A DNA stretch of 64,000 nt from contig JAQSXR010000002.1 in NCBI GenBank assembly GCA_029256575.1, positions 136,272 through 200,271 on the forward strand. Direction: 5' to 3'. This document shows, in pieces, positions 1 through 64,000 of this stretch. Origin of the DNA: Clostridiales bacterium. Lineage in GTDB: Bacteria; Bacillota; Clostridia; Lachnospirales; JAQSXR01. The notes under the pieces are model-generated. The model did no database searches and was not told the DNA's origin. It saw nothing but the letters and a program-made list of their open reading frames with translations. The translations under genes and the position numbers were made by a program. Position 1 is the first letter of the stretch. Each line of letters starts with the position of its first letter.

Positions 1-115
1 CGCTAACTTCATTTTCTTTCGTATATCCATATGTTGTTGTCTCTCCGTATTTTTCAAAAACGGTAAGGTCAAGGTCATCACCTAATGTATTTGCATCCAA
101 AATAGCAATCTTCAT
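1..115 (-). CDS. D-isomer-specific 2-hydroxyacid dehydrogenase, N-terminal fragment
   Basis: Only the first 38 codons are inside the window; the gene runs off the left edge. The visible start, MKIAILDANTLGDDLDL, followed by a short run ending near TFEKYGE-like residues, is typical of the first beta strand of NAD-dependent D-2-hydroxyacid dehydrogenases (hydroxypyruvate or glycerate dehydrogenase type). These reversibly reduce 2-keto acids with NADH in the cytoplasm. A GGAGG ribosome site lies just upstream at 123-127. No catalytic residue or Rossmann motif is visible, so the substrate cannot be named. The family call is an inference from the N-terminus alone. Confidence 0.6.
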   Translation of the reverse strand, partial: MKIAILDANTLGDDLDLTVFEKYGETTTYGYTKENEVS

Positions 116-144
116 ATAAAAACCTCCATACAATAATAATATTA

Positions 145-204
145 CAAGTCCCTTACAGATTAAGAACCACTCGAACGTGTTTCGATTAATCTGTAAAGGA
201 CTTG
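145..204. repeat. 20-bp inverted repeat, possible terminator or operator
   Basis: The arms at 145-164 and 185-204 are complementary at 18 of 20 positions, and a short inner TCGAA/TTCGA pairing sits in the loop. It lies between the end of the ABC/GntR operon and the dehydrogenase start. There is no T-run after it on the minus strand, so it may be a non-canonical terminator, a leader hairpin or a protein-binding site. Confidence 0.45.
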
Positions 205-258
205 ATATTCCTAATTAAATATATATCATAAAAATTACATTTCTTCAATTACTTTTGC

Positions 259-351
259 TTATGACAAATTAATATATTTTTTCTTCTGACTTCGTAGCAT
301 AATACCTATCAACGCTGTAATTAAAGCAATTTTTGTAATTTTCATAATCAT
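259..351 (-). CDS. Small membrane peptide, 30 aa, last gene of the ABC transporter operon
   Basis: A 30-codon reading frame starting ATG-ATT-ATG-AAA, 31 bp after the stop of the ABC permease gene. Upstream is a good purine-rich ribosome site (AAAAAGGGGGAT). The peptide has one short hydrophobic stretch (about residues 5-18, ITKIALITALIGIM) followed by a basic tail with RSQKKK, the layout of a single-span membrane peptide with a positive-inside end. No family is recognised. Position and ribosome site suggest co-transcription with the transporter; it could be an accessory or regulatory peptide of that transporter. It is short enough that chance cannot be ruled out. Confidence 0.45.
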   Translation of the reverse strand: MIMKITKIALITALIGIMLRSQKKKYINLS

Positions 352-382
352 ATATTTATCCCCTTTTTGTATAGTTTATCTT

Positions 383-1123
383 TTATTCTTTTATTGTTGC
401 CCTTCTAATTAATAAGTAGGTAAACCCTCCAATGATTGCTATTGCACACAAACCACTTAATACCGCCATATATGGATTACTAGCCCCATTATAGATACCC
501 AATGCTTTTGCAAAAAACAAATATATATTATAAGATACTTTTCCTTTTGTTACAACATCTAGGTATGGTATACCTATTGTAACAAATACTGGTACCCCAA
601 TTGATATTGTTAACTTTAATCCTTTGTTTAGTCTATAATATAGTGTTGTTATTAAGTATCCTATGACAGCTACTACTGTATAAATAACTACTGACCATAA
701 AATTCCTTCTAATACATTTTCTGCTGTATATTTTAGTGTTCCATATCTTCCACTATATATTCCAATAAACAACGAATTATATTCAGAAATTTTCGAAAAA
801 ATCATTCCAATTATAAGATCAATAAAAGTCATTAATGTTGCGATTGAAAATAAGTTTAATAAACTACTAATAAATAACGTTTTTCTTGAAACACCATTTG
901 CCAGAGCAAAATTAAACTCCGATTTGAAAGAATTTAAACCAGTTACAAAAATAAATATTACTGAACTCATTTCTATTGAATTAGAAGATCCTGCCTCTCC
1001 TGGAGAAAATGCATTATTTAAAATAGAAATCGCGATACTTACTCCAATTAGAATACCATAAAAAATAATTAAAGACTTTCTTGCTCTGCTAAATTGATAT
1101 TTTGTACTTGTTAATATTCTCAT
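383..1123 (-). CDS. ABC-2 type transporter permease subunit
   Basis: Membrane subunit of an ABC transporter. About six hydrophobic segments are visible (around residues 20-38, 55-70, 90-115, 145-170, 175-195 and 215-240 of 246), with little soluble sequence, as in ABC-2 permeases that pair with YtrB-like ATPases. It follows the ATPase gene by 11 bp and is the third gene of a GntR-ATPase-permease operon. The ATG at 1123 is preferred over an upstream GTG at 1129, because GGAGG then lies 7 nt upstream of it. Substrate unknown; in related YtrA-type operons the transporter answers cell-envelope stress or handles small peptides or ions. Confidence 0.75.
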   Translation of the reverse strand: MRILTSTKYQFSRARKSLIIFYGILIGVSIAISILNNAFSPGEAGSSNSIEMSSVIFIFVTGLNSFKSEFNFALANGVSRKTLFISSLLNLFSIATLMTFIDLIIGMIFSKISEYNSLFIGIYSGRYGTLKYTAENVLEGILWSVVIYTVVAVIGYLITTLYYRLNKGLKLTISIGVPVFVTIGIPYLDVVTKGKVSYNIYLFFAKALGIYNGASNPYMAVLSGLCAIAIIGGFTYLLIRRATIKE

Positions 1124-1134
1124 ATTCACCCCTC

Positions 1135-1986
1135 CTACGCATTCGTAAGCTGTATAAACAGCTTCTGCAAGTCTAATTTCGAAATTTCTAGATCATTTGG
1201 TACCGTTGATTTATCTAGACTACCAACAACATATGCTGTCTTAAGTCCACCTAAGGTATCAACCCCAATAACTTGTTTATTTTCAATAAATTCATCAATC
1301 TTACTAGCCACTCCTGAGATTGCATAGCCTCTTGAGAGTACATTCTCGATGCTATCATTCATTATTAATTCTCCGTCTTTAATTATAATTACTTTCTCAA
1401 TAATGTCTGCTACTTCCTCTATTAAGTGTGTTGAGATTACGATAGTTCTTGGTCGTTCACTATAATTTGCAATTAGCTCTTTATAGAATAAATCTCTATG
1501 ATTTGCATCTAAACCAAGTACAGGTTCATCTAGTAAAATGATTGGTGCATTGCAGGAAAGTGCAATAATAATCTTAAAAATAGACGAATATCCTGTTGAT
1601 AGTTCTTTTACTTTCTTATTTATTTTGAGTCCAAATTTATCTGCTAGTGTCAAAGAGTATTCTACGTCAAAATCCGGATAAAACACTTTTGACCACTTAA
1701 ATACTTCTTTTACTTTTATTCCATCAAGATATAAGTTTTTTTCCATCATGCAATATATTTTTGAAAGGACTTTATCATTTTCACAAACATTTTCCCCATC
1801 TACATATACTTCACCATTTGTAGGAAATAATTTATTTGTCATTATGTTTAACAATGTTGACTTACCTGCACCATTTCTTCCAAGCAAACCATAAATCTTA
1901 TTTTCTTCAAATTCGAATGATACGTTTTTCAATGCGTTAACTTTTCCGAAGTTCTTACTTAAATCTTTAACTATTATTTTACTCAT
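1135..1986 (-). CDS. ABC transporter ATP-binding protein, YtrB-like
   Basis: Cytoplasmic ATPase of the transporter, 283 aa. Walker A GRNGAGKSTLL is near residue 36, Walker B IILLDEPVLGLD near 149, followed by an H-loop STHLIEE near 184. The signature motif is atypical, LSTGYSS instead of LSGGQ, as in the ABC-2/YtrB and multidrug ATPases that partner small permeases. It overlaps the GntR gene by 4 bp (ATGA), indicating translational coupling, and is followed by the permease. The C-terminal ~70 residues are the extension usual in this subfamily. Confidence 0.88.
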   Translation of the reverse strand: MSKIIVKDLSKNFGKVNALKNVSFEFEENKIYGLLGRNGAGKSTLLNIMTNKLFPTNGEVYVDGENVCENDKVLSKIYCMMEKNLYLDGIKVKEVFKWSKVFYPDFDVEYSLTLADKFGLKINKKVKELSTGYSSIFKIIIALSCNAPIILLDEPVLGLDANHRDLFYKELIANYSERPRTIVISTHLIEEVADIIEKVIIIKDGELIMNDSIENVLSRGYAISGVASKIDEFIENKQVIGVDTLGGLKTAYVVGSLDKSTVPNDLEISKLDLQKLFIQLTNA

Positions 1987-2351
1987 TCTCCATACCCTCT
2001 TTCTATCATCTTCACAATATCTGTCTTTGAAATGTTAAGTTTTTTTGCTTCATCTACCATATTTTTAATAAAATTTTCAAAAAATGCAACTTGCCTTTTT
2101 TCTACCAGTTTCTCGACTGCACCGCTTGATACAAACATTCCAACCCCTCTTTTCTTATAAATTACTTCATTATCTACTAATAGATTAATCCCTTTTAGTG
2201 CTGTTGCTGGGTTTATCTTATAATTAATAGAAATTTCTGTTGTTGATGGTATTTGTGTTTCTTCTGGAAAAGCTCCTGATATAATTGCATCTTCAATACC
2301 TTCTGATAACTGAACATAAATTGGTTTTTCATCTTCAAAATTTACTAACAT
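1983..2351 (-). CDS. GntR family transcriptional regulator, YtrA subfamily
   Basis: A short (122 aa) GntR regulator. The N-terminal winged helix-turn-helix starts EKPIYVQLSEGIEDAII and carries IPSTTEISINYKINPATA; the remaining ~45 residues form the brief dimerisation tail typical of the YtrA subfamily, which lacks a large ligand domain. It is the first gene of the operon with an ABC ATPase and permease, so it probably represses its own operon, as YtrA proteins do. GAGGAGG lies 8 nt before the ATG. A strong promoter and a repeated AACCAAA motif lie upstream. Confidence 0.88.
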   Translation of the reverse strand: MLVNFEDEKPIYVQLSEGIEDAIISGAFPEETQIPSTTEISINYKINPATALKGINLLVDNEVIYKKRGVGMFVSSGAVEKLVEKRQVAFFENFIKNMVDEAKKLNISKTDIVKMIERGYGE

Positions 2352-2360
2352 TAGTGCACC

Positions 2361-2454
2361 TCCTCGCTATTTCACTTTTTGGTTATTCAGTTGTTTGGTT
2401 CTTTGGTTAATTACCTCTGTAACTAACTATAGTACATAATATATAAATTGTCAA
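2361..2454 (-). promoter_or_regulatory. Promoter and probable autoregulatory operator of the GntR/ABC operon
   Basis: Reading the minus strand, the -35 TTGACA is at 2449-2454 and the -10 TATAGT at 2426-2431, with an exact 17-bp spacer. Just downstream, about 2380-2410, the motif AACCAAA occurs three times with small variations. Location over the start of transcription and the YtrA-type gene make this a likely operator; that part is inference. Confidence 0.7.
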
Positions 2455-2472
2455 TACCCTTTTATATAAATA

Positions 2473-2516
2473 TTAAAAAAAAATATTTCAATATAAGGCA
2501 AGCTTACATTGAAATA
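2473..2516 (-). terminator. Rho-independent terminator after the HAD phosphatase gene
   Basis: TATTTCAAT at 2484-2492 pairs with ATTGAAATA at 2508-2516. On the minus strand the stem is followed by nine Ts. A T-run on the other side also makes it potentially bidirectional. Confidence 0.75.
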
Positions 2517-2560
2517 ACTTTTTTTATTTATATTGGATTTACAACATAACCAGTCTAAAG

Positions 2561-3211
2561 TTAGTTGCATATTATTTTTTCGAGTTCATCCGTATTACTA
2601 ACGATAAATTTTGCTCCATTTGATACTAACTCATCATAATCTCTAAATCCCCACAGAACCCCACAGCTATCTATGCCTGCATTATTTGCAGTTAACATAT
2701 CAATATCACTATCTCCTACATAAAGAACTTCAAGTTTATTTAAATTTAGTGTTTTAATTACTTCATTTACAGTTGTTGGGTCAGGTTTTTCCAGATATCC
2801 TTTTCGATGCCCTATCGCGATACTTATGCGGTCTCCAAAGTATGTCTTAAGCACCTCTTCTATAAATTCATGAGGTTTATTTGAAACAACTGCTATTTTT
2901 ATATCTTTCATAATTAACTTATCTAAAAGTTCGATTATTCCTTCATACGGAGAAGTGTTGTCCTCTTTATGGCTAGAATAGTACTCATCAAAATATACAG
3001 CTGCTAAATCTATATTATTGATGGTTTTTTTATCATTTGGTAACATTCTTTCTATAAGTTGTCTTCGACCACTTCCAACAAAATATCTGAAATTACTCAT
3101 TTCATGTGTTGGAAATCCAAGCTTTTCAAGTGCATAATTTGAAGCTAACGCCAAATCCTCTAAAGTATTAAGAAGCGTCCCGTCTAAATCAAAAATAACT
3201 GCCTTATACAT
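2561..3211 (-). CDS. HAD-superfamily phosphatase, phosphoglycolate phosphatase-like
   Basis: A cytoplasmic 216-aa haloacid dehalogenase-type phosphatase. Motif I DLDGTLL is at residues 8-14 (both Asp of DxD present), motif II is VVSNKPH near 110, and motif III/IV is the Lys of EKPDPTT and GDSDIDML near 167. The helical cap between motifs I and II matches the Gph/PpaX subgroup, acting on phosphoglycolate, pyrophosphate or a sugar phosphate. The ATG at 3211 has AAAGGATG upstream and is preferred over a TTG one codon earlier. It is monocistronic with its own terminator. The exact substrate cannot be told from sequence. Confidence 0.85.
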   Translation of the reverse strand: MYKAVIFDLDGTLLNTLEDLALASNYALEKLGFPTHEMSNFRYFVGSGRRQLIERMLPNDKKTINNIDLAAVYFDEYYSSHKEDNTSPYEGIIELLDKLIMKDIKIAVVSNKPHEFIEEVLKTYFGDRISIAIGHRKGYLEKPDPTTVNEVIKTLNLNKLEVLYVGDSDIDMLTANNAGIDSCGVLWGFRDYDELVSNGAKFIVSNTDELEKIICN

Positions 3212-3232
3212 CAAATCATCCTTTCTTTCTGT

Positions 3233-3280
3233 AAAAAGCCAATGAAAAAGCCCAAAAGGTAATGGACTATTTCAATGGCC
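3233..3280 (-). terminator. Terminator of the MacB-like ABC operon
   Basis: Arms 3238-3246 and 3271-3279 (GCCATTGAA against TTCATTGGC, one mismatch), followed on the minus strand by five Ts. It separates the permease stop from the HAD phosphatase gene. Confidence 0.55.
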
Positions 3281-3292
3281 ATTTTTTTATTA

Positions 3293-4642
3293 TTACTCAG
3301 TTTTTAGTGCTTCAAGGGCACGAATCTTAGTCGCTCTTCTAGCAGGATAATACCCGGAAAGCATACCAACTGCAAGTGAAAATACTAAAGCCACTAATAC
3401 TAACCAAAATGGAATTATTGATACTTTAGAAGTAACTTGTTCTCCATAATAACCCCCGCCGCCTCCAATTACACCACCTAGTAAATCTGCTCCATATTTA
3501 TTAACTAGGAAGGAAGCAATATAGCTCATTATTATACCAAATATTCCTCCAAATAATCCAATTAGGGTTGATTCAAACAAAAATAGTTTACGAATATCGG
3601 TTACTAAACATCCAAGAACCTTCATAACACCAATTTCTTTCGTTCTCTCATATATAGACATAATCATCGTATTAGCAATACCGATTGCTGATACTAATAA
3701 TGAAACAGCCCCAATACCACCAAGAATTAATTGTAGCGTATTCGATGTTTTTTCCATTTCTTTAACCATATCATTTAAGCTGTATGTTTGATAACCCATA
3801 TCGTTTAATTTATCTTCTACTTTAGCTACGTCCTTTAGCTTCTTTACTGAAACTTTAATACTTGAATACGTTTGCATCTCTGTTTCAGCTATCTTCCTAT
3901 CAGCAAGTGGTAACTTTTTGATATATTCTCGATACATTCCTTTAAGAACTTCGATATCCATATAACTACTATAACTATTTTCTTTACTACTTTCCGCAAA
4001 TTGACCCGCTATAACAATTGGTTGTGGTTTAAAATCGATACTAATTTTATCTAAATCTTGACCGCCCCAATTTTCTTCTCCATAACTTGGATCAAACGTA
4101 TACTTAATCGGATCATTTTCTAAATCAACAATAACTTGTTCATAATTCTTAGTATTGTTAAAATAACCATCCCATTGCCCTAGTATAACTCCCTCTAGAT
4201 TTTCTCTGCTTGGCCATTCACCAAACTTTAAGTCTGGCATATCGAAGTCCGCTATTACACTAAAATCCAATGCTTGAACATATAACCAACAAATACCTTT
4301 ACCAGAAACAAGCTTAAGCTGTCTACTCCAAACTGGTGACGCCGCTTTTACGCCTGCTAGTGCCTTTATCGAAGTTACTGCCTCATCATTTAATTTAAGT
4401 GTCGTTTCAACTGGTTTACCCGTTGATTCATCCCAGTTATATGGTACCATAACTTCAATTTGAGTTAAGCTTCCCATTTGCATTATTTGTTTTGTATACG
4501 TTTCAGACATTCCAATTCCTAGCGACATCATGATAATAATAGAGAAAGTTCCAATTACAACACCAATTATTGTTAATGAAGTTCTAGCTTTTCTTCTGGT
4601 TAAATTTCGAATACCCATTGAAAATAAATCAATAATTTTCAT
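3293..4642 (-). CDS. ABC transporter permease, MacB/FtsX family
   Basis: Integral membrane permease of about 449 aa with MacB architecture: N-terminal TM1 (IGVVIGTFSIIIMMSL, residues ~28-43), a long extracytoplasmic MacB_PCD domain (~50-295), then three more TM segments in the FtsX domain (~305-330, 360-385, 415-435). It probably works as mechanotransmission machinery with the ATPase encoded at 7266-8042. A glycine-rich loop (GGVIGGGGGYYG, ~388-400) is unusual. The ATG at 4642 is preferred over a TTG at 4651, because AAAGGG sits at a better distance. The start overlaps the end of the preceding 94-codon gene by 14 bp. Substrate unknown. Confidence 0.85.
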   Translation of the reverse strand: MKIIDLFSMGIRNLTRRKARTSLTIIGVVIGTFSIIIMMSLGIGMSETYTKQIMQMGSLTQIEVMVPYNWDESTGKPVETTLKLNDEAVTSIKALAGVKAASPVWSRQLKLVSGKGICWLYVQALDFSVIADFDMPDLKFGEWPSRENLEGVILGQWDGYFNNTKNYEQVIVDLENDPIKYTFDPSYGEENWGGQDLDKISIDFKPQPIVIAGQFAESSKENSYSSYMDIEVLKGMYREYIKKLPLADRKIAETEMQTYSSIKVSVKKLKDVAKVEDKLNDMGYQTYSLNDMVKEMEKTSNTLQLILGGIGAVSLLVSAIGIANTMIMSIYERTKEIGVMKVLGCLVTDIRKLFLFESTLIGLFGGIFGIIMSYIASFLVNKYGADLLGGVIGGGGGYYGEQVTSKVSIIPFWLVLVALVFSLAVGMLSGYYPARRATKIRALEALKTE

Positions 4643-4913
4643 CGTAATCAAGCCCTTTTTTTATTTTTTTCTTAGCTATTAATAATCCAGCTCCAATACC
4701 TGCTAATAATACCACAACAGTTAAGATAACCAAGAAGACAGTATTCGCAAATATAGATGGCTTCTTTACCTCTATTCCCATTCCCGGGTCATATCCTGGA
4801 TCAATAAATCCCATATCTTTACCTACCATAGCTTCAAAAGTAGAAACACTCTGATTGGATGCATCAGAACTAATTGTTGCAATTGTCATTTCATCATTTA
4901 TCATTACACTCAT
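4629..4913 (-). CDS. Small single-span membrane protein in the MacB-like operon
   Basis: A 94-aa protein with a hydrophilic N-terminal ~55 residues, one strong transmembrane segment (NTVFLVILTVVVLLAGIGAG, ~57-77) and a Lys-rich tail (AKKKIKKG), so the N-terminus is probably outside. Contains a short Gly/Pro repeat, DPGYDPGMG. The gene begins 12 bp after the CARDB-like gene with a perfect GGAGG and overlaps the permease start, so it is translationally coupled to it. No family is recognised. Its tail resembles that of the preceding large surface protein, suggesting both are membrane-anchored parts of one exporter. Confidence 0.7.
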   Translation of the reverse strand: MSVMINDEMTIATISSDASNQSVSTFEAMVGKDMGFIDPGYDPGMGIEVKKPSIFANTVFLVILTVVVLLAGIGAGLLIAKKKIKKGLDYDENY

Positions 4914-4924
4914 TTTAACACCTC

Positions 4925-7336
4925 CTATATTTCTTCTTCACTTCTAAGTTTTTTCTTCTTTTTCGAAATAATAACTCCCTTTGTTACAAGTAATGCTATT
5001 AAGAATAAGCCTATTTCTATACCTATTATCGCTGGGACTGGTAAAATAGGAGCTTTAACTTCTTCAATAGGATCAATCGGCATTCCTGGTTCTGTAGGGA
5101 ACTCTGGTATATAAGGTTCTTGAACAAACATAGTAAAATCTTGTCTAGTCTCAACCAATTCGCCTCTTGAGTTTTCATAAGATACAACTAATGTCCCTGT
5201 AATTTCTCCTGCAGTTTCACACATTATTTCAACATCATAAGTATCACCTTTACCTGGTTCGATATTACCAATGTAAGTTAATGCTTTAATTGGTCTTACT
5301 CCACCTTCAATGGTTGCTTGCACGTTATTCAACTTTGATTTACCCATATTAAAGAACTCAAAACTAATCATTTGTTGTGAAAATGTTTCTGCGTATGGTG
5401 GTACATCAATTCTGTTAATTACAGGTTTTGCAAGCTCGTCTACTGGAATATATATAGTTTCTGATGCTGCTGGAAATGGATTTCCTTCTTCGTCTTCATA
5501 TTCAAAAACAATTTCCAAAGGATAAGAGCCAGAAACAGCATCTGTTTTTACATCGAATGCCATTGTTTTCTCAATTACTTCTTCTGTACCAACATTCTTA
5601 ATATAATAAGTATTACTTCCTTCTGCTACACTAAATACAATAACACCATCTTTATTTGGAGGAGAATTTAATGTGATTTTCATATTGGTAAGTTTCTTTA
5701 CTGCGCTTGTATTTTTAAAGCTAAATGTAAAGTTTATTTGTTGCCCTGCTTTCGCAACTCCCGTATCTACACTAAAGCTATTAATAATAATCTTTGGAGT
5801 TCCTTTTGTTGAGCCTTCTGCTGCTCCTTGCACGTCTGTAATATACACTTTAGATAGTTCCGTATATTCTTTCCCTGAAGCATCTGTATATGCTACTGTT
5901 AGGGTTAATTCGTGCATTCCTTTTGCTATTGATTCAACAGCAGTTAATGGAAAAACAATCTCCGTTGTTGCTGATCCTGCAATATCATTCACGAATTTAA
6001 AATCTGTTTTATCTGTTGGAATAAATGTAGCTGTCGAAAATCCTGTTAGAGTTGCTTTGATATTCTTAGCTGTTTGTGCTCCCTTATTACCTAATTTTAC
6101 AATTATATTAAAATCTGAACCTGGGTCTATCATTGTCTTGTCTTGTAAAGCACTTTGTATCACTAATTTTGGTACAATCGAACTACTTGCAGCACCAGCG
6201 GTTATATATGCAGTATTCGTATCAGTAATTTCTTTACCATCGCTATCTTTATAACTAATCTGAATTTCTACTTCATAAATATCCCCGATTATTGTTGGAG
6301 AAGTAGTAAGACTATATTTGATTGGCTTTATTTCTGCACCAGCAATTTGTGTAAATACATTGGTAGTAGTTACTCCTGATGGAATGAATGTTTCTTTTCC
6401 AAAACCAACTACTTTTACTTTAACGTCATATGCTGGTAATTCTCCAGTATTTTTTAAATCATATGTAATATCAAATTTATCACCAGCCATTATACTGCTG
6501 TCTGATACCTTTAGATTCGTAACCATTAAGTTTGGAGAAGTTTTCCCCTGGCCTGATTCTGCATATACCGTATAGGATCCTGAATAGCTATTTCCTGCGT
6601 CATCCGTGTAAGTATAGCTAAAAGGTATACCGTATGTACCTTTTGTTGCTGCAAGCTTCGCACTAAATTCGATGGTAGTATCTGCTATTCCATTTGAACC
6701 AATTTTTTCAATTCTGTATATATCAGATGTTGATTTAAAAGGAGTGTTTGCAAAATTCGGAGTAATTACTATGTTTTTTGCTAATCCACTTCCGTTATTC
6801 TTAAGTGAGAATTTGACACTGTATGTTCCAGTTGAATTAACCTTTAGTGTGTCAATTACATTTGGAACAATTAATGATGGTACTCCACTTGGTGCTGCTG
6901 CATTAGTTACAACACTAACACCTGCATCATCATAAACATATTTATCACCATTATAATTATATTCAATCTTACAGCTAATTCTGTCCCCTTCACCTTTGTA
7001 CGTCCCAGCAAGAGAGACCTCAACCTCATCATCTTTATTTACTAATGCAGATGAGTAACCTGCTGTAACAAAAAAAGATGAGCCAGATGAACTTGGTGTA
7101 ACCATGAAATTCTCCATGTTATGATCTGTATTCTTAATTTTAACAGTTACTATTACCTTATCCCCAGATTTAGAAGGAATTACATCGGTTGTCTGAGTTA
7201 TATATGATATTACTACCCCATTTGCTCCTGTGTGCGTCGTTGCTGCATAGGATAATTTGCTAAAGTTAGTTAGCAATACTGATGCGATCAGTAACATTAT
7301 CGAAATTTTCTTTGCTATTTTCTGAAACACTTTCAT
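4925..7336 (-). CDS. Large membrane-anchored surface protein with CARDB-like repeats
   Basis: An 803-aa protein with a signal peptide (KKISIMLLIASVLLTN, cleavage near SYAATT, residue ~32), four to five Ig-like/CARDB-type repeats of ~110-130 residues, and a C-terminal TM segment followed by KKKKKLRSEEEI. Each repeat has a conserved pattern: KAGQ or MAGD or DPGS, then a FSFKNTS or YDLKNTG strand, ending YEDEEGN or YTDASGK or YKDSDGK. This resembles archaeal and clostridial S-layer-like COG1361 proteins found beside MacB exporters. It starts 71 bp inside the ATPase gene; GAGGAGG before the ATG supports this start. Probably the extracytoplasmic partner of the exporter (inference). Confidence 0.8.
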   Translation of the reverse strand: MKVFQKIAKKISIMLLIASVLLTNFSKLSYAATTHTGANGVVISYITQTTDVIPSKSGDKVIVTVKIKNTDHNMENFMVTPSSSGSSFFVTAGYSSALVNKDDEVEVSLAGTYKGEGDRISCKIEYNYNGDKYVYDDAGVSVVTNAAAPSGVPSLIVPNVIDTLKVNSTGTYSVKFSLKNNGSGLAKNIVITPNFANTPFKSTSDIYRIEKIGSNGIADTTIEFSAKLAATKGTYGIPFSYTYTDDAGNSYSGSYTVYAESGQGKTSPNLMVTNLKVSDSSIMAGDKFDITYDLKNTGELPAYDVKVKVVGFGKETFIPSGVTTTNVFTQIAGAEIKPIKYSLTTSPTIIGDIYEVEIQISYKDSDGKEITDTNTAYITAGAASSSIVPKLVIQSALQDKTMIDPGSDFNIIVKLGNKGAQTAKNIKATLTGFSTATFIPTDKTDFKFVNDIAGSATTEIVFPLTAVESIAKGMHELTLTVAYTDASGKEYTELSKVYITDVQGAAEGSTKGTPKIIINSFSVDTGVAKAGQQINFTFSFKNTSAVKKLTNMKITLNSPPNKDGVIVFSVAEGSNTYYIKNVGTEEVIEKTMAFDVKTDAVSGSYPLEIVFEYEDEEGNPFPAASETIYIPVDELAKPVINRIDVPPYAETFSQQMISFEFFNMGKSKLNNVQATIEGGVRPIKALTYIGNIEPGKGDTYDVEIMCETAGEITGTLVVSYENSRGELVETRQDFTMFVQEPYIPEFPTEPGMPIDPIEEVKAPILPVPAIIGIEIGLFLIALLVTKGVIISKKKKKLRSEEEI

Positions 7337-8042
7337 TGTTTAAATCCTCCTCATTTTTTACTACTTCTATCGATTGAATTTTTCCATCAAAGATACGTAT
7401 AATCCTGTCTGCATATTTTGCAATTTCACTATCATGTGTAACTAATATTATGGTTTGATTATTTTCTCTTGCAATGTCTCGAATTAACTTAATAACTTCT
7501 TTTGTTGTCTTAGAATCCAAATTTCCTGTCGGTTCATCTGCAAAAACAATATCAGGTTTTGCCACAAATGCCCTCGCTATACCAACTCTTTGCTGTTGAC
7601 CACCACTCATTTCCTTTGGCTTATGTTTCATTCTATTACCAAGACCAACTGCTTTCAACATGCTTGCTGATCTTTTATCTCTTGCCTTTTTACTTATTCG
7701 TTTAAATACTAAAGGTAATGCTACATTCTCAAGCGCTGTCATCGATCCGATTAAATTATAAGATTGAAAAACAAAACCTAAATATTTTTGTCTAAACTTT
7801 GCAAGTTGCTTTTCATTCATTTTATGTATAGGTTTACCCTCAATCAGAATTTCACCCTTTGTCCTTCTCTCAATACCTGCTAATAAATTGAGCAGTGTCG
7901 ATTTTCCAGAACCTGAAGATCCCAAAAGACAACAAACTTCGCCTTTATTTATATCAAAGCTTACATCATCCACAGCACGAATTACTTCATCGCCCATTCT
8001 ATATATTTTCGTTAGATTCTTAACTTGTATAATTGCCTCCAC
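7266..8042 (-). CDS. ABC transporter ATP-binding protein, MacB/LolD type
   Basis: 258-aa cytoplasmic ATPase. Walker A GSSGSGKST is near residue 41, the signature MSGGQQQRVGIARA near 143, Walker B IVFADEPTGNLD near 164, and the H-loop VTHD near 200. The pattern GNLDS after Walker B is characteristic of the MacB/LolD/FtsE group that drives FtsX-type permeases. It is the first gene of a four-gene operon. It starts at GTG with AAGGGGG 7 nt upstream. Its last ~35 residues are acidic, Asn- and Ser-rich, beyond the usual domain, and coincide with the 71-bp overlap with the next gene. Confidence 0.92.
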   Translation of the reverse strand: MEAIIQVKNLTKIYRMGDEVIRAVDDVSFDINKGEVCCLLGSSGSGKSTLLNLLAGIERRTKGEILIEGKPIHKMNEKQLAKFRQKYLGFVFQSYNLIGSMTALENVALPLVFKRISKKARDKRSASMLKAVGLGNRMKHKPKEMSGGQQQRVGIARAFVAKPDIVFADEPTGNLDSKTTKEVIKLIRDIARENNQTIILVTHDSEIAKYADRIIRIFDGKIQSIEVVKNEEDLNNESVSENSKENFDNVTDRISIAN

Positions 8043-8079
8043 TTTCTCACCCCCTTGTTCAAAACTTACTACTAAATAT

Positions 8080-8107
8080 AGTATACAATATTACTACGAA
8101 TTAGCAA
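8080..8107 (-). promoter_or_regulatory. Promoter of the MacB-like operon
   Basis: Minus-strand -35 TTGCTA (8102-8107) and -10 TATACT (8080-8085) with a 16-bp spacer, about 40 bp upstream of the GTG start of the ATPase gene. Confidence 0.6.
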
Positions 8108-8229
8108 TTATTTTCCTGACATGAAACGAACTACATTACAATATTACTTTGTTTCCTTTTTTAGACGAAATAAAAATATATAAGTTCCACATATTGTAAA
8201 GATTACCAAAATAATTTATATAGTATAAT

Positions 8230-8285
8230 AAAAAAAAACGAAGGATATTACCCACCATTATAGTGGATGATTTCCTTCGTTTTTT
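8230..8285 (-). terminator. Terminator of rnpB
   Basis: A long stem, AACGAAGGA with TCCTTCGTT plus an inner CCACTA/TAGTGG pairing, followed on the minus strand by a run of nine or more Ts. It directly follows the RNase P RNA 3' end. Confidence 0.85.
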
Positions 8286-8286
8286 A

Positions 8287-8637
8287 TACGAGTGAATCGA
8301 TAAGCCGAGTTCTGTCGTGAATGGTCATCTATCTTGCCTTGGTGTCACCACCAAGTTCCAGCGACCTACCCTGAAGCACGGCGGGCAGCCGTATCGCTCC
8401 AAATTCGGTCTTGCTTCGGTGTGGGGTTTACATATGCCCCCTTTGTTACCAAAGGGGCGGGGAGCTCTTACCTCGCCGTTCCATCCTTACCTGATAATCA
8501 GGCGGTTTATTTCTGTTGCACTAGCCTTGGAGTCACCTCCACCAGACGTTATCTGGCACCCTGCCCTATGAAGCTCGGACTTTCCTCACATACGGCCTTT
8601 CGGCACTTGTATGTGCGACCATTTAATTTACTCGCAT
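8287..8637 (-). ncRNA. rnpB: RNase P RNA, bacterial class A
   Basis: Catalytic RNA of ribonuclease P, which removes 5' leaders from tRNA precursors. On the minus strand the universally conserved P4 5' strand GAGGAAAGTCC lies near 8577-8587, and the 3' conserved block containing ACAGAA and GGCTTAT lies near 8296-8313. The outer P1 helix can be seen as GCGAGT near the 5' end pairing with ACTCGT at the 3' end, which sets the ends approximately. The GGTGGAGGT and TAAACCCCA-type segments are also typical. Length about 350 nt. It is preceded by a clear promoter and followed by a terminator. Apparent protein frames across it are spurious. Confidence 0.95.
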
Positions 8638-8642
8638 TGCCT

Positions 8643-8671
8643 ATATTAGCATAAATCAAGTATTCATGCAA
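8643..8671 (-). promoter_or_regulatory. Promoter of rnpB
   Basis: Minus-strand -35 TTGCAT (8666-8671) and -10 TAATAT (8643-8648) with a 17-bp spacer. The predicted transcription start, about 8637, coincides with the first base region of P1 of the RNA. Confidence 0.75.
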
Positions 8672-8699
8672 GGAAGAAAATGTTCCATTTTGTTTTAGA

Positions 8700-10364
8700 T
8701 TAAACGGATAAAATGCTTCCTCCAATAAATTCACGAATAATTGAGTTATACGGTATATAATCATTACTTACACTTAGGGTATAGTCTAAAAACTTGAGTA
8801 ATCGAACTGCTTCTGAATAATACGGACTCGTTCTTGGTATTCCAAACAAAAGAGGTTCTGCATATAGTTTTAAGACTGCAATTTCATAAATTAATGCTGA
8901 ATTAAACATAGCTTCTGCTTCTTCTTGATAAGGAAATATATTGCTTCGTTCTCCTTTATTTACGGATGACCACATATTCAAAGTTTGCTCAGCCGATATC
9001 CCCCTATACTGGTTATCCCTTACTATTCTTCGAATCAATCTTCCATCCGTTGTCGATATTCGATTGTGTTCATCCACATTTAACTGTGTGAGTGCACTAA
9101 TATATACTTTAAATTTGCTTTCTTTCGGCAGTAAATATGTCATTTTATCATTTAACGCATGAATTCCTTCAATTACGAGTATGTCATTATCACCTAATTG
9201 CTTAAAATTACCTTTATACTCACGTTTTCCAGTCTTGAAGTTATAATTTGGTAATTCTACCCGTTTTCCTGCGAGTAAATCAACCATATCTTTATTAAAC
9301 CGTACCACATCAATCGCTTCTAAGCTTTCAAAATTAAAATTACCATTTTCATCGAGTGGAGTTTGATCTCGTGGTACAAAATAATCATCAATAGGGATTG
9401 GGTGAGGTTTAAGTCCATGAGTCTTTAACTGAATAGACAGTCTATGTGAGAAGGTAGTCTTACCAGATGAGGATGGGCCTGCTATAAGAATGATTTTCTT
9501 ATCATGTTGTTCCGCAATCTTATCCGCTATTAAAGCAATTTTCTTTTCTTGTAAAGCCTCTTGAATCAGGATTAATTCATTAATTTTACCTGCAGCGATT
9601 ACATTGTTTAGATCAGCTACCGTTGCTACATTCATCATAGATGCCCATCGAGATGCCTCTTTAAATACACTAAACAATTTATTATGTTCTACAAAAGGGG
9701 CTACTTCATTTGGTTTTTCAGATGTTGGGAACTGAATTACAAAACCTTCATCATACAGCACTAGCTCGAATTTATCAATATAGCTAGTATTAGGTACCAT
9801 GTATCCATAGAAATAATCAATATCACCATCTAATTCGTATACATTAACAGTAGATGATTTTCTATAGTTTAGAAGTTTTACTTTATCTGGCATTCCTCTT
9901 TCTTCGAATAAATTAATTGCTTCATCTGTCGAAAGTGTACTTTTATTATATGGGATCGCTTGGCTTATCATCTCTCTCATTCTAGCTTTTATATTTTGAA
10001 GGTCGTCCGCTGTCATCTTTCTAGCTAAATTCGTTTCACAATAATAGCCTTTACTAATTGAATATTGGATTATTGTCTTACTAATTTCTTCCCCAAGTAC
10101 ATCCTTTATTGCTTTTATAAGTAAAAATGTGCAACTTCTCTTGTACGTACGGGAACCATCACTAGTCCCAGTTGTTATAAATTCGATTGAACAAGATTTA
10201 TCAACCTTTTTCATTAATTCACAAAGTTTATTATTGATTTTAGCTAGGACTATCGGTTCATTATATTGTGCCTGAACTTCCTGAGAAATTTCTATTAATT
10301 TAGTCCCTTTTTCAAAAACTTTTTCTTGACCATTAATATTTATTGTAACTAAATTCATTTCCAA
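8700..10364 (-). CDS. Nucleoside (uridine) kinase with N-terminal TGS and ThrRS-like domains
   Basis: A 554-aa cytoplasmic protein. The N-terminal ~65 residues are a TGS-like domain. The middle resembles the threonyl-tRNA synthetase second additional domain (residues ~70-250). The C-terminal ~260 residues form a phosphoribulokinase/uridine kinase domain with Walker A AGPSSSGKTTFSHRL near 292 and the base-binding stretch DDYFVPRDQTP. This three-part layout is the clostridial 'nucleoside kinase' family, which probably phosphorylates uridine or a related nucleoside. The start is TTG at 10364, with GAGGGGG 8 nt upstream; an ATG two codons later is a weaker alternative. It lies upstream of rnpB in the same direction. 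Confidence 0.85.
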   Translation of the reverse strand: MEMNLVTININGQEKVFEKGTKLIEISQEVQAQYNEPIVLAKINNKLCELMKKVDKSCSIEFITTGTSDGSRTYKRSCTFLLIKAIKDVLGEEISKTIIQYSISKGYYCETNLARKMTADDLQNIKARMREMISQAIPYNKSTLSTDEAINLFEERGMPDKVKLLNYRKSSTVNVYELDGDIDYFYGYMVPNTSYIDKFELVLYDEGFVIQFPTSEKPNEVAPFVEHNKLFSVFKEASRWASMMNVATVADLNNVIAAGKINELILIQEALQEKKIALIADKIAEQHDKKIILIAGPSSSGKTTFSHRLSIQLKTHGLKPHPIPIDDYFVPRDQTPLDENGNFNFESLEAIDVVRFNKDMVDLLAGKRVELPNYNFKTGKREYKGNFKQLGDNDILVIEGIHALNDKMTYLLPKESKFKVYISALTQLNVDEHNRISTTDGRLIRRIVRDNQYRGISAEQTLNMWSSVNKGERSNIFPYQEEAEAMFNSALIYEIAVLKLYAEPLLFGIPRTSPYYSEAVRLLKFLDYTLSVSNDYIPYNSIIREFIGGSILSV

Positions 10365-10402
10365 AATATTTACCCCCTCATTATAATTAACATTAAAATA
10401 GC

Positions 10403-11185
10403 CTATATAAATTTATATGGTGAACTTTCACATGCTACTATTATTTCTATTCTGTTTTCAAAATTCTTATGAAGCATCTCATGAAATATATCAACACAAA
10501 ATTTTTCTGTTTCAAAATGCCCTGCATCTATTATAGCTAAATCTTGTTGAAGAGCATCAATTCCTTCATGATGATCGATATCTCCCGTAATTAATAAATC
10601 AGCTTTCTCTTTAATTGCGTATTGTATCATAGAACCTCCAGATCCTTGTGACATCGCAACTTTTGATATACTCTTGTCTAACTGCCCAAATACTTTAACT
10701 TCATTAACTCTAAGTCGACTCTTTACAAACTCAACATATTCTCCTAATAATACAGACTTTTCAAGATTTCCAACTTTTCCAAACCCTATATTATGTTCTT
10801 TATCAATAATTTCAAGAGCTTCTCCAGAAATATTTAGTAACTCGGAAACCCTATGCGTTAGCTTACACGCATCTAAATTCGTATGAATTGCATATACAGC
10901 GATGTTATTTGATATCAAATCAATTACTTTCTTACCAATAAAATCCTCATCTGTTATCTTCTTTATTTCGCTAAAAATAATAGGATGATGCGTTATTAGC
11001 ATATCAACATTTTCTTTTATTGCCTGATCAACAACATCATTAGTTGCATCCACAGCAAGCATAATCTTATTCACAATTTGCTTTCTTGAGCCTATTAATA
11101 ATCCAACATTATCCCACTTGCAAGCATATTTACTTGGAATCTCTGATTCAAGAAAATCAATAATTTCACCAACTATTAAAGGCAT
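10403..11185 (-). CDS. Nif3-like dinuclear metal centre protein (DUF34/YqfO family)
   Basis: A 260-aa cytoplasmic protein of the NIF3/YbgI family, whose members are hexameric rings with a two-metal site. Metal-ligand signatures are visible: THHPIIF (two His, residues ~65-71), an Asp in TNLDAC near 103, and the C-terminal DAGHFETE with His and Glu near 218-223. A central glycine motif QGSGG (near 177) is typical. This is the short form, without the inserted PII-like domain present in Bacillus YqfO. The biochemical role is unsettled; a GTP cyclohydrolase-like or metal-insertion role has been proposed for the family. It overlaps the upstream trmK by 10 bp, an arrangement common in Firmicutes. 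Confidence 0.88.
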   Translation of the reverse strand: MPLIVGEIIDFLESEIPSKYACKWDNVGLLIGSRKQIVNKIMLAVDATNDVVDQAIKENVDMLITHHPIIFSEIKKITDEDFIGKKVIDLISNNIAVYAIHTNLDACKLTHRVSELLNISGEALEIIDKEHNIGFGKVGNLEKSVLLGEYVEFVKSRLRVNEVKVFGQLDKSISKVAMSQGSGGSMIQYAIKEKADLLITGDIDHHEGIDALQQDLAIIDAGHFETEKFCVDIFHEMLHKNFENRIEIIVACESSPYKFI

Positions 11186-11865
11186 GCAAGCACCTCCTCT
11201 ATTATTTGAAGGTCTAAATTTATCTCATTTATTCTTTGAAATGTTTTATTGGTTTCTCTACCTTGTAAAGCTGTTAATATATTCTCTAATTTACTCTTCT
11301 TCTTAAGTAATTCTGTTACTAATATTTCATTTTTTTGATCAATTAAGATTTTCCCATATAAGTACTCTGCTTCAGTTTCATATTTTTGTTCACCTTTTGT
11401 TGCAACTATAATATTATAGTTTTTATCTTCGTCAATTAATATTTCTTCTCCTTCAATTTTATAACCTAATTCATGTACCTTATGTCGCACTAAACCAATT
11501 TCGGATTGGGGTTGTAATATCAGCTTAACATTATTGCTTAATATATGATTGCCATTTTCTAGAATTTTATTAACTAATAAACCACCCATTCCTGCGATAA
11601 TTATCGTATCCACTTCATTCGGAGCTAATTTTTCTAATCCATCGGACAATCTAGTTTCTATTTTATCTACAAACTGATACTTTTGAATATTTCTTTTTGC
11701 TATTTCAATAGGCCCTTTTCTTACATCCATAGCTAACGCATATTCAACTATATTATTTAACATTAAATAAATTGGTATGTATGCATGATCGGTTCCGATA
11801 TCCGCTACTCTAGCCCCTTTATCTACTTTACTAGCTACTTTTTCTAATCTATATGATATATCCAT
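11176..11865 (-). CDS. trmK: tRNA (adenine(22)-N(1))-methyltransferase TrmK
   Basis: A 229-aa class I SAM-dependent methyltransferase that makes m1A22 in tRNA. Motif I is ADIGTDHAYIP (residues 20-30), with the DH signature specific to the TrmK/YqfN family. Motif IV is IIAGMGG near 92. The last ~60 residues form the helical, Lys/Glu-rich coiled-coil tail seen in TrmK. The order rpoD, trmK, nif3-like is the conserved Firmicute arrangement, which supports the call. GGAAGG lies 8 nt upstream of the ATG. Confidence 0.9.
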   Translation of the reverse strand: MDISYRLEKVASKVDKGARVADIGTDHAYIPIYLMLNNIVEYALAMDVRKGPIEIAKRNIQKYQFVDKIETRLSDGLEKLAPNEVDTIIIAGMGGLLVNKILENGNHILSNNVKLILQPQSEIGLVRHKVHELGYKIEGEEILIDEDKNYNIIVATKGEQKYETEAEYLYGKILIDQKNEILVTELLKKKSKLENILTALQGRETNKTFQRINEINLDLQIIEEVLACL

Positions 11866-11879
11866 TTGTCTTCCTTCCC

Positions 11880-11916
11880 AAAAAGGGCTATCTCAAAAAT
11901 ATTAGAGATAACCCTT
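11880..11916 (-). terminator. Terminator after rpoD
   Basis: AGGGCTATCTC (11884-11894) pairs with GAGATAACCCT (11905-11915), one mismatch, followed by five Ts on the minus strand. It separates rpoD from trmK, so trmK expression would need read-through or its own promoter. Confidence 0.75.
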
Positions 11917-11927
11917 TCGCTTATATT

Positions 11928-13049
11928 TTATTCTAAGTAATCCTTTAATTTTCTACTTCTACTTGGATGTCTAAGTTTTCTAAGAGCTTTCGCTTCAATT
12001 TGCCTGATTCTTTCTCTTGTTACATTAAACTCCTTACCAACTTCTTCAAGTGTTCTTGCACGTCCATCATCCAAACCAAAACGTAGTCTTAATACTTTTT
12101 GTTCTCTATCTGTAAGGGTATCTAAGACTTCCATTAATTGTTCTTTGAGTAATGTGAATGCGGCTGCATCTGCTGGTACAGGTACATTTTCATCTTGAAT
12201 AAAATCACCTAAATGGCTATCTTCTTCTTCACCAATCGGAGTTTCTAAAGAAACCGGCTCTTGTGATATCTTAAGTATCTCTCTTACTCTCTCAACTGGC
12301 ATATCAAGTTCTTTTGCAATTTCTTCAGGGGAAGGTTCTCTACCTAATTCTTGTAATAGTTGTCTTGATACTCTTATTAATTTATTAATCGTTTCCACCA
12401 TATGAACTGGAATTCTAATTGTTCTTGCTTGATCGGCTATCGCTCTAGTAATTGCTTGTCTAATCCACCAAGTTGCATAAGTACTAAACTTAAAACCTTT
12501 TTTATAATCAAACTTCTCAACTGCTTTTATTAAACCTAAATTACCTTCTTGAATAAGATCTAGGAATAGCATGCCTCTACCCACATATCTCTTTGCTATA
12601 CTTACAACTAATCGTAAATTGGCTTCTGCAAGACGTTTCTTCGCTTCTTTATCTCCATTTTCCATTCTAAGTGCTAATACAATTTCTTCGTCCGCATTTA
12701 AAAGTGGAACTTTACCAATTTCTTTTAAGTACATTCTAACTGGATCCTCGATGCTGATTCCTTCTGGAATACTAAGATCTAATTCACGTACATTTGTATT
12801 TTCGATTTCATCATCATCTTCAAAGATTTCATTTTCTACTAAAAGTCCTTCTTCAGTTGCGCCACCAAGTATATCTACATTATTTCCTTCTAAGTACTCA
12901 AAAATCTTCTCAATCTGCTCTGATTCGAGTTCGAATTCGATAAAATGTTCAAGAATTTCTTTATATTCTAGTACATTCTTCTTCTTCTTTGCAATCCCTA
13001 GCAGATCAACCAGTTTTTCATTAAATCTTTGCATGCTATCTTCCATCAT
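11928..13049 (-). CDS. rpoD: RNA polymerase primary sigma factor RpoD (SigA)
   Basis: Housekeeping sigma factor, 373 aa, close to the usual Firmicute length. Region 1.1 occupies the N-terminal ~100 residues and is acidic. Region 1.2 starts [11 protein letters not shown]; region 2 has [29 protein letters not shown] split across 2.1-2.2, with the -10-reading [17 protein letters not shown] in 2.3-2.4. Region 3 has [13 protein letters not shown]; region 4.2 has the helix-turn-helix [21 protein letters not shown]. It directly follows dnaG (32 bp gap), the classic macromolecular synthesis operon order. Confidence 0.98.
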
Positions 13050-13081
13050 TATTATTCATCCTTCCATTTCTCACTAGTATT

Positions 13082-14854
13082 TTAACCATCAATAAGAGAA
13101 ATATGCAATTTTTGTAATTTCGCTTGTTCTTTTATAAGTATTTGTAACTCATCCAGCTCCTGAATATTCCTACTCATAACATCTAAACTGTATTTTTTAA
13201 TTCGTTTAACTGTTTCATTAACAGCTTTTTCATATTCAGAAGGGGTTATGTTTTCTTTCACCTCAGCACTAAATATTCCTGCAATTTTCCTTTGATCTTC
13301 AACCTCTTCAAATTGATTAATTATTTTAGCTGGTTGAACTTTTCCATCCAACTCATACTGTTCATAAACCATTTTTGCAACTTTATTATAAAGTTCATCT
13401 TTAAAATCTTGTGGTTGAATAATTTGTTTTACTTTGTTAAATAAATTTATATCATCTATAAGCCAAGTTAATAATATTTTTTGAGCTCTTAAAACAACAT
13501 CTTCTCTATCTTTTTTGTTTATTCGCTCTGTGCTAGTTTGCGTATGTTTTTCGGACACAAGACCTTGCCTAGCACCAATTTTATTAACTAAATCTAGTAA
13601 ATTTTGTTTGTTAACATTATATTTAGCAGCTACTGCCTCAATATAATTATCTCTTTCTATTCCAGTAGTAAGGATGGAGATTCGCTCTCCGACCTTATTT
13701 AAGAAATTTGTTTTACTCTCTGGATCTTTCATATTCGTGTTACTTTCCATAACTTCAATCTCAAACATAATACTTGTCGTAGCTTCATTTATCCTTTGTT
13801 CAAACGCATCTGCTCCCTCTGCTTTAATAAAATCATCCGGATCTTTGTATGGTTTTAAATTTAGGACCTTGACAGCAATATCTACTTCCTTTAAAATTGG
13901 AATTGCTCGAAGGGTTGCTTTTCTTCCAGCTTCATCACTATCATAGGTTAGATATACGAGATCCGTATATCGTTTTAGTAGAGATGCTTGCTGTGGAGTA
14001 AATGCTGTTCCGAGTGACGCTACTGCATTATTAAAACCTGCTTGATGAAGTGCTATGACGTCCATGTAGCCTTCACAAACCAATAAATAAGGTTTCCTAG
14101 AAGTTCTTGCTATATTCAAGGCGTATAGATTTCGACTTTTATCGAATAGTTTAGTCTCAGGTGAATTTAGATATTTGGGCATTCCATCACCCAATACCCT
14201 ACCACCAAATGCTATAACTCTTCCATGAACATCAAAAATAGGAAACATTGCCCTACTCCAAAACTTATCATATGCACCATTTTTCTCATCAAATGCAATA
14301 AGACCAGATTCTTTTAGAATAGTGTCTTGATAACCCTGCTTTTTCAAGTATGCGTATAGTCCGCCAGAATATACATTCGCGTACCCTAAACCGAATTTTT
14401 TTCTTGTTTCTTCGGTTATTCCTCTGTTATCAAAATACCGAAGGGCAGCCTCACCTTGTGTAGAGGTAAGATTATAGTAATAAAATTTTGCGGCTTGCTT
14501 ATATATTTCTAAAAGATTATGTTTCAGATCATTTTGCATCTTAGTCTCTTTCGAAGCCTCCCCTTCAGGAAGTTCGATATTGACTCTAGCTGCTAACATC
14601 TTTATTGCCTCAACAAAGGAAAAATTCTCATACTCCATAATAAACGTAATAACATTGCCTCCTGCACCACATCCAAAGCAATGATACATTTGCTTATCTT
14701 TGCTTACTACGAATGAGGGTGATTTCTCACTATGAAACGGGCATAATCCAACGTATGAATTACTTCTTTTCTTTAACGTAACATATGGTGATATTACATC
14801 GACAACATCATTTTGTGTGCGTATCTCTTCAATTAAATCATCGGAGTAAAACAT
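13082..14854 (-). CDS. dnaG: DNA primase DnaG
   Basis: Synthesises RNA primers at the replication fork. The N-terminal zinc-ribbon CPFHSEKSPSF...YHCFGCGAGG is at residues ~34-62. The TOPRIM catalytic domain follows, with the VCEGYMDVIAL Glu near 262 and the DSDEAG Asp pair near 305. The C-terminal ~200 residues are the DnaB helicase-binding region. The ATG at 14854, about 590 aa, is chosen because AAGGAG sits 6 nt upstream; a TTG at 14875 lies upstream of this site and is unlikely. It is followed by rpoD. Confidence 0.97.
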   Translation of the reverse strand: MFYSDDLIEEIRTQNDVVDVISPYVTLKKRSNSYVGLCPFHSEKSPSFVVSKDKQMYHCFGCGAGGNVITFIMEYENFSFVEAIKMLAARVNIELPEGEASKETKMQNDLKHNLLEIYKQAAKFYYYNLTSTQGEAALRYFDNRGITEETRKKFGLGYANVYSGGLYAYLKKQGYQDTILKESGLIAFDEKNGAYDKFWSRAMFPIFDVHGRVIAFGGRVLGDGMPKYLNSPETKLFDKSRNLYALNIARTSRKPYLLVCEGYMDVIALHQAGFNNAVASLGTAFTPQQASLLKRYTDLVYLTYDSDEAGRKATLRAIPILKEVDIAVKVLNLKPYKDPDDFIKAEGADAFEQRINEATTSIMFEIEVMESNTNMKDPESKTNFLNKVGERISILTTGIERDNYIEAVAAKYNVNKQNLLDLVNKIGARQGLVSEKHTQTSTERINKKDREDVVLRAQKILLTWLIDDINLFNKVKQIIQPQDFKDELYNKVAKMVYEQYELDGKVQPAKIINQFEEVEDQRKIAGIFSAEVKENITPSEYEKAVNETVKRIKKYSLDVMSRNIQELDELQILIKEQAKLQKLHISLIDG

Positions 14855-14973
14855 TCCGTTCTCCTTCCCTAGCAATTCTAAATATTAATATTATATATTT
14901 ATTTTAAAAATTTATTAATATTTTTACTTGAATTCTAATTACCATTTTATATTATTGACAAATTATCAGTTTT

Positions 14974-15978
14974 TTATATTTTCCAAGCTCTTGGTATAAA
15001 ATACTCTTCGAATTTAGATATTGCATATCGATCTGTCATACCTGCAATATAGTCACAAATTACTCGTTCTGATTCTTCCCCGTTTTTGATCATTTCACTA
15101 TATTCTTCTGGCATTTTCCCTGGTTCTTTCACATACACGTCAAATAAATTTCTCAAAACATTTTGTGCTTTTTGTTCTTGATCTTTTGCTTTTGAATTTG
15201 CATATACATTTTTGAACATAAATTTCCTTAGTCCAGCCATTGCAGCTTCAACATCTTTAGACATAATTATATCGGGTTGTTCATAACTATTTCTTACGAT
15301 ATCGTGCACCAAAGTATTTAATCTTATACGAGTCGTTGCACCTAATATGTCCGTGTACTCAGTAGGTATATCTTCTTCACATAGTATCTTACCTCTTAAT
15401 GCATCATCGATATCATGATTAATATATGCAATTTTATCTGATAATCGTACAATCTTACCTTCTAATGTAGAAGGCATGCTACTTGTTGTATGATTTCTAA
15501 TTCCGTCTATTGTCTCAAGAGTTAGATTTAAACCTGTTCCTTTATTCTCTAACTTCTCAACAACTCTTACACTTTGTTCATAATGTTTAAATCCAAACGA
15601 ACACATTTCATTCAATACGGATTCACCAGCATGACCAAAAGGAGTATGTCCTAAATCATGTCCTAACGCCGCTGCTTCCACTAAATCTTCATTTAATCTT
15701 AGTGCTCTTGCTATCGTTCTTGCTATTTGTGACACCTCAAGTGTATGTGTAAGTCTGGTTCTATAATGATCTCCCTCAGGAGATAAAAAAACTTGTGTTT
15801 TATGTTTTAATCTTCTAAATGCTTTGCAATGTAAAACTCTATCTCTATCTCTTTGAAATTCTGTTCTCATATCACAGGGCGGTTCTTCAATCTTTCGTCC
15901 ACGCGTATCCATACTTAATTTCGCATATTCAGAAAGCCTAATTTTCTCGAATTCTTCTTGCATTTGCTTAATCTTCAT
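14974..15978 (-). CDS. dgt: dGTP triphosphohydrolase-like HD-domain protein
   Basis: A 334-aa HD-domain enzyme of the dNTP triphosphohydrolase family, which cleaves dGTP (or other dNTPs) to the deoxynucleoside and triphosphate. The HD metal-binding set is visible: RTRLTHTLEVSQIAR (first His), GHDLGHTPFGHAGE (His-Asp pair) and an Asp in KIAYINHDIDD. An N-terminal DRVLHCKAFRRLKHKTQVF motif is characteristic of the subfamily. It is located directly upstream of dnaG, a frequent neighbour in clostridia. The ATG at 15978 is preferred over a GTG at 15987, since AAAGGAGT overlaps the latter. Confidence 0.9.
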   Translation of the reverse strand: MKIKQMQEEFEKIRLSEYAKLSMDTRGRKIEEPPCDMRTEFQRDRDRVLHCKAFRRLKHKTQVFLSPEGDHYRTRLTHTLEVSQIARTIARALRLNEDLVEAAALGHDLGHTPFGHAGESVLNEMCSFGFKHYEQSVRVVEKLENKGTGLNLTLETIDGIRNHTTSSMPSTLEGKIVRLSDKIAYINHDIDDALRGKILCEEDIPTEYTDILGATTRIRLNTLVHDIVRNSYEQPDIIMSKDVEAAMAGLRKFMFKNVYANSKAKDQEQKAQNVLRNLFDVYVKEPGKMPEEYSEMIKNGEESERVICDYIAGMTDRYAISKFEEYFIPRAWKI

Positions 15979-16077
15979 AATAGACACTCCTTTATAAAAT
16001 AGATGGATAATCGAATCATAACTTCATATAATAGTATTATACGACAACATTTTAATTTTTCCTTTTTATTTTTTTAA

Positions 16078-16107
16078 TTTAACTTGCGTTTTTGATTTTT
16101 ATATAAT
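16078..16107 (+). promoter_or_regulatory. Probable promoter of the THF riboswitch/folT unit
   Basis: -10 TATAAT at 16102-16107. A weak -35 (TTTAAC, 16078-16083) lies 18 bp upstream. Transcription would begin a few bases before the riboswitch aptamer. Confidence 0.45.
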
Positions 16108-16123
16108 ATTATTACTTTGTTGT

Positions 16124-16222
16124 GACAGAGTAGATAGAACGCGTTAAGTGTCATAGGACGGGAAGTTGCCTATGAACGAAGAATCACTTATGATTCGCGG
16201 TTTTCTATCGCATCCGCTGTTA
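16124..16222 (+). promoter_or_regulatory. Tetrahydrofolate (THF) riboswitch aptamer
   Basis: The sequence contains the THF-I aptamer hallmarks in order: GTAGATAG, AACGCGTTAAGTG, a hairpin CATAGG/CCTATG, ACGAAGAATCACTTATGATTCGCGG, then the matching TTCTATC strand and the conserved GCATCCGCT. Closing pairs ACAG/CTGT and GATAGAA/TTCTATC form the outer stems. It lies directly upstream of a folate transporter gene, the expected target. This is a visual consensus match, not a covariance-model score. Confidence 0.9.
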
Positions 16223-16250
16223 TGGAAAAAAACTACATATCTATATTAGT

Positions 16251-16293
16251 TTCTTTCTTTAGTGAGCGGCTTTATTACAAACTAAAGAGAGGA
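16251..16293 (+). promoter_or_regulatory. SD-sequestering hairpin: expression platform of the THF riboswitch
   Basis: TTCTTTCTTTAGT (16251-16263) can pair with ACTAAAGAGAGGA (16281-16293), which contains the ribosome site of folT. The loop carries AGCGG (16265-16269), complementary to CCGCT (16214-16218) in the aptamer 3' strand, giving a plausible exclusive alternative fold. This suggests translational control. Confidence 0.6.
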
Positions 16294-16301
16294 TGATCAA
16301 A

Positions 16302-17096
16302 ATGAAAACACTTCACAACCAGAAACGTTTTTCTATTTCAAATCTTACTTTAGCAGGACTATTTATTGCCATTGCAGTGGTACTAAAGTCATATCTTGCT
16401 ATCAATCTTTCCTTCACTCGTATTAGCTTAGCTTGGGTTTCAATTATGACAATTGGAATACTGCTAGGTCCTGTTATTGGGGGTATAAGTGGTGCAATTG
16501 CAGATATTATTGGATTTATAATATTTCCAACTGGCCCCTATTTCCTTGGATTTACAGTTGCATACGCATTTGTTGGAATTATCCCAGGGTTATTAAAAAA
16601 AGTTGTTTTACAATCAAAAAGTATTTATTTTTTCCTATTCAATTCTGCTGCAGTTATCGTTTTATTCGTAGCATCTGTTTGGGCGCTGTTTCACAAAAAT
16701 GAACTTATTTTGGAAAATGGTACAATTCAATTCAATACTAATTTTTTCTTAAAGGTTGATCCAAAGTATATTGAGATTTCATTCATATACTATATACTAA
16801 TTGCAGTTGTTTTATTACTTTTAATACTTCTTCCGATATTTTTAGAAAAAGTTTTAAAAAATAATCAGTTTATCTTTCCGTTTGCAAGATTACTATTTAT
16901 GGTAACAATAACTTGTATTATTTGCTCACTTGTAATCGATACCTGGTCTGTATCCAAGATAACTGGATTACCAATATTGGTTTTACTTCCAAAAAGAATT
17001 TTTGTCAATTTTATAAGTATCCCAATATATGCGTATTTAGTGGCAGTTTTATTAACAACATTAAATAAATATATAGTAAAAAACGAAAACAAATAA
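16302..17096 (+). CDS. folT: Folate ECF transporter S component (FolT-like)
   Basis: A ~264-aa integral membrane protein, the substrate-binding subunit of an energy-coupling-factor transporter. The N-terminal half is the typical S-component fold: a cytoplasmic leader, TM1 LTLAGLFIAIAVVL, RISLAW, the GPVIGGISGAIADIIGF stretch and GPYFLGFTVAYAFVG, as in FolT and other CblT/ThiT relatives. An insertion of about 80 residues, between roughly 115 and 195, makes it longer than usual S components (170-200 aa). Folate specificity is inferred mainly from the THF riboswitch upstream. The energising EcfA/T module is not in this window. The second ATG (16302) is chosen for its 9-nt spacing to GAGAGG. Confidence 0.88.
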   Translation: MKTLHNQKRFSISNLTLAGLFIAIAVVLKSYLAINLSFTRISLAWVSIMTIGILLGPVIGGISGAIADIIGFIIFPTGPYFLGFTVAYAFVGIIPGLLKKVVLQSKSIYFFLFNSAAVIVLFVASVWALFHKNELILENGTIQFNTNFFLKVDPKYIEISFIYYILIAVVLLLLILLPIFLEKVLKNNQFIFPFARLLFMVTITCIICSLVIDTWSVSKITGLPILVLLPKRIFVNFISIPIYAYLVAVLLTTLNKYIVKNENK

Positions 17097-17162
17097 TTAA
17101 ATCTGTTATCAACTCAATTAATTAATCTTTAATATTTTTCCTTTTTATGGTATACTATTGCT

Positions 17163-17202
17163 AACTAAAAAAATATTAGAATAGTATACTTTTTTTTAGT
17201 TA
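17163..17202. terminator. AT-rich inverted repeat after folT, weak terminator candidate
   Basis: AACTAAAAAAA pairs with TTTTTTTTAGTT, with GTATAC-like sequence inside. T-runs are present, but the stem is almost entirely A/T, so termination is uncertain. Confidence 0.35.
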
Positions 17203-17208
17203 TTATTA

Positions 17209-17239
17209 TTGAATTTTTATTTTTTAATTTGCGTATAAT
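17209..17239 (+). promoter_or_regulatory. Possible promoter of eno
   Basis: -35 TTGAAT (17209-17214) and -10 TATAAT (17234-17239), spacer 19 bp, about 40 bp upstream of the enolase start, which has a strong TAGGAGG site. Confidence 0.4.
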
Positions 17240-17264
17240 AACCTACAAATTAATCAAAAAATGA

Positions 17265-18563
<1,299 letters not shown>

Positions 18564-18567
18564 GAAG

Positions 18568-18606
18568 TTCAAATAAATACGATTTCAAATAAATACGATT
18601 TCAAAT
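18568..18606. repeat. 16-bp tandem repeat after eno
   Basis: TTCAAATAAATACGAT occurs twice in tandem (18568-18583, 18584-18599) with a partial third copy. An outer AGTTCAAAT/ATTTGAACT inverted repeat frames it (18566-18619). Confidence 0.8.
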
Positions 18607-18632
18607 GAACATTTGAACTATATAGTCAAAAT

Positions 18633-18675
18633 AAAAATTCGCTATACAACTTACCCTTGTATAGCGAATTTTTAT
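18633..18675 (+). terminator. Terminator of eno
   Basis: A perfect stem: AATTCGCTATACAA pairs with TTGTATAGCGAATT, 7-nt loop, followed by a T-rich stretch. The sequence is symmetrical enough to act in both directions. Confidence 0.88.
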
Positions 18676-18700
18676 TCTAATTATATTCTATGATTCAAAC

Positions 18701-18780
18701 AAAAAAGTAGCCTATTAAATTTACTTCTCAATGAATATAGCTATTAACATTGAAAAATATATTCAAATGACTACTTTTTT
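18701..18780. terminator. Large nested inverted repeat, terminator of the rubrerythrin-like gene
   Basis: AAAAAAGTAG (18701-18710) pairs with CTACTTTTTT (18771-18780), with inner CAATG/CATTG and TGAATATA/TATATTCA pairings. It lies just after the minus-strand gene ending at 18797 and provides T-runs on both sides. Confidence 0.55.
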
Positions 18781-18796
18781 CTTATGTATATTGGAT

Positions 18797-19324
18797 CTAA
18801 CTTCTAGCCATTTGATAATATCCTTGCGGATAACCACATACTGGACATCTTTCAGGTGCACATTCCCCCCGCATGATATTTCCACAGCCCAAACAAATCC
18901 AGGTAACAGGTTCTGGTTTACATAGCAATTCATTATTTTGTATGTCCTCAGCAACTGTTTGAAAAATATAATTGTGATTAAATTTAATATTTGCAATTCC
19001 ATTAAATAACGACGCTATATTATCATACCCTTCTGCTGTTGCAACTTCAGAAAAACTTTGATACATTTCTCTATCTATTATTTCTTCATCTCTAGCTTGT
19101 ATTAAGTTTTGTAGTGTACTAGTATCTCCACCTGTTAATATTCTTCCAAGTCTCTCCGCAATAAACCTTTCGTTTCTCGATACGGTTTCAAAAATATTAA
19201 CAATTTCAATTAGTACTTCTTCTCTTGCCCTTATGCTAAATAATTCATACTTAGTACTCGCTTTTAGTTGTGCCTCATAAGCATTTTGTATATTTATAAA
19301 GGTTTGGCTTTGCTGAAAGTCCAT
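18797..19324 (-). CDS. Rubrerythrin-like protein with degenerate di-iron site
   Basis: A 175-aa protein: a ferritin-like four-helix domain (residues ~1-135), then a rubredoxin-like iron site, CLGC and CPVC, with WICLGCGNIMRG near 143. The rubredoxin cysteines are intact. In the helical domain the usual Glu-x-x-His pattern of helix 2 reads NERFIAE, without His, and helix 4 reads IANIKFNHN, where the usual Glu appears to be Lys; so the di-iron peroxidase centre may be incomplete (my alignment by eye). Intact rubrerythrins reduce peroxide in anaerobes. This one may transfer electrons, sense, or be spore-associated. Monocistronic. Confidence 0.75.
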   Translation of the reverse strand: MDFQQSQTFINIQNAYEAQLKASTKYELFSIRAREEVLIEIVNIFETVSRNERFIAERLGRILTGGDTSTLQNLIQARDEEIIDREMYQSFSEVATAEGYDNIASLFNGIANIKFNHNYIFQTVAEDIQNNELLCKPEPVTWICLGCGNIMRGECAPERCPVCGYPQGYYQMARS

Positions 19325-19416
19325 ATTTCCTCCTTTTGAACAAAATTAATATTAACGCTTTCTTTAATATATGAAGTTTATTATAAATTAATGTTATTGC
19401 AAGGATAAAAAACAAA

Positions 19417-19457
19417 CTATTGATGGTAAAAGGTTACTAACCCTTACCACCAATAGC
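19417..19457 (-). terminator. Terminator of the GHL10/SLH gene
   Basis: CTATTGATGGTAA pairs with TTACCACCAATAG with mismatches in the middle. It lies 18 bp past the minus-strand stop; T-rich sequence follows. Confidence 0.7.
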
Positions 19458-19474
19458 TTTTTATTTTAGTATTC

Positions 19475-21130
19475 TTATTTTTGTATTCTCATATTTGCAT
19501 TTACTACTCTGGAAACTATCGTAGCTGCTTCTGCTCTCGAAAGTGCCGAAGAATCTCTCATATTTCCTTTGTCATCTCCAATAAAAATACCTGCAATTGC
19601 TAAATTCATACTATAGTCACTGCACGGATATTTTATGAAAGATAAATCACTATTAATTGGTGTAAAGCTTGCATAGGATAAGACTTTAGCTACTTCTTCC
19701 CTTGTAATAATAGCATTTCTTTCTGCCTCCGTATTAACAGGGACTAAGGCTGTCATTCCCATTTGATCTGCATAGTCTTTATAGGAATCATACCATTCTC
19801 GATTCTCATCTCTCTTTACTCCAAGTGATCCAGCTAGAATCTTAATAAATTCTATTCTTGTTACTTGATTTTCAGGTTTGAAAGAACCATCTATATATCC
19901 TGCAATTCCACCCTTCCTAACGATATATTCAATATTAGGTTTTCCCCAATGATTTTCCGAAACATCTGTAAACTTAATTTCAATTGGATTTTCCATATTA
20001 AATTTAGATATTTGAGTTAATCCACCATAATGATTATTAATTAAAAAGTTAGATCTATAGTAGAAGCTTCCTTTAACATTTTCATATTTTTGATTTATTG
20101 CTAATTGTGATCCAATTTCTAAAGCAATACGATCATTGTATATTCCTTGACCTATATATAGATCAACATTAGTTCCCTCAACTTCTTTATTCCACCAGCT
20201 TACTATCGTTTCATAATCAACCATAGTATGCCCTTGATAAAAGTATACTTGCGGAACGATATAATCAATCCACCCATTTTGTATCCATTTTCTAGTATCT
20301 GCAGCTGAATAGTAGTATGCTTCGTTCGAATATTTATGTGTATTAGAACCTGTTGGATCGGATGAAATGTTTTTCCATACAGATATTGGACTAACACCAA
20401 ATCTAACATTTTTATCGATTGCTTTAATAGCAGAATGTACTCTTGCAATCATATCACTAATATGATCTCTTCTCGCATTGGCTACTGGACCATCTTTACT
20501 CTCACCCGTAGGAAGTGGGTAATTTGCTGGGTAGAAATAATCATCAAAGTGTATTCCATCCACGTCATAGTTTGTAACTATTTCTTCAACTGTTTTAACA
20601 ATATGTTGTTTTACTGATTCTAGTTCTGGATTGTAGTACCATGTATTATCATACTTAAATATCATTGAAGGATCTAACTTTGCAGGGTGATTCGCACTAA
20701 GTTTATTGATATCATAATTTGGTGTACTAACTCGATACGGATTTAACCATGCATGAAATTCAATGTCTCTTTTATGTGCTTCTTCAATCATAAACTGCAT
20801 CGGATCATAACCTGGGTCCTTGCCTTGTACTCCTGTTAATACGTCAGACCAAGGGTTAATGGCTGACTTATAGAGTGCATCTGATTTAGGTCTTACTTGC
20901 ACTACTACAGAATTTAGTCCAGCTTCCATAATAATATCTAACGTTTTTATGTACTCTTTTTTTTGTGCCTCAATATTGTTTATTGTATTAGGCAGTGGAA
21001 AATCCAAATTATATACTGTAGTTATCCACACTGCTCTCATCTGATTGTCAAAGGTTATAGCCTTAGAATTAACATTAAATGCACTTGTTATAAAAATAAT
21101 AGCCATTGCTAGAGTTATAATTTTTTTCAT
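19475..21130 (-). CDS. Secreted GHL10-family (DUF187) glycoside hydrolase-like protein with SLH domains
   Basis: About 551 aa. A signal peptide (MKKIITLAMAIIFITSAFNV) is followed by a GHL10/DUF187 TIM-barrel, residues ~30-385, with the family motifs MRAVWITTVYN, VVVQVRPKSDALY, HAWLNPYRV, DGIHFDDYFYP and DYIVPQVYFYQ. The C-terminal ~170 residues carry S-layer homology repeats (DVSENHWGKPNIEYIV, IAGYIDGSFKPENQVTRIEF), so the protein is probably held on the cell wall. The family is thought to act on cell-wall or storage polysaccharides; substrate not known. The ATG at 21130, directly after GGAGGTAAAC, is preferred to an ATG five codons upstream. Confidence 0.85.
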   Translation of the reverse strand: MKKIITLAMAIIFITSAFNVNSKAITFDNQMRAVWITTVYNLDFPLPNTINNIEAQKKEYIKTLDIIMEAGLNSVVVQVRPKSDALYKSAINPWSDVLTGVQGKDPGYDPMQFMIEEAHKRDIEFHAWLNPYRVSTPNYDINKLSANHPAKLDPSMIFKYDNTWYYNPELESVKQHIVKTVEEIVTNYDVDGIHFDDYFYPANYPLPTGESKDGPVANARRDHISDMIARVHSAIKAIDKNVRFGVSPISVWKNISSDPTGSNTHKYSNEAYYYSAADTRKWIQNGWIDYIVPQVYFYQGHTMVDYETIVSWWNKEVEGTNVDLYIGQGIYNDRIALEIGSQLAINQKYENVKGSFYYRSNFLINNHYGGLTQISKFNMENPIEIKFTDVSENHWGKPNIEYIVRKGGIAGYIDGSFKPENQVTRIEFIKILAGSLGVKRDENREWYDSYKDYADQMGMTALVPVNTEAERNAIITREEVAKVLSYASFTPINSDLSFIKYPCSDYSMNLAIAGIFIGDDKGNMRDSSALSRAEAATIVSRVVNANMRIQK

Positions 21131-21279
21131 GTTTACCTCCGACATTTTATTATATATTTTAGCAAATTACTCTATATTTTGCTATCTATTTATATTATAT
21201 CATGTATTTTTTTATATAAAAGCTTGATTCCATATATACCATATATTACATCAAATCTCTTTATTTATAAGCAAAAAGC

Positions 21280-21322
21280 AAGATAAGAAACTCACTTAAC
21301 TAAAAAGCGAGTTCCTTATCTT
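21280..21322 (-). terminator. Terminator of the hydrogenase operon
   Basis: AAGATAAGGAACTC pairs with GAGTTTCTTATCTT (one mismatch) on the minus strand and is followed by GCTTTTTGC. It lies 25 bp past the group B hydrogenase stop. Confidence 0.75.
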
Positions 21323-21347
21323 AATGGACCAAATCTTTTTTCAATCT

Positions 21348-22802
21348 TTATTTTCTATGCGAAGAAAACTCATATTCGCTGTAGCTTTCTAAACTTTCAT
21401 AAATTCCTCTTGTATCTGCTTTACTTAATAATTCATTTCGATTTCGATTTATCATAGGACCTACACTTACACTACCAGGCCCGTTCACACATCCGCCTTC
21501 ACAAGCCATACCTTCTATTAAATCTTCCGGAAGTTTTCCGCTTTTTAGAATCAGAAGAGCTTTCTTACACTCTGCAGCACCGTTACATTGTCTAACCTTA
21601 TACTCACTCGCATCATGCCCTTTTTCTTCAAGTGCTCGTACAACTGCTGCTGTAACACCACCCGCACTTCCAAACTTCTTAGCATATATACTCGCTTGTT
21701 GCACTTCTTCTGCATTAATGTCAAATTCTATCTCAGAAGCTTCAAACAATACTTTAAGCTCCTCGAACGTTAATGCGTAATCAGCACTATCTTGTGTTAC
21801 ACTATCGAGAACTTCACCTTTTTTAGCAATGCAAGGCCCTATAAATACTACGATTGATTCAGGAGACATTGCCTTGATTAATCGAGCCGTTGCGGTCATA
21901 GGTGAAACTGTTGTAGACATACAATCATATACGGTTGGATAATGTTTCTTAATCATGTTTACAAATGCAGGGCAACAAGATGTAGTCATTTTATTACCTT
22001 TTGATTTTGCTTCAAATAGTTCTTCTGCTTCACTAGCAGCCACTATATCTGCTCCTATTGCAACTTCAAACATATCAGTAAATCCTAACTTTTTAATTGC
22101 ATCTTTTAGTACACCTATGGTAATATCTTTTCCAAATTGACCTTCGATAGCAGGTGCCACCATCGCATAGACTGGTGTCTTCGTTTTAATTAGTTTTATA
22201 ACATCTACAAGGAATGAACGGTCTGAAATAGCTCCGAATGGGCAATCTTTTATGCAAGCTCCACAGTTAATGCATTTTCCTGAATCGATCACAACTATAT
22301 TATTCTCATCCATTGAAATTGCGTCTACTGGGCAACTTCTTTTACAAGGTCTCATTAAATCTGCTATTGCATTGTATGGACAGGCAGATGCACATGCACC
22401 ACACTCTTTACACAAAGATGGATCTATGTACGCTCTATCTTTCGTCATCGAAATAGCTCCAAATTTACAGGATTGTTGACACTTCTTGCTCATACATTTT
22501 TGACAATTATCGGTTACAACATATCTCATTATCGGACACCCTTCACAAGCAGAGCTGATAACTTGAACTATGTTTTTATTCCCCTTATTTGGTACTGGTG
22601 TTTTCCCTTGTGCTAATCGAATTCTTTGACTAATGATTTCCCTTTCTTTATATACACAACATCTAAAGTTAGGTCTTGGTCCTTCGAGCATTTCATAAGG
22701 TAATTTATCTGCATCACTAAGTTTGTCATTTAGTGCTAATTTTGCTACTTCATATAATACTTCATGTTTAATATTGTTAATATTATAATTTTTTTCTAAC
22801 AC
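21348..22802 (-). CDS. [FeFe]-hydrogenase, group B type (iron-only hydrogenase large subunit)
   Basis: 484 aa, cytoplasmic. After an N-terminal domain with CCVYKEREI and CEGCP come several ferredoxin-like CxxCxxC clusters: CQKCMSKKCQQSC, CKECGACASACP, CKRSCP and CINCGACIKDCP. The H-cluster domain has all three signatures: TSCCPAFVNM (L1), PCIAKKGE (L2) and EGGCVNGPG (L3). This arrangement matches group B [FeFe]-hydrogenases, found in clostridia and poorly characterised biochemically. It starts at GTG with AGGAGG upstream and follows the SpoIIE-like phosphatase by 12 bp. Maturases HydEFG are not in this window. Confidence 0.88.
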   Translation of the reverse strand: MLEKNYNINNIKHEVLYEVAKLALNDKLSDADKLPYEMLEGPRPNFRCCVYKEREIISQRIRLAQGKTPVPNKGNKNIVQVISSACEGCPIMRYVVTDNCQKCMSKKCQQSCKFGAISMTKDRAYIDPSLCKECGACASACPYNAIADLMRPCKRSCPVDAISMDENNIVVIDSGKCINCGACIKDCPFGAISDRSFLVDVIKLIKTKTPVYAMVAPAIEGQFGKDITIGVLKDAIKKLGFTDMFEVAIGADIVAASEAEELFEAKSKGNKMTTSCCPAFVNMIKKHYPTVYDCMSTTVSPMTATARLIKAMSPESIVVFIGPCIAKKGEVLDSVTQDSADYALTFEELKVLFEASEIEFDINAEEVQQASIYAKKFGSAGGVTAAVVRALEEKGHDASEYKVRQCNGAAECKKALLILKSGKLPEDLIEGMACEGGCVNGPGSVSVGPMINRNRNELLSKADTRGIYESLESYSEYEFSSHRK

Positions 22803-22814
22803 GTTTTCCTCCTT

Positions 22815-23987
22815 CTAGTAATACTTTACTGTTACATTTTTGCCCATAAGCGTTGCTGCGATTTTAATTTCATCAATCAATTTCATTCTAATACTTAAAT
22901 CAAATGGCAAACCTGGATTTTGATGTGCTTCATTTATTGCTTTCCCCACAAGTAGTGTTAAATCTGTGCAAGATTCAATAATAACCTTTGCAATCATTGA
23001 ACCTCCATTGTCTAGGTCTAATTCATCAAAAAACTTCTCATCAATTTGATCTTCATTATATCTTCTCATTAAGGCTAATGCTCTCGTTAATGTAAGAACC
23101 CCTTCTGTAACTAAATCTATCCCTACTATTTTAGCAATTGGTGGCAAAGAAGGATCCGTATAGTTTAAAGAGGTTTCTATCTTTTTATGAAGTACTCTAG
23201 CAGCTATATTAGCTGAAGTTCCACCACAAATGATTCTAGTAGTTTGTCCCTTCATTAGTTCTCTCACTATGTTGATATCGTCCGTGTCGTTTAGTGGAGG
23301 GCCTGTAAATAATGTAACTGGCTTACTATTTATAATTCTAACTGCCGCGATTGTAGTGTCGTCTCCCGGCAACTGCATATACAAATCATCACAAGCTTTG
23401 CTTAGCATAGCTGCCAGTCTAGAGGCAGAAACAGTCTTACTAGCTGCTTCAACCGTGTATTCTGCTACACTTTCCCAAGTCCATCCGTAATTTAATATTT
23501 TACCAACCCCAGCATGAATTGCTCCATCACTCATTAATACTAAACTATCACTAGGCTTAACACGGAACCTGCTCTCTTTAATTATTTTACCTTCAATTAT
23601 ACGCTCAACAGATGGTAGCTTATTAATTTTCCCATCACGAACAAACACACAAGCTGGATTATCAAATTCTACTAAGTATACTTCTCCAGTGTGGAAAATT
23701 TGTAATATACTGAAGGTTGAATATGCTACTTGTCTAACCTGACAAACTGGTAATGTCTTCACAATTGTTTCTACACATTCATCTATTGATGCTCCATTTC
23801 GAAACATAGTTCCAAGTATTTTAGAAGTTAAGGTTGCTAGAATATTTGCTTTAACTCCACTACCCATTCCATCAGCTAATATTACAATATTAGAATCCTC
23901 TGTTTTTAATATCTCAACTTTATCGCCGCATAACTCTTCGTGATGCTTATTCAAACTTATGTATGATATGTCAACGCTTACGCTCAT
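22815..23987 (-). CDS. SpoIIE-like PP2C-type serine phosphatase
   Basis: A 390-aa cytoplasmic phosphatase. The PP2C/SpoIIE fold is marked by VILADGMGSGVKAN (metal Asp, ~residue 39), LVLMSDGAIHAG (~148) and PGDDTTIAAVRI (~205). About 170 further residues follow the phosphatase domain, with GGTSANIAARVL and GIDLVTEGVLTLTRAL. Standard SpoIIE has many TM helices; this one has none. It overlaps the sensory hydrogenase gene by 4 bp (ATGA) and precedes group B hydrogenase. This neighbourhood fits the known clustering of SpoIIE-like phosphatases with sensory [FeFe]-hydrogenases, suggesting H2 or redox signalling by dephosphorylation. Confidence 0.85.
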   Translation of the reverse strand: MSVSVDISYISLNKHHEELCGDKVEILKTEDSNIVILADGMGSGVKANILATLTSKILGTMFRNGASIDECVETIVKTLPVCQVRQVAYSTFSILQIFHTGEVYLVEFDNPACVFVRDGKINKLPSVERIIEGKIIKESRFRVKPSDSLVLMSDGAIHAGVGKILNYGWTWESVAEYTVEAASKTVSASRLAAMLSKACDDLYMQLPGDDTTIAAVRIINSKPVTLFTGPPLNDTDDINIVRELMKGQTTRIICGGTSANIAARVLHKKIETSLNYTDPSLPPIAKIVGIDLVTEGVLTLTRALALMRRYNEDQIDEKFFDELDLDNGGSMIAKVIIESCTDLTLLVGKAINEAHQNPGLPFDLSIRMKLIDEIKIAATLMGKNVTVKYY

Positions 23988-25336
23988 TTCTTTTTCACAG
24001 CCTCTCCATCAAAGAGGATCGTATCTCTCATCCTTGTAAGTGTAACCTTTGTTTCTGCAGTTGTCTCGCCAAGTAGCCCTGCTATTTGCTGTGCTACCAT
24101 CATTTGTTTATCAATAACTCTTTGCGCTATTTCTATCGTTTCAACTTTTATTTTATAATCTTGTTTTATTTTTTCTTCTTCTTCTGAGATGTCTTGGAAA
24201 ATGCCTAAAACACCGTCTATTTCTTTTACATAAACAATATTTACTTTAACAGTTAAATTCCATTCCGTAAGTTCTATTTTTTTCCCTAAAATACTTGTAT
24301 GCGTTTCTAATACATATTCAAAATCAGAATGATCAATAAACTCATATAAATACATTTCTTTTGCTTCTAACTTACTTTTCTTAAACGCTTTTTCCGCAGA
24401 GGAATTAAATTCTGCTATTTTCATTTCACGATCTACGATTAATATAATGTTTGGTGAGGTACTCAAAACTATGTTAGACATAGAGGTAGCCTTCTCATGC
24501 ATATATGGAATGCACATTGTTAGTTCCGCTTTCCCTCGAAATACTGCAATTGCTTTTTCTCTACAAGAAGAATAACCACAAGCCCCACAATTAAGCTCAT
24601 GTTGCTTTTCAGTTTTCCCAGTTTTTTTCAGGATTTTCCTAATAATTTCTTCAGATGGAATCTCTTCGTTCGGTGATCTATCTACAAATACTTTGTTTAG
24701 CGAAATGTTCTCTAAATCTTCCTTATATTCGGTTAGGTATGCTGCTTCTTTTTTAATTGCATCTTCCATATCAAGTTTAACTTTAAATCTAGAAATAAAA
24801 TCTCGTTCCACTGCAGACCCCTTTATACAACCTCCACTACAAGTATTTACTTCTATAAAGCAATCAGAAACTTCACCTTTGGACATACTCTCAAATAATT
24901 CAATGCAGTTCTTAATTCCATGAACATAGAATTTTCTATATTTATCAGTTTTATTATTCGTTGCAATAACAGCAGACAAAACTCCGCTACTAATCGGATA
25001 CAACCTATTCACTCTAGGATCTGGATTATGGGGTTCAACTTCATCGCATTCCATTATGTCAATGTTCTTTTCACTTAACCACTCTTCTAGTTCCGTAAAA
25101 TTAATAACTGCATCAATATACCCTTCCACTCTCGGGTCATCAACTGCTTCTCTTTTCTTAGCGATACAAGGACCTAGAAAAACAACTTTAACATCTCTAC
25201 CTAATTCCTCTTTAATTATTTTTCCGTGAGCAATCATAGGTGAAACTACCGGTGCCATATATTGTACTAAATTGGGATAATAAATCTCAATTAAATCATT
25301 AACGCTTGGGCAACAAGTCGTAATGATATTCTCCAT
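23984..25336 (-). CDS. Sensory [FeFe]-hydrogenase with PAS domain, 3' part of a broken gene
   Basis: 450 codons from an internal ATG. The H-cluster domain has TTCCPSVND (L1), PCIAKKREA (L2) and CSGGCIKGSA (L3). A 4Fe-4S domain CGACGYSSCREKA follows (~252), then a PAS domain (~290-400) and a coiled-coil-like end (YKIKVETIEIAQRVIDK). This is the group C/HsfB-type sensor layout. The reading frame stays open upstream of the ATG and encodes TNEYNKLLNEGK, which looks like native coding sequence, but the N-terminal ferredoxin part is in another frame (25365-25655). About 25 residues of the H-domain seem deleted at the join. Likely a pseudogene or a recoded gene. Confidence 0.8.
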   Translation of the reverse strand: MENIITTCCPSVNDLIEIYYPNLVQYMAPVVSPMIAHGKIIKEELGRDVKVVFLGPCIAKKREAVDDPRVEGYIDAVINFTELEEWLSEKNIDIMECDEVEPHNPDPRVNRLYPISSGVLSAVIATNNKTDKYRKFYVHGIKNCIELFESMSKGEVSDCFIEVNTCSGGCIKGSAVERDFISRFKVKLDMEDAIKKEAAYLTEYKEDLENISLNKVFVDRSPNEEIPSEEIIRKILKKTGKTEKQHELNCGACGYSSCREKAIAVFRGKAELTMCIPYMHEKATSMSNIVLSTSPNIILIVDREMKIAEFNSSAEKAFKKSKLEAKEMYLYEFIDHSDFEYVLETHTSILGKKIELTEWNLTVKVNIVYVKEIDGVLGIFQDISEEEEKIKQDYKIKVETIEIAQRVIDKQMMVAQQIAGLLGETTAETKVTLTRMRDTILFDGEAVKKK

Positions 25337-25364
25337 TTTACCTTCGTTTAATAATTTATTATAT

Positions 25365-25655
25365 TCATTTGTATTGCCCTGCTTTCTTATATTTAAGGAT
25401 TCCTAAGTAAGAAGGTGCTAGCGAAACTACTACTTTCATTCCTAATTTTATGTATTGTTTTACTTTATCTAAATCACTAATAATAGATTTTGCATTTTGT
25501 GGGCATATTTCGAGGCAATGTCCACATAGAATACATTTTTCATTTAAGATTTGTGCATGATTATCTTTTACTACAATTGCTTTAACATCACAGGTACGAA
25601 CACATTTATAGCAGTCTTTACACTGTGTCTCCTTAAAACCAATTACATTAATCAT
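25365..25655 (-). CDS. Sensory [FeFe]-hydrogenase, 5' part of a broken gene (2x[4Fe-4S] domain)
   Basis: About 96 codons starting MINVIGFKETQCKDCYKC. Two ferredoxin clusters are visible, CKDCYKCVRTC and CILCGHCLEIC, followed by the first strand of the hydrogenase domain (VVSLAPSYLGILKYKKAGQ), after which the frame ends in TGA two codons later. The rest of the hydrogenase domain continues in a shifted frame at 23984-25336. The start at 25655 has AGGAG 10 nt upstream and is preferred over a codon 12 residues earlier. As it stands, this would yield a small soluble ferredoxin-like fragment. Confidence 0.75.
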   Translation of the reverse strand: MINVIGFKETQCKDCYKCVRTCDVKAIVVKDNHAQILNEKCILCGHCLEICPQNAKSIISDLDKVKQYIKLGMKVVVSLAPSYLGILKYKKAGQYK

Positions 25656-25711
25656 AATATAGTTGCTCCTATCTAAGGTTATTGGTGTCAAATATGATCA
25701 CAACAACCATC

Positions 25712-25954
25712 TTATGCTAGTCTTGGTAACACTTCTTCATTAAAGAATTTTTCTGTTGTACTTGGAACTAGAGAAAAGATTTGATCATCTATTTTTACAC
25801 TTACTCCTTTTGTACATTCTCCCATACAGAAAGAACCGTTCATTTCTATCTTGTCGTTGATTTCATTTAAAGACACGAGTCTTTCCAAAATTTGAATTAC
25901 TTCTCTTGAACCTTTTAAATGGCAAGAGCTTCCTATACATATAGTAATAGTCAT
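25712..25954 (-). CDS. Thioredoxin-like [2Fe-2S] ferredoxin (NuoE C-terminal domain type)
   Basis: 80 aa. Cysteines at CIGSSC (C6-x4-C11) and CMGEC (C-x3-C, ~43-47) match the single [2Fe-2S] cluster of the thioredoxin-like ferredoxins related to NuoE/HndA; HLKGS after the first pair is characteristic. Probably feeds or accepts electrons for the sensory hydrogenase encoded immediately downstream (57 bp gap). It has a paralogue at 37235-37471 with altered cysteine spacing. Strong AGGAGG site. Confidence 0.85.
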   Translation of the reverse strand: MTITICIGSSCHLKGSREVIQILERLVSLNEINDKIEMNGSFCMGECTKGVSVKIDDQIFSLVPSTTEKFFNEEVLPRLA

Positions 25955-26103
25955 ATTGCGCCTCCTTTTATAATTAAAATCTAGATTATATGATTATTAT
26001 TGTTAAATTTTTAACGTACTAAAGGTATTTTAGCACACATATTTGAAAAATCAAGTGTTTTATTGATATGTTCAATAATAAATACATCTATATAGAGAGC
26101 TTT

Positions 26104-26206
26104 GCTCACAAAAAAAAAGGAAGCAAGAATGATATGTTCCCTCCAAAGTTGTTTTGGTTATTTACCATGTCTACTTTAGATGACTCCTATCATTCATGCT
26201 CCCTAT
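26104..26206 (-). terminator. Long structured terminator of the AAC(3)-like gene
   Basis: On the minus strand GGAGCATGAATGATA pairs with TATCATTCTTGCTTCC across about 60 nt, followed by nine Ts. Inside is a second hairpin, CCAAA with TTTGG. The length (about 100 nt) and multi-branched form are unusual for a simple terminator. Confidence 0.75.
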
Positions 26207-26217
26207 AATATTTAATA

Positions 26218-27012
26218 TTACGCCCTATTCTCTTCAATCCATTTCACAGAGAAATCAACCAAATCTCTTTGATTCATAAACCTGATTTCTGCATTTCCAA
26301 TTACATCTATATTAACTAAATTCTTTTCTTCAAATGCTTTCCCTATTTCCTCGAAGTCTTCACCTTCAACCACTAAGGTCTCATATGTAACCCATTTTCT
26401 TTGCCCATCTACTAATATTGCACTGCTTTCTTCCGCATTGTGCTTACTTTCGTACTCAGCTCTTACATCCGCTAAATGAATCGATGTATTTTTATCATAT
26501 CCCACTCCTAGTAATAATACGTGTCCATTCTTTTCATACAATTTAGCAATTGGAGAACCTTCCCCAAATATATTAGATAAATCATGCTCATTCGTAAAAT
26601 AATCGGCATTTTTGCCTACTGCTGCTATTGATCGAGCTGGGTGATCACTTCGTTTTGCACCAGGCCATCTACGAAACATCTCTGCAACGGAACCCATTGT
26701 ATTCGTTGGAGTAATATCTTTATCATAAGCTGGCCAATTATCTCGAATAATTTGCCACCATTCTTCTGGTTCCTCCCAATGTACTCCTGCCTTTGGATCA
26801 AGGTTCTTCCAGGTTTGTGTTGGCATTAATATCGTTCCTTCTTCTCCAACCGCATCTAATAACGCTTCAATAATAATTTGAGGTCCTCCGCAAACAAAAC
26901 CAAAGCTTTTTAATGATGTATGTACGATTATGTCCATACCTTTCGTAACTCCAACTTTATTTAGACCATCAATAATATCTTGTTTTAAAACAATCTTTCT
27001 TTCTATTTCCAT
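26218..27012 (-). CDS. Aminoglycoside N(3)-acetyltransferase-like protein
   Basis: About 264 aa of the AAC(3)/YokD family, which transfer acetyl from acetyl-CoA to the 3-amino group of aminoglycosides or unknown amines. Family motifs: VHTSLKSFGFVCGG near residue 30, LMPTQTW near 62, NTMGSVAEMFRRWPGAKRSDHPARSIAAVG (as separate short blocks) near 105-130, and LLGVGYDKNTSIHLAD near 170, with the conserved His. The ATG at 27012 follows GGAGGG by 7 nt; a GTG at 27027 overlaps the ribosome site. Chromosomal homologues often do not give clinical resistance, so substrate is open. Monocistronic. Confidence 0.88.
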   Translation of the reverse strand: MEIERKIVLKQDIIDGLNKVGVTKGMDIIVHTSLKSFGFVCGGPQIIIEALLDAVGEEGTILMPTQTWKNLDPKAGVHWEEPEEWWQIIRDNWPAYDKDITPTNTMGSVAEMFRRWPGAKRSDHPARSIAAVGKNADYFTNEHDLSNIFGEGSPIAKLYEKNGHVLLLGVGYDKNTSIHLADVRAEYESKHNAEESSAILVDGQRKWVTYETLVVEGEDFEEIGKAFEEKNLVNIDVIGNAEIRFMNQRDLVDFSVKWIEENRA

Positions 27013-27158
27013 TTTTATTCCCTCCACTAAATGTATAAAATAATTAATAGTTATATATTACCAAATTATTCATAGAAATACAATGGTTAATCGTATAACT
27101 TTGTAACTAATGTTATTATTTAGTACAACAACTTTACAACAACTATATGTTTACTCAG

Positions 27159-27187
27159 TTGACAAATACTTTGTTACTTGATATATT
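27159..27187 (+). promoter_or_regulatory. Promoter of the fluoride-riboswitch antiporter unit
   Basis: -35 TTGACA (27159-27164) and -10 TATATT (27182-27187) with an exact 17-bp spacer. The start of transcription would be just before the aptamer. Confidence 0.8.
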
Positions 27188-27195
27188 GTAACAAA

Positions 27196-27253
27196 TGGGA
27201 ATGAGGTTCTCCCTTGGTCTATACCAAAACCGCTTATTAAGCTGATGACTTCT
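27196..27253 (+). promoter_or_regulatory. Fluoride riboswitch (crcB motif) aptamer
   Basis: P1 is GGGA/TCCC with loop ATGAGGTTC. After a small extra hairpin (TTGGT/ACCAA) comes AACCGCTTATTAAGCTGATGACTTCT in segments: P3 GCTT/AAGC and the conserved CTGATGAC. The loop GAGGTT (27203-27208) pairs with GACTTC (27247-27252) to form the diagnostic pseudoknot. The arrangement matches the crcB-motif consensus and precedes a transporter gene. Confidence 0.85.
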
Positions 27254-27290
27254 GTGATTATTAATCGCAGAAAATTGTCAGCTTTTCTTG
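27239..27290 (+). terminator. Riboswitch-controlled intrinsic terminator
   Basis: AGCTGA (27240-27245) pairs with TCAGCT (27278-27283), with inner TTCTG/CAGAA and GATT/AATC, followed by TTTTCTT. The 5' arm reuses aptamer bases including the pseudoknot strand, so terminator and bound aptamer are mutually exclusive: fluoride would switch transcription on. Confidence 0.75.
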
Positions 27291-27326
27291 ATATTCTGGA
27301 AACATTTGAAAATGGAGGATTATATT

Positions 27327-28505
27327 ATGTTAACAAGTTTAGCTCTTATATTTTTATTAGGTTTAATGTTAGGTTCAATCTTTAACAAGTTAAAATTACC
27401 TGGTTTACTAGGAATGTTGATAACTGGTATGATACTGAGTCCATATGCTTTCGATTTACTTGATTCTTCCATACTTAATATTTCAGCAGATTTACGTAAA
27501 CTTGCATTAGTAATTATATTAACTCGAGCAGGGTTATCCCTAAATATAGATGATTTGAAAAGAGTTGGAAGGCCAGCTATTTTAATGTGCTTTCTTCCCG
27601 CCTGCTTTGAAATCCTTGGTATCATTGTTATTGCTCCAAAGCTATTAGGAATCACACTACTAGAGGCAGCTATTATGGGATCAGTTGTAGCCGCCGTATC
27701 CCCTGCTATTATTGTACCAAGAATGATTCGTTTGATTGATGAAGGTTATGGAACTAAGAAAAGTCTCCCACAATTAATATTAGCAGGAGCATCTGTAGAT
27801 GATGTCTTCGTTATCGTCCTCTTTACTGTATTTACTTCTTTAGCTGTTGGTGGAAGTGTCTCCGTTGGTGATTTCACACGAATTCCTATTTCAATTATTG
27901 TAGGTTTGATAACAGGTATTTTATTAGGACTAATACTAACGAAGGTATTTAAGATAATCCATATGAGAGACTCTGCAAAGGTAATAGTCTTGTTAAGTGT
28001 TTCCTTTTTATTAATCGAACTTGAGAATCAATTAGCTGGTATTATCCCAATGTCAGGATTATTAGCTATTATGAGTTTAGGAGCTACCTTATACCAAACA
28101 CATTCTATCCTTGCTAAGCGTTTATCCTTTAAATTCACAAAATTATGGGTTGCTGCAGAAATTCTCTTATTTGTATTAGTAGGAGCAACCGTTGATCTAA
28201 ACTATGCCGTTTCAGCGGGATTAATCGCAATTGTAGTTGTTGTAGGTGCATTATTATTTCGTATGGTCGGGGTACTTGTGTGTTTAATTAATACTAAATT
28301 TACAAAAGGGGAAAAAGTATTTTGTATGATATCTTATACACCAAAAGCCACCGTTCAAGCTGCTATTGGTGGTATTCCTCTTTCTTTGGGATTAGCTTGT
28401 GGGCAAAAAGTACTTACGATTGCAGTTTTATCCATTTTAATTACTGCGCCATTGGGGGCGATATTTATGGATAGAAAATATAAAAAATTATTGGACAAAG
28501 AATGA
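27327..28505 (+). CDS. Cation:proton antiporter (CPA/Kef-type), probable fluoride-responsive transporter
   Basis: An ~392-aa membrane protein with 11-13 hydrophobic segments and almost no soluble part, of the monovalent cation:proton antiporter family (NhaP/Kef-like). Visible family features: LGLMLGSIFNKLKLPGLLGML in TM1-2, LTRAGLSLNIDDLK, and the ion-binding stretch ASVDDVFVIVLFT with paired Asp near 155. No RCK/TrkA-N domain follows. The ATG at 27327 lies 8 nt after GGAGG. The fluoride riboswitch in front suggests a role in fluoride resistance, as for other antiporters under crcB-motif RNAs; whether it exports F- directly or manages pH/Na+ is not known. Confidence 0.88.
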   Translation: MLTSLALIFLLGLMLGSIFNKLKLPGLLGMLITGMILSPYAFDLLDSSILNISADLRKLALVIILTRAGLSLNIDDLKRVGRPAILMCFLPACFEILGIIVIAPKLLGITLLEAAIMGSVVAAVSPAIIVPRMIRLIDEGYGTKKSLPQLILAGASVDDVFVIVLFTVFTSLAVGGSVSVGDFTRIPISIIVGLITGILLGLILTKVFKIIHMRDSAKVIVLLSVSFLLIELENQLAGIIPMSGLLAIMSLGATLYQTHSILAKRLSFKFTKLWVAAEILLFVLVGATVDLNYAVSAGLIAIVVVVGALLFRMVGVLVCLINTKFTKGEKVFCMISYTPKATVQAAIGGIPLSLGLACGQKVLTIAVLSILITAPLGAIFMDRKYKKLLDKE

Positions 28506-28513
28506 TGTCCAAT
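28489..28513 (+). terminator. Weak hairpin spanning the antiporter stop codon
   Basis: ATTGGAC (28490-28496) pairs with GTCCAAT (28507-28513); the TGA stop is in the loop and CTCTTTCTT follows. Confidence 0.35.
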
Positions 28514-28580
28514 CTCTTTCTTAACCGGCATAACTCTAATATAATTGTACCTGTAAATTTTATTTTGTTTTACAGTCTAG

Positions 28581-29087
28581 TTAATCAGTAGCCTTATTTG
28601 ATTTTATCGTTTTTAATAAAAATAACAAACTAATTAATACAAATAATGACAGTATAGATGTCGTTATTATTTTTGGATATGAAATTCTTTCATTCACTGG
28701 ATGTCCATTTTGAACTATTTCAATTGAATTATTATGCAAATCTACATCACCGCCATGCTCCACGCAGGCTCTATTAAATATGCCTGTTATTCTTACTTCA
28801 TCTCCTTGGTTTTTATAATTACCATAATACAAAATTTTATCTGCCTCACTTTTATTTATCCATACTCCAATTGCATTGGTACCATCATTAATATTTATCC
28901 AAGAATAGTCACCTCTAACCATTCGCTCGCCAATAACTTCACCTTGAACTGTAACTTCTTGCCCGTTTAGTTCTTTTGCATTTTCGATTAAATCATTAAT
29001 TTCCGATATATCTTCAGCATTTACATTTAGCGAATGGGCAAAAGTTAAAATCAAAATAATTAATAATGTTTTAGTGAATTTTTGCAT
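28581..29087 (-). CDS. Secreted/membrane OB-fold protein of the Trk operon
   Basis: 168 aa: signal peptide or N-terminal TM (KTLLIILILTFAHSLNVNA), an OB-fold-like domain (residues ~35-130, with GQEVTVQGEVIGERMVRGDYSWININDG), and a C-terminal TM (IITTSILSLFVLISLLFLL) ending in a basic tail. The domain therefore sits outside the membrane, anchored. OB-folds of this type also occur in cytochrome-maturation and tRNA_anti-like proteins. It overlaps the end of trkH by 17 bp and is the last gene of the potassium cluster; a role in Trk assembly or sensing is inferred only from position. Confidence 0.7.
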   Translation of the reverse strand: MQKFTKTLLIILILTFAHSLNVNAEDISEINDLIENAKELNGQEVTVQGEVIGERMVRGDYSWININDGTNAIGVWINKSEADKILYYGNYKNQGDEVRITGIFNRACVEHGGDVDLHNNSIEIVQNGHPVNERISYPKIITTSILSLFVLISLLFLLKTIKSNKATD

Positions 29088-30600
29088 ATCTTTTTATACC
29101 TCCTCCTATATATCCTATTAGTGCAAATACAGAAAGGAATTCAAGCCTTCCTAAATACATTGCAATAATATAATATACCTTCATAGTTACTGGCATAGAA
29201 GGTGTTGTAACACCTATACTCAAGCCTACATTGCCAGTGATGGAAGCCGCTTCGAAAGCAGAATCCGAAAGTGAATATCCATAATATGTCCCAAGTAATG
29301 TGCCAATAGTAAATATAACTAAATAACAACAAATGATGATTGCAGATGTCTTTATTAAACTATCTTCTAAAATATGGTCCTTAATATGATGAAATTTATA
29401 TACTTTCATACTTCGCTCTGAGGAAAGAAGCTTTTTAACATCCATAACCAGTCCTTTACACACAATTCCTACTCTTAATCCCTTAAAACCTCCTGCAGTT
29501 GAGCATGCAGAACCCCCTATTAACATAACCAAAATCAATATTAAGATGCCAAACCCACCCCATTCCAAAGCAAACTGCCTTGCATAGATGGAACCAAAAC
29601 CTGTTGTTGTATGTGCTGACAACACATTAAAAATAATTCTTCTAAAGCCTGCTACAGCATCCGGATACACATTTAGTTTAGCTAATCCAGCAAGTGCAAG
29701 AATACACGCAAGAAAAGATGTAATAAAAAAACTTTGTGTTTCTATATTTTTTAGTACTTCTCTTTGCTTCCCTCTCCATATTGCATAATGTAGTCCAAAG
29801 TTAAATGATCCAAGAATAAAAATAATCATAGCAACCGTTTCATATATAACGCTGTGATAATACATAATATTTTGTGTATTTGGAGCAAATCCTCCAGTAC
29901 TCCATGATGACTCAAATATATAGAGTGCATGAAAAAATGCCGATAAAGGCTTCAATCCAATCAATATTCCAATAATCCACAATGAAGCAGTTCCTATCAT
30001 AAGATAAATCATACTAATTTTCCATATTTGCCTTGCAGTACCTTTGACATTAGGAACCAGCTCTATATCTTTACCTTCTCCAACGTACATTTTGTAAGCT
30101 CCACCAGTTTCTTTTACTAAAAGTGTAATCGCTAATACAACCATTCCTTGACCACCAATGAAAGTCAACATATGTCTCCACATATTTAATCCATTTGAAA
30201 GATGGTCTAAATCCTGTAAAAGTACTACTCCTGTAGTTGTAAATCCACTCATTACATCAAAACAAGCGTCTAATAAAGAACGTGTATGTCCGCTTAATCT
30301 ATAGGGAATTGCACATAGAAACATTAAAACAATCCATGAAAGAGAAGCAACAGCAAATCCATGCTTCCATTGAACATTTGATTTACTTACTTTTTTTCTC
30401 ATCCCAATCATTATCAAATTCAATCCAACAGTTAATGATATTGCGCTACTAATTATAAAATCAAGCATGACATTCCACTCTTTAAAGATAAATGAAGTAG
30501 TAATAGGAATAATCATTAACGCTGCTACAATAAGCACTATGTACCCTGTATAATAGCTAATAATTTCTATATCATAAGTTCTGTTTCTAAACTTGCTCAT
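29071..30600 (-). CDS. trkH: Trk-type potassium uptake protein TrkH
   Basis: A 509-aa polytopic membrane protein forming the K+ pathway. The four selectivity-filter P-loops can be seen: SGFTTTGVVLL (~118), STGGFAPNT (~227), SAHTTTGFGSI (~325) and AASITGNVGLS (~445). About 10-12 TM helices. It works with the cytoplasmic TrkA-type RCK proteins encoded just upstream. It starts 5 bp after a 34-codon membrane peptide gene whose end contains its AGGTGA ribosome site, implying coupled translation. Confidence 0.95.
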   Translation of the reverse strand: MSKFRNRTYDIEIISYYTGYIVLIVAALMIIPITTSFIFKEWNVMLDFIISSAISLTVGLNLIMIGMRKKVSKSNVQWKHGFAVASLSWIVLMFLCAIPYRLSGHTRSLLDACFDVMSGFTTTGVVLLQDLDHLSNGLNMWRHMLTFIGGQGMVVLAITLLVKETGGAYKMYVGEGKDIELVPNVKGTARQIWKISMIYLMIGTASLWIIGILIGLKPLSAFFHALYIFESSWSTGGFAPNTQNIMYYHSVIYETVAMIIFILGSFNFGLHYAIWRGKQREVLKNIETQSFFITSFLACILALAGLAKLNVYPDAVAGFRRIIFNVLSAHTTTGFGSIYARQFALEWGGFGILILILVMLIGGSACSTAGGFKGLRVGIVCKGLVMDVKKLLSSERSMKVYKFHHIKDHILEDSLIKTSAIIICCYLVIFTIGTLLGTYYGYSLSDSAFEAASITGNVGLSIGVTTPSMPVTMKVYYIIAMYLGRLEFLSVFALIGYIGGGIKRYAKIH

Positions 30601-30604
30601 TATT

Positions 30605-30709
30605 TCACCTCATTATAAATATTGCACATGCAAAAATTAACGCTACATATAGTACTACGGCAATCAATTCCAATACAATCCCTTTTATCTCATTTTTTTT
30701 GATAACCAT
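30605..30709 (-). CDS. 34-aa single-span membrane peptide between trkA and trkH
   Basis: A 34-codon frame beginning MVIKKNEIKG, followed by one clear transmembrane helix (IVLELIAVVLYVALIFACAI) and ending FIMR. GGAGG sits 9 nt upstream of the ATG. The start overlaps the 3' end of trkA by 25 bp and the stop is 4 bp before trkH. These points argue that it is a real gene. Its size and form recall KdpF, the small peptide of the Kdp K+ ATPase, but no sequence similarity is claimed. It may stabilise TrkH. It is easily missed by standard length cut-offs. Confidence 0.7.
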   Translation of the reverse strand: MVIKKNEIKGIVLELIAVVLYVALIFACAIFIMR

Positions 30710-31377
30710 TTTTTATTTCCTCCATCATATAACTCATTTACTAAAGCTGATAAAACAGAATTATTAGTTATTATTAGAACCTTATCACCAATCAAAAACT
30801 GAGTATCACCTCTTGGATATATAATATTTTCTCTACGTATTACTGAAACAACTACACATTCTTTAGGTAATAAAAGATCTCTAACCATATTATTACACCA
30901 AATACTATTTTCCTTTATTGAAAGCTCCGCTAAAACCATAGAACCACGTTCGAACGTATTAATAATTCTGTAATCATCTTTATCAAGCGCATATTCGATC
31001 AAATTTGCAATTACCTCTGTACTGCAAACTGTATTATCAATCCCAAGATTCTTAAACATTTTGGTATTTTTCGGGTTATTTACACGGGCTATCGTTCTCA
31101 TATTATTAAAACTTAACTTGGCTATCTGACAAATAACAAGATTTTCTTCATCAGTCCCTGTAACAGCTGCAACAATTTCAGCCTCTTCAATTCCAGCATC
31201 CTTAAGAACCTCTAAATCAGTTCCATCTCCCCAAATTACATCAGTGTTGATCTCTTCGGCAATTTTCATACAGGTAGCCTTGTCTCGTTCAATTAGAGTT
31301 ACCTGATGTTCTCTCTCTTTCAATGTTTTAAATAAATTATAACCTATTTTACCTCCACCAATTATTATTGATTTCAT
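30685..31377 (-). CDS. trkA: Trk potassium uptake regulator TrkA (RCK domain)
   Basis: 230 aa, cytoplasmic. One NAD-binding RCK_N domain with IIGGGKIGYNLFKTL (GxGxxG-type) and an acidic end of the second strand (LIERDK), then an RCK_C domain (~140-220). It regulates TrkH gating by binding nucleotides. The start overlaps the preceding RCK gene by 4 bp. Two separate half-size TrkA proteins are present in the operon, instead of one double-length TrkA as in Escherichia coli. Confidence 0.9.
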   Translation of the reverse strand: MKSIIIGGGKIGYNLFKTLKEREHQVTLIERDKATCMKIAEEINTDVIWGDGTDLEVLKDAGIEEAEIVAAVTGTDEENLVICQIAKLSFNNMRTIARVNNPKNTKMFKNLGIDNTVCSTEVIANLIEYALDKDDYRIINTFERGSMVLAELSIKENSIWCNNMVRDLLLPKECVVVSVIRRENIIYPRGDTQFLIGDKVLIITNNSVLSALVNELYDGGNKKWLSKKMR

Positions 31378-32027
31378 AACAATTTCTCCTTACTATAAGA
31401 ATTTATCAATCTTCCTTTATCCGTTTTTCGAATAGTACATATCATTCTATCTCCTGTGTGTATTATTTCATTTTTTTCAGGAAGTCTTACTTTCCCATCT
31501 TTAATCAATCCTGATATGATACAACAGTATTTTTCTTCAATCTCCTTAACAGCAATTGACTTTTCTTTGCTAACAAGAAGGTCAATGATTTCATAATTAT
31601 TATCTAAAGATAAAACAATCCCTAAGTTTTTTATATATAACTTGTTTTTTAATATTTCAATCTCAGACTGAACTGGATTAATGGTATTAATGCCTAATTT
31701 ACTATAGATGAACTTTTTTCCAGGATCATTAACTCTTGCGATGATTTTGGGAACCTGAAATATTTTATCTGCAATTAAAGATACCGTTATATTTATATTA
31801 TCATCTGGTGTCACCGCAAAAAGTGCATCTGCTTGATTTACTCCTGCTTCTAACAGATTGTCGCTGTCAAATTCAATTCCTTTTATCCGTCGACCGTTGA
31901 AGCCGCTTCCTAAGGTATTTAGTTTATCTCCATTACGATCGATAATACAAATATCGTTACCGTCATCAGCTAATCCCTTTGCTAAGGTACTACCTAATCT
32001 TCCACAACCGATAATGATTATATACAT
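31374..32027 (-). CDS. TrkA-type RCK domain protein
   Basis: 217 aa, cytoplasmic. RCK_N with IIGCGRLGSTLAKGL near residues 4-18 and ICIIDRN ending the second strand, then SLIADKIFQVPKIIARVNDP, and a C-terminal RCK_C domain (~135-210). Paralogous to the downstream TrkA; the two probably form a hetero- or homo-ring on TrkH. Strong GGAGG ribosome site. Confidence 0.88.
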   Translation of the reverse strand: MYIIIIGCGRLGSTLAKGLADDGNDICIIDRNGDKLNTLGSGFNGRRIKGIEFDSDNLLEAGVNQADALFAVTPDDNINITVSLIADKIFQVPKIIARVNDPGKKFIYSKLGINTINPVQSEIEILKNKLYIKNLGIVLSLDNNYEIIDLLVSKEKSIAVKEIEEKYCCIISGLIKDGKVRLPEKNEIIHTGDRMICTIRKTDKGRLINSYSKEKLL

Positions 32028-32099
32028 ATAATTTCCTCCATAACATTAATTTACTTTTTTCAAATGTACTAACCGATACCCCTTCTATTAGATTTCACG

Positions 32100-32354
32100 T
32101 TAGTATATATCTTCAATTAAACCTGTAAGTACCATTTCTTGAGATACCCTATTAGTAACTATCACTATCATAAGCATATCTCCTTTTCGTATTTCAGTCC
32201 TTCCATTTGGAACAAACGTATTATTACCTCTAACTATGCACCCTATAATTACATTTTCTGAAAGACCTAGGTCCATAATTTGTTTACCACAAGAACTATA
32301 TCCGCTTTCAATCTTCACTTCTAGTAACTGTAGTTTTTCTTTGTCTATTGGCAT
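32100..32354 (-). CDS. Stand-alone RCK_C (TrkA C-terminal) domain protein
   Basis: About 84 aa from the ATG at 32354; the frame is open further back to about 32447, overlapping the TPR gene. The sequence fits one RCK_C domain: LQLLEVKIESGYSSCGKQI, then ENVIIGCIVRGNNTFVPNG and RKGDMLMIVIVTN. No Rossmann domain is attached. The start is uncertain: AGGAAGG lies 14 nt upstream of the ATG, which is long. RCK_C domains bind small ligands such as c-di-AMP in Firmicute K+ transporters, so this could be a ligand-binding partner for the Trk system (inference). Confidence 0.6.
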   Translation of the reverse strand: MPIDKEKLQLLEVKIESGYSSCGKQIMDLGLSENVIIGCIVRGNNTFVPNGRTEIRKGDMLMIVIVTNRVSQEMVLTGLIEDIY

Positions 32355-32400
32355 TATGTTTTTGGTTACCTTCCTATCTAGAATTTTGATTGTCCTGTTC

Positions 32401-32721
32401 TTATAAAGTTTCTTTACCAAAATCGAATGGTATCCTTTTAGATGCAAAGATGGTGCACACTCGTTCTAAATTTCCACTTGCTGGTTTATAAGTTGGATCT
32501 AATGCATATGCTGCTCTATAATGTTTTCTTGCTAAATCATAATTACCTTTGAGTTCATTCCAAATTCCAAGAAGATTATGAGGTTCTGGAGCATTTGGAT
32601 TTTCAATTAATGCTTTTATGATAGCCTTATACGATTCCTCACTCTTATAATTGTGAAGTTCAATGGTTGCCGCCTTAATATAATTATTAAATTTGTTAGA
32701 ATTTATTTCAATTTTATCCAT
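32401..32721 (-). CDS. Small tetratricopeptide-repeat protein of the Trk operon
   Basis: About 106 aa, cytoplasmic. Two TPR-like helical hairpins: SYKAIIKALIENPNAPEPHN and YDLARKHYRAAYALDPTYK, with Leu/Ala/Pro at TPR positions. The ATG at 32721 follows AAGGAGG; a GTG three codons upstream is too close to it. First gene of the Trk segment after the KdpE-like gene's terminator. TPRs mediate protein contacts, so it may be a scaffold for the Trk/RCK proteins (inference). Confidence 0.75.
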   Translation of the reverse strand: MDKIEINSNKFNNYIKAATIELHNYKSEESYKAIIKALIENPNAPEPHNLLGIWNELKGNYDLARKHYRAAYALDPTYKPASGNLERVCTIFASKRIPFDFGKETL

Positions 32722-32810
32722 GTTATGCACCTCCTTTATTTATCTAAGCATACCCCATCCCATATAAGTTTTGTGTAAGCATTTTATTGCTTTCTATAAT
32801 TTTTATGTAA

Positions 32811-32854
32811 AAAAATCTACCCTCACGATAATTGGATTTTACCGTAAGGGTAGA
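32811..32854 (-). terminator. Terminator of the KdpD/KdpE-like pair
   Basis: TCTACCCTTACG pairs with CGTGAGGGTAGA (one mismatch) on the minus strand, followed by seven Ts. It separates the two-component genes from the Trk genes, which therefore likely have their own promoter. Confidence 0.85.
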
Positions 32855-32901
32855 TATATTTATATATTAAAACTAATTTTATAGATAATCAATTTCTCAT
32901 A

Positions 32902-33597
32902 TTATTCATCGGTCAGCCGGTATCCGACACCTATTTCTGTTAAAATATATATTAGTTGTGATGGATCTTCACCAAGTTTTCTCCTTAAGTTCCCCATACA
33001 CACACGTAAAGACTGTGTATCATCTGATATCATTCCTCCCCAGATGTTTTCCGTAATATATCTGTGTGTAAGCACCTTGCCATGATTTTTAGCTAATAAA
33101 ACCAGAACCTTGTATTCATTGGGTGTCAGTCGTATTTCCTGATTATTTAGCCATACTCGGTGCTTATTTGTATCAATAATCAGATCTTTAATTTTATATA
33201 TTGAGTTTTCTGTTTCAGAAGTATTATTATCAATTGATTTATGACGCAAAATAACACGAATTCGGGCAAGTAATTCTGGAACACTAAAAGGCTTTGTTAG
33301 ATAATCATCTGCTCCGGCATCAAGCGCCTCAACTTTTTCACGATCATGACCTCGTGCGGATATAATAATTATTGGCATTTGTGACAGTTTCCGTAATTTC
33401 TTAATTACCTCTAGCCCGTCCATATCTGGTAAACCGAGATCTAAAATTAAAATGTCTGGATTGCGTGAAATAGCCAACATAAGTGCATTGGAGCCATTAT
33501 CTGCATCAATACATTTATACCCTTGCGTTTCAATTGAAACTTGTAGAAAGCTTCTTATTGACTTTTCATCATCTACAATTAAAATAAGAGGTTCCAT
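32902..33597 (-). CDS. kdpE: Response regulator, KdpE/OmpR family
   Basis: 231 aa. Receiver domain with acidic pair DDEKS, phospho-acceptor Asp in LILDLGLPDMDG (~53), Thr/Ser and Lys in SARGHD and TKPFSVPELLAR. The C-terminal winged-helix DNA-binding domain (~130-230) has RLTPNEYKVLVLLAKN and GVGYRL. It pairs with the KdpD-like kinase (1-bp overlap). Since trk and not kdp genes follow, it may control TrkH/TrkA. Confidence 0.88.
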   Translation of the reverse strand: MEPLILIVDDEKSIRSFLQVSIETQGYKCIDADNGSNALMLAISRNPDILILDLGLPDMDGLEVIKKLRKLSQMPIIIISARGHDREKVEALDAGADDYLTKPFSVPELLARIRVILRHKSIDNNTSETENSIYKIKDLIIDTNKHRVWLNNQEIRLTPNEYKVLVLLAKNHGKVLTHRYITENIWGGMISDDTQSLRVCMGNLRRKLGEDPSQLIYILTEIGVGYRLTDE

Positions 33598-35174
33598 TAA
33601 ATTATCTCCTTCTTTGATAAGAAATAAAAACTCACAATTGTTCCATGTGGTTCATTTTTTCTAATTGATATTTTTCCATTATGAGCTTCAATAATTGATT
33701 TGCAGAGGGAAAGCCCCAACCCCATGCCCTTGCGATTTTCAATACTATTTTCATTTTTATGAAAATATCGTTCAAATATATGTGGTAAATCCTCTTGTGA
33801 AATACCAGTTCCGCTATCTTTTACTTCAAATATTACACGATTATCTTTACGATATAAAGAAACAATAATCCCACTTTCCTCAGACGAATAGTTGATTGCA
33901 TTATTTAGAATATTCACTATAACTTGCCTTATTAAGACTCCATCCACTCGTAGTAAAATTATTTCATCTGGTATCTTTACAATAATTTTATGACAAAGTG
34001 CATGTTTTTTTACATGAGTTACTGCCTCAGTGATAATCTCTTCGGCTGCTTCTTGCTGGATGTTCAGTTTAACTCTACCCTCTTCAAAGCGAGTTGTCTG
34101 CAATATATTTTCAACTAATTCATTTAACCAATCTGCATCCTCATAAATACTTTGTAAAAAATTTTTCTTTACTTCATCTTTCAACTTATCATAATTATCC
34201 AATGCCGTGCTTGCTAATCCCATAATACCTGCAAGTGGTGTGCGAAGGTCATGGGAAACAGATCTCAACATATCTGCATGTAAGCGTTCCGCCTGTATTT
34301 CCATTTGTGCTTGTTTCTGTTTTTCATAAATTCTTTCTCGCTCCAATACAACTGCAATCTGTGGGGCAATAACGTCAATAAAGGCACGTTGTGTATTTGT
34401 AATTATCAAATCATTCGTCAATGAGACTCCGATAACCCCCAGGACACCATTTTGACTTAAAATAGGTGCGTAGTATGCTTTTGCATTAGGAAACAGAGTT
34501 GTACCCCGTCCGCATGGGCTACCAGACTGATATGTTTCCAAACAAGCACAACAATCAATATTTCCACTAAAGACTTCAACCCCCTCGATATTTCTGCAAA
34601 GTAAAGATCCTGAAGGTTTGAAAAATTCAACAAGTACATTTGCATTAATTTGTTTTGAAATTTCTTCAGCTGATACTTTTGCTAAGTTTTCTACACTTTT
34701 TACGTTCAAAAGCCTTCTCTCAATATAATACAAGGATGAGATATACTCTTCTTTATCTTCTACTAACTGTCTCTCCATTTTTACCCTTATTGTGAGCATA
34801 CTGGTAATAAATCCAACAATAAACATTACCAAAAACGTAATCAGATAATCTGGGTTATTTACTTTAAGTGTATAGTACGGTTCAGTGAAAAAAAAGTTAT
34901 AAAGAAGTACCACACAAATGGAAGCGAAAAAACTATAAAGATAACCTTCTGCTAGAAATGAAAATAAAAGGATCCCAAGCAAATATACCATTACGATATC
35001 AGACTCCGAGATTAATATATGATTGAAGAACATCGATATCATCGTACAAATCAGCATTATTAAAATCAATATTACTGAATTTTTAAAGAATTTTTGAGTT
35101 AATTTATTATTAAAATTTTTCAGTCCATAGCCTTTTTTCTCATTTTGGGTATATAATTTACTGTTTTCTCTCAT
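33597..35174 (-). CDS. kdpD: Sensor histidine kinase, KdpD C-terminal type (DUF4118)
   Basis: 525 aa. Four TM helices of the KdpD DUF4118 region (~30-135, including LLYNFFFTEPYYTL), a GAF-like domain (~150-280), HisKA with SVSHDLRTPLAG (~308), and HATPase with NNAINYS, KDSGTGIS and GMGLGLSLC. The N-terminal KdpD and Usp domains present in full-length KdpD (about 900 aa) are absent, so c-di-AMP or nucleotide sensing through those parts is lost. Probably senses K+ or turgor. Confidence 0.88.
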   Translation of the reverse strand: MRENSKLYTQNEKKGYGLKNFNNKLTQKFFKNSVILILIMLICTMISMFFNHILISESDIVMVYLLGILLFSFLAEGYLYSFFASICVVLLYNFFFTEPYYTLKVNNPDYLITFLVMFIVGFITSMLTIRVKMERQLVEDKEEYISSLYYIERRLLNVKSVENLAKVSAEEISKQINANVLVEFFKPSGSLLCRNIEGVEVFSGNIDCCACLETYQSGSPCGRGTTLFPNAKAYYAPILSQNGVLGVIGVSLTNDLIITNTQRAFIDVIAPQIAVVLERERIYEKQKQAQMEIQAERLHADMLRSVSHDLRTPLAGIMGLASTALDNYDKLKDEVKKNFLQSIYEDADWLNELVENILQTTRFEEGRVKLNIQQEAAEEIITEAVTHVKKHALCHKIIVKIPDEIILLRVDGVLIRQVIVNILNNAINYSSEESGIIVSLYRKDNRVIFEVKDSGTGISQEDLPHIFERYFHKNENSIENRKGMGLGLSLCKSIIEAHNGKISIRKNEPHGTIVSFYFLSKKEII

Positions 35175-35278
35175 ACAATTTTTTACCTCTGACTTCCAAA
35201 TATAATTATAGAACTGTTATAGCAGTCTAATTATATACTATCTTATATGACAAATCAAAATTTTTTCCATTAAACCAA

Positions 35279-35388
35279 TGAGGCCACTAAAAAAGTCCAC
35301 TTAATATACTTCGATAGAATATGAGTGTATGCGTTCATATTCTTTACAAAATAAAAGTGGACTTTTTCAGTGGTCTCCAAACTAATAG
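35279..35388 (-). terminator. Long nested hairpin after thpR
   Basis: On the minus strand ACCACTGAAAAAGTCCACTT pairs with AAGTGGACTTTTTTAGTGG over about 100 nt, and an inner GAATATG/CATATTC hairpin fills the loop. It follows the thpR stop closely. Like the one at 26104-26206, it is much larger than a simple terminator. Confidence 0.65.
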
Positions 35389-35390
35389 CG

Positions 35391-35933
35391 CTATACTAAT
35401 TCCTCTTCATATACCTCCGTATACATCAATTCCCCTTTAATTCTCTCAGACTTCATCAAACAAATCTTCGTTACTTTTTGCTGTACCGCTTGCATTTGCA
35501 TTTCGTATTGTTCTAGTTTAAATGTTTCCTGCATTACAGTTTTTCTAGCAAGTGTTAAATGAGGCTTGTATTCTCTATCCTCTACCTGAAATCCACACGC
35601 TTCCAGTTCCTTTGTTAAGCATTTCTGAAGGTGATAAAGCGATTCGTTCTCTTCTATATTAGCAAATAGAATATCTCCTTCTCTACGCCTAAATTTAGAA
35701 AGGCCTTTTACTGTTATCGTGAATTCACCTTGGTTCGCGGTCTTAACTGCCATATTCATAGCTTTCTTTACTAAGTCTGCTGATGGTAGCTCCCCTAGAA
35801 AGGATAAGGTCAGATGTAAATTATGATATTCTACAAAGTTACCTTTTATGGATAAAACCTTTAATTCTCTTATTACACTGTAAATAGAATTTTTTATTTC
35901 ATCGGAAAAATTAATTGCAATAAATAAACGCAT
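35391..35933 (-). CDS. thpR: RNA 2',3'-cyclic phosphodiesterase (ThpR/LigT)
   Basis: 180 aa, 2H phosphoesterase family. The two catalytic HxTx motifs are present: HLTLSFLG (~43-46) and HLTLAR (~126-129). RLFIAINFSDEIKNSI is the typical start. The enzyme opens 2',3'-cyclic phosphates on RNA ends in the cytoplasm. Single gene with AGGAGG site and its own terminator. Confidence 0.92.
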   Translation of the reverse strand: MRLFIAINFSDEIKNSIYSVIRELKVLSIKGNFVEYHNLHLTLSFLGELPSADLVKKAMNMAVKTANQGEFTITVKGLSKFRRREGDILFANIEENESLYHLQKCLTKELEACGFQVEDREYKPHLTLARKTVMQETFKLEQYEMQMQAVQQKVTKICLMKSERIKGELMYTEVYEEELV

Positions 35934-36047
35934 AAAGCCTCCTAACAGAAAACAATTTATATTTTATTCTATCAGTATATCCAATCAATATAGCTTGATT
36001 CTGATTTTATTCGCCAGCAATGAATTTATTCCTTTTTGAATTATTAA

Positions 36048-37019
36048 TTATCTTCCATACGTCTTAATGTAGTCTTCTATTTCACATTTTTCTGGCATAA
36101 CCCTAAGTGCACCTTTTTTTGTTGTGATTAGTGATGCAGCTGCATTTGCAAACGTTAACATCTCTTTTAATTGTATTTTTGTTAGACTATGAATATCGTG
36201 ATCTAATATATACCCTATAATATTTGCACAAAAAGTATCTCCAGCACCTGTCGTCTCGATTGTATCTGACGTGATAAAACCAGGGGAATCAACCACTTCG
36301 TCCTGATAATATGCTCTACTACCCTCCTTACCCATTGTGATTAATATTAATAGAATATTATACTGTTCCCTTAGCAAGGCAACACCTTTATCAATATCTA
36401 CTTGTCCTGTTACAAATTCCAATTCCTCTTCCGACATCTTAACTACATCACACTGTGATAATCCATACAAAATCTGCTCTTTCGCAAGCTCTAAATCTTT
36501 CCACAATGGTTTTCTTAAATTCGGATCAAATGTTATTAATAGATTATTATCCTTTGCTATTTTGATAGCCCTTTTTGTTGCTTCCCGAACCCCTTCGTGC
36601 GTCATTGATAATGTACCAAAATGAAATATACGAGAATCTTTTATTATATCTTCTTTTATTTCATCCGACGTTAACATCATATCTGCTCCTGGATTACGAT
36701 AAAACGAGAAATCTCTGTCACCATCTTCAAAGGTATGTATAAATGCCAAGGTTGTAGAATAATTGCTATCTAAGATCAAATTATCAGTCGCTATTCCAAC
36801 CTCTACTAGCGCTTCCTTTAACTTTATACCAAACTGATCCTTGCCTACTTTCCCAATAAAAGCTGTTGTCTTTCCTAGCTTAGTTAACATAGCTAACACA
36901 TTGCAAGGCGCACCTCCAGGATTTGCCTCAAATAGGATATTCCCTTGTTCACTTAACCCATTTTGTGTAAAGTCTATTAACAATTCTCCAAGTGCAGTAA
37001 CATCATATCGTTTATTCAT
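36048..37019 (-). CDS. PfkB-family sugar kinase, probable fructokinase
   Basis: About 323 aa. Ribokinase/PfkB fold with the N-terminal signature ANPGGAPCNVLAMLTKLG (~33-50), glycine-rich anion hole and catalytic Asp in TTGAGDTFCANI (~258), and ATP-binding ITMGKEGS. GDRDFSFYRNPGADMML near 105 is typical of fructokinases. It phosphorylates fructose to fructose-6-phosphate, most likely. The ATG at 37019 is preferred over a GTG at 37034, which abuts AGAAGG. No PTS or hydrolase gene is adjacent. Confidence 0.88.
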   Translation of the reverse strand: MNKRYDVTALGELLIDFTQNGLSEQGNILFEANPGGAPCNVLAMLTKLGKTTAFIGKVGKDQFGIKLKEALVEVGIATDNLILDSNYSTTLAFIHTFEDGDRDFSFYRNPGADMMLTSDEIKEDIIKDSRIFHFGTLSMTHEGVREATKRAIKIAKDNNLLITFDPNLRKPLWKDLELAKEQILYGLSQCDVVKMSEEELEFVTGQVDIDKGVALLREQYNILLILITMGKEGSRAYYQDEVVDSPGFITSDTIETTGAGDTFCANIIGYILDHDIHSLTKIQLKEMLTFANAAASLITTKKGALRVMPEKCEIEDYIKTYGR

Positions 37020-37123
37020 CGTAATTAGATCCACCTTCTTTAATAATAAATTTAATTATATATTTTTTTCTAATGCTTATTAAGTATTTAGTTTAATTAA
37101 GTATACAATATTTCTATTCACAT

Positions 37124-37186
37124 ATCAAAAAAATTCATCCGAATAATCTAAATACTTTTAAAAGTAATTTGATTATTCGGATGAAT
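37124..37186 (-). terminator. Terminator of the second [2Fe-2S] gene
   Basis: A perfect 16-bp stem: ATTCATCCGAATAATC with GATTATTCGGATGAAT, followed by seven Ts on the minus strand. Confidence 0.88.
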
Positions 37187-37234
37187 ATTTTCTTAATCTA
37201 TGTTGTATTTCTTTTATTAAAATTAATAACTACG

Positions 37235-37471
37235 CTATTCTGATCTTGACAACACTTCTTCTTCAAAAAAATCTTTGGTTGTACTTGGTGTTATTGTATA
37301 TATTTCTTCGTCTAATTTAACACTTACTCCTTCTGTACATACTCCAAGACAGGAAGCTTCATCCAAATCTATTTTGTCTGTAAGCTCATGTAATGATACA
37401 AGATGTTCTAAAGTATCAATTACTTCTTTTGATTCTTTCGAACCACAACCTACACATACTGTAATATTCAT
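37235..37471 (-). CDS. Thioredoxin-like [2Fe-2S] ferredoxin paralogue with shifted cysteines
   Basis: 78 aa, clearly homologous to the protein at 25712-25954 (shared LVSL-E-DKI, CTxGVSVKxD, PSTT, FFxEEVL). The second cysteine pair CLGVC is intact, but the first is CVGC (C6-x2-C9) instead of C-x4-C, and GSSCHLKGS is replaced by GSKESK. Cluster binding may be altered or lost. Monocistronic with AAGGAG site. Confidence 0.78.
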   Translation of the reverse strand: MNITVCVGCGSKESKEVIDTLEHLVSLHELTDKIDLDEASCLGVCTEGVSVKLDEEIYTITPSTTKDFFEEEVLSRSE

Positions 37472-37540
37472 ATTACTTCTCCTTCTGATACTGCTATATT
37501 TAATAGAATAATAAATTAGTTATTAATGTAAACTTTAACA

Positions 37541-37759
37541 TTAACTTACGATTCCTGTTGTTAATGCCTTATTAATAAATTGACGAATATCATTATTGTT
37601 CAAGGAATCATCTTGATATTTTATAATTATTGTTTTTTCATTCATATTTATATCAAGATACATAATCTCTTTAATTTTAGATACTGCACGAACTACATTA
37701 TTAAAACAATGTTGGCAATACATATTTACTTGATGTATTTCGATTTTCTTAACTCCCAT
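37541..37759 (-). CDS. Heavy-metal-associated (HMA)-like small protein
   Basis: 72 aa with the ferredoxin-like beta-alpha-beta-beta-alpha-beta pattern of HMA domains. The metal motif is MYCQHC (~13-18), CxxC intact but preceded by NMY rather than the usual GMT/GMS. Follows copZ after a terminator (149 bp gap). Probably a copper or other soft-metal chaperone, or a diverged copy of CopZ. Confidence 0.75.
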   Translation of the reverse strand: MGVKKIEIHQVNMYCQHCFNNVVRAVSKIKEIMYLDINMNEKTIIIKYQDDSLNNNDIRQFINKALTTGIVS

Positions 37760-37863
37760 TTAACAACCACCTTTTCAATTAAAATATCTAAACAAACATT
37801 TCCTTGACAAAATATATTATACTCCTTAATTATGAAGAAATTATGAAATTGGCTTGTTATCCT

Positions 37864-37897
37864 CAAAAATGGAGCAGTCATCTTAACCTGCTCCATC
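37864..37897 (-). terminator. Terminator after copZ
   Basis: ATGGAGCAG pairs with CTGCTCCAT (10-nt loop), followed by five Ts on the minus strand. Confidence 0.85.
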
Positions 37898-37907
37898 CTT
37901 TTCTAGA

Positions 37908-38123
37908 TTATTGAACTTCTATTCCAGCAACTTCATATCCTGCTTCATCAATAGCAAATTTAATATCTTCATCATTAATTTCTTGCGTAGCCTCTATGAA
38001 TGCTGTTTTTGCTTCCAGATTTACATCTACCTTTGTAACTCCTGATAATTCTTTTAATGCTTCACTTACATGTTTAATGCAGTGCTCACAACTCATACCT
38101 TCTACTAATACTTTCTTTTTCAT
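37908..38123 (-). CDS. copZ: Copper chaperone CopZ
   Basis: 71 aa HMA domain with the Cu(I) motif GMSCEHC (9-15). Delivers Cu(I) to the CopA ATPase. Located 46 bp downstream of copA in the same direction, with AGGAGG site. The last residues (GYEVAGIEV) carry the usual Tyr near the metal loop. Confidence 0.92.
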   Translation of the reverse strand: MKKKVLVEGMSCEHCIKHVSEALKELSGVTKVDVNLEAKTAFIEATQEINDEDIKFAIDEAGYEVAGIEVQ

Positions 38124-38169
38124 AATCTGTTCCTCCTAATATTGTGTTTTATATAGTGTTTGTAACTTA

Positions 38170-40617
38170 CTATTTAACAGCTTTAAATCTCTTTAATCTT
38201 AAGGCATTTGCAAGAACAGATACAGAGCTAAGGCTCATAGCTGCTGCTGCGATCATAGGATTAAGTAAAGATCCTCCAAATATGTGAAGTACTCCCATTG
38301 CAACTGGTATTCCTAATATATTATAGCCAAATGCCCAGAATAAATTCTGTTTAATATTACGTATGGTGCTCTTAGATAGTTGTATAGCGGTAGGAACATC
38401 CATTAGATCACTTCTCATCAAAACGATATCAGCTGATTCCATTGCAACGTCTGTTCCTGACCCTATTGCGATACCTATATCCGCTTGAGCCAATGCAGGT
38501 GCATCATTAATACCATCACCAACCATAGCAACTTTCTTTCCTTCTGCTTGAAGCTTTTTCACTTCATTCGCTTTATCTTGTGGTAACACTTCAGCAAGAA
38601 TTCTATCTATTCCTACCTGCTTTGCAATCGCTTCAGCAGTTCTTTTATTATCACCAGTTATCATTGCTACTTCTATGCCCATATGATGTAGTCTTTCAAT
38701 CGCTTTCTTACTATTCGCTTTCACAGTATCTGCTACTGCAATTATTCCAGCAATCTTATTATCAATAGCGATATACATTGGTGTTTTACCTTCTCCAGCT
38801 AATTTATTTGATGTATCTTCTAAATTATCCAAAGAAATATTGCGTTCCACCATTAGTTTTCTATTTCCTGCTAAGATATTCTTATCCTCAATTCTAACTT
38901 CAATTCCATAACCAGGTATTGCATAAAAAGAATCGAGTTTCTTAAATTCTAGTCCTTTTTCTTCTGCACCCTTTACAATTGCTTCTCCAAGAGGATGCTC
39001 TGAACTTTTTTCTGCAGAGGCAGCTAATTGTAATAACTCATTTTGATTGATTCCATCAACAACAATTACGTCAGTAACTTTAGGCTTACCTTCTGTAATT
39101 GTCCCAGTTTTATCAAATACGATAGTCTGAATTTTATGTGTAGTTTCTAACGCTACGCCACTCTTTATAAGAACACCATTTTCTGCTCCCTTACCAGTAC
39201 CAACCATAATGGCCGTTGGCGTAGCAAGCCCTAGTGCACAAGGACAGGCGATTACTAGAACGGAAATAAATATAGTAACTGCAAATACTAAGGATTCCCC
39301 ACCGAGAAAATACCATAATAAAGAAGAAGCTAATGCTAAAACAATAACAATAGGAACGAAATATCCGGATATTATATCTGCCATTTTTGCAATAGGAGCT
39401 TTTGACCCTTGTGCATCTTCCACCAATTTTATTATTTGTGCCAAAGCTGTATCTTTCCCAACTTTTGTTGCCCTATATTTAATACTTCCGTTTTTATTAA
39501 TACTAGCCCCTATGATATTATCACCAGTCTTTTTATCAACTGGCATACTTTCACCAGTAAGCATAGATTCATCAACTGCTGTAGTTCCCTCCACTACTTT
39601 ACCATCAACTGGCATCTTTTCTCCAGGTTTAACTACAATAACGTCTCCTACTTCAACTTCATCAATCGATATTTCTATCTCTTTGCCATCTTTAATTACA
39701 ATTGCCGTTTTAGGTGCAAGTCCCATTAGCTTCTTGATCGCTTCTGAAGTTTTCCCTTTTGTAACAGTTTCTAAATATTTGCCTAATATGATAAGTGTTA
39801 TAATTACGCCAGCTGCTTCAAAATATAAATCATTTACATAATCGCTATCACCACCAAATATCTGTACAATTGCATAGATACCGTATATGAATGCAGCAGA
39901 TGTTCCAATCGCAATTAGGGAATCCATATTAGGACTTCTTCTAAAGAGTGCTGAAAAACCTACTGTATAGAATTTATATCCTGCAATCATTGATGGAATC
40001 ACTAAAAATAATTGAACTACAGCAAAATTCTTTGCATTCATCATTGGATGTAAGATTTCAGGAAGTGGGAAATTCAACATATGTCCCATCGCCATATAAA
40101 GTAATGGTAACGTAAATATTGCTGAAATAACAAATTTCATCCACAATACTTTTATTTCTTTCTCTTTTCTTACTTTATCAGCATCCACTGTAATCTCATC
40201 ATCAATCGCTTTATATCCAGCTTTTAGAACTGCATTCTTTATATCTGAAATCTTAACTTTAGAAGGTTCATAGCTTATGATTAATTTCTCAGTTGCATAA
40301 TTAACATTTGCTTTTGTTACCCCTTCTAGCTTACTAGTTACCTTTTCTACGGTTTTTGCACAGGATGCACAAGTCATTCCTTCAATCTTCATTGTTTTAT
40401 TAATTTCACTCGAAAGCATTTTATATCCTGCTTTATCAACTGCTTCTTGAATATCAACTAGAGATGTCTTAGTTTCATCGAAACTTATGTTAAGTTTTTC
40501 AGTAGCAAAATTCACATTTGCTTCTGAAACACCATATAGCTTTTTAGTCGCCTTTTCAACTGATTTTGCACAAGATGCACAAGTCATTCCTTGTATTTGA
40601 AATGATTTATTTTCCAT
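38170..40617 (-). CDS. copA: Copper-exporting P-type ATPase CopA
   Basis: 815 aa P1B-type ATPase. Two N-terminal HMA domains each with GMTCASC (~9-15 and ~80-86). Then eight predicted TM helices with the CPC motif in VIACPCALGLATPTA, phosphorylation site DKTGTIT, TGES (LTGESMPV), HP motif SSEHPLGEAI and the ATP hinge GDGINDAPAL. NMxxS-type residues in the last TMs (AAAMSLSSVSVLAN) agree with Cu(I) transport. Promoter and CsoR operator are directly upstream. Confidence 0.97.
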   Translation of the reverse strand: MENKSFQIQGMTCASCAKSVEKATKKLYGVSEANVNFATEKLNISFDETKTSLVDIQEAVDKAGYKMLSSEINKTMKIEGMTCASCAKTVEKVTSKLEGVTKANVNYATEKLIISYEPSKVKISDIKNAVLKAGYKAIDDEITVDADKVRKEKEIKVLWMKFVISAIFTLPLLYMAMGHMLNFPLPEILHPMMNAKNFAVVQLFLVIPSMIAGYKFYTVGFSALFRRSPNMDSLIAIGTSAAFIYGIYAIVQIFGGDSDYVNDLYFEAAGVIITLIILGKYLETVTKGKTSEAIKKLMGLAPKTAIVIKDGKEIEISIDEVEVGDVIVVKPGEKMPVDGKVVEGTTAVDESMLTGESMPVDKKTGDNIIGASINKNGSIKYRATKVGKDTALAQIIKLVEDAQGSKAPIAKMADIISGYFVPIVIVLALASSLLWYFLGGESLVFAVTIFISVLVIACPCALGLATPTAIMVGTGKGAENGVLIKSGVALETTHKIQTIVFDKTGTITEGKPKVTDVIVVDGINQNELLQLAASAEKSSEHPLGEAIVKGAEEKGLEFKKLDSFYAIPGYGIEVRIEDKNILAGNRKLMVERNISLDNLEDTSNKLAGEGKTPMYIAIDNKIAGIIAVADTVKANSKKAIERLHHMGIEVAMITGDNKRTAEAIAKQVGIDRILAEVLPQDKANEVKKLQAEGKKVAMVGDGINDAPALAQADIGIAIGSGTDVAMESADIVLMRSDLMDVPTAIQLSKSTIRNIKQNLFWAFGYNILGIPVAMGVLHIFGGSLLNPMIAAAAMSLSSVSVLANALRLKRFKAVK

Positions 40618-40655
40618 AATTGTTCCTCCCTTTTAAACTATGAATCATTAGTTCG

Positions 40656-40680
40656 ATACCCCCCATAGGTGGGGTGGTAT
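40656..40680 (-). promoter_or_regulatory. CsoR-type operator of copA
   Basis: A GC-rich dyad in an AT-rich background, ATACCCCCC..GGTGGGGTGGTAT, lying just downstream of the copA promoter -10 box. It matches the pseudo-palindromic G/C-tract operators of CsoR. Confidence 0.82.
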
Positions 40681-40686
40681 ATTCGC

Positions 40687-40715
40687 ATTATATTACTTTC
40701 TAAAAAAGCTGTCAA
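40687..40715 (-). promoter_or_regulatory. copA promoter
   Basis: Minus-strand -35 TTGACA (40710-40715) and -10 TATAAT (40687-40692), both perfect consensus, 17-bp spacer. The CsoR operator covers the predicted transcription start. Confidence 0.9.
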
Positions 40716-40719
40716 GTAT

Positions 40720-40983
40720 CTATTTTGTAAGTTTATCTACAATCGACATTATTTCTTCAATCTTTTTAACTTGTTCTTCTGTGTTAAATGCATCTTCTAC
40801 ACAGCATCCTATATGATCATGAAGAATTTCTCTATTTACCTTACGTAAAATTGCTTCAGTAGCTAATATTTGATTTGATATGTCGATGCAATAACGGTTA
40901 TCATCGACCATCTTAAGCAATCCATCGATTTGACCTCTTGCTGTTTTCAAAAGTCTAGTTATCTTAGTTCTATCCGATTTCAT
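40720..40983 (-). CDS. csoR: Copper-sensing repressor CsoR
   Basis: 87-aa all-helical DUF156 protein. Cu(I) ligands are present: Cys in NRYCIDI (~33), His and Cys in HDHIGCCVEDA (~58-63). A Cu(I)-free CsoR tetramer represses copper genes. Here it sits upstream of copA with its own promoter and operator, so autoregulation is likely. Confidence 0.93.
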   Translation of the reverse strand: MKSDRTKITRLLKTARGQIDGLLKMVDDNRYCIDISNQILATEAILRKVNREILHDHIGCCVEDAFNTEEQVKKIEEIMSIVDKLTK

Positions 40984-41008
40984 AACAATCCTCCTTGAAT
41001 TTTTACCC

Positions 41009-41028
41009 TACACCCCCAGGGGGGGGTA
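41009..41028 (-). promoter_or_regulatory. CsoR-type operator of csoR
   Basis: TACACCCCCAGGGGGGGGTA, a near-perfect dyad, located between the csoR promoter and start codon. Confidence 0.82.
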
Positions 41029-41042
41029 TTGTTGTTATCTAA

Positions 41043-41071
41043 AGATTACACCTAATTTTAGTATCTGTCAA
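41043..41071 (-). promoter_or_regulatory. csoR promoter
   Basis: Minus-strand -35 TTGACA (41066-41071) and -10 TAATCT (41043-41048), 17-bp spacer. Confidence 0.75.
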
Positions 41072-41173
41072 TACTAATTTTTTAATACTTAATGAATAAT
41101 ACATTATGGAACACTTTATATTTAACGGAATATATTAATACAAAGCATTTTCTCTTAATCTAAGGAGTATCAA

Positions 41174-41602
41174 ATGGATAACCAATACAGGTATAACAAC
41201 AATAATAGTAATAACAATAACGGTAATAACAATAATGGTAATAACAAGAGAAAACCTTCCATGATGCATATGCATGACGCATTGGTAATGTCAATTCAAG
41301 ATTGCGAAGCAACATGTGAACACATGACTCATCATCTAAAAATGATGGCTGAAGACGATAATTTTAGAGTTACTCAATCTATATTATTGCGTGATTGTGC
41401 GGATATCTGCAATATTAGTGCAAGGTATATTGTTCGTAATTCTATGTTCTCTGTTAATATAGCAATCTTATGTGCACAAATTTGTATTTTATGTGGAAAT
41501 GAATGTGCAAAATATGATGATGAATTATCGCAGAATTGTGCGGAAGTATGCTATAATTGTGCCGAACATTGTAGAGAATTCATTTCTAAATATGAATTAT
41601 AG
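41174..41602 (+). CDS. Cys-rich four-helix-bundle protein (DUF326/copper-storage-like) with Asn-rich N-terminus
   Basis: 142 aa. The first ~25 residues are mostly Asn and Gly, encoded by AAC/AAT triplet repeats. The rest is helical, with 12 Cys in regularly spaced pairs: CEATC, CADIC, CAQICILCGNEC, CAEVCYNCAEHC, plus Met/His-rich MMHMHD and HMTHHLKMM. This spacing matches DUF326 ferredoxin-like and Csp1-type copper-storage proteins, which bind Cu(I) inside a bundle. Divergent from csoR, supporting a copper role. No signal peptide is visible, suggesting cytosolic storage. Confidence 0.8.
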   Translation: MDNQYRYNNNNSNNNNGNNNNGNNKRKPSMMHMHDALVMSIQDCEATCEHMTHHLKMMAEDDNFRVTQSILLRDCADICNISARYIVRNSMFSVNIAILCAQICILCGNECAKYDDELSQNCAEVCYNCAEHCREFISKYEL

Positions 41603-41632
41603 TAACTTATACTCCTAACTTATACCAATAAT

Positions 41633-41665
41633 AAAGGCTGCCAAACAAACTATTAGGCAGCCTTT
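41633..41665. terminator. Bidirectional terminator between the DUF326-like gene and chrA
   Basis: AAAGGCTGCC (41633-41642) pairs perfectly with GGCAGCCTTT (41656-41665), 13-nt loop, serving two convergent genes. Confidence 0.85.
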
Positions 41666-41699
41666 GCAATATATAAAATTAAATTAAATGAGTTAACTA

Positions 41700-42263
41700 C
41701 TAAATAAAAGGATAAATACAAATACCAATTACCCCTGCCCCAACCATTACATATATCGGATTAACTTTCCACTTCCTAAGTATAAAAAGGGCAGTCAAAA
41801 ATATTCCCACTGAGATAAAATCCAGATCACCAAGTTTATCAGAAACACCTTTTCCATTCCAGAATGCTAGTGTTACCAAAGCTATACCTGCGGAGCCAAT
41901 CATTGCAATCACTGCAGGTCTCAATCCATTTAATACCCCTTGAACGGTAGATATTCCTCTATATTTATAATAAACATAGGCCAACGTTAGAACAATAATA
42001 CAAGAGGGAAATACACACCCTATCGTTGCTATAATAGCTCCTGGCAATCCAGCAATACGTATTCCAACAAATGTCGCTGAATTAATGGCTATCGGTCCAG
42101 GTGTCATCTGTGATATTGTTATTACATCTGCAAATTCACTCATTGAAAGCCAACCATTGATATCTACAACTTGGTTTTGTATTAATGGCATTGCAGCATA
42201 ACCCCCACCAATACTAAACAATCCAATCTGAAAAAAGCTCCAAAATAGTTTTAATAATATCAT
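41700..42263 (-). CDS. Chromate transporter family half protein (ChrA domain) B
   Basis: 187 aa membrane protein with about six TM segments. Signature FSIGGGYAAMPLIQ (~17-30) and ISQMTPGPIAINSATFVG (~50-67), the ChrA GGG and PGP motifs. Half-size ChrA proteins occur as pairs that together correspond to one full-length ChrA. It overlaps its partner by 4 bp. Substrate may be chromate, sulphate or another anion; no chromate exposure can be assumed. Confidence 0.87.
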   Translation of the reverse strand: MILLKLFWSFFQIGLFSIGGGYAAMPLIQNQVVDINGWLSMSEFADVITISQMTPGPIAINSATFVGIRIAGLPGAIIATIGCVFPSCIIVLTLAYVYYKYRGISTVQGVLNGLRPAVIAMIGSAGIALVTLAFWNGKGVSDKLGDLDFISVGIFLTALFILRKWKVNPIYVMVGAGVIGICIYPFI

Positions 42264-42838
42264 TTCAGTTCACCACTCTTTTTTTTATGTTTAGAATAAT
42301 GCATAGAAATAGCTCCGATTATTCCACTCGAAAGAATTATAATAATTATGTTAACTTTAAAGAAAAATGTTGCCACAAAGGCCCCAAACATTACGATAAT
42401 TGGTATTACATTTTTATCTTTAAAAAGAGTACGCACCATACTAATTACAACATCAATAATAACAGCTGCTACTCCTGCTTGCATTCCTCTAAGTACGTAC
42501 TTTACTATTAAACTGTCTCTAAATGCTGTATACGCTAATGAAATAACCGAAAGTATAATGAGTGGTGGTAATACCGTACCTAAAATCGTAATCATTGCTC
42601 CTAATATTCCAGCCAAACGATATCCTACAAGTATGGAAGCATTTACTGCTATTGCTCCAGGTGATGATTGTGCTATTGCTGTTAAGTCTAACATTTCTTT
42701 TTCTTCAATCCATTTATATTCATCAACAAACTTTTTTCTCATTAAAGGAATAATAACAAATCCTCCTCCAAAGGTGAATGCACTTAGAAAAAAAGTTGAA
42801 GTAAATAATTTGAAGTAGAATCTCATATCTTTTTTCAT
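42260..42838 (-). CDS. Chromate transporter family half protein (ChrA domain) A
   Basis: 192 aa membrane protein with FTFGGGFVIIPLMRKKF (~21-37) and IAQSSPGAIAVNASILVG (~51-68), homologous to the downstream half. Clear AGGAGG ribosome site. A LysR gene is transcribed divergently from the same intergenic region and probably regulates this pair. Confidence 0.88.
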   Translation of the reverse strand: MKKDMRFYFKLFTSTFFLSAFTFGGGFVIIPLMRKKFVDEYKWIEEKEMLDLTAIAQSSPGAIAVNASILVGYRLAGILGAMITILGTVLPPLIILSVISLAYTAFRDSLIVKYVLRGMQAGVAAVIIDVVISMVRTLFKDKNVIPIIVMFGAFVATFFFKVNIIIIILSSGIIGAISMHYSKHKKKSGELK

Positions 42839-42910
42839 CGTTTAATACCTCCTACGTTAATTATATCCCTTGAAAAAATATACGTAAAGTATTATTATAT
42901 AATAATATAT

Positions 42911-42926
42911 ATAACTAATTGGTTAT
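42911..42926. promoter_or_regulatory. Dyad operator between chrA pair and LysR gene
   Basis: ATAACTAATTGGTTAT is a palindrome (ATAAC/GTTAT) of the T-N11-A type bound by LysR proteins, about 20 bp upstream of the lysR start. Confidence 0.6.
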
Positions 42927-42946
42927 GTGAAAAGGAGGCTCACCTC

Positions 42947-43816
42947 ATGACATTAAGACATCTGAATATTTTTGTAGTTGTATGTCAAGAAAATAGTATC
43001 ACGATTGCTTCTAAGAAATTGTATATTTCTCAACCAGCTGTCAGTAATGCAATAAAAGAACTTGAAAATTATTATGGTATTAAACTTTTTGAACGGTTTT
43101 CAAAAAAGATATATTTAACTGATGTTGGCAAAAGTGTATTAAGCTATGCGATCCATATTACCTCGTTATTTGATGATTTAGAAACATCAATTAGAAATTC
43201 AGATAATATTGGAAATCTACGCATTGGTTCTAGTATCACCATTGGTAATTATTTGATGCCAAATTATATCAAACAATTTTCTCTAAAATTTCCTGACATC
43301 CAAACATTTGTAACTATAGATAATTCAGAGGAAATAGAACAATTAATCTTAGAAAACCAAATAGACTTTGCACTTATTGAAGGAATTGTTCACTCCGATC
43401 ATATAATCTCGAAAAGTTTCTTAAATGACGAACTTGTAGTTATATGTTCTGTAGACAACCCTCTTTTAGAACAGGCAGTTATTACAATTAAGGATTTAGA
43501 AAAGCAGAATTTTCTAATGAGAGAGAAAAATAGCGGAACTAGAAAAATTGCTGATTCAATTTTGCTTCTTCATGGAATATCCATAATTCCAATATGGGAA
43601 AGTGCCAGTACCGGTGCTATTATCAACGGAGTATCGAATGGGATTGGAATCTCTATCTTACCTTTGCGTTTAGTTCAGGGATTTATTGATGAAGGTAAGA
43701 TCCGGAAGTTAGAGGTAGTAGATATTAATTTGCAACGTCAATTCTATATCATTTATCATAGAAACAAATTTCTCACACCAGCATCTATGGAATTTTTGAA
43801 ATTATGTAGGGAATAA
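42947..43816 (+). CDS. LysR family transcriptional regulator
   Basis: 289 aa. N-terminal winged helix-turn-helix with VVCQENSITIASKKLYISQPAVSNAIKELE in short blocks (residues ~10-40), linker helix, and a C-terminal periplasmic-binding-protein-like effector domain (~90-285) with LRIGSSITIGNYLMP. Divergent from the ChrA pair. AAGGAGG 8 nt upstream. The family relatives include CysL and selenium- or sulphur-linked regulators, so an oxyanion effector is plausible. Confidence 0.92.
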   Translation: MTLRHLNIFVVVCQENSITIASKKLYISQPAVSNAIKELENYYGIKLFERFSKKIYLTDVGKSVLSYAIHITSLFDDLETSIRNSDNIGNLRIGSSITIGNYLMPNYIKQFSLKFPDIQTFVTIDNSEEIEQLILENQIDFALIEGIVHSDHIISKSFLNDELVVICSVDNPLLEQAVITIKDLEKQNFLMREKNSGTRKIADSILLLHGISIIPIWESASTGAIINGVSNGIGISILPLRLVQGFIDEGKIRKLEVVDINLQRQFYIIYHRNKFLTPASMEFLKLCRE

Positions 43817-43920
43817 AATTAAACCTTTTCACAAATAAATATAAAATTGCGTTGATTATAAATAATTAGTAAAGTTAATTGTTAAACATATAAATTTATA
43901 ATTCGTTTGATTATACACAA

Positions 43921-43954
43921 AAAATACTTTGCTTCTTGAGAAGCAAAGTATTTT
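43921..43954. terminator. Bidirectional terminator between lysR and prfC
   Basis: AAAATACTTTGCTTC pairs perfectly with GAAGCAAAGTATTTT with a 4-nt loop. Confidence 0.9.
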
Positions 43955-43961
43955 AATTTTT

Positions 43962-45548
43962 CTATCTACCAAACTCAGATAATTTTAAATCCTTATTTTT
44001 ATCCAAGGCCGTTTGTATGCTCCAACTACGAACAAACAGTAGCAATGGATTACCCTTCATATCCTTTATCTTCTTTGTATCTGTAGAAAGACTCAAATTA
44101 CTCATATCGACATTTTTGTTCTCAATCCATCTGATGTATTCGTATGCTAAAGGCTCCAAACGAACTTCTACACCATATTCTGATTCTAAACGGAATTTCA
44201 ATACGTCGAATTGAAGAGTTCCAACTACTCCAACAATAACTTCTTCCATACCTGAATTATACTCTTGAAATATCTGAATTGCACCTTCTTGTGCGATTTG
44301 TGAAATTCCCTTTAAGAATTGCTTTCTTTTCATGGTATCTATCTGTCGTACTTTTGCAAAATGTTCTGGTGAAAATGTAGGAATGCCTTCGTACGCAAAC
44401 TTTTCATCTGGCATACAAAGTGTATCTCCAATTGAGAAAATACCCGGATCAAATACTCCAATGATATCTCCTGCATATGCTTCTTCAATTATTTTTCTCT
44501 CTTGTGCCATTAATTGCTGTGGTTGAGAAAGCCTTATTGTTTTATTTCCCTGTACATGATTTACTTCCATTCCAGCAGTAAATTTACCAGAACATATTCT
44601 CATAAAAGCTATTCTGTCCCTATGTGCTTTATTCATATTCGCTTGTATCTTAAATACAAAGGCAGAAAATTCTTTTTCAAGTGGATCTATTATACCTTCT
44701 GTTGATTTTCTAGGTAGTGGTGAAGATGTCATTGATAAAAAGCGTTTTAGGAAAGTTTCAACACCAAAATTAGTCAATGCCGATCCAAAGAATACTGGTG
44801 TAAGCTTTCCACTTAGAATCAAATCGATATCAAATTCACTACTTGCACCATCAAGTAGTTCAATTTCTTCCGATAAAATGTCGTGGTTTTCTTTTCCAAT
44901 TAGTGAATCTAAGCGAGAATCACCAAGTTCAACTTCAATGGTATCTACTTCTTTTTGTCCATTATTCGCTGCATAAAAACGCGTGATGTGTTTGGAATCT
45001 CTGTCATACACACCTTTAAAATCTTTACCGGACCCAATCGGCCAGTTAATCGGACATGTTCTAATTCCGAGTACTTCTTCGATTTCATCTAACAATTCAA
45101 ATGTATTCTTTGCTTCTCTGTCCATCTTATTTATAAATGTAAAAATTGGGATGTTTCGCATAACGCAAACTTTAAATAACTTTTTCGTTTGATTTTCTAC
45201 ACCCTTTGAAACATCAATTACCATAACTGCAGAATCTGCTGCCATTAATGTTCGGTAAGTATCTTCAGAGAAATCTTGATGTCCCGGTGTATCTAATATA
45301 TTAATACAGTAATCATCATAATCAAATTGCATAACTGATGAAGTAACAGATATACCACGTTGCTTTTCTATCTCCATCCAGTCTGAAACTGCATGATTTT
45401 TTGCCTTTTTTCCCTTAACAGAACCTGCAAGATTAATCGCACCACCGTATAATAGAAGTTTTTCCGTTAATGTTGTCTTTCCAGCATCTGGATGAGAGAT
45501 AATCGCAAATGTTCTTCTTTTTTTTATTTCATTCGTATATTCAACCAA
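43962..45548 (-). CDS. prfC: Peptide chain release factor 3
   Basis: 528-aa translational GTPase that removes RF1/RF2 from ribosomes. G1 ISHPDAGKTTLTEKL (~17-31), G2 RGISVTSSV, G3 DTPGHQDF (~89), G4 NKMDRE (~143) and RF3-specific C-terminal domains (FQEYNSGMEEVIVGVVG). Start is TTG at 45548 with GGAGG 7 nt upstream. Confidence 0.96.
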   Translation of the reverse strand: MVEYTNEIKKRRTFAIISHPDAGKTTLTEKLLLYGGAINLAGSVKGKKAKNHAVSDWMEIEKQRGISVTSSVMQFDYDDYCINILDTPGHQDFSEDTYRTLMAADSAVMVIDVSKGVENQTKKLFKVCVMRNIPIFTFINKMDREAKNTFELLDEIEEVLGIRTCPINWPIGSGKDFKGVYDRDSKHITRFYAANNGQKEVDTIEVELGDSRLDSLIGKENHDILSEEIELLDGASSEFDIDLILSGKLTPVFFGSALTNFGVETFLKRFLSMTSSPLPRKSTEGIIDPLEKEFSAFVFKIQANMNKAHRDRIAFMRICSGKFTAGMEVNHVQGNKTIRLSQPQQLMAQERKIIEEAYAGDIIGVFDPGIFSIGDTLCMPDEKFAYEGIPTFSPEHFAKVRQIDTMKRKQFLKGISQIAQEGAIQIFQEYNSGMEEVIVGVVGTLQFDVLKFRLESEYGVEVRLEPLAYEYIRWIENKNVDMSNLSLSTDTKKIKDMKGNPLLLFVRSWSIQTALDKNKDLKLSEFGR

Positions 45549-45844
45549 AATAAATCCTCCGTGTTATCAATAAAATATATATATCTATAGTCACAAATTT
45601 ATCTCTGCATGTAGAACTAACTAGATTGTCTACCTCTAAATCGATTTCTAACTACAATAGTAAATCCAACTACTATAATTTTACATAATGTTTTATTATG
45701 TAAAAAAATCAGTAAAAATGTTTCATACTTATCTATCTTATTATTAACCCAAGTGTTAGTCAAGCCTTAGTTTTATGCAATGAATATTTTATTTCATTAT
45801 AAAACGATATCATATCGAATTTATTTTAGTTTTTATTCAAATAA
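45549..45844. other. AT-rich intergenic stretch, no feature recognised
   Basis: About 300 bp between prfC and the DUF5688 gene. It must hold the prfC promoter, but no convincing -35/-10 pair, RNA or reading frame can be named. Confidence 0.5.
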
Positions 45845-46768
45845 TTATACCTTTTTTATTTCCTTTTTATCTCTATCATAGGTATATACAGAATTTGATA
45901 AAATTTCTTCTGCTTCGACCATATCACTATTAACTTGTTTTACCATACATTTAAGTTGCTCTTTATCTACCTTCTCATCATCAGCAACAACAATCACCTC
46001 ATGAATTGAAGAAGGTAATATGAAGTAATTCCCGTTTAATTTATCTGCCATCTTTTCAAGTATTCCTGGATATAAAATTGTCGTAGCTCCATTCATCTTA
46101 TCCTTATTTGTGATGACATACATTGGAATCGTGTCACTCTTTTTATGAGGTACAAATTCTTCAAATTCAATCATATCAGGAATTAACCCCAATAGTAAGT
46201 CCTCCATACTAGTTACATACGCCGGAAATAATCGTTCTGTATTCTTAAGCGCCATTTCATAGAAATCATTACTATCGATTTCCCTTTCTTTCTTCCACTT
46301 TTCAAGCAAAGTATTTGTAATTAGTATAGATCCTAATCCATTTTCATCTTTCTTTGCAATCCAACGGTATGTAACTAACAAATCATTTTCCTCTCGAAAT
46401 GGAGCTCGTTCCATTAACTTTTGATTATTTTCTTTTCCAACCATTCTAACTACAATTTGATTCTTAATCTTATCAAATTCAGTATCAAACTCTTCGAACG
46501 TGTTATCTCGTGTCCCGTCTAAATATAATCTTGCTATATCTTTGAGTATTTCGTCTATAGCTCTTCCCTCATTAATCTCAAATAAATACGTATTCAGATA
46601 AATATTTGGTATTATCTGCTGTTTGTTATTTGCGATCACGATTGTGTCTAACTCAATGTTATTATTTTTCAAAGTTTTATTGAAGCTTATGTTAGCTTCC
46701 TTATAACTTTCTGGTAAATACTCTTTTATTTCATTCATTAGTATTAATTTAAATTCTTCAATTATCAT
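45845..46768 (-). CDS. DUF5688 family protein
   Basis: 307 aa, soluble, acidic. Features typical of the clostridial DUF5688 family: an early VIANNKQQIIPNIYLNTYL in short blocks, RAPFREENDLLVTYRWI-like central region, LITNTLLEKW, and a C-terminal half with YVITNKDKMNGATTILYPG and LPSSIHEVIVV. Family members are often multi-copy and of unknown role. Ribosome-site spacing to the ATG is long (AAAGGA, about 15 nt), so the start is not certain. Flanked downstream by no related genes and upstream by a repeat-rich region. Confidence 0.75.
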   Translation of the reverse strand: MIIEEFKLILMNEIKEYLPESYKEANISFNKTLKNNNIELDTIVIANNKQQIIPNIYLNTYLFEINEGRAIDEILKDIARLYLDGTRDNTFEEFDTEFDKIKNQIVVRMVGKENNQKLMERAPFREENDLLVTYRWIAKKDENGLGSILITNTLLEKWKKEREIDSNDFYEMALKNTERLFPAYVTSMEDLLLGLIPDMIEFEEFVPHKKSDTIPMYVITNKDKMNGATTILYPGILEKMADKLNGNYFILPSSIHEVIVVADDEKVDKEQLKCMVKQVNSDMVEAEEILSNSVYTYDRDKKEIKKV

Positions 46769-47273
46769 TAATTGATGGTTATCCTTTCTGTTAATATAGC
46801 TTTTCGCTAGATTTAAATTACATTGGGTTTCTGTAAAAATTAATTGGGATTTGTAAAAATAGAAGTTGTTTAATAGAGTTCATGAATAGAAGTTGATAAA
46901 TAGAGTTGATTAATAGAGTTGATTAATAGAGTTGATAAATAAAGTGTGAAGTAAATAAATAATGATAAAAAATTAAATTCATAAATAGAGTTGATAAATA
47001 GAAATCATAAATAGATGTTTTGATTGATCAAAAATTGATATGATTTTAAAACGAAACACTTTAGTAATTTCATTTTGAAGGAATTTTATAATAGATTTTT
47101 GGAAACAAGATACAAGATTTGACGCAAAGAATAATAAGATTTTTTAAATAAAGAAAATTAGATTTGTTAAATAAAGAATTAGATTTGTTAAATAAAGAAT
47201 TAGATTTGTTAAATAAAGGATATTTTGAATTGGGTATGATTTGAGTATAGATATAAAAAGGGAGATTGTCAAG
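46769..47273. repeat. AT-rich intergenic tandem-repeat region
   Basis: About 500 bp without a supported gene. It contains four tandem copies of a 13-bp unit, GTTGATTAATAGA, at 46892-46943 with further scattered copies to about 47001, and at 47161-47220 three tandem copies of a 21-bp unit, GATTTGTTAAATAAAGAATTA. An open frame through the second set would start inside a terminator hairpin, so it is not called as a gene. Confidence 0.85.
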
Positions 47274-47321
47274 AAAAAAAATCCAGGAGAAATCCATGAA
47301 ATCAATCATGAATTCTCCTGG
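47274..47321 (-). terminator. Terminator of the VTC/DUF4956/lipoprotein operon
   Basis: CCAGGAGAA pairs perfectly with TTCTCCTGG (21-nt loop with inner CATGA/TCATG), followed on the minus strand by eight Ts. Confidence 0.88.
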
Positions 47322-47330
47322 CGAAACCCT

Positions 47331-48968
47331 TTATCTTTTTCCTGGACCACCCATTCCTGCTTGTTGTCCATTACTAGTAACCACTGAGGTAAGTGTAATT
47401 TCCGTATTCTGATCACCAAACGTTAATGTATACGTTTCTTCTTTTGTAAGATCTGGGGTACTAATTACAATCGATTGATATTGCTTCTTAGGAATGTAAG
47501 AAACTAATACATTACCATCTTTGTCTGTTAACTTTATTTCTGTTCCTGCATCACTATTCGTTGTTAAGTTATTTAGAAGAGAGTATTGAGTTGACGTGTC
47601 TGAGAAGCCTTGTGCCATTCCTGTGCTTCCAGTTACTATAACTGTTCCACCTGTGATGTTGGCTACTCCATTATAGTCTAGTCCACCATTTCCACTATTT
47701 GTAGGCCCGCTCACATAAGTATTTCCTCCTGATACATAAAGATTACCGTTAGAATCAATTCCATCCCCTGAAGCATCTATTACTATCGTACCACCTTCAA
47801 TAGAAATGTAACAGTTTGCACTTACTTCAAATGAATTTCCACCGCCTCCTCCAAAGCCTCCTTTACCTTGTTCTCCAGGTACTCTTTCTCCTGGTACTTT
47901 TTCTCCTGGTACTTTTTCTCCTGGTACAGGTACTGTTTCTCCTGGTACAGGTACTATTTCTCCAAATACAATATCTTCTGGTTTTTGATTTCCTGTTATA
48001 TTTGTCTCTTCCGTAGCAATTTCAGCTGCATCGCTACTACCTACTGATGCATTAAATCCGTCATCTTCTGCTGTTATGTTAATTGTACCATTTTCAATAA
48101 TAATTACTGTTCCTTCAATACCTTCTTGGCTTTTTATGACTGTAATCTCTCCACCGCTAATATACACGTATCCTTTTGTTGCATCATCTCCATTTTTTGA
48201 CTGAATTCCATTTCCAGTCTCTGCGCTAAGTATAAATGTTCCATCTTTAATCTTTACACAATCTTTACCATTTAAAGCATCTTTGACTGCTGTTATATTA
48301 AATGTTCCACCAGTTATTAATAGATCATCTTTCGATGCAATCCCGTGTTTATAATTGCCTGCTATATTTAAGGTTCCATCACCATTAATTGTTAAATCTG
48401 CTGTACTATAAATGACACCATCCACATTATTATCATTCGTTTGAACATACTCTGCACCATCAATTAATGTGTTTACTGTTCCCTTTTCCAGTGTAATTAA
48501 AGTTTTATCTGCATTTTTTATATAGATTGGGGCATTATCTGGGCAGGTAATAGTTATACCATTGAGTACAATCTGAACCTTGTCCGTATCCTCCGCATCT
48601 ACGATAATCTGACCATATTTTAAAGTTCCTGATATTACATAGGTACCTTCGTCATTAATTGTAAGTACACTATCTTTTGCTATTGCTCCATCACCAGAAA
48701 CATCTATACTACTTCCATCAAATGTAATATGAGTTGCGGTACTATCTTCATATCCTACATCTAAATCACTTGCTTTGAATTCTCTATCCACTACTACCTG
48801 TGAAGTACTAGAGCTGGTAGGAATACTAGAATCTATAGTTGTAGTAGTAGTCGTAGTCACTGTACCGGTTATCGTTTCTGTCTGACTTCCTTGATTCGTT
48901 CCACATCCAGTCAATATAATAGCCATTGTTGTTATTATTGCTAAAAAATACTTTAATTTTTTTATCAT
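47331..48968 (-). CDS. Cthe_2159-like beta-helix lipoprotein (carbohydrate-binding domain)
   Basis: 545 aa. Lipoprotein signal: KYFLAIITTMAIILTGC (Cys near 22). A Thr/Ser-rich stalk follows, then two blocks of short beta-helix turns with repeated TINGDGTLNI, ISGGEITV, IEGGTIVID and VSGGNTYVSG-like units (~70-310 and ~370-490). Between them is a variable linker with PGEKVP repeats and a GGFGGGGG run. The fold matches the Clostridium thermocellum Cthe_2159 family, a cell-surface protein reported to bind acidic polysaccharide. Third gene after VTC and DUF4956, so probably the surface-exposed component of the module. Confidence 0.82.
   Translation of the reverse strand: MIKKLKYFLAIITTMAIILTGCGTNQGSQTETITGTVTTTTTTTIDSSIPTSSSTSQVVVDREFKASDLDVGYEDSTATHITFDGSSIDVSGDGAIAKDSVLTINDEGTYVISGTLKYGQIIVDAEDTDKVQIVLNGITITCPDNAPIYIKNADKTLITLEKGTVNTLIDGAEYVQTNDNNVDGVIYSTADLTINGDGTLNIAGNYKHGIASKDDLLITGGTFNITAVKDALNGKDCVKIKDGTFILSAETGNGIQSKNGDDATKGYVYISGGEITVIKSQEGIEGTVIIIENGTINITAEDDGFNASVGSSDAAEIATEETNITGNQKPEDIVFGEIVPVPGETVPVPGEKVPGEKVPGERVPGEQGKGGFGGGGGNSFEVSANCYISIEGGTIVIDASGDGIDSNGNLYVSGGNTYVSGPTNSGNGGLDYNGVANITGGTVIVTGSTGMAQGFSDTSTQYSLLNNLTTNSDAGTEIKLTDKDGNVLVSYIPKKQYQSIVISTPDLTKEETYTLTFGDQNTEITLTSVVTSNGQQAGMGGPGKR
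47868..47972. repeat. In-frame 15/21-bp tandem repeats in the lipoprotein linker
   Basis: Units reading TTTTTCTCCTGGTAC on the plus strand repeat several times and alternate with a 21-bp variant containing an extra GGTACA. They encode PGEKV, PGERV and PVPGETV. All units are multiples of 3 bp. Confidence 0.8.
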
Positions 48969-48995
48969 ATTATTACCTCTTTCTTTTCATTGATA

Positions 48996-49661
48996 TTACA
49001 GTTCTTCACTTCCGAATGATACTTTCCCACAAGTGATTTCTAAGTTTCCATTTCTACTTCGTAGTTCGTCAATAAATGCCTTTTCTTCCATAGGATTTTT
49101 TAATCCTATGCGGTAATCCAGTTTATATAGGCTTCCCATATTAGATGTTTTCACCTTAATCAATTCGGATTTTGTTGTATATAGCTTAAACAAATCATCG
49201 AATACTCCAGTGTAATCCAATCCTTCTGGAATAGTAATCTTCAACTCTTTTTGATTCTTTTTGGGTTCACCAAAGCCTGTTACATTGTATAGAATGCTCA
49301 CGCATCCAATAATGACAACAAATATTATTGCTGCTACTAAATACCCAGTTCCTGTTGCCAACCCAACTGCCATCGCCATGAAAATACTATTAATTTCCTT
49401 TGCATTTCCTGGTACTGATCGGAAGCGAACTAAACTAAATGCTCCCATAACTGCAACTCCAGTTCCAAGATTTCCATTGACTAACATTATTACCATTTGA
49501 ACAATTGCTGGAAGAAGTGCAATTGTAATTACAAACCCTTTACTGCTACAGTTATATAAGCTATGCACCCAGGCAATCACAGCTCCTAATACAATTGACC
49601 CTACCATACAAATTAAGAATATTTCTATTGAAAATGTCTCTACAGATATTGAATTAAGCAT
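48996..49661 (-). CDS. DUF4956 membrane protein
   Basis: 221 aa. Four TM segments (~12-32, 42-62, 67-90, 103-127), with the DUF4956 signature GNLGTGVAVMGAFSLVRFRSVPG in short blocks (~63-85) and GLATGTGYLVAA. The C-terminal ~95 residues are soluble and ferredoxin-fold-like, probably cytoplasmic. It overlaps the VTC gene by 8 bp. DUF4956 and VTC proteins are regularly found together; DUF4956 may form the membrane channel or anchor for the polymerase. Confidence 0.88.
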   Translation of the reverse strand: MLNSISVETFSIEIFLICMVGSIVLGAVIAWVHSLYNCSSKGFVITIALLPAIVQMVIMLVNGNLGTGVAVMGAFSLVRFRSVPGNAKEINSIFMAMAVGLATGTGYLVAAIIFVVIIGCVSILYNVTGFGEPKKNQKELKITIPEGLDYTGVFDDLFKLYTTKSELIKVKTSNMGSLYKLDYRIGLKNPMEEKAFIDELRSRNGNLEITCGKVSFGSEEL

Positions 49662-50388
49662 ATTTTATTTCTCCTTTATTACTTTCATTTTTCTTTAACT
49701 GTTCTGAAAACTGATACCCTTTCCCATATTTCGAAAAGGATGTCGGATATATTTCTAATTCATCTAATATATGTGATAACCAAAGTGGCATACTTCCTGG
49801 AATCTTTATTTCCATAAGCCGTTGCCCCTCTTCGAGCAGTTGATTGCCCCAAATTCCACATTCAAGCCAGAGTTCTTCTTTTCTCCAAAGAATGTTACTA
49901 TCAAATGTAACACGAAGTTCTGGATCTTCTATCCCATACATTGCGATTCTGTTGTAGGAAATATACATAGCTGGTTCTAACTCTTTATAGAAATTAATAA
50001 ACCAGTCAATTTCTCTTTTTACCTGAGATGGCTCACTAACGGGTTTTGAATCATACAAATAATTCTCAGCCATAGGAAGTTCCATTTTGATACGTCTTTT
50101 ATATACTACGTCGTTATACTTCTTCTTTAATTCAACGTAAACCATATCTCCTTCGGATGGTATTCCATAACTTCTGAGTCTTAGTTTCTCTTTATAGATC
50201 GGTTTTTCGAGAGAAGTTCGAATCAATAGATTGTCCGGAGTGTCAAAATAGATATTACATATTATTGTTTTACCAAAATTATCTATTTCAAGTTTATCCT
50301 GTAATCTTTGTTTTAACAATTTATATTTTTTTTCACTTAGTAAATATTTTACTTCATATCTTTTAAATGTTCCTTGAAATTGGCTCAT
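49654..50388 (-). CDS. VTC-domain polyphosphate polymerase-like protein
   Basis: 244 aa, cytoplasmic. VTC triphosphate-tunnel fold: RYEVKYLLSEKKY near the start (EVKYLL), KLRLRSYG (two Arg), VYVELKKKYNDVVYKRR (Glu-Lys and Arg pair), and LMEIKIPGSMPLWL (Glu-x-Lys) near 205. Such basic tunnels bind ATP and polyphosphate in yeast Vtc4 and its relatives. First gene of the three-gene operon, downstream of a two-component system. Bacterial members also occur beside CotH kinases; none is visible here. Confidence 0.87.
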   Translation of the reverse strand: MSQFQGTFKRYEVKYLLSEKKYKLLKQRLQDKLEIDNFGKTIICNIYFDTPDNLLIRTSLEKPIYKEKLRLRSYGIPSEGDMVYVELKKKYNDVVYKRRIKMELPMAENYLYDSKPVSEPSQVKREIDWFINFYKELEPAMYISYNRIAMYGIEDPELRVTFDSNILWRKEELWLECGIWGNQLLEEGQRLMEIKIPGSMPLWLSHILDELEIYPTSFSKYGKGYQFSEQLKKNESNKGEIKYA

Positions 50389-50440
50389 CTAAAACCTCCT
50401 GTACTATCTTTTTTTAACTTATGTACTCATTGTACTTCTC

Positions 50441-50484
50441 TTACTTAAAACGTACTTTAAATTAAAACTTAAGTTTACTTAAAA
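50441..50484 (-). promoter_or_regulatory. Possible response-regulator binding region upstream of the VTC operon
   Basis: TTACTTAAAA occurs at 50441-50450 and 50475-50484, with an AACTTAAGTT palindrome between (around 50465-50475). This is 50-100 bp before the VTC start, a sensible position for OmpR-type sites. Inference only. Confidence 0.35.
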
Positions 50485-50500
50485 TAATGATACTAAAAAT

Positions 50501-50587
50501 TACGATTCTATAAATTATGATTCTAAAATAATACGATTCTATAAATTACGATTCTAAAATACGATTCTATAAATTACGATATAAAAT
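50501..50587. repeat. 28-31-bp tandem repeats upstream of the VTC operon
   Basis: Three units beginning TACGATTCTATAAATTA at 50501, 50532 and 50560, each containing two copies of a shorter CGATTCTA motif. They lie between the kinase terminator and the VTC promoter region. Confidence 0.85.
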
Positions 50588-50596
50588 TTACAACAC

Positions 50597-50654
50597 TAAA
50601 AAAACAAGATAGCCTGACCATGAAGTCAACTATCTTGCCTTATTTATTACTTTC
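50597..50654 (-). terminator. Terminator of the two-component operon, with direct repeat
   Basis: CAAGATAG (50605-50612) pairs with CTATCTTG (50630-50637), followed by seven Ts on the minus strand. CTATCTTGCCTTATTTATT is then repeated directly about 22 bp later. Confidence 0.8.
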
Positions 50655-50681
50655 TATCTTGCCTTATTTATTTACTTTCCT

Positions 50682-51923
50682 TTATATTAGTACCGTAAAG
50701 CAAATTGATTTTCCATCCTCACTTTTGGCAAAAATATCTCCATTGTGTGCTTGTACAATAGATTTTGCTATGGAAAGTCCAATTCCATCTCCACCTGTTT
50801 CTCTGGATCTTGAAGAATCTAAGCGATAGAATCGATCAAATAACTTAACTAAATTCTCCTTACTAAATTTTTCTTTATCAACCTCATCCATTGTATTATA
50901 GACTTCTAATTTTAATCTTTTTTTTGTAGCAGATAGAGAAATTCTTATTGTTCCACACTCATTCGAATACTTCAAAGCATTGTCAGCAAGAGTAGAAATA
51001 AGCTGATGAATACTGCCTTTATCTCCATGTAATTGAAGCCCCGGTTGAATATCCATTATATATTTTTTATTTTGTGTTTCCGCAATCGTCTCAAATGGAC
51101 CTGCTGCCTCATAGACTACCTCGCTTAAGTCAAAATCAGAGAACACTAATTTTATAGTTTCATCTGTCTTCGAAAGTGTCAATAAATTCTTTATAAGTCG
51201 ATCTAGACGGGTTGTCTGATTTCTGATACTCGTAATCCATTCATTTTCACCACCAGTAAGTTCCAAAACATCAGCATTGGCTGAAATAATGGCAATCGGT
51301 GTCTTTATCTCGTGTCCAGCATCCGTAATAAATTGCTTTTGCTTCTCCATACTTTCTATGATGGGATTAATCGCTTTTTTAGAAAAGATAGATACTAAAA
51401 TAAATACAAACAGTAAATTTGCTAAAGCAACCCCACTTGACGATAATAAAAATAAAGTAGCCATCTGAATCTGACTTTCGCAATCTATAAACACTATCAT
51501 ATAACCATCTGTTTGATCTACCACTGCATATTTATAGATTCCTTTAAAACCGCTATCTTTATTACCACTTATTACTCTATTGGCATAGTCTTCTGCATCT
51601 TTGGAAGAAACAGCCGCAATATGACTTGTATTAATCTCGCGGATACTACCATCTGCATTAACCTCTACGACAAAATAGCGTGTTTGAAATTGAGTTTCCT
51701 CATTCATTTTAAATCCAAAATTCGGATCACCTTTTGGAGGCTTTTCCTTTTCAAACTTTGGAAATTGTCCTCGGTTTTCAGAAAGAATCTTTATCGCACC
51801 ATTTACTCTCTGATTTATATGATAAATATTAATCGAATTAATTGAAGCAACTAGAATGACCATAACCAGTACCAATGAGCCCATGGTTATCATTATGAAT
51901 TTTCTTTGTAATTTCTTAATCAT
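50682..51923 (-). CDS. Sensor histidine kinase
   Basis: 413 aa. Two TM helices (~12-30 and ~150-175) flank an extracellular sensor domain of ~120 residues. Then HisKA with TDAGHEIKTPIAI (~198) and HATPase with DNALKYSN (N box), GDGIGLSIAKSI (G2). It overlaps the response regulator by 4 bp. It probably senses an envelope or extracellular signal and controls the downstream VTC/DUF4956/lipoprotein operon, inferred from position only. Confidence 0.92.
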   Translation of the reverse strand: MIKKLQRKFIMITMGSLVLVMVILVASINSINIYHINQRVNGAIKILSENRGQFPKFEKEKPPKGDPNFGFKMNEETQFQTRYFVVEVNADGSIREINTSHIAAVSSKDAEDYANRVISGNKDSGFKGIYKYAVVDQTDGYMIVFIDCESQIQMATLFLLSSSGVALANLLFVFILVSIFSKKAINPIIESMEKQKQFITDAGHEIKTPIAIISANADVLELTGGENEWITSIRNQTTRLDRLIKNLLTLSKTDETIKLVFSDFDLSEVVYEAAGPFETIAETQNKKYIMDIQPGLQLHGDKGSIHQLISTLADNALKYSNECGTIRISLSATKKRLKLEVYNTMDEVDKEKFSKENLVKLFDRFYRLDSSRSRETGGDGIGLSIAKSIVQAHNGDIFAKSEDGKSICFTVLI

Positions 51924-52594
51924 TCATTCACCTCCAGTACATACCCAAGACCTCTCATAGCCTTGATCTTTACATTGGCATCCAATGTGGCTAACTTTTT
52001 TCGAAGATAAGAGATATACACCCAAACTACATTAATCTCAGTTTCTGCATCATATCCCCAGATTCGTTCCATAAACTGTTCAGTTGAAATCAAACGTTTT
52101 GGATTCGTCATTAGCATTTCAAGCATTTGAAATTCCTTATTTCCAAGTCTTAGTGAGGTATCCATATTTGATAATTCATAGTTTTCTTTGTTTAGACTAA
52201 TATTGCCCGCTTTTATTAAGTTAGGAGTAAACTCTGACTTGCGTCTGCTCATAGCTCGTATTCTAGCCACTAATTCTCCCATTGCAAAAGGTTTGCTTAG
52301 ATAGTCATCGGCACCCATATTCAACCCAATTACACGATCTTCAATCTCTGACTTAGCCGTTAACATTAAAATAGGGGTATGAATACCTTTTTCTCTCAAT
52401 TTTTCTAATACTTGAAGTCCGTTCATCTTTGGCATCATAATATCTAATATTATTACATCGTAATTCCCCGATAATCCATAGTCCAATGCATCGGCTCCAT
52501 TCAACACTGCATCGACTGAATAATTGTTATGTTTTAAAATAGCAACTAAGGCATTTGATAATTCTTTTTCATCTTCTGCAAGTAATATTCTCAT
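51920..52594 (-). CDS. OmpR-family response regulator
   Basis: About 224 aa from ATG at 52594 (GGAGG 8 nt upstream); a longer frame begins at 52690 but has no ribosome site. Receiver: LLAEDEKEL, phospho-Asp in VIILDIMMPKMNG (~51), LTAKSE, SKPFAMGELVAR. Winged helix: LRLGNKEFQMLEMLM, ISTEQFMERIWGYD, MRGLGYVLEV. First gene of the pair. Confidence 0.93.
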   Translation of the reverse strand: MRILLAEDEKELSNALVAILKHNNYSVDAVLNGADALDYGLSGNYDVIILDIMMPKMNGLQVLEKLREKGIHTPILMLTAKSEIEDRVIGLNMGADDYLSKPFAMGELVARIRAMSRRKSEFTPNLIKAGNISLNKENYELSNMDTSLRLGNKEFQMLEMLMTNPKRLISTEQFMERIWGYDAETEINVVWVYISYLRKKLATLDANVKIKAMRGLGYVLEVNE

Positions 52595-52724
52595 TCCCAT
52601 TTCCTCCATCCCCAGTTGTATTCTTCTATCATATCCCAAATGGAATGAAAATTCAAATCTGCTAAAGCAATTACAATTATTATATTCCATACTATAGAGT
52701 ATATCTTTTCAACCTTAAATTAAC

Positions 52725-52830
52725 TTTAATTATAAAAGAATATATCTTATAAATATTAAAATTATAATTATTAGCTCTCATAAATAATCATATCACAAAT
52801 AGATTATATATCTTATAAATACTCATATTA
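52725..52830. repeat. Imperfect direct repeats before the response-regulator gene
   Basis: ATATATCTTATAAATA occurs around 52740 and again around 52808, each followed by TTAT-rich sequence, in a strongly AT-rich stretch between the adenine deaminase stop and the response-regulator promoter. Confidence 0.6.
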
Positions 52831-54553
52831 TAAGGGATACCGTGCATTGTTTTTGAACATCGATTAATCCAGTTGTTATGAGTCGAAGTTCAGGTATGAC
52901 AGGCAGACTGATAAAAGCTAGAGTCATAAATGGATCAATCCCTTCCTCCACTCCTAAATCTCTGGCTTTTGTTTTCATTCCAATCATAATCTGAGCAACT
53001 GTTAAGGCATCATAATCGCTCATTAATCCACCAATCGGCAAAGGAAGCTTTCCAATTATCTCTCCCTCTAATGCAATCGCCCAACCTCCCTGCATTTCCC
53101 TTATGCAATTAGCAGCCACAGCCATGTCTTTTTCATTGGTACCAATTACAATTAAATTATGTGAATCATGTGACACAGAGGAAGCAATTGCTCCCTTCTT
53201 TAATCCATATCCTTGAACAAAACCTATTCCAATATGATTTGTATTATGATGTCGTTCCATTACAGCTAATTTTATGATATCTTTTCCGATTGATATCTCA
53301 GGTTTCCCATTTTCTAGTGGGACCCTTCCTTCTTTTGTTAAAATTTCTCCTTTAATCAAAGTGATTACCCGAAAGAATTCTCCTGCTGCTTGCGCATCAA
53401 TTTTCAAGTTAAAATCTTCTGTTACAATCTCTTTGCAGTAAAAAGAATGATATATTTTATCAATTATCCGAGGATTAATTGATGGTTCTTCTATCTTTAT
53501 TACATTATTATTATCTACAATTAATTTCCCTTGCTTATAAACTTTCTCTATCTTAAGTTCTCTTAAATCATTAAGTATAACGATATCAGCTTGGTAGCCT
53601 GGCGCAATTGCTCCCCTAGCCTTTAGTCCAAAGTAGCTTGCCGCATTAAAGGTTGCCATTTTGATTGCAATACACGGATCTACTCCAAATGCAATAGCAC
53701 GCCTGATTATATAGTCTATATGCCCAGTTTGAATTAAATCATTCGGATGTTTATCATCTGTTACTAACAACGTTCTTTGATGATACGGTGCCTGAAATAA
53801 ATCCATTAATGAAGTCATATTTTTTGCTGCTGTACCTTCCCGTATCATGACCCACTGTCCACGCCTTATCTTCTCTTTCGCTTCCTCAATATTGGTGCAT
53901 TCATGATCTGATTGAACTCCTGCAACTACATAGGCACATAAGTCTTTTCCAGTAAGTCCTGGTGCATGACCATCAACTATTCTATGGTTCGAATATGCAT
54001 CTTCAATTTTATGTAATATTTCTTCCTCACCATTTATCGTACCAATATAATTCATTACTTCACCAAGACCCAAAACCTTTTCTTCTCGGTATAAACCGTT
54101 TAAATCCTCAGCAGATAAAACGCATCCGCTTTCATCAAAGGATGTCGAAGGAACGCAGGAGGGTAAAACGAAATAGGTATCAAGGGGTAATTCCTTTGTT
54201 GCTTCCATCATGTATTCTATTCCATCCAACCCACATACATTTGCAATTTCGTGAGGATCAGCGATAACCGCTGTTGTACCGTGTGGTAATACTGCCTTAG
54301 CAAATTCAACTGGTTTTAACATAGAACTTTCAAGATGAATATGTCCATCGATAAATCCTGGTGCAACAAATTTTCCTGTACAGTCAACTTCCTCTATTCC
54401 CTCGTATTCACCTATTCCGACAATCATTCCATTTGTAATTGCCACATCAGCATGCTCTATATTTTCAGAAAATACGTTTACTATGTATGCGTTCTTTAAA
54501 ACTAAATCTGCTTTTTCTATTCCTCTTGCAACCGATAATGCTTTCCCTATCAT
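52823..54553 (-). CDS. ade: Adenine deaminase
   Basis: 576-aa amidohydrolase converting adenine to hypoxanthine. N-terminal metal site GFIDGHIHLESSML (~66-79), then HGTTAVIADPHEIANVCG (~89-106), VDGHAPGLTGKDLCAYVVAG, DHECT, LVTDDKHPNDL and the C-terminal domain with ASSVSHDSHNLIVIGT. Full length for the AdeC/YerA family. GAAGGAGGG upstream. No purine riboswitch sequence was seen in the leader. Confidence 0.95.
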   Translation of the reverse strand: MIGKALSVARGIEKADLVLKNAYIVNVFSENIEHADVAITNGMIVGIGEYEGIEEVDCTGKFVAPGFIDGHIHLESSMLKPVEFAKAVLPHGTTAVIADPHEIANVCGLDGIEYMMEATKELPLDTYFVLPSCVPSTSFDESGCVLSAEDLNGLYREEKVLGLGEVMNYIGTINGEEEILHKIEDAYSNHRIVDGHAPGLTGKDLCAYVVAGVQSDHECTNIEEAKEKIRRGQWVMIREGTAAKNMTSLMDLFQAPYHQRTLLVTDDKHPNDLIQTGHIDYIIRRAIAFGVDPCIAIKMATFNAASYFGLKARGAIAPGYQADIVILNDLRELKIEKVYKQGKLIVDNNNVIKIEEPSINPRIIDKIYHSFYCKEIVTEDFNLKIDAQAAGEFFRVITLIKGEILTKEGRVPLENGKPEISIGKDIIKLAVMERHHNTNHIGIGFVQGYGLKKGAIASSVSHDSHNLIVIGTNEKDMAVAANCIREMQGGWAIALEGEIIGKLPLPIGGLMSDYDALTVAQIMIGMKTKARDLGVEEGIDPFMTLAFISLPVIPELRLITTGLIDVQKQCTVSLII

Positions 54554-54625
54554 AATAACCCTCCTTCTTTATTTAATATATGCGATTATAGAAGTTGTTT
54601 TGCATTTAATATAATATTTAAAAAT

Positions 54626-54673
54626 ATAAAAAGCGAGGGGTTCGAACATATTAGTTTCAAAGCTCCCTCGCTT
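54626..54673 (-). terminator. Terminator downstream of the unknown protein gene
   Basis: AAGCGAGGG (54631-54639) pairs with CCCTCGCTT (54665-54673), followed by five Ts on the minus strand. Confidence 0.85.
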
Positions 54674-54799
54674 ATGTTTTATATTTATATCGCTTGTTTT
54701 TATATTTGTCTTACTTATATTATATATTTTTGGCTTATATATTTGATTCGCTTATGTCGCAATGACTTATTACTTCTTTGTTCTAATTAAAAGCATTCT

Positions 54800-55408
54800 T
54801 TATTCAACTGGATATTTAGAAAACAAATCTAAAATATCCAACCCCTTATTATATTGTATTATATCATTGCAATTATATAGTAAGTTAATTACTTGATGGC
54901 TCATATTAACCCAATTTAATTTTTCATCTTTAAATTGTTCAAATACATTTACATTCCCCATTTTTGTATCTATATATCCATTATGATTGGCCATTTCCTC
55001 ATAATTTCGTAATGTATTATATGTTCCGAAGGTACTTTTAGCACCAATTCCTTGACTATCTGCAAATGAACATAAAGCAAATATTTCTAATCGTGAAGCA
55101 TTGTTTGGGTCTACTTCGTTAATGTTTATATTATAAGCAACTGTTTCTCCACCATAATTTGTATCTACATAGATAACCGGATTTTCTTTTGTGGAACATT
55201 CTGCGAATTTTGCTTTCATCCCCCAAAAATGATTTGTTCCTGGTTCCTCAATCATACTAATTCCAAGTACATCTCCATTATCCTGTAGGTCAACTAACGT
55301 GGCTGCCGCTGACATACTTCCTAGAAAATTATTCTTATCTTTATTAATCTTTGGATATGAATTATTTGTAAATCCTCCATACTGACTGTTTACCCCTGAA
55401 ATCCCCAT
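54800..55408 (-). CDS. Uncharacterised protein
   Basis: About 202 aa from the ATG at 55408, which follows AAAGGAG by 8 nt; an open frame from 55453 has no ribosome site. Begins MGISGVNSQYGG with a Tyr/Asn/Ser-rich lead, then a soluble mixed domain (SMSAAATLVDLQDNGD, DTNYGGETVAYNININEV, RLEIFALCSFADSQG, and a C-terminal helical half). No signal peptide or TM. I do not recognise a named family; the style resembles multi-copy Lachnospiraceae proteins. Single gene with a terminator behind it. Confidence 0.7.
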   Translation of the reverse strand: MGISGVNSQYGGFTNNSYPKINKDKNNFLGSMSAAATLVDLQDNGDVLGISMIEEPGTNHFWGMKAKFAECSTKENPVIYVDTNYGGETVAYNININEVDPNNASRLEIFALCSFADSQGIGAKSTFGTYNTLRNYEEMANHNGYIDTKMGNVNVFEQFKDEKLNWVNMSHQVINLLYNCNDIIQYNKGLDILDLFSKYPVE

Positions 55409-55448
55409 TAAAATACTCCTTTCAAGAAACAAATTATATAAAATAAAG

Positions 55449-55489
55449 GGCATTTAAAATCAATAATCAATCCATTGATTTCAAATGCC
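55449..55489 (-). terminator. Terminator of the XRE/small-membrane-protein operon
   Basis: GGCATTTAAAATCAA pairs with TTGATTTCAAATGCC (one mismatch), followed by CCTTTATTTTAT on the minus strand. Confidence 0.65.
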
Positions 55490-55566
55490 ATCCGTGACAT
55501 AATATATATCGAACATTTTTGGTAAAACTTTAGCAAATTAGATAATATTTACAATTAGTCTATAAC

Positions 55567-55779
55567 TTATTTGTGTTTTATTAGGTTTAATTTTGCTTTA
55601 GCATTCTCTGAAAGCAAACAGAAGATATTTCCCACAAGAGACAGACCGACACACATTCCCATTATAAAATCTAATATGTTTAAAGTTACGCCCTCGCTAA
55701 CATTAGTACTTACAAACTTAATTATTAAATAGATAGCACACGCTACGATTCCTAACTTTTCTTTCCTCATTTTATTCAT
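55567..55779 (-). CDS. Small two-TM membrane protein B
   Basis: 70 aa, two hydrophobic segments (~8-25 and ~32-58) around NILDFIMGMCVGLSLVG. It shares the pattern LDFxMGxCxGxSxV with the neighbouring 71-aa protein at 55812-56027, so the two are probably paralogues from a tandem duplication. Preceded by GGAGAT. Last gene of the XRE operon. Function unknown. Confidence 0.65.
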   Translation of the reverse strand: MNKMRKEKLGIVACAIYLIIKFVSTNVSEGVTLNILDFIMGMCVGLSLVGNIFCLLSENAKAKLNLIKHK

Positions 55780-55811
55780 ATCTCCTCCAAATAACCTACA
55801 GTTCCTTTATT

Positions 55812-56027
55812 CTACTTAACACCTTTTTCAATTCCGAACGGATTCTTCTTATTATATATACACCAACCAAAATAGATTAATCCTATAAAAATAAATACAA
55901 CGGACACCCCTTCACAAAAACCCATTGCAAAATCTGATAGGTTATCTCTAAACATACTGCTAAGAGATAAAGTTAGTTGACCAACTGCGTAACATATTAA
56001 CACTAAGATTCGTAACTTTTTATTCAT
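55812..56027 (-). CDS. Small two-TM membrane protein A
   Basis: 71 aa with TM segments at ~7-24 and ~38-60, and SDFAMGFCEGVSVVF in the second. Paralogue of the next gene. AGGAGG 8 nt upstream. Third gene of an operon led by an XRE repressor; function unknown. Confidence 0.68.
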   Translation of the reverse strand: MNKKLRILVLICYAVGQLTLSLSSMFRDNLSDFAMGFCEGVSVVFIFIGLIYFGWCIYNKKNPFGIEKGVK

Positions 56028-56042
56028 TTTGACTCCTCCTAA

Positions 56043-56492
56043 TTAATACTTTTTAGAATAATATAATTTTAATAATGCACATAAATTAAGTTGAAAAAAC
56101 GCACATGCAATTAAAGTATAACTAACAACTTCATTGAAATAACCAGATATAATCCCAGCAAATATTATTACTACAGAACTAAATAACAAAACATTACCGC
56201 CTGATTTCTGCTTAATGTCTTTTCTTCTTTCGTCATTTTCACAATTATAGAGTTTTTTAAGTTGCGTATCGTTTTTCATTGCTCGAATATATCGAACAAT
56301 CTGAAAAACAAATAATATAATCATACTACACAGTAACCCTGTCTGAAAACCTACCAATTCATCTCTGAAGCTTTCAATATCTGCTACTTCATATCCATTA
56401 TAAAAAATAAATATCTGCAATAGAACTGCAAAAACTACAAATATTGTGAGAAAAATGATTCTCTTCTTTAATATCTTCTTATACTTTTCCAT
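56043..56492 (-). CDS. Membrane protein, four TM, partner of XRE regulator
   Basis: 149 aa with TM helices at ~12-30, 47-67, 100-120 and 122-142, and a cytoplasmic loop containing ENDERRKDIKQKSGG, a pattern seen in DUF2178/DUF3796-like membrane proteins that follow small XRE regulators. It starts immediately after the XRE stop codon (TAA-ATG), indicating translational coupling. Function unknown. Confidence 0.72.
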   Translation of the reverse strand: MEKYKKILKKRIIFLTIFVVFAVLLQIFIFYNGYEVADIESFRDELVGFQTGLLCSMIILFVFQIVRYIRAMKNDTQLKKLYNCENDERRKDIKQKSGGNVLLFSSVVIIFAGIISGYFNEVVSYTLIACAFFQLNLCALLKLYYSKKY

Positions 56493-56699
56493 TTAAATTT
56501 CCTCCACCTCCGAAAAATCAAATACTTCTTCTATACTTAAATTAAAATACTTTGCTATTTTGTATGCCAACACAAGTGATGATGTATATTTCCCACACTC
56601 TATCGATGTAATCGTTTGCCTGGTAGTTCCTACTGCTAAAGCTAATTCTTCTTGTGACAGTTTATACTGTTTTCTCAGTTCTTTTATTTTAGTTTTCAA
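56493..56699 (-). CDS. XRE/Cro-CI family transcriptional repressor
   Basis: 68 aa, essentially only a helix-turn-helix: IKELRKQYKLSQEELALAVGTTRQTITSIE in short blocks (~5-35). The start is TTG, 6 nt after AAGGAGAA. These mini-repressors usually control their own operon with membrane partners. Operator-like repeats overlap its promoter. Confidence 0.88.
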   Translation of the reverse strand: MKTKIKELRKQYKLSQEELALAVGTTRQTITSIECGKYTSSLVLAYKIAKYFNLSIEEVFDFSEVEEI

Positions 56700-56709
56700 T
56701 TCTTTCTCC

Positions 56710-56780
56710 TTTGCAATGTTTACTTTGCATTTTTAGTATAGTTCGCTTTGCATTTTTTGTCAAGTTGGTTTTGCATTTTT
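56710..56780 (-). promoter_or_regulatory. XRE promoter with three operator copies at 23-bp spacing
   Basis: Minus-strand -35 TTGACA (56758-56763) and -10 TATACT (56735-56740), 17-bp spacer. TTTGCATTTTT occurs at 56724-56734, 56747-56757 and 56770-56780, each exactly 23 bp apart, with a fourth partial TTTGCAAT at 56710. The middle copy lies inside the spacer. Confidence 0.82.
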
Positions 56781-56953
56781 TACTAGTTAATTTGACTTTT
56801 CTTATTAACCGTGATAAAGTAATTTTTATTAAATCCAATTTATGTTAACAATAATTGTTGATATGCAAACTGCTTTTGTTAATTTGCAATTTCATTTAAT
56901 AAATTCTTTCAGTATAATTTAGTAAAATAAATTATGAAAGAGTGGTAACTATT

Positions 56954-57115
56954 ATGAAACAAAAATCAAATCAATCAAGAGCTATATTAACACTACTTAT
57001 GCTTGCATTACTATGCTATCCTTTAGCTGCATGTTCTAAATCTAGTGAGAAAGAAAAACCTGCGAGCAATGATAACGTTGTACAAACTACTACTGTAGAA
57101 GATCCTGCTACGTAA
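56954..57115 (+). CDS. Lipoprotein signal and linker: 5' part of frameshifted MBL hydrolase gene
   Basis: 53 codons starting MKQKSNQSRAILTLLMLALL, with lipobox LAAC (Cys 27), then a Ser/Lys/Glu-rich linker ending TTTVEDPAT before TAA. Adding one base before the GTAACAACTGAA at 57112 would fuse it to the downstream hydrolase frame as ATVTTEEEVVEE, continuing the same linker style. So this is most likely the true N-terminus of the gene at 57133-57834, separated by a one-base deletion. Confidence 0.75.
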   Translation: MKQKSNQSRAILTLLMLALLCYPLAACSKSSEKEKPASNDNVVQTTTVEDPAT

Positions 57116-57132
57116 CAACTGAAGAAGAAGTT

Positions 57133-57834
57133 GTGGAAGAAGTTGTGGAAGAAGAAACAGAAGAAGTTGTAGAAGCAACAAATGACGTAAGAATTAAATA
57201 TGTTGGTAATTCTTGTTTTTATATCACTTTCGCGGATGGAACAAGATTAGTAACAGATCCATATGGTTCTACTTATGAATCATACTTTGGAGAATTCCCA
57301 GTAATGGAAGCAGATGTATTAACAATATCTCATTCTCATTCAGATCATATTTCAGGAATCAAAGTTACTACTGGAGAACCACAGATAATTAGACCAAGTC
57401 AACTTAATGAAGCTATAACGGTTGGCGATGTGAAAATTACAGGATACGCATCAAACCATGTAGCTGAATTAGGCGATAACACTATCTTTGTATATGAAGA
57501 AGGTGATATTAAAATAGTTCATATGGGAGAAACAGACATTATCGAATCCCCAGAAGCAAGAGAAGCGATAAAAGATGCAGATGTTTTATTAACATATGCT
57601 GGTGAATACGGAACTATTAAGAATCCTGATAACTTTAAATCATTAGAAGATTTAAACGTAAAAGTTATGATTCCACAACATTACAGTATGGATGCTAATA
57701 ATAGATTCTATGAACAACCAACCGTTGATGAGATATTAGCTGAATTACCAGAAGGTACTGTAGTAAATACTGCAAATGAACTTATTGTTACAAAAGATTT
57801 AGAGAAACAATTCCTTGTATTAACAAAAAACTAA
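57133..57834 (+). CDS. MBL-fold metallo-hydrolase (UlaG/RNase Z-like), 3' part of a frameshifted gene
   Basis: 233 aa from GTG. Acidic linker repeats (EEVVEEETEEVVE) come first, then a metallo-beta-lactamase domain: IKYVGNSCFYITFADG, LTISHSHSDHISG (HxHxDH, metal site), ASNHVAELGDN, IVHMGETD and MIPQHYSMD. The lipoprotein signal lies upstream in another frame. No ribosome site precedes the GTG, which supports the frameshift view. If restored, it would be an outside-anchored lipoprotein hydrolase. Confidence 0.82.
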   Translation: MEEVVEEETEEVVEATNDVRIKYVGNSCFYITFADGTRLVTDPYGSTYESYFGEFPVMEADVLTISHSHSDHISGIKVTTGEPQIIRPSQLNEAITVGDVKITGYASNHVAELGDNTIFVYEEGDIKIVHMGETDIIESPEAREAIKDADVLLTYAGEYGTIKNPDNFKSLEDLNVKVMIPQHYSMDANNRFYEQPTVDEILAELPEGTVVNTANELIVTKDLEKQFLVLTKN

Positions 57835-57874
57835 ATTTCAAAAAGCTATTCCATGAATTCACTTTTTGAAATTT
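57833..57874 (+). terminator. Inverted repeat after the MBL gene
   Basis: AAATTTCAAAAAG pairs with CTTTTTGAAATTT (16-nt loop). No long T-run follows, and the AraC gene starts 15 bp later. Confidence 0.5.
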
Positions 57875-57889
57875 ATCAAGAGGTGAATT

Positions 57890-58798
57890 ATGGATTGTAA
57901 TACATTAGAACATAATACCAATATTAGCTATACCCATCCACTCTACTACGGAACAGAGATTTCGTTAGATGAGGCTCCCCAATATGATTGTTTTCGTTTA
58001 CTGTTAATTGAAGAAGGTTCCGGAATTATTTGCTTTGAAGATTGTTCAATCAACTTTACGGCTCCTGCCCTTTTTTGTATAAACGAAAAGGATTCCCCCA
58101 TATTTAAGGATTGTTCAGAAACTAAAATTAATAATATTTACTTCTATCCTAAATTAATAAACCCTTTATTTAATTATAATAACATTAGAGATAATAAAGA
58201 TAGTTTTTCAGATGTGGAGCAACAAGACTGCTATCTTCTTTTACCTTTTATCCATAGAGATGATCACTTCAAAGGTTTATTTATATTTGAACCTAGTACA
58301 CTTACAAAGATTTCTAGTTTGTTTGATTTTATTGTAAAGGAACTGCAAGAAAAAAGAGATGGATATTGGCCTTGTCGATCACGCTCGTATTTACTTGAAC
58401 TATTGATACTAACAACAAAACTTTTTGATTCAATCCATAATACATTAGATAATAAATCAAATGATACCCCAAAATATATTACTAATGTAATTACTTATCT
58501 ACATAATAACTACAAAGAAAAAATAACTCTTGAGATACTTTCAACTATGTTTACGACGAATCGAACAACATTAAACAATCAATTTTTCAAAACAACGAAT
58601 CTTTCAATTATTGATTATTTGATAAAATTACGAGTAAACCTAGCTTCGACTATGCTAAGAGATACCCTAATTCCAATTGCTGAGATTATGAATAGGGTTG
58701 GTTTCAATGATAACGCTCATTTTTGGAGGACCTTTAAAAAGCATACTTCTCTTTCCCCAAAGGAATATAGAGAAAAATATTGTTGGATAAAAGATTAG
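57890..58798 (+). CDS. AraC family transcriptional regulator
   Basis: 302 aa. N-terminal cupin-like sensor region (~10-130, with FRLLLIEEGSGIICF), then a C-terminal double helix-turn-helix (~205-300) with ITLEILSTMFTTNRTTLNNQFFK and DTLIPIAEIMNRVGFNDNAHFWRTFKKHTSLSPKEYR in blocks. GAGG ribosome site. It may control the MBL gene or the DUF2935 gene next door; target unknown. Confidence 0.9.
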   Translation: MDCNTLEHNTNISYTHPLYYGTEISLDEAPQYDCFRLLLIEEGSGIICFEDCSINFTAPALFCINEKDSPIFKDCSETKINNIYFYPKLINPLFNYNNIRDNKDSFSDVEQQDCYLLLPFIHRDDHFKGLFIFEPSTLTKISSLFDFIVKELQEKRDGYWPCRSRSYLLELLILTTKLFDSIHNTLDNKSNDTPKYITNVITYLHNNYKEKITLEILSTMFTTNRTTLNNQFFKTTNLSIIDYLIKLRVNLASTMLRDTLIPIAEIMNRVGFNDNAHFWRTFKKHTSLSPKEYREKYCWIKD

Positions 58799-58811
58799 CT
58801 TTGAATGGATG

Positions 58812-58850
58812 AAAAAAACGGATTGACATTGTCATTTCGTTTTTTTATTT
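58812..58850 (+). terminator. Terminator of the AraC gene
   Basis: AAAAAACG pairs with CGTTTTTT, with inner TGACA/TGTCA; T-run TTTTTTTATTT. Confidence 0.75.
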
Positions 58851-58884
58851 ACTAAATATATAGTTCTAAAAAAAGTATGCTTAT

Positions 58885-58913
58885 GTGACAGTTTTAAAAT
58901 CATTACATACTAT
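58885..58913 (+). promoter_or_regulatory. Possible promoter of the DUF2935 gene
   Basis: GTGACA (58885-58890), 17-bp spacer, TACTAT (58908-58913), 30 bp before the start codon. Confidence 0.45.
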
Positions 58914-58942
58914 ATATAAAGTCTTTTCAGGAGGAACTTACT

Positions 58943-59863
58943 ATGCTTTCATGCATGGATTTTGTTCGTCAATCGTTAGAAATACATCTATTCTTTGCAA
59001 GAATCATGAAAGAGCACACATTCTTTCTTGAAGCGGGATTTACTCCAGCGAATAGTAATTTTGCTCAACAGGCAGCAACCTTTAGAAATGAATTTGATAG
59101 ACTCTTAGCGGAAGTCATTTCACTTTCTGACGGAATCGTTAGCCCTAATGTTCTAAATTCCGGAGAAGTAATTACACAATATACACTTGATGCAGAAATG
59201 GCGTCAGCTTATTATACCGGAATGGAAATACAGACCAGTCTTACAGAAGCAGCCGCTGACTTAATGGGTGCCAGACGTAGATCTGTTAATTCTACACTCG
59301 AACAAAGAGTAGAATCACTAAACTATAAGGCAATGGTCCTAATCGACGCTTTAATTCAATTTAAGGCAACCATATTATCAAATGTCTTGACCTGTAAAAT
59401 GTTTACGATGAATTATCCTCTTCTACTTGATCATATTCTACGTGAAGCAAAATTTTATTTGTGCTTGATTCAAAAACTTCAAAGTAGAGTAGAGATAGAC
59501 GCTGAAAAAGAAGCATTTGAGCAAGAATTTTTCTGGAACAGAATTATGGCAGAACATTCAAAATTCATCAGCGGGTTACTAGATCCAACAGAAAATGAAT
59601 TAATTAAAACAGCAAGTAATTTTGGAAATCAATTTGATCAACTGACAGAAGAAGCCAAAAAAGCCATGGATAAAACTTATCCAATTTCTAAAGTTACCTA
59701 CCACAGCCTAAAAGCAACAAAAGATATACGCGATTTTAAATCACAGGGTACTCAAGGAATCCTTGAATGTAAAATCAAATCAACCATACTACCTCTATTG
59801 GGTGATCATGTATTACGTGAAGCGAACCATTATTTACGCTTATTAAAAATATTTGGAAAATAA
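58943..59863 (+). CDS. DUF2935 family protein, two-domain
   Basis: 306 aa, all-helical and cytoplasmic. Two homologous halves of ~140 residues, each with a His/Glu pattern: FVRQSLEIHLFFARIMKEHTFFLEAGF in the first and HILREAKFYLCLIQ plus FFWNRIMAEHSKFISGLLD in the second; the EH pairs resemble ferritin-like metal sites. DUF2935 proteins occur mostly in spore-forming Firmicutes and are of unknown function. AGGAGG upstream. Single gene. Confidence 0.88.
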   Translation: MLSCMDFVRQSLEIHLFFARIMKEHTFFLEAGFTPANSNFAQQAATFRNEFDRLLAEVISLSDGIVSPNVLNSGEVITQYTLDAEMASAYYTGMEIQTSLTEAAADLMGARRRSVNSTLEQRVESLNYKAMVLIDALIQFKATILSNVLTCKMFTMNYPLLLDHILREAKFYLCLIQKLQSRVEIDAEKEAFEQEFFWNRIMAEHSKFISGLLDPTENELIKTASNFGNQFDQLTEEAKKAMDKTYPISKVTYHSLKATKDIRDFKSQGTQGILECKIKSTILPLLGDHVLREANHYLRLLKIFGK

Positions 59864-59887
59864 CCTTAATATCCCAATACAACGAAA

Positions 59888-60394
59888 TTAATCTCTTAAC
59901 GCAAGGAATCCATCATGTAACGCATTGCCCTCATCATCACTCATTATTAGAATAATAACATCACCAATACTATCTACGATTACTTTATCAGGGTCAACCC
60001 CTACACATACCCATTTCATAGGGTTGACATTCTCTTTTATACTAAGTTTAATTGCCTCAATATCTGCTCCTTCTTTTACACGCACTAAGCATAAAGAATA
60101 AGCAGAAGGTGAAATTATAGGTTCCGAAGCTATCGCAGATTCAAACTCAATATCATCTTTACCAAGAAAATAAGCACTCTCTCCTTGCACTATTTCAGTT
60201 GTTTGCAAGCCTGAATCAATATAGTCTTTGAACATATCACTGACTTTCGATGTCTCATATATCTTGTCTAAAATAGTTTCAAGGCTACCTTCAAGGTTCT
60301 TCTGATCGTTACTAGCTGGATCTGCGCTTTTCGATTGGCATGCAGTAAAGCTAAAGGCTACAAGTAACGTTAATAATAATAATAATTTTTTCAT
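59888..60394 (-). CDS. DUF4358 lipoprotein
   Basis: 168 aa. Signal peptide LLLLLTLLVAFSFTAC with lipobox (Cys ~19), then a DUF4358 domain: LETILDKIYETSKVS, SAYFLGKDDIEFESAIASEPIISP in blocks, LCLVRVKEGADIEAIKLSIKENV, and GDVIILIMSDDEGNALHDGF. Common in Clostridia near sporulation or envelope genes; role unknown. AGGAGT ribosome site. Confidence 0.88.
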   Translation of the reverse strand: MKKLLLLLTLLVAFSFTACQSKSADPASNDQKNLEGSLETILDKIYETSKVSDMFKDYIDSGLQTTEIVQGESAYFLGKDDIEFESAIASEPIISPSAYSLCLVRVKEGADIEAIKLSIKENVNPMKWVCVGVDPDKVIVDSIGDVIILIMSDDEGNALHDGFLALRD

Positions 60395-60529
60395 ATAAAA
60401 CTCCTTTTATTGTTATGAAATTAATTGTTACCATTATTAAGACGACAAAGAATTAAAATAGTTCCCAACAGAAGTAAATTTGAAAAATTCTTGCATATTA
60501 AATATTTATTCTCATATAAAAGTGTTTGA

Positions 60530-60946
60530 TTATAAGCCTTCACGCACTTCTGATAATTTTTGTAATTTTTCTTTTATTTCTAAATCAGGCCAATATCCCC
60601 AAGACTCAACTATCTTTCCGTTATCTATTCTAAATATTTCAATTGCTTCCCATTCAATTTCCTTATTTGTTGCTGGTACTCCCATAAACTCTGTACTATG
60701 TGTCGCACGAAAAATAAAACGTCCCACTACTTTATTATTTTCCTCAATTAAATCAATGATTTCAACCATCATATCAGGAAAAATATTATTTACTATTTTC
60801 AATATATTTATGGCATCACTAGCACTTCTAGCACAAGCTGGACTATGATCATAATAATCATCCGTAAGTAATGGCATTACCGCATCGAAATCATTTTCAT
60901 TGTAACCTTTAACAAAAAACTCTGTAACTATCTGTTTATTCGTCAT
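60530..60946 (-). CDS. SnoaL-like (NTF2-fold) protein
   Basis: 138 aa. Alpha+beta cone of the SnoaL/NTF2 family: FFVKGYNENDFDAVMPLLTDDYYDHSP, MVEIIDLIEENNKVVGRF, WEAIEIFRIDNGKIVESWGYWPD in short blocks. Members are ester cyclases or ligand-binding proteins; no catalytic identity can be claimed. Single gene, AAGGAG site. Confidence 0.82.
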   Translation of the reverse strand: MTNKQIVTEFFVKGYNENDFDAVMPLLTDDYYDHSPACARSASDAINILKIVNNIFPDMMVEIIDLIEENNKVVGRFIFRATHSTEFMGVPATNKEIEWEAIEIFRIDNGKIVESWGYWPDLEIKEKLQKLSEVREGL

Positions 60947-61073
60947 GATATCTCCTTCATATTCCCAATTTATGCTATGTGTTTTTTTGTCTTACTGCTT
61001 CTTTCAACAATATTATTTCCATAATATTCTAACACTTTTCTTATTTGAGAACAATAAAAAGGTAAGTATTATT

Positions 61074-61886
61074 TTAATTTTTGTCGTTTTCCGTATTCGC
61101 AATAGGAACCCTTCCCATAAGTGTGCATACTTCCAATTCTGTAAGTGTTCTGAACTGTCCCTTTTCTAGAGATAAATCCAAAGCTATTTCCCCTATCGAA
61201 ATCCTCTTGAGATAAATAACACCACAACCAACAGCTCTTAGCATACGTTTTACTTGATGCTTATGTCCTTCCGATATTGTAAGATATCCTGAAATGACTG
61301 GTTGTTGTCCCAGTCGTTTTTGATTTATCGATACCACTTCCTCAATCTCATTCTTAAACTCTTGATATCTTCCAACACTTATGACATTAATCGTGGCAGG
61401 CCTTGTAATTGACCCTTCTTTTTCAATTCGAAAGCCTTCTTTCAGTCTCTTTTCAGCATCTTCATTTAAAGAACCTAATGCCCAGAAGTAATATTTTTTC
61501 ATTACATTCTTACCTGGCTGTGTCAGGTGATGACCAAAAGTTCCATCGTTGGTTAAAAATAATAATCCTTCCGTATCCTTATCTAATCTGCCAACCGGAA
61601 ACAATGCATTCGTATTTACAGTATCAAAATAATCAAGGACTGTTTTACAATTCGCATCCTGCCTCGCTGTAATACATCCTCCAGGTTTATGGAACATATA
61701 ATACTGCTTAACTGTATGAGTAATCTGCAGGTCTTGGTACTTAATTATATCATTATGTTCATCTATCTCAAATTCAGGAATCAAAACCACTTCACCATTA
61801 ACCGTTACATAACCAGCTTTGATATAAGTTCTCATCAATGTTCTTGTGGCAACTGAAGCCTCTGCTAAAAATTTATCTAATCTCAT
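61074..61886 (-). CDS. Pseudouridine synthase, RsuA/RluB family
   Basis: 270 aa. N-terminal S4 RNA-binding domain (MRLDKFLAEASVATRTLMRTY..), then the catalytic domain with GRLDKDTEGLLFLTNDG (catalytic Asp ~101) and LTISEGHKHQVKRMLRAVG. Most likely modifies 16S rRNA (U516, RsuA type). The extra ~30 C-terminal residues are unremarkable. GGAG site; start clear. Confidence 0.93.
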   Translation of the reverse strand: MRLDKFLAEASVATRTLMRTYIKAGYVTVNGEVVLIPEFEIDEHNDIIKYQDLQITHTVKQYYMFHKPGGCITARQDANCKTVLDYFDTVNTNALFPVGRLDKDTEGLLFLTNDGTFGHHLTQPGKNVMKKYYFWALGSLNEDAEKRLKEGFRIEKEGSITRPATINVISVGRYQEFKNEIEEVVSINQKRLGQQPVISGYLTISEGHKHQVKRMLRAVGCGVIYLKRISIGEIALDLSLEKGQFRTLTELEVCTLMGRVPIANTENDKN

Positions 61887-62002
61887 AATATCTCCAATTG
61901 AAAATCTCGTAATATTCTATAGTAAAGAAATATCATAGCATATAAAATGAATAAAACAAACCTATGTAGTGAAATTGGTTGTCAAAATACGTAATGTTGT
62001 AA

Positions 62003-62052
62003 ATAAAAACCTCCATATAGCACAGAATCATCATTCTGTACAATATGGAGAT
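62003..62052 (-). terminator. Terminator of the large surface protein gene
   Basis: CTCCATAT pairs with ATATGGAG, inner ACAGAA/TTCTGT, then TTTTTATTT on the minus strand. Confidence 0.85.
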
Positions 62053-62132
62053 TTAGTATTTTGAATAATAGTAGTCCTATTACTCAAATAGTTAATATTT
62101 TTATTTGTATTAATACGAGAAATTATTACTAT

Positions 62133-64000
62133 TTATGGTGCCACAGTAACTGAAATTACATCTTCAGGCATAGGAGACATTGTTACGTAATATTTATCCC
62201 CCCAATTAGTATCTCTCGCAACCGTTACTTTTCTAATCTTAAATAGTATTTCATTCGAATCACCTATTACTACAGGTGTAAAGTTAATGCTGTTTGAAAT
62301 TGCTACATCATGTGTATAGTATAATTCTTTTCCAACTTCATCGTAACCAATTATTAGGTATAATTCATCGCTTTCGAGTCCGTTTACTACTACTTTACCA
62401 TCAATAAATGAAGCTGTAACTGTTGTTTCAGTAGCTACTGTCGTTGTACCCGTAACTGTTGTAGTTGTACCAGACGCTGTAGTCGTTGTCGCAGTCGATG
62501 TCACTTGATTAATTATATTCCCTTGAATAGTAAGTTCAACAGGATTATATATCCGTTCTCTTGAATTGTCTGGCTTATCAATACCCTCTTTTGCAAAAGT
62601 ATCAATACCAAAAGTATAAACTCCATTATCTACAAAGTTCCTTAGCAATCCAGTTACTGAGATATATCTCCAAGAAAAGTTATCAATGTACTCATAGGCA
62701 TCATCAAGCTGAATTTTTACATTTGTGATATTGTTTCTTGCAAAGAATTTTGCTCCACTTACTTCTTCCATCATATATGGCATGCGCCATTGTATAAGTA
62801 AATCGCCTGTTTCATAAGGATTGTCTTCTACTGCATCAGTAGCATTTATAATTATTCTATCTACTTCGGCAGGGTTTACCAAAGGCTTGAGATCATTTAA
62901 ATTAATACTCGCTCCATCTTGACTTCTAGGAGTTACGTTCATTGTGTATCCATTTGAATCTGCAATTACTTCGTATTTTTGTAAGTATAATTTACTTCCT
63001 TCCGTTAGTGTATCTAAATCATAATAGGATTCGGCGATTGTAATTATACCTTCACTATTTGATTCGTACAATGAGCCTGTGCCTGAATTTACTTCCATAA
63101 TTTCTACAAAATATTTTTTGTTACTTTCAAGTCCTGTTATAGTTACTACTCTTACTCCTGTTTCATTTATCGATAATGATGCTGCATGGCCAACAATTGG
63201 GTTATCTGCCACATTAACAGTAATATTAGTGTTTACATATGTTATGTCTGCTAATTTAAGACTTTCCTCATTTGGCTCTGATACAACTCCCATCTTAGTA
63301 AATGAAGCTGTCTTCGTCTGTCTTAGTAACCCGTACATCATGGTCCATTCACATTGTTTCCCTGAAAGTTCTACTTTATTCACACTATTCTCTAAACCAA
63401 ATCCATCTATGTGCGTATATGATTCATCATTAAATAAATACACCGATGTTTGTTTAAATTCACTTAAATCCGTAGGATACTTTAAGCTATATCTCAATTC
63501 ATCTCTATATGTACTATTGTAAACAACACTTAGATCTGTTACAGTCGGTAGATACTCCCCAAATTCAGGATCCACAGGATCAATTGGCAAATTATTAACT
63601 TCAACAGGAATTGAAGTTTCTTGGAGCTTAGTTATTATTAAAACTACACCCTCAGCTGTCTCTGTCGCTTCAATCTTCCTAATCTTAATTGACTTAATTT
63701 CTGTTTTTGTTTCAATATCATTTTCATCATGTGCATAAACATTTCGAGAAAAATTAATTGCTCCATCTTTTGGAGTTCCTGTTATACTGTGGTTTAATTT
63801 AGTACCATTAACATCAAAAAAGTACACTTGATATAATTTGCTAGTTTCTAATTGTCTTATTCCTATCTCTCTTTGATCCCAACCTGTAGTAAATACCTTC
63901 TCAGGAACAATTTCTTCATTTGCCATTGTTAATTTAAGTGTATCCGTCATAACCATCTCATTATTACTATATTCATCTATATTTTGAGCAACGGACACTA
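62133..64000 (-). CDS. Large surface/secreted protein, C-terminal 620 residues (5' end beyond window)
   Basis: The frame stays open to the window edge; the GTG at 63998 is not a supported start. The visible part consists of beta-rich Ig/FN3-like modules (for example ESNKKYFVEIMEVNSG, GLESDELYLIIGYDEVGKELYYTHD, SKLYQVYFFDVNGTKLNHS) with about 100-150 residues each, separated near the C-terminus by a Thr-rich linker (TATTTTASGTTTTVTG). The repeated KLYxVYFFDxNGxxL / LYLIIGYDxxGxxL pattern suggests two related terminal domains. No anchoring motif, dockerin or SLH is visible at the C-terminus. Family not recognised. Confidence 0.65.
   Translation of the reverse strand, partial: VSVAQNIDEYSNNEMVMTDTLKLTMANEEIVPEKVFTTGWDQREIGIRQLETSKLYQVYFFDVNGTKLNHSITGTPKDGAINFSRNVYAHDENDIETKTEIKSIKIRKIEATETAEGVVLIITKLQETSIPVEVNNLPIDPVDPEFGEYLPTVTDLSVVYNSTYRDELRYSLKYPTDLSEFKQTSVYLFNDESYTHIDGFGLENSVNKVELSGKQCEWTMMYGLLRQTKTASFTKMGVVSEPNEESLKLADITYVNTNITVNVADNPIVGHAASLSINETGVRVVTITGLESNKKYFVEIMEVNSGTGSLYESNSEGIITIAESYYDLDTLTEGSKLYLQKYEVIADSNGYTMNVTPRSQDGASINLNDLKPLVNPAEVDRIIINATDAVEDNPYETGDLLIQWRMPYMMEEVSGAKFFARNNITNVKIQLDDAYEYIDNFSWRYISVTGLLRNFVDNGVYTFGIDTFAKEGIDKPDNSRERIYNPVELTIQGNIINQVTSTATTTTASGTTTTVTGTTTVATETTVTASFIDGKVVVNGLESDELYLIIGYDEVGKELYYTHDVAISNSINFTPVVIGDSNEILFKIRKVTVARDTNWGDKYYVTMSPMPEDVISVTVAP

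Follow-up and report, generated by a model that had tools for sequence, protein, structure and literature searches.

Organization of the locus

We analyzed a 64,000-nucleotide stretch of DNA (the window), the minus strand of which carries, in this order, genes for a 2Fe-2S protein, a 96-aa ORF, a 450-aa ORF, a SpoIIE-type phosphatase and a group B [FeFe]-hydrogenase. The features of this putative sensor operon are as follows:

25712..25954, minus strand: thioredoxin-like [2Fe-2S] ferredoxin-domain protein, 80 aa, first in the conserved cluster (PF01257, E 4.3e-6)
25365..25655, minus strand: 5' fragment of HydS, 96 aa from its ATG, with Fer4 domains; two 4Fe-4S motifs and the first H-domain strand, then a frameshifted -YK-stop
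25373..25374, minus strand: deletion junction in HydS, 68 bp absent compared with relatives (DNA and protein alignment)
23984..25336, minus strand: 3' fragment of HydS, 450 aa counted from a conserved internal Met; remaining part of the H-domain, FeS, PAS-like region and C-terminal helices, all open
22815..23987, minus strand: SpoIIE/PP2C-type phosphatase, 390 aa, intact (PF07228, E 3e-15)
21348..22802, minus strand: group B monomeric [FeFe]-hydrogenase (HydB), 484 aa, intact (TIGR04105, 596 bits against a cut-off of 450)

The two HydS ORFs are present as an earlier note on this DNA had described them. The C-terminus of the 5' ORF reads ...LGILKYKKAGQYK and stop (also given as ...APSYLGILKYKKAGQYK and stop). 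The ATG of the 3' ORF, which begins MENIITTCCP, lies 28 nt beyond this stop, and the in-frame reading upstream of that ATG is ...TNEYNKLLNEGK. Directly 3' of HydS lie the phosphatase, whose ATG overlaps the HydS stop (ATGA), and then the group B hydrogenase. Profile matches and comparison with relatives bear out the earlier statement that the remainder of the operon is intact, the 2Fe-2S protein, phosphatase and group B hydrogenase all being whole. A homologue of the 2Fe-2S protein, 49–78% identical, occupies the equivalent place in most relatives, and the phosphatase is 62–72% identical to its counterparts in the nearer relatives. The 2Fe-2S protein has a Ser where at least 97% of 79 relatives show Cys, and keeps the cysteines of CIGSSC and CMGEC, which are likely cluster ligands.

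Just upstream of the operon is a gene of the PF02522 aminoglycoside 3-N-acetyltransferase family (26218–27027, minus strand), which scores below the NCBIfam AAC(3) cut-offs and is probably a general family member. The window also holds a Trk potassium uptake cluster (30685–32447, minus strand), with a short TrkA_C-only ORF (32100–32447) upstream of a 217-aa TrkA_N-only ORF (31374–32027), followed by a normal TrkA (30685–31377).

Family assignment of the disrupted gene

Judged by sequence, the disrupted gene is a group C (HydS-type) sensory [FeFe]-hydrogenase/PAS gene. The N-terminal Fer4 domains required of this group are found in the 5' fragment, which is matched by PF00037 and other Fer4 models. 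The PF02906 (Fe_hyd_lg_C) H-domain is incomplete, the 3' fragment spanning profile positions 71–244 of 245, and the H-cluster cysteine motifs TTCCPS, GPCIAKKRE and NTCSGGCIKG are all in this fragment, aligned with those of relatives. The 3' fragment also matches an FeS domain profile and gives a weak PAS match (PF00989, E 4.6e-4, 20.6 bits, just under the 22.6 cut-off); PAS-like strands are visible in the predicted structure of an intact relative. These domain matches, together with the company of the 2Fe-2S protein, SpoIIE phosphatase and group B hydrogenase in the operon, lead to the group C assignment and lend support to the sensory [FeFe]-hydrogenase call of the earlier note.

A 68-bp deletion within the H-domain

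Alignment of the DNA with ten near relatives revealed that the 69 nt (23 codons) which separate the Gln of 'GQ' from the Thr of 'TNEY' in the relatives are reduced to a single T in the window. The break point thus lies at 25374/25373, with 68 bp gone and the frame shifted. A deletion of about 75 bp with a frameshift had been proposed earlier; the deletion and the frameshift hold, and the size is corrected to 68 bp. The HydS of Anaerocolumna sedimenticola (L033) maps to the window as residues 1–94 and 117–579, each at about 69% identity, and the 5' fragment is 70% identical to its residues 1–93. The piece between residues 94 and 117 of this protein has no match anywhere in the genome analyzed here. 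The junction sits deep in a 211-kb contig, far from both ends. Deletion via long direct repeats was rejected as a mechanism, no such repeat being evident at the junction when the relatives are taken in place of the ancestral sequence.

The lost residues (94–116 in L033 numbering) comprise 23 residues that include the nearly invariant LGF..(V/I)RET.EGA. The segment is constant in length and free of indels in 24 aligned relative proteins, and L101, G102, F103, E108, T109, E111, G112 and A113 are invariant among these. In a model of an intact relative, built on the 24-sequence alignment (mean pLDDT 75.5, locally about 85–90), the lost segment corresponds to helix 91–100, strand 105–108 and the first turns of helix 110–126 of the H-domain. 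The modelled fold agrees with that of [FeFe]-hydrogenases of solved structure, among them T. kivui HydA1 (8a6t) and CpI, and the lost residues align by sequence to about residues 253–276 of CpI. According to the model, the missing segment is part of the H-domain core and not a linker. Since it lies inside the H-domain, homology indicates that neither HydS fragment, nor the two together, should form a normal H-cluster domain.

Conservation of an uninterrupted HydS in relatives

Comparison with the operons of relatives, as the earlier note had proposed, revealed a conserved gene order, with neighbor genes of ordinary similarity and no relative having two ORFs. Among the closest homologues in GTDB-species contigs, the frame runs unbroken for at least 575 codons in 80/80, which argues that the lesion is not a chance observation. 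Homologues from whole-genome searches in the order are also single-frame, the sole short one being cut by a contig end, and the size of homologues ranges from about 560 to 680 aa in one open frame. A conserved two-ORF arrangement encoding two separate proteins, one of the alternatives originally considered, is therefore ruled out by the 80 contig homologues and the uncut whole-genome homologues. The gene is a probable pseudogene, carrying a disrupting lesion that is absent from its orthologues.

Age and state of the break

Both HydS fragments are about 69% similar to their relatives, level with the intact neighbors. No second lesion was found in the 1,644 coding bases of the two fragments, in which about 4.3% of single substitutions would create a stop. 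Under common indel assumptions this bounds the age of neutral decay at about 1–2% divergence, as more would probably leave a second lesion. The absence of a second lesion and the similarity of the fragments to their relatives, matching that of the neighbors, suggest that the break is either recent or absent from the organism. The 3' fragment deviates at 2/96 near-invariant columns, compared with 1/47 for the phosphatase and 6/143 for HydB, one of the latter being merely a GTG start; the count obtained for the 5' fragment arises artefactually from the alignment of its tail. For the fragments, relaxed selection thus finds no backing in an excess of changes at near-invariant columns, in a test that cannot date a recent event.

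The assembly consists of 64 contigs, with 95.3% completeness, 1.4% contamination and a partial 16S at a contig end. A Pfam scan of about 45 other ORFs in the window revealed no second clearly split gene, which argues against a generally poor assembly.

Hydrogenase maturation genes

The genome has four PF02906 loci, namely the HydA of a HydABC set (C3), a 409-aa protein (C6), HydB and the broken HydS, so that three [FeFe]-hydrogenase genes are intact in the assembly (G000, in which the window contig is C37). None of HydE, HydF and HydG was detected over cut-off in this 95.3%-complete assembly, with T. maritima as a positive control. hydG lies next to hydF in three of the four near relatives inspected, and hydE, where identified, adjoins the pair; as the genes are clustered, a single assembly gap could remove all three together, and they may lie in such a gap. 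Five other genomes with a full-length intact HydS (G041, G062, G158, G257 and G357) also show no match above the family cut-off for either HydG or HydF. G041, G062 and G158 belong to one genus, and a further genome with a 566-aa HydS (G007) has HydF without HydG.

Interpretation of the disrupted putative sensor gene

The best explanation, to which we assign a probability of roughly 70%, is that a 68-bp deletion, costing 23 H-domain residues and shifting the frame, has recently put a group C HydS gene out of action in this strain or lineage. The recent loss of an H2/redox sensor had been among the alternatives raised at the outset, and the absence of the lesion from relatives favors it. We infer the biological origin of the break, its recency and the loss of function, together with the signaling role of HydS. 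In relatives, intact HydS would bind H2 at the H-cluster, and its FeS and PAS domains would relay a redox or structural signal to the SpoIIE-type phosphatase encoded with it, which would thereby adjust hydrogenase and fermentation genes. In the organism studied here, the 5' product would be only a ferredoxin-like stub, and any 3' product arising from re-initiation at the ATG 28 nt beyond the stop would be without part of the H-domain; with such products, H2-dependent control should be lost, while the phosphatase and group B hydrogenase would still be encoded. More speculatively, the 3' ORF, if translated by re-initiation, may only keep the phosphatase translated. Against recent inactivation, the open 3' frame and intact motifs could signal continuing selection on the fragment.

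A less probable explanation, which nevertheless carries some weight, is that HydS is whole in the dominant cell, the genome being metagenome-derived and its deletion either an artefact of assembly or an allele of a minority strain. The fragmented and incomplete assembly described above, with its contamination and its partial 16S at a contig end, is compatible with this, and both fragments show the tight conservation that an actually intact gene would have. However, assemblers seldom drop 68 bp of unique sequence from within a 211-kb contig, the lost piece is absent from the rest of the assembly, and no second gene in the window is clearly split.

The maturation genes raise the doubtful possibility that HydEFG are truly gone from the lineage, with HydA, HydB and the third hydrogenase retained, in which case the HydS break would reflect early decay of H2 metabolism, or the hydrogenases would have an unknown maturation or use. 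In some other Lachnospirales with an intact HydS, HydF and HydG are likewise missing.

It is very unlikely that the 3' ORF encodes a functional regulator blind to H2 (FeS-PAS-helices), made by internal initiation and still contacting the phosphatase. A GAAGG motif immediately precedes its ATG, its frame is fully open with few deviations at near-invariant columns, and the ATGA overlap means that its translation could be needed for coupling to the phosphatase. Yet the stand-alone form occurs in no relative, the internal Met adjoins the conserved TTCCP motif, the truncated H-domain would probably misfold, and the selection signal is equally accounted for by a recent lesion. A conserved internal start was rejected, since almost none of the closest relatives has the Shine-Dalgarno-like motif ahead of this Met. 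Frameshifting or other recoding that restores one HydS protein can be dismissed as extremely improbable, because recoding could join the two frames, which overlap around the TGA, but could not give back the missing near-invariant H-domain residues.

If the recent inactivation is real, the organism would offer a naturally occurring H2-sensor knock-out in an otherwise intact operon, and its contrast with an intact relative could test the targets of the sensor, as the role of HydS has so far only been inferred. Otherwise, the locus calls for caution in annotation, and both ORFs should be labelled as a single disrupted gene.

Comparison with known systems

Group C enzymes have been described as putative H2 sensors (PMC6776011; PMC10055695). 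In Ruminococcus albus, an H-cluster subunit with PAS is accompanied by a putative Ser/Thr phosphatase with regulators as its possible targets, and the sensor unit as a whole is co-regulated with the H2 level (PMC6776011). The gene reported here resembles Thermotoga maritima HydS (PMC10055695) and the sensor of R. albus 7 (PMC6776011) in combining Fer4, H-domain and, by a weak match, a PAS-like region with a hydrogenase alongside, and it shares with R. albus 7 an adjoining Ser/Thr-type phosphatase. By contrast with both, it is broken inside the H-domain, and the adjoining hydrogenase is of group B, compared with the A1 type in R. albus. The operon is closest in layout to the intact HydS operons of Anaerocolumna and other Lachnospiraceae (L033, L035 and L113), which have the 2Fe-2S protein, HydS, SpoIIE phosphatase and usually the group B hydrogenase; their HydS is about 69% identical but reads through without a break over about 580 aa. 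The lesion is like that of ordinary small-deletion bacterial pseudogenes, being a short out-of-frame loss in an otherwise intact gene with no second lesion and nothing distinctive about it, and instead of pointing to a novel type of system, the break looks like either the ordinary, recent inactivation of a gene from a known family or an assembly error.
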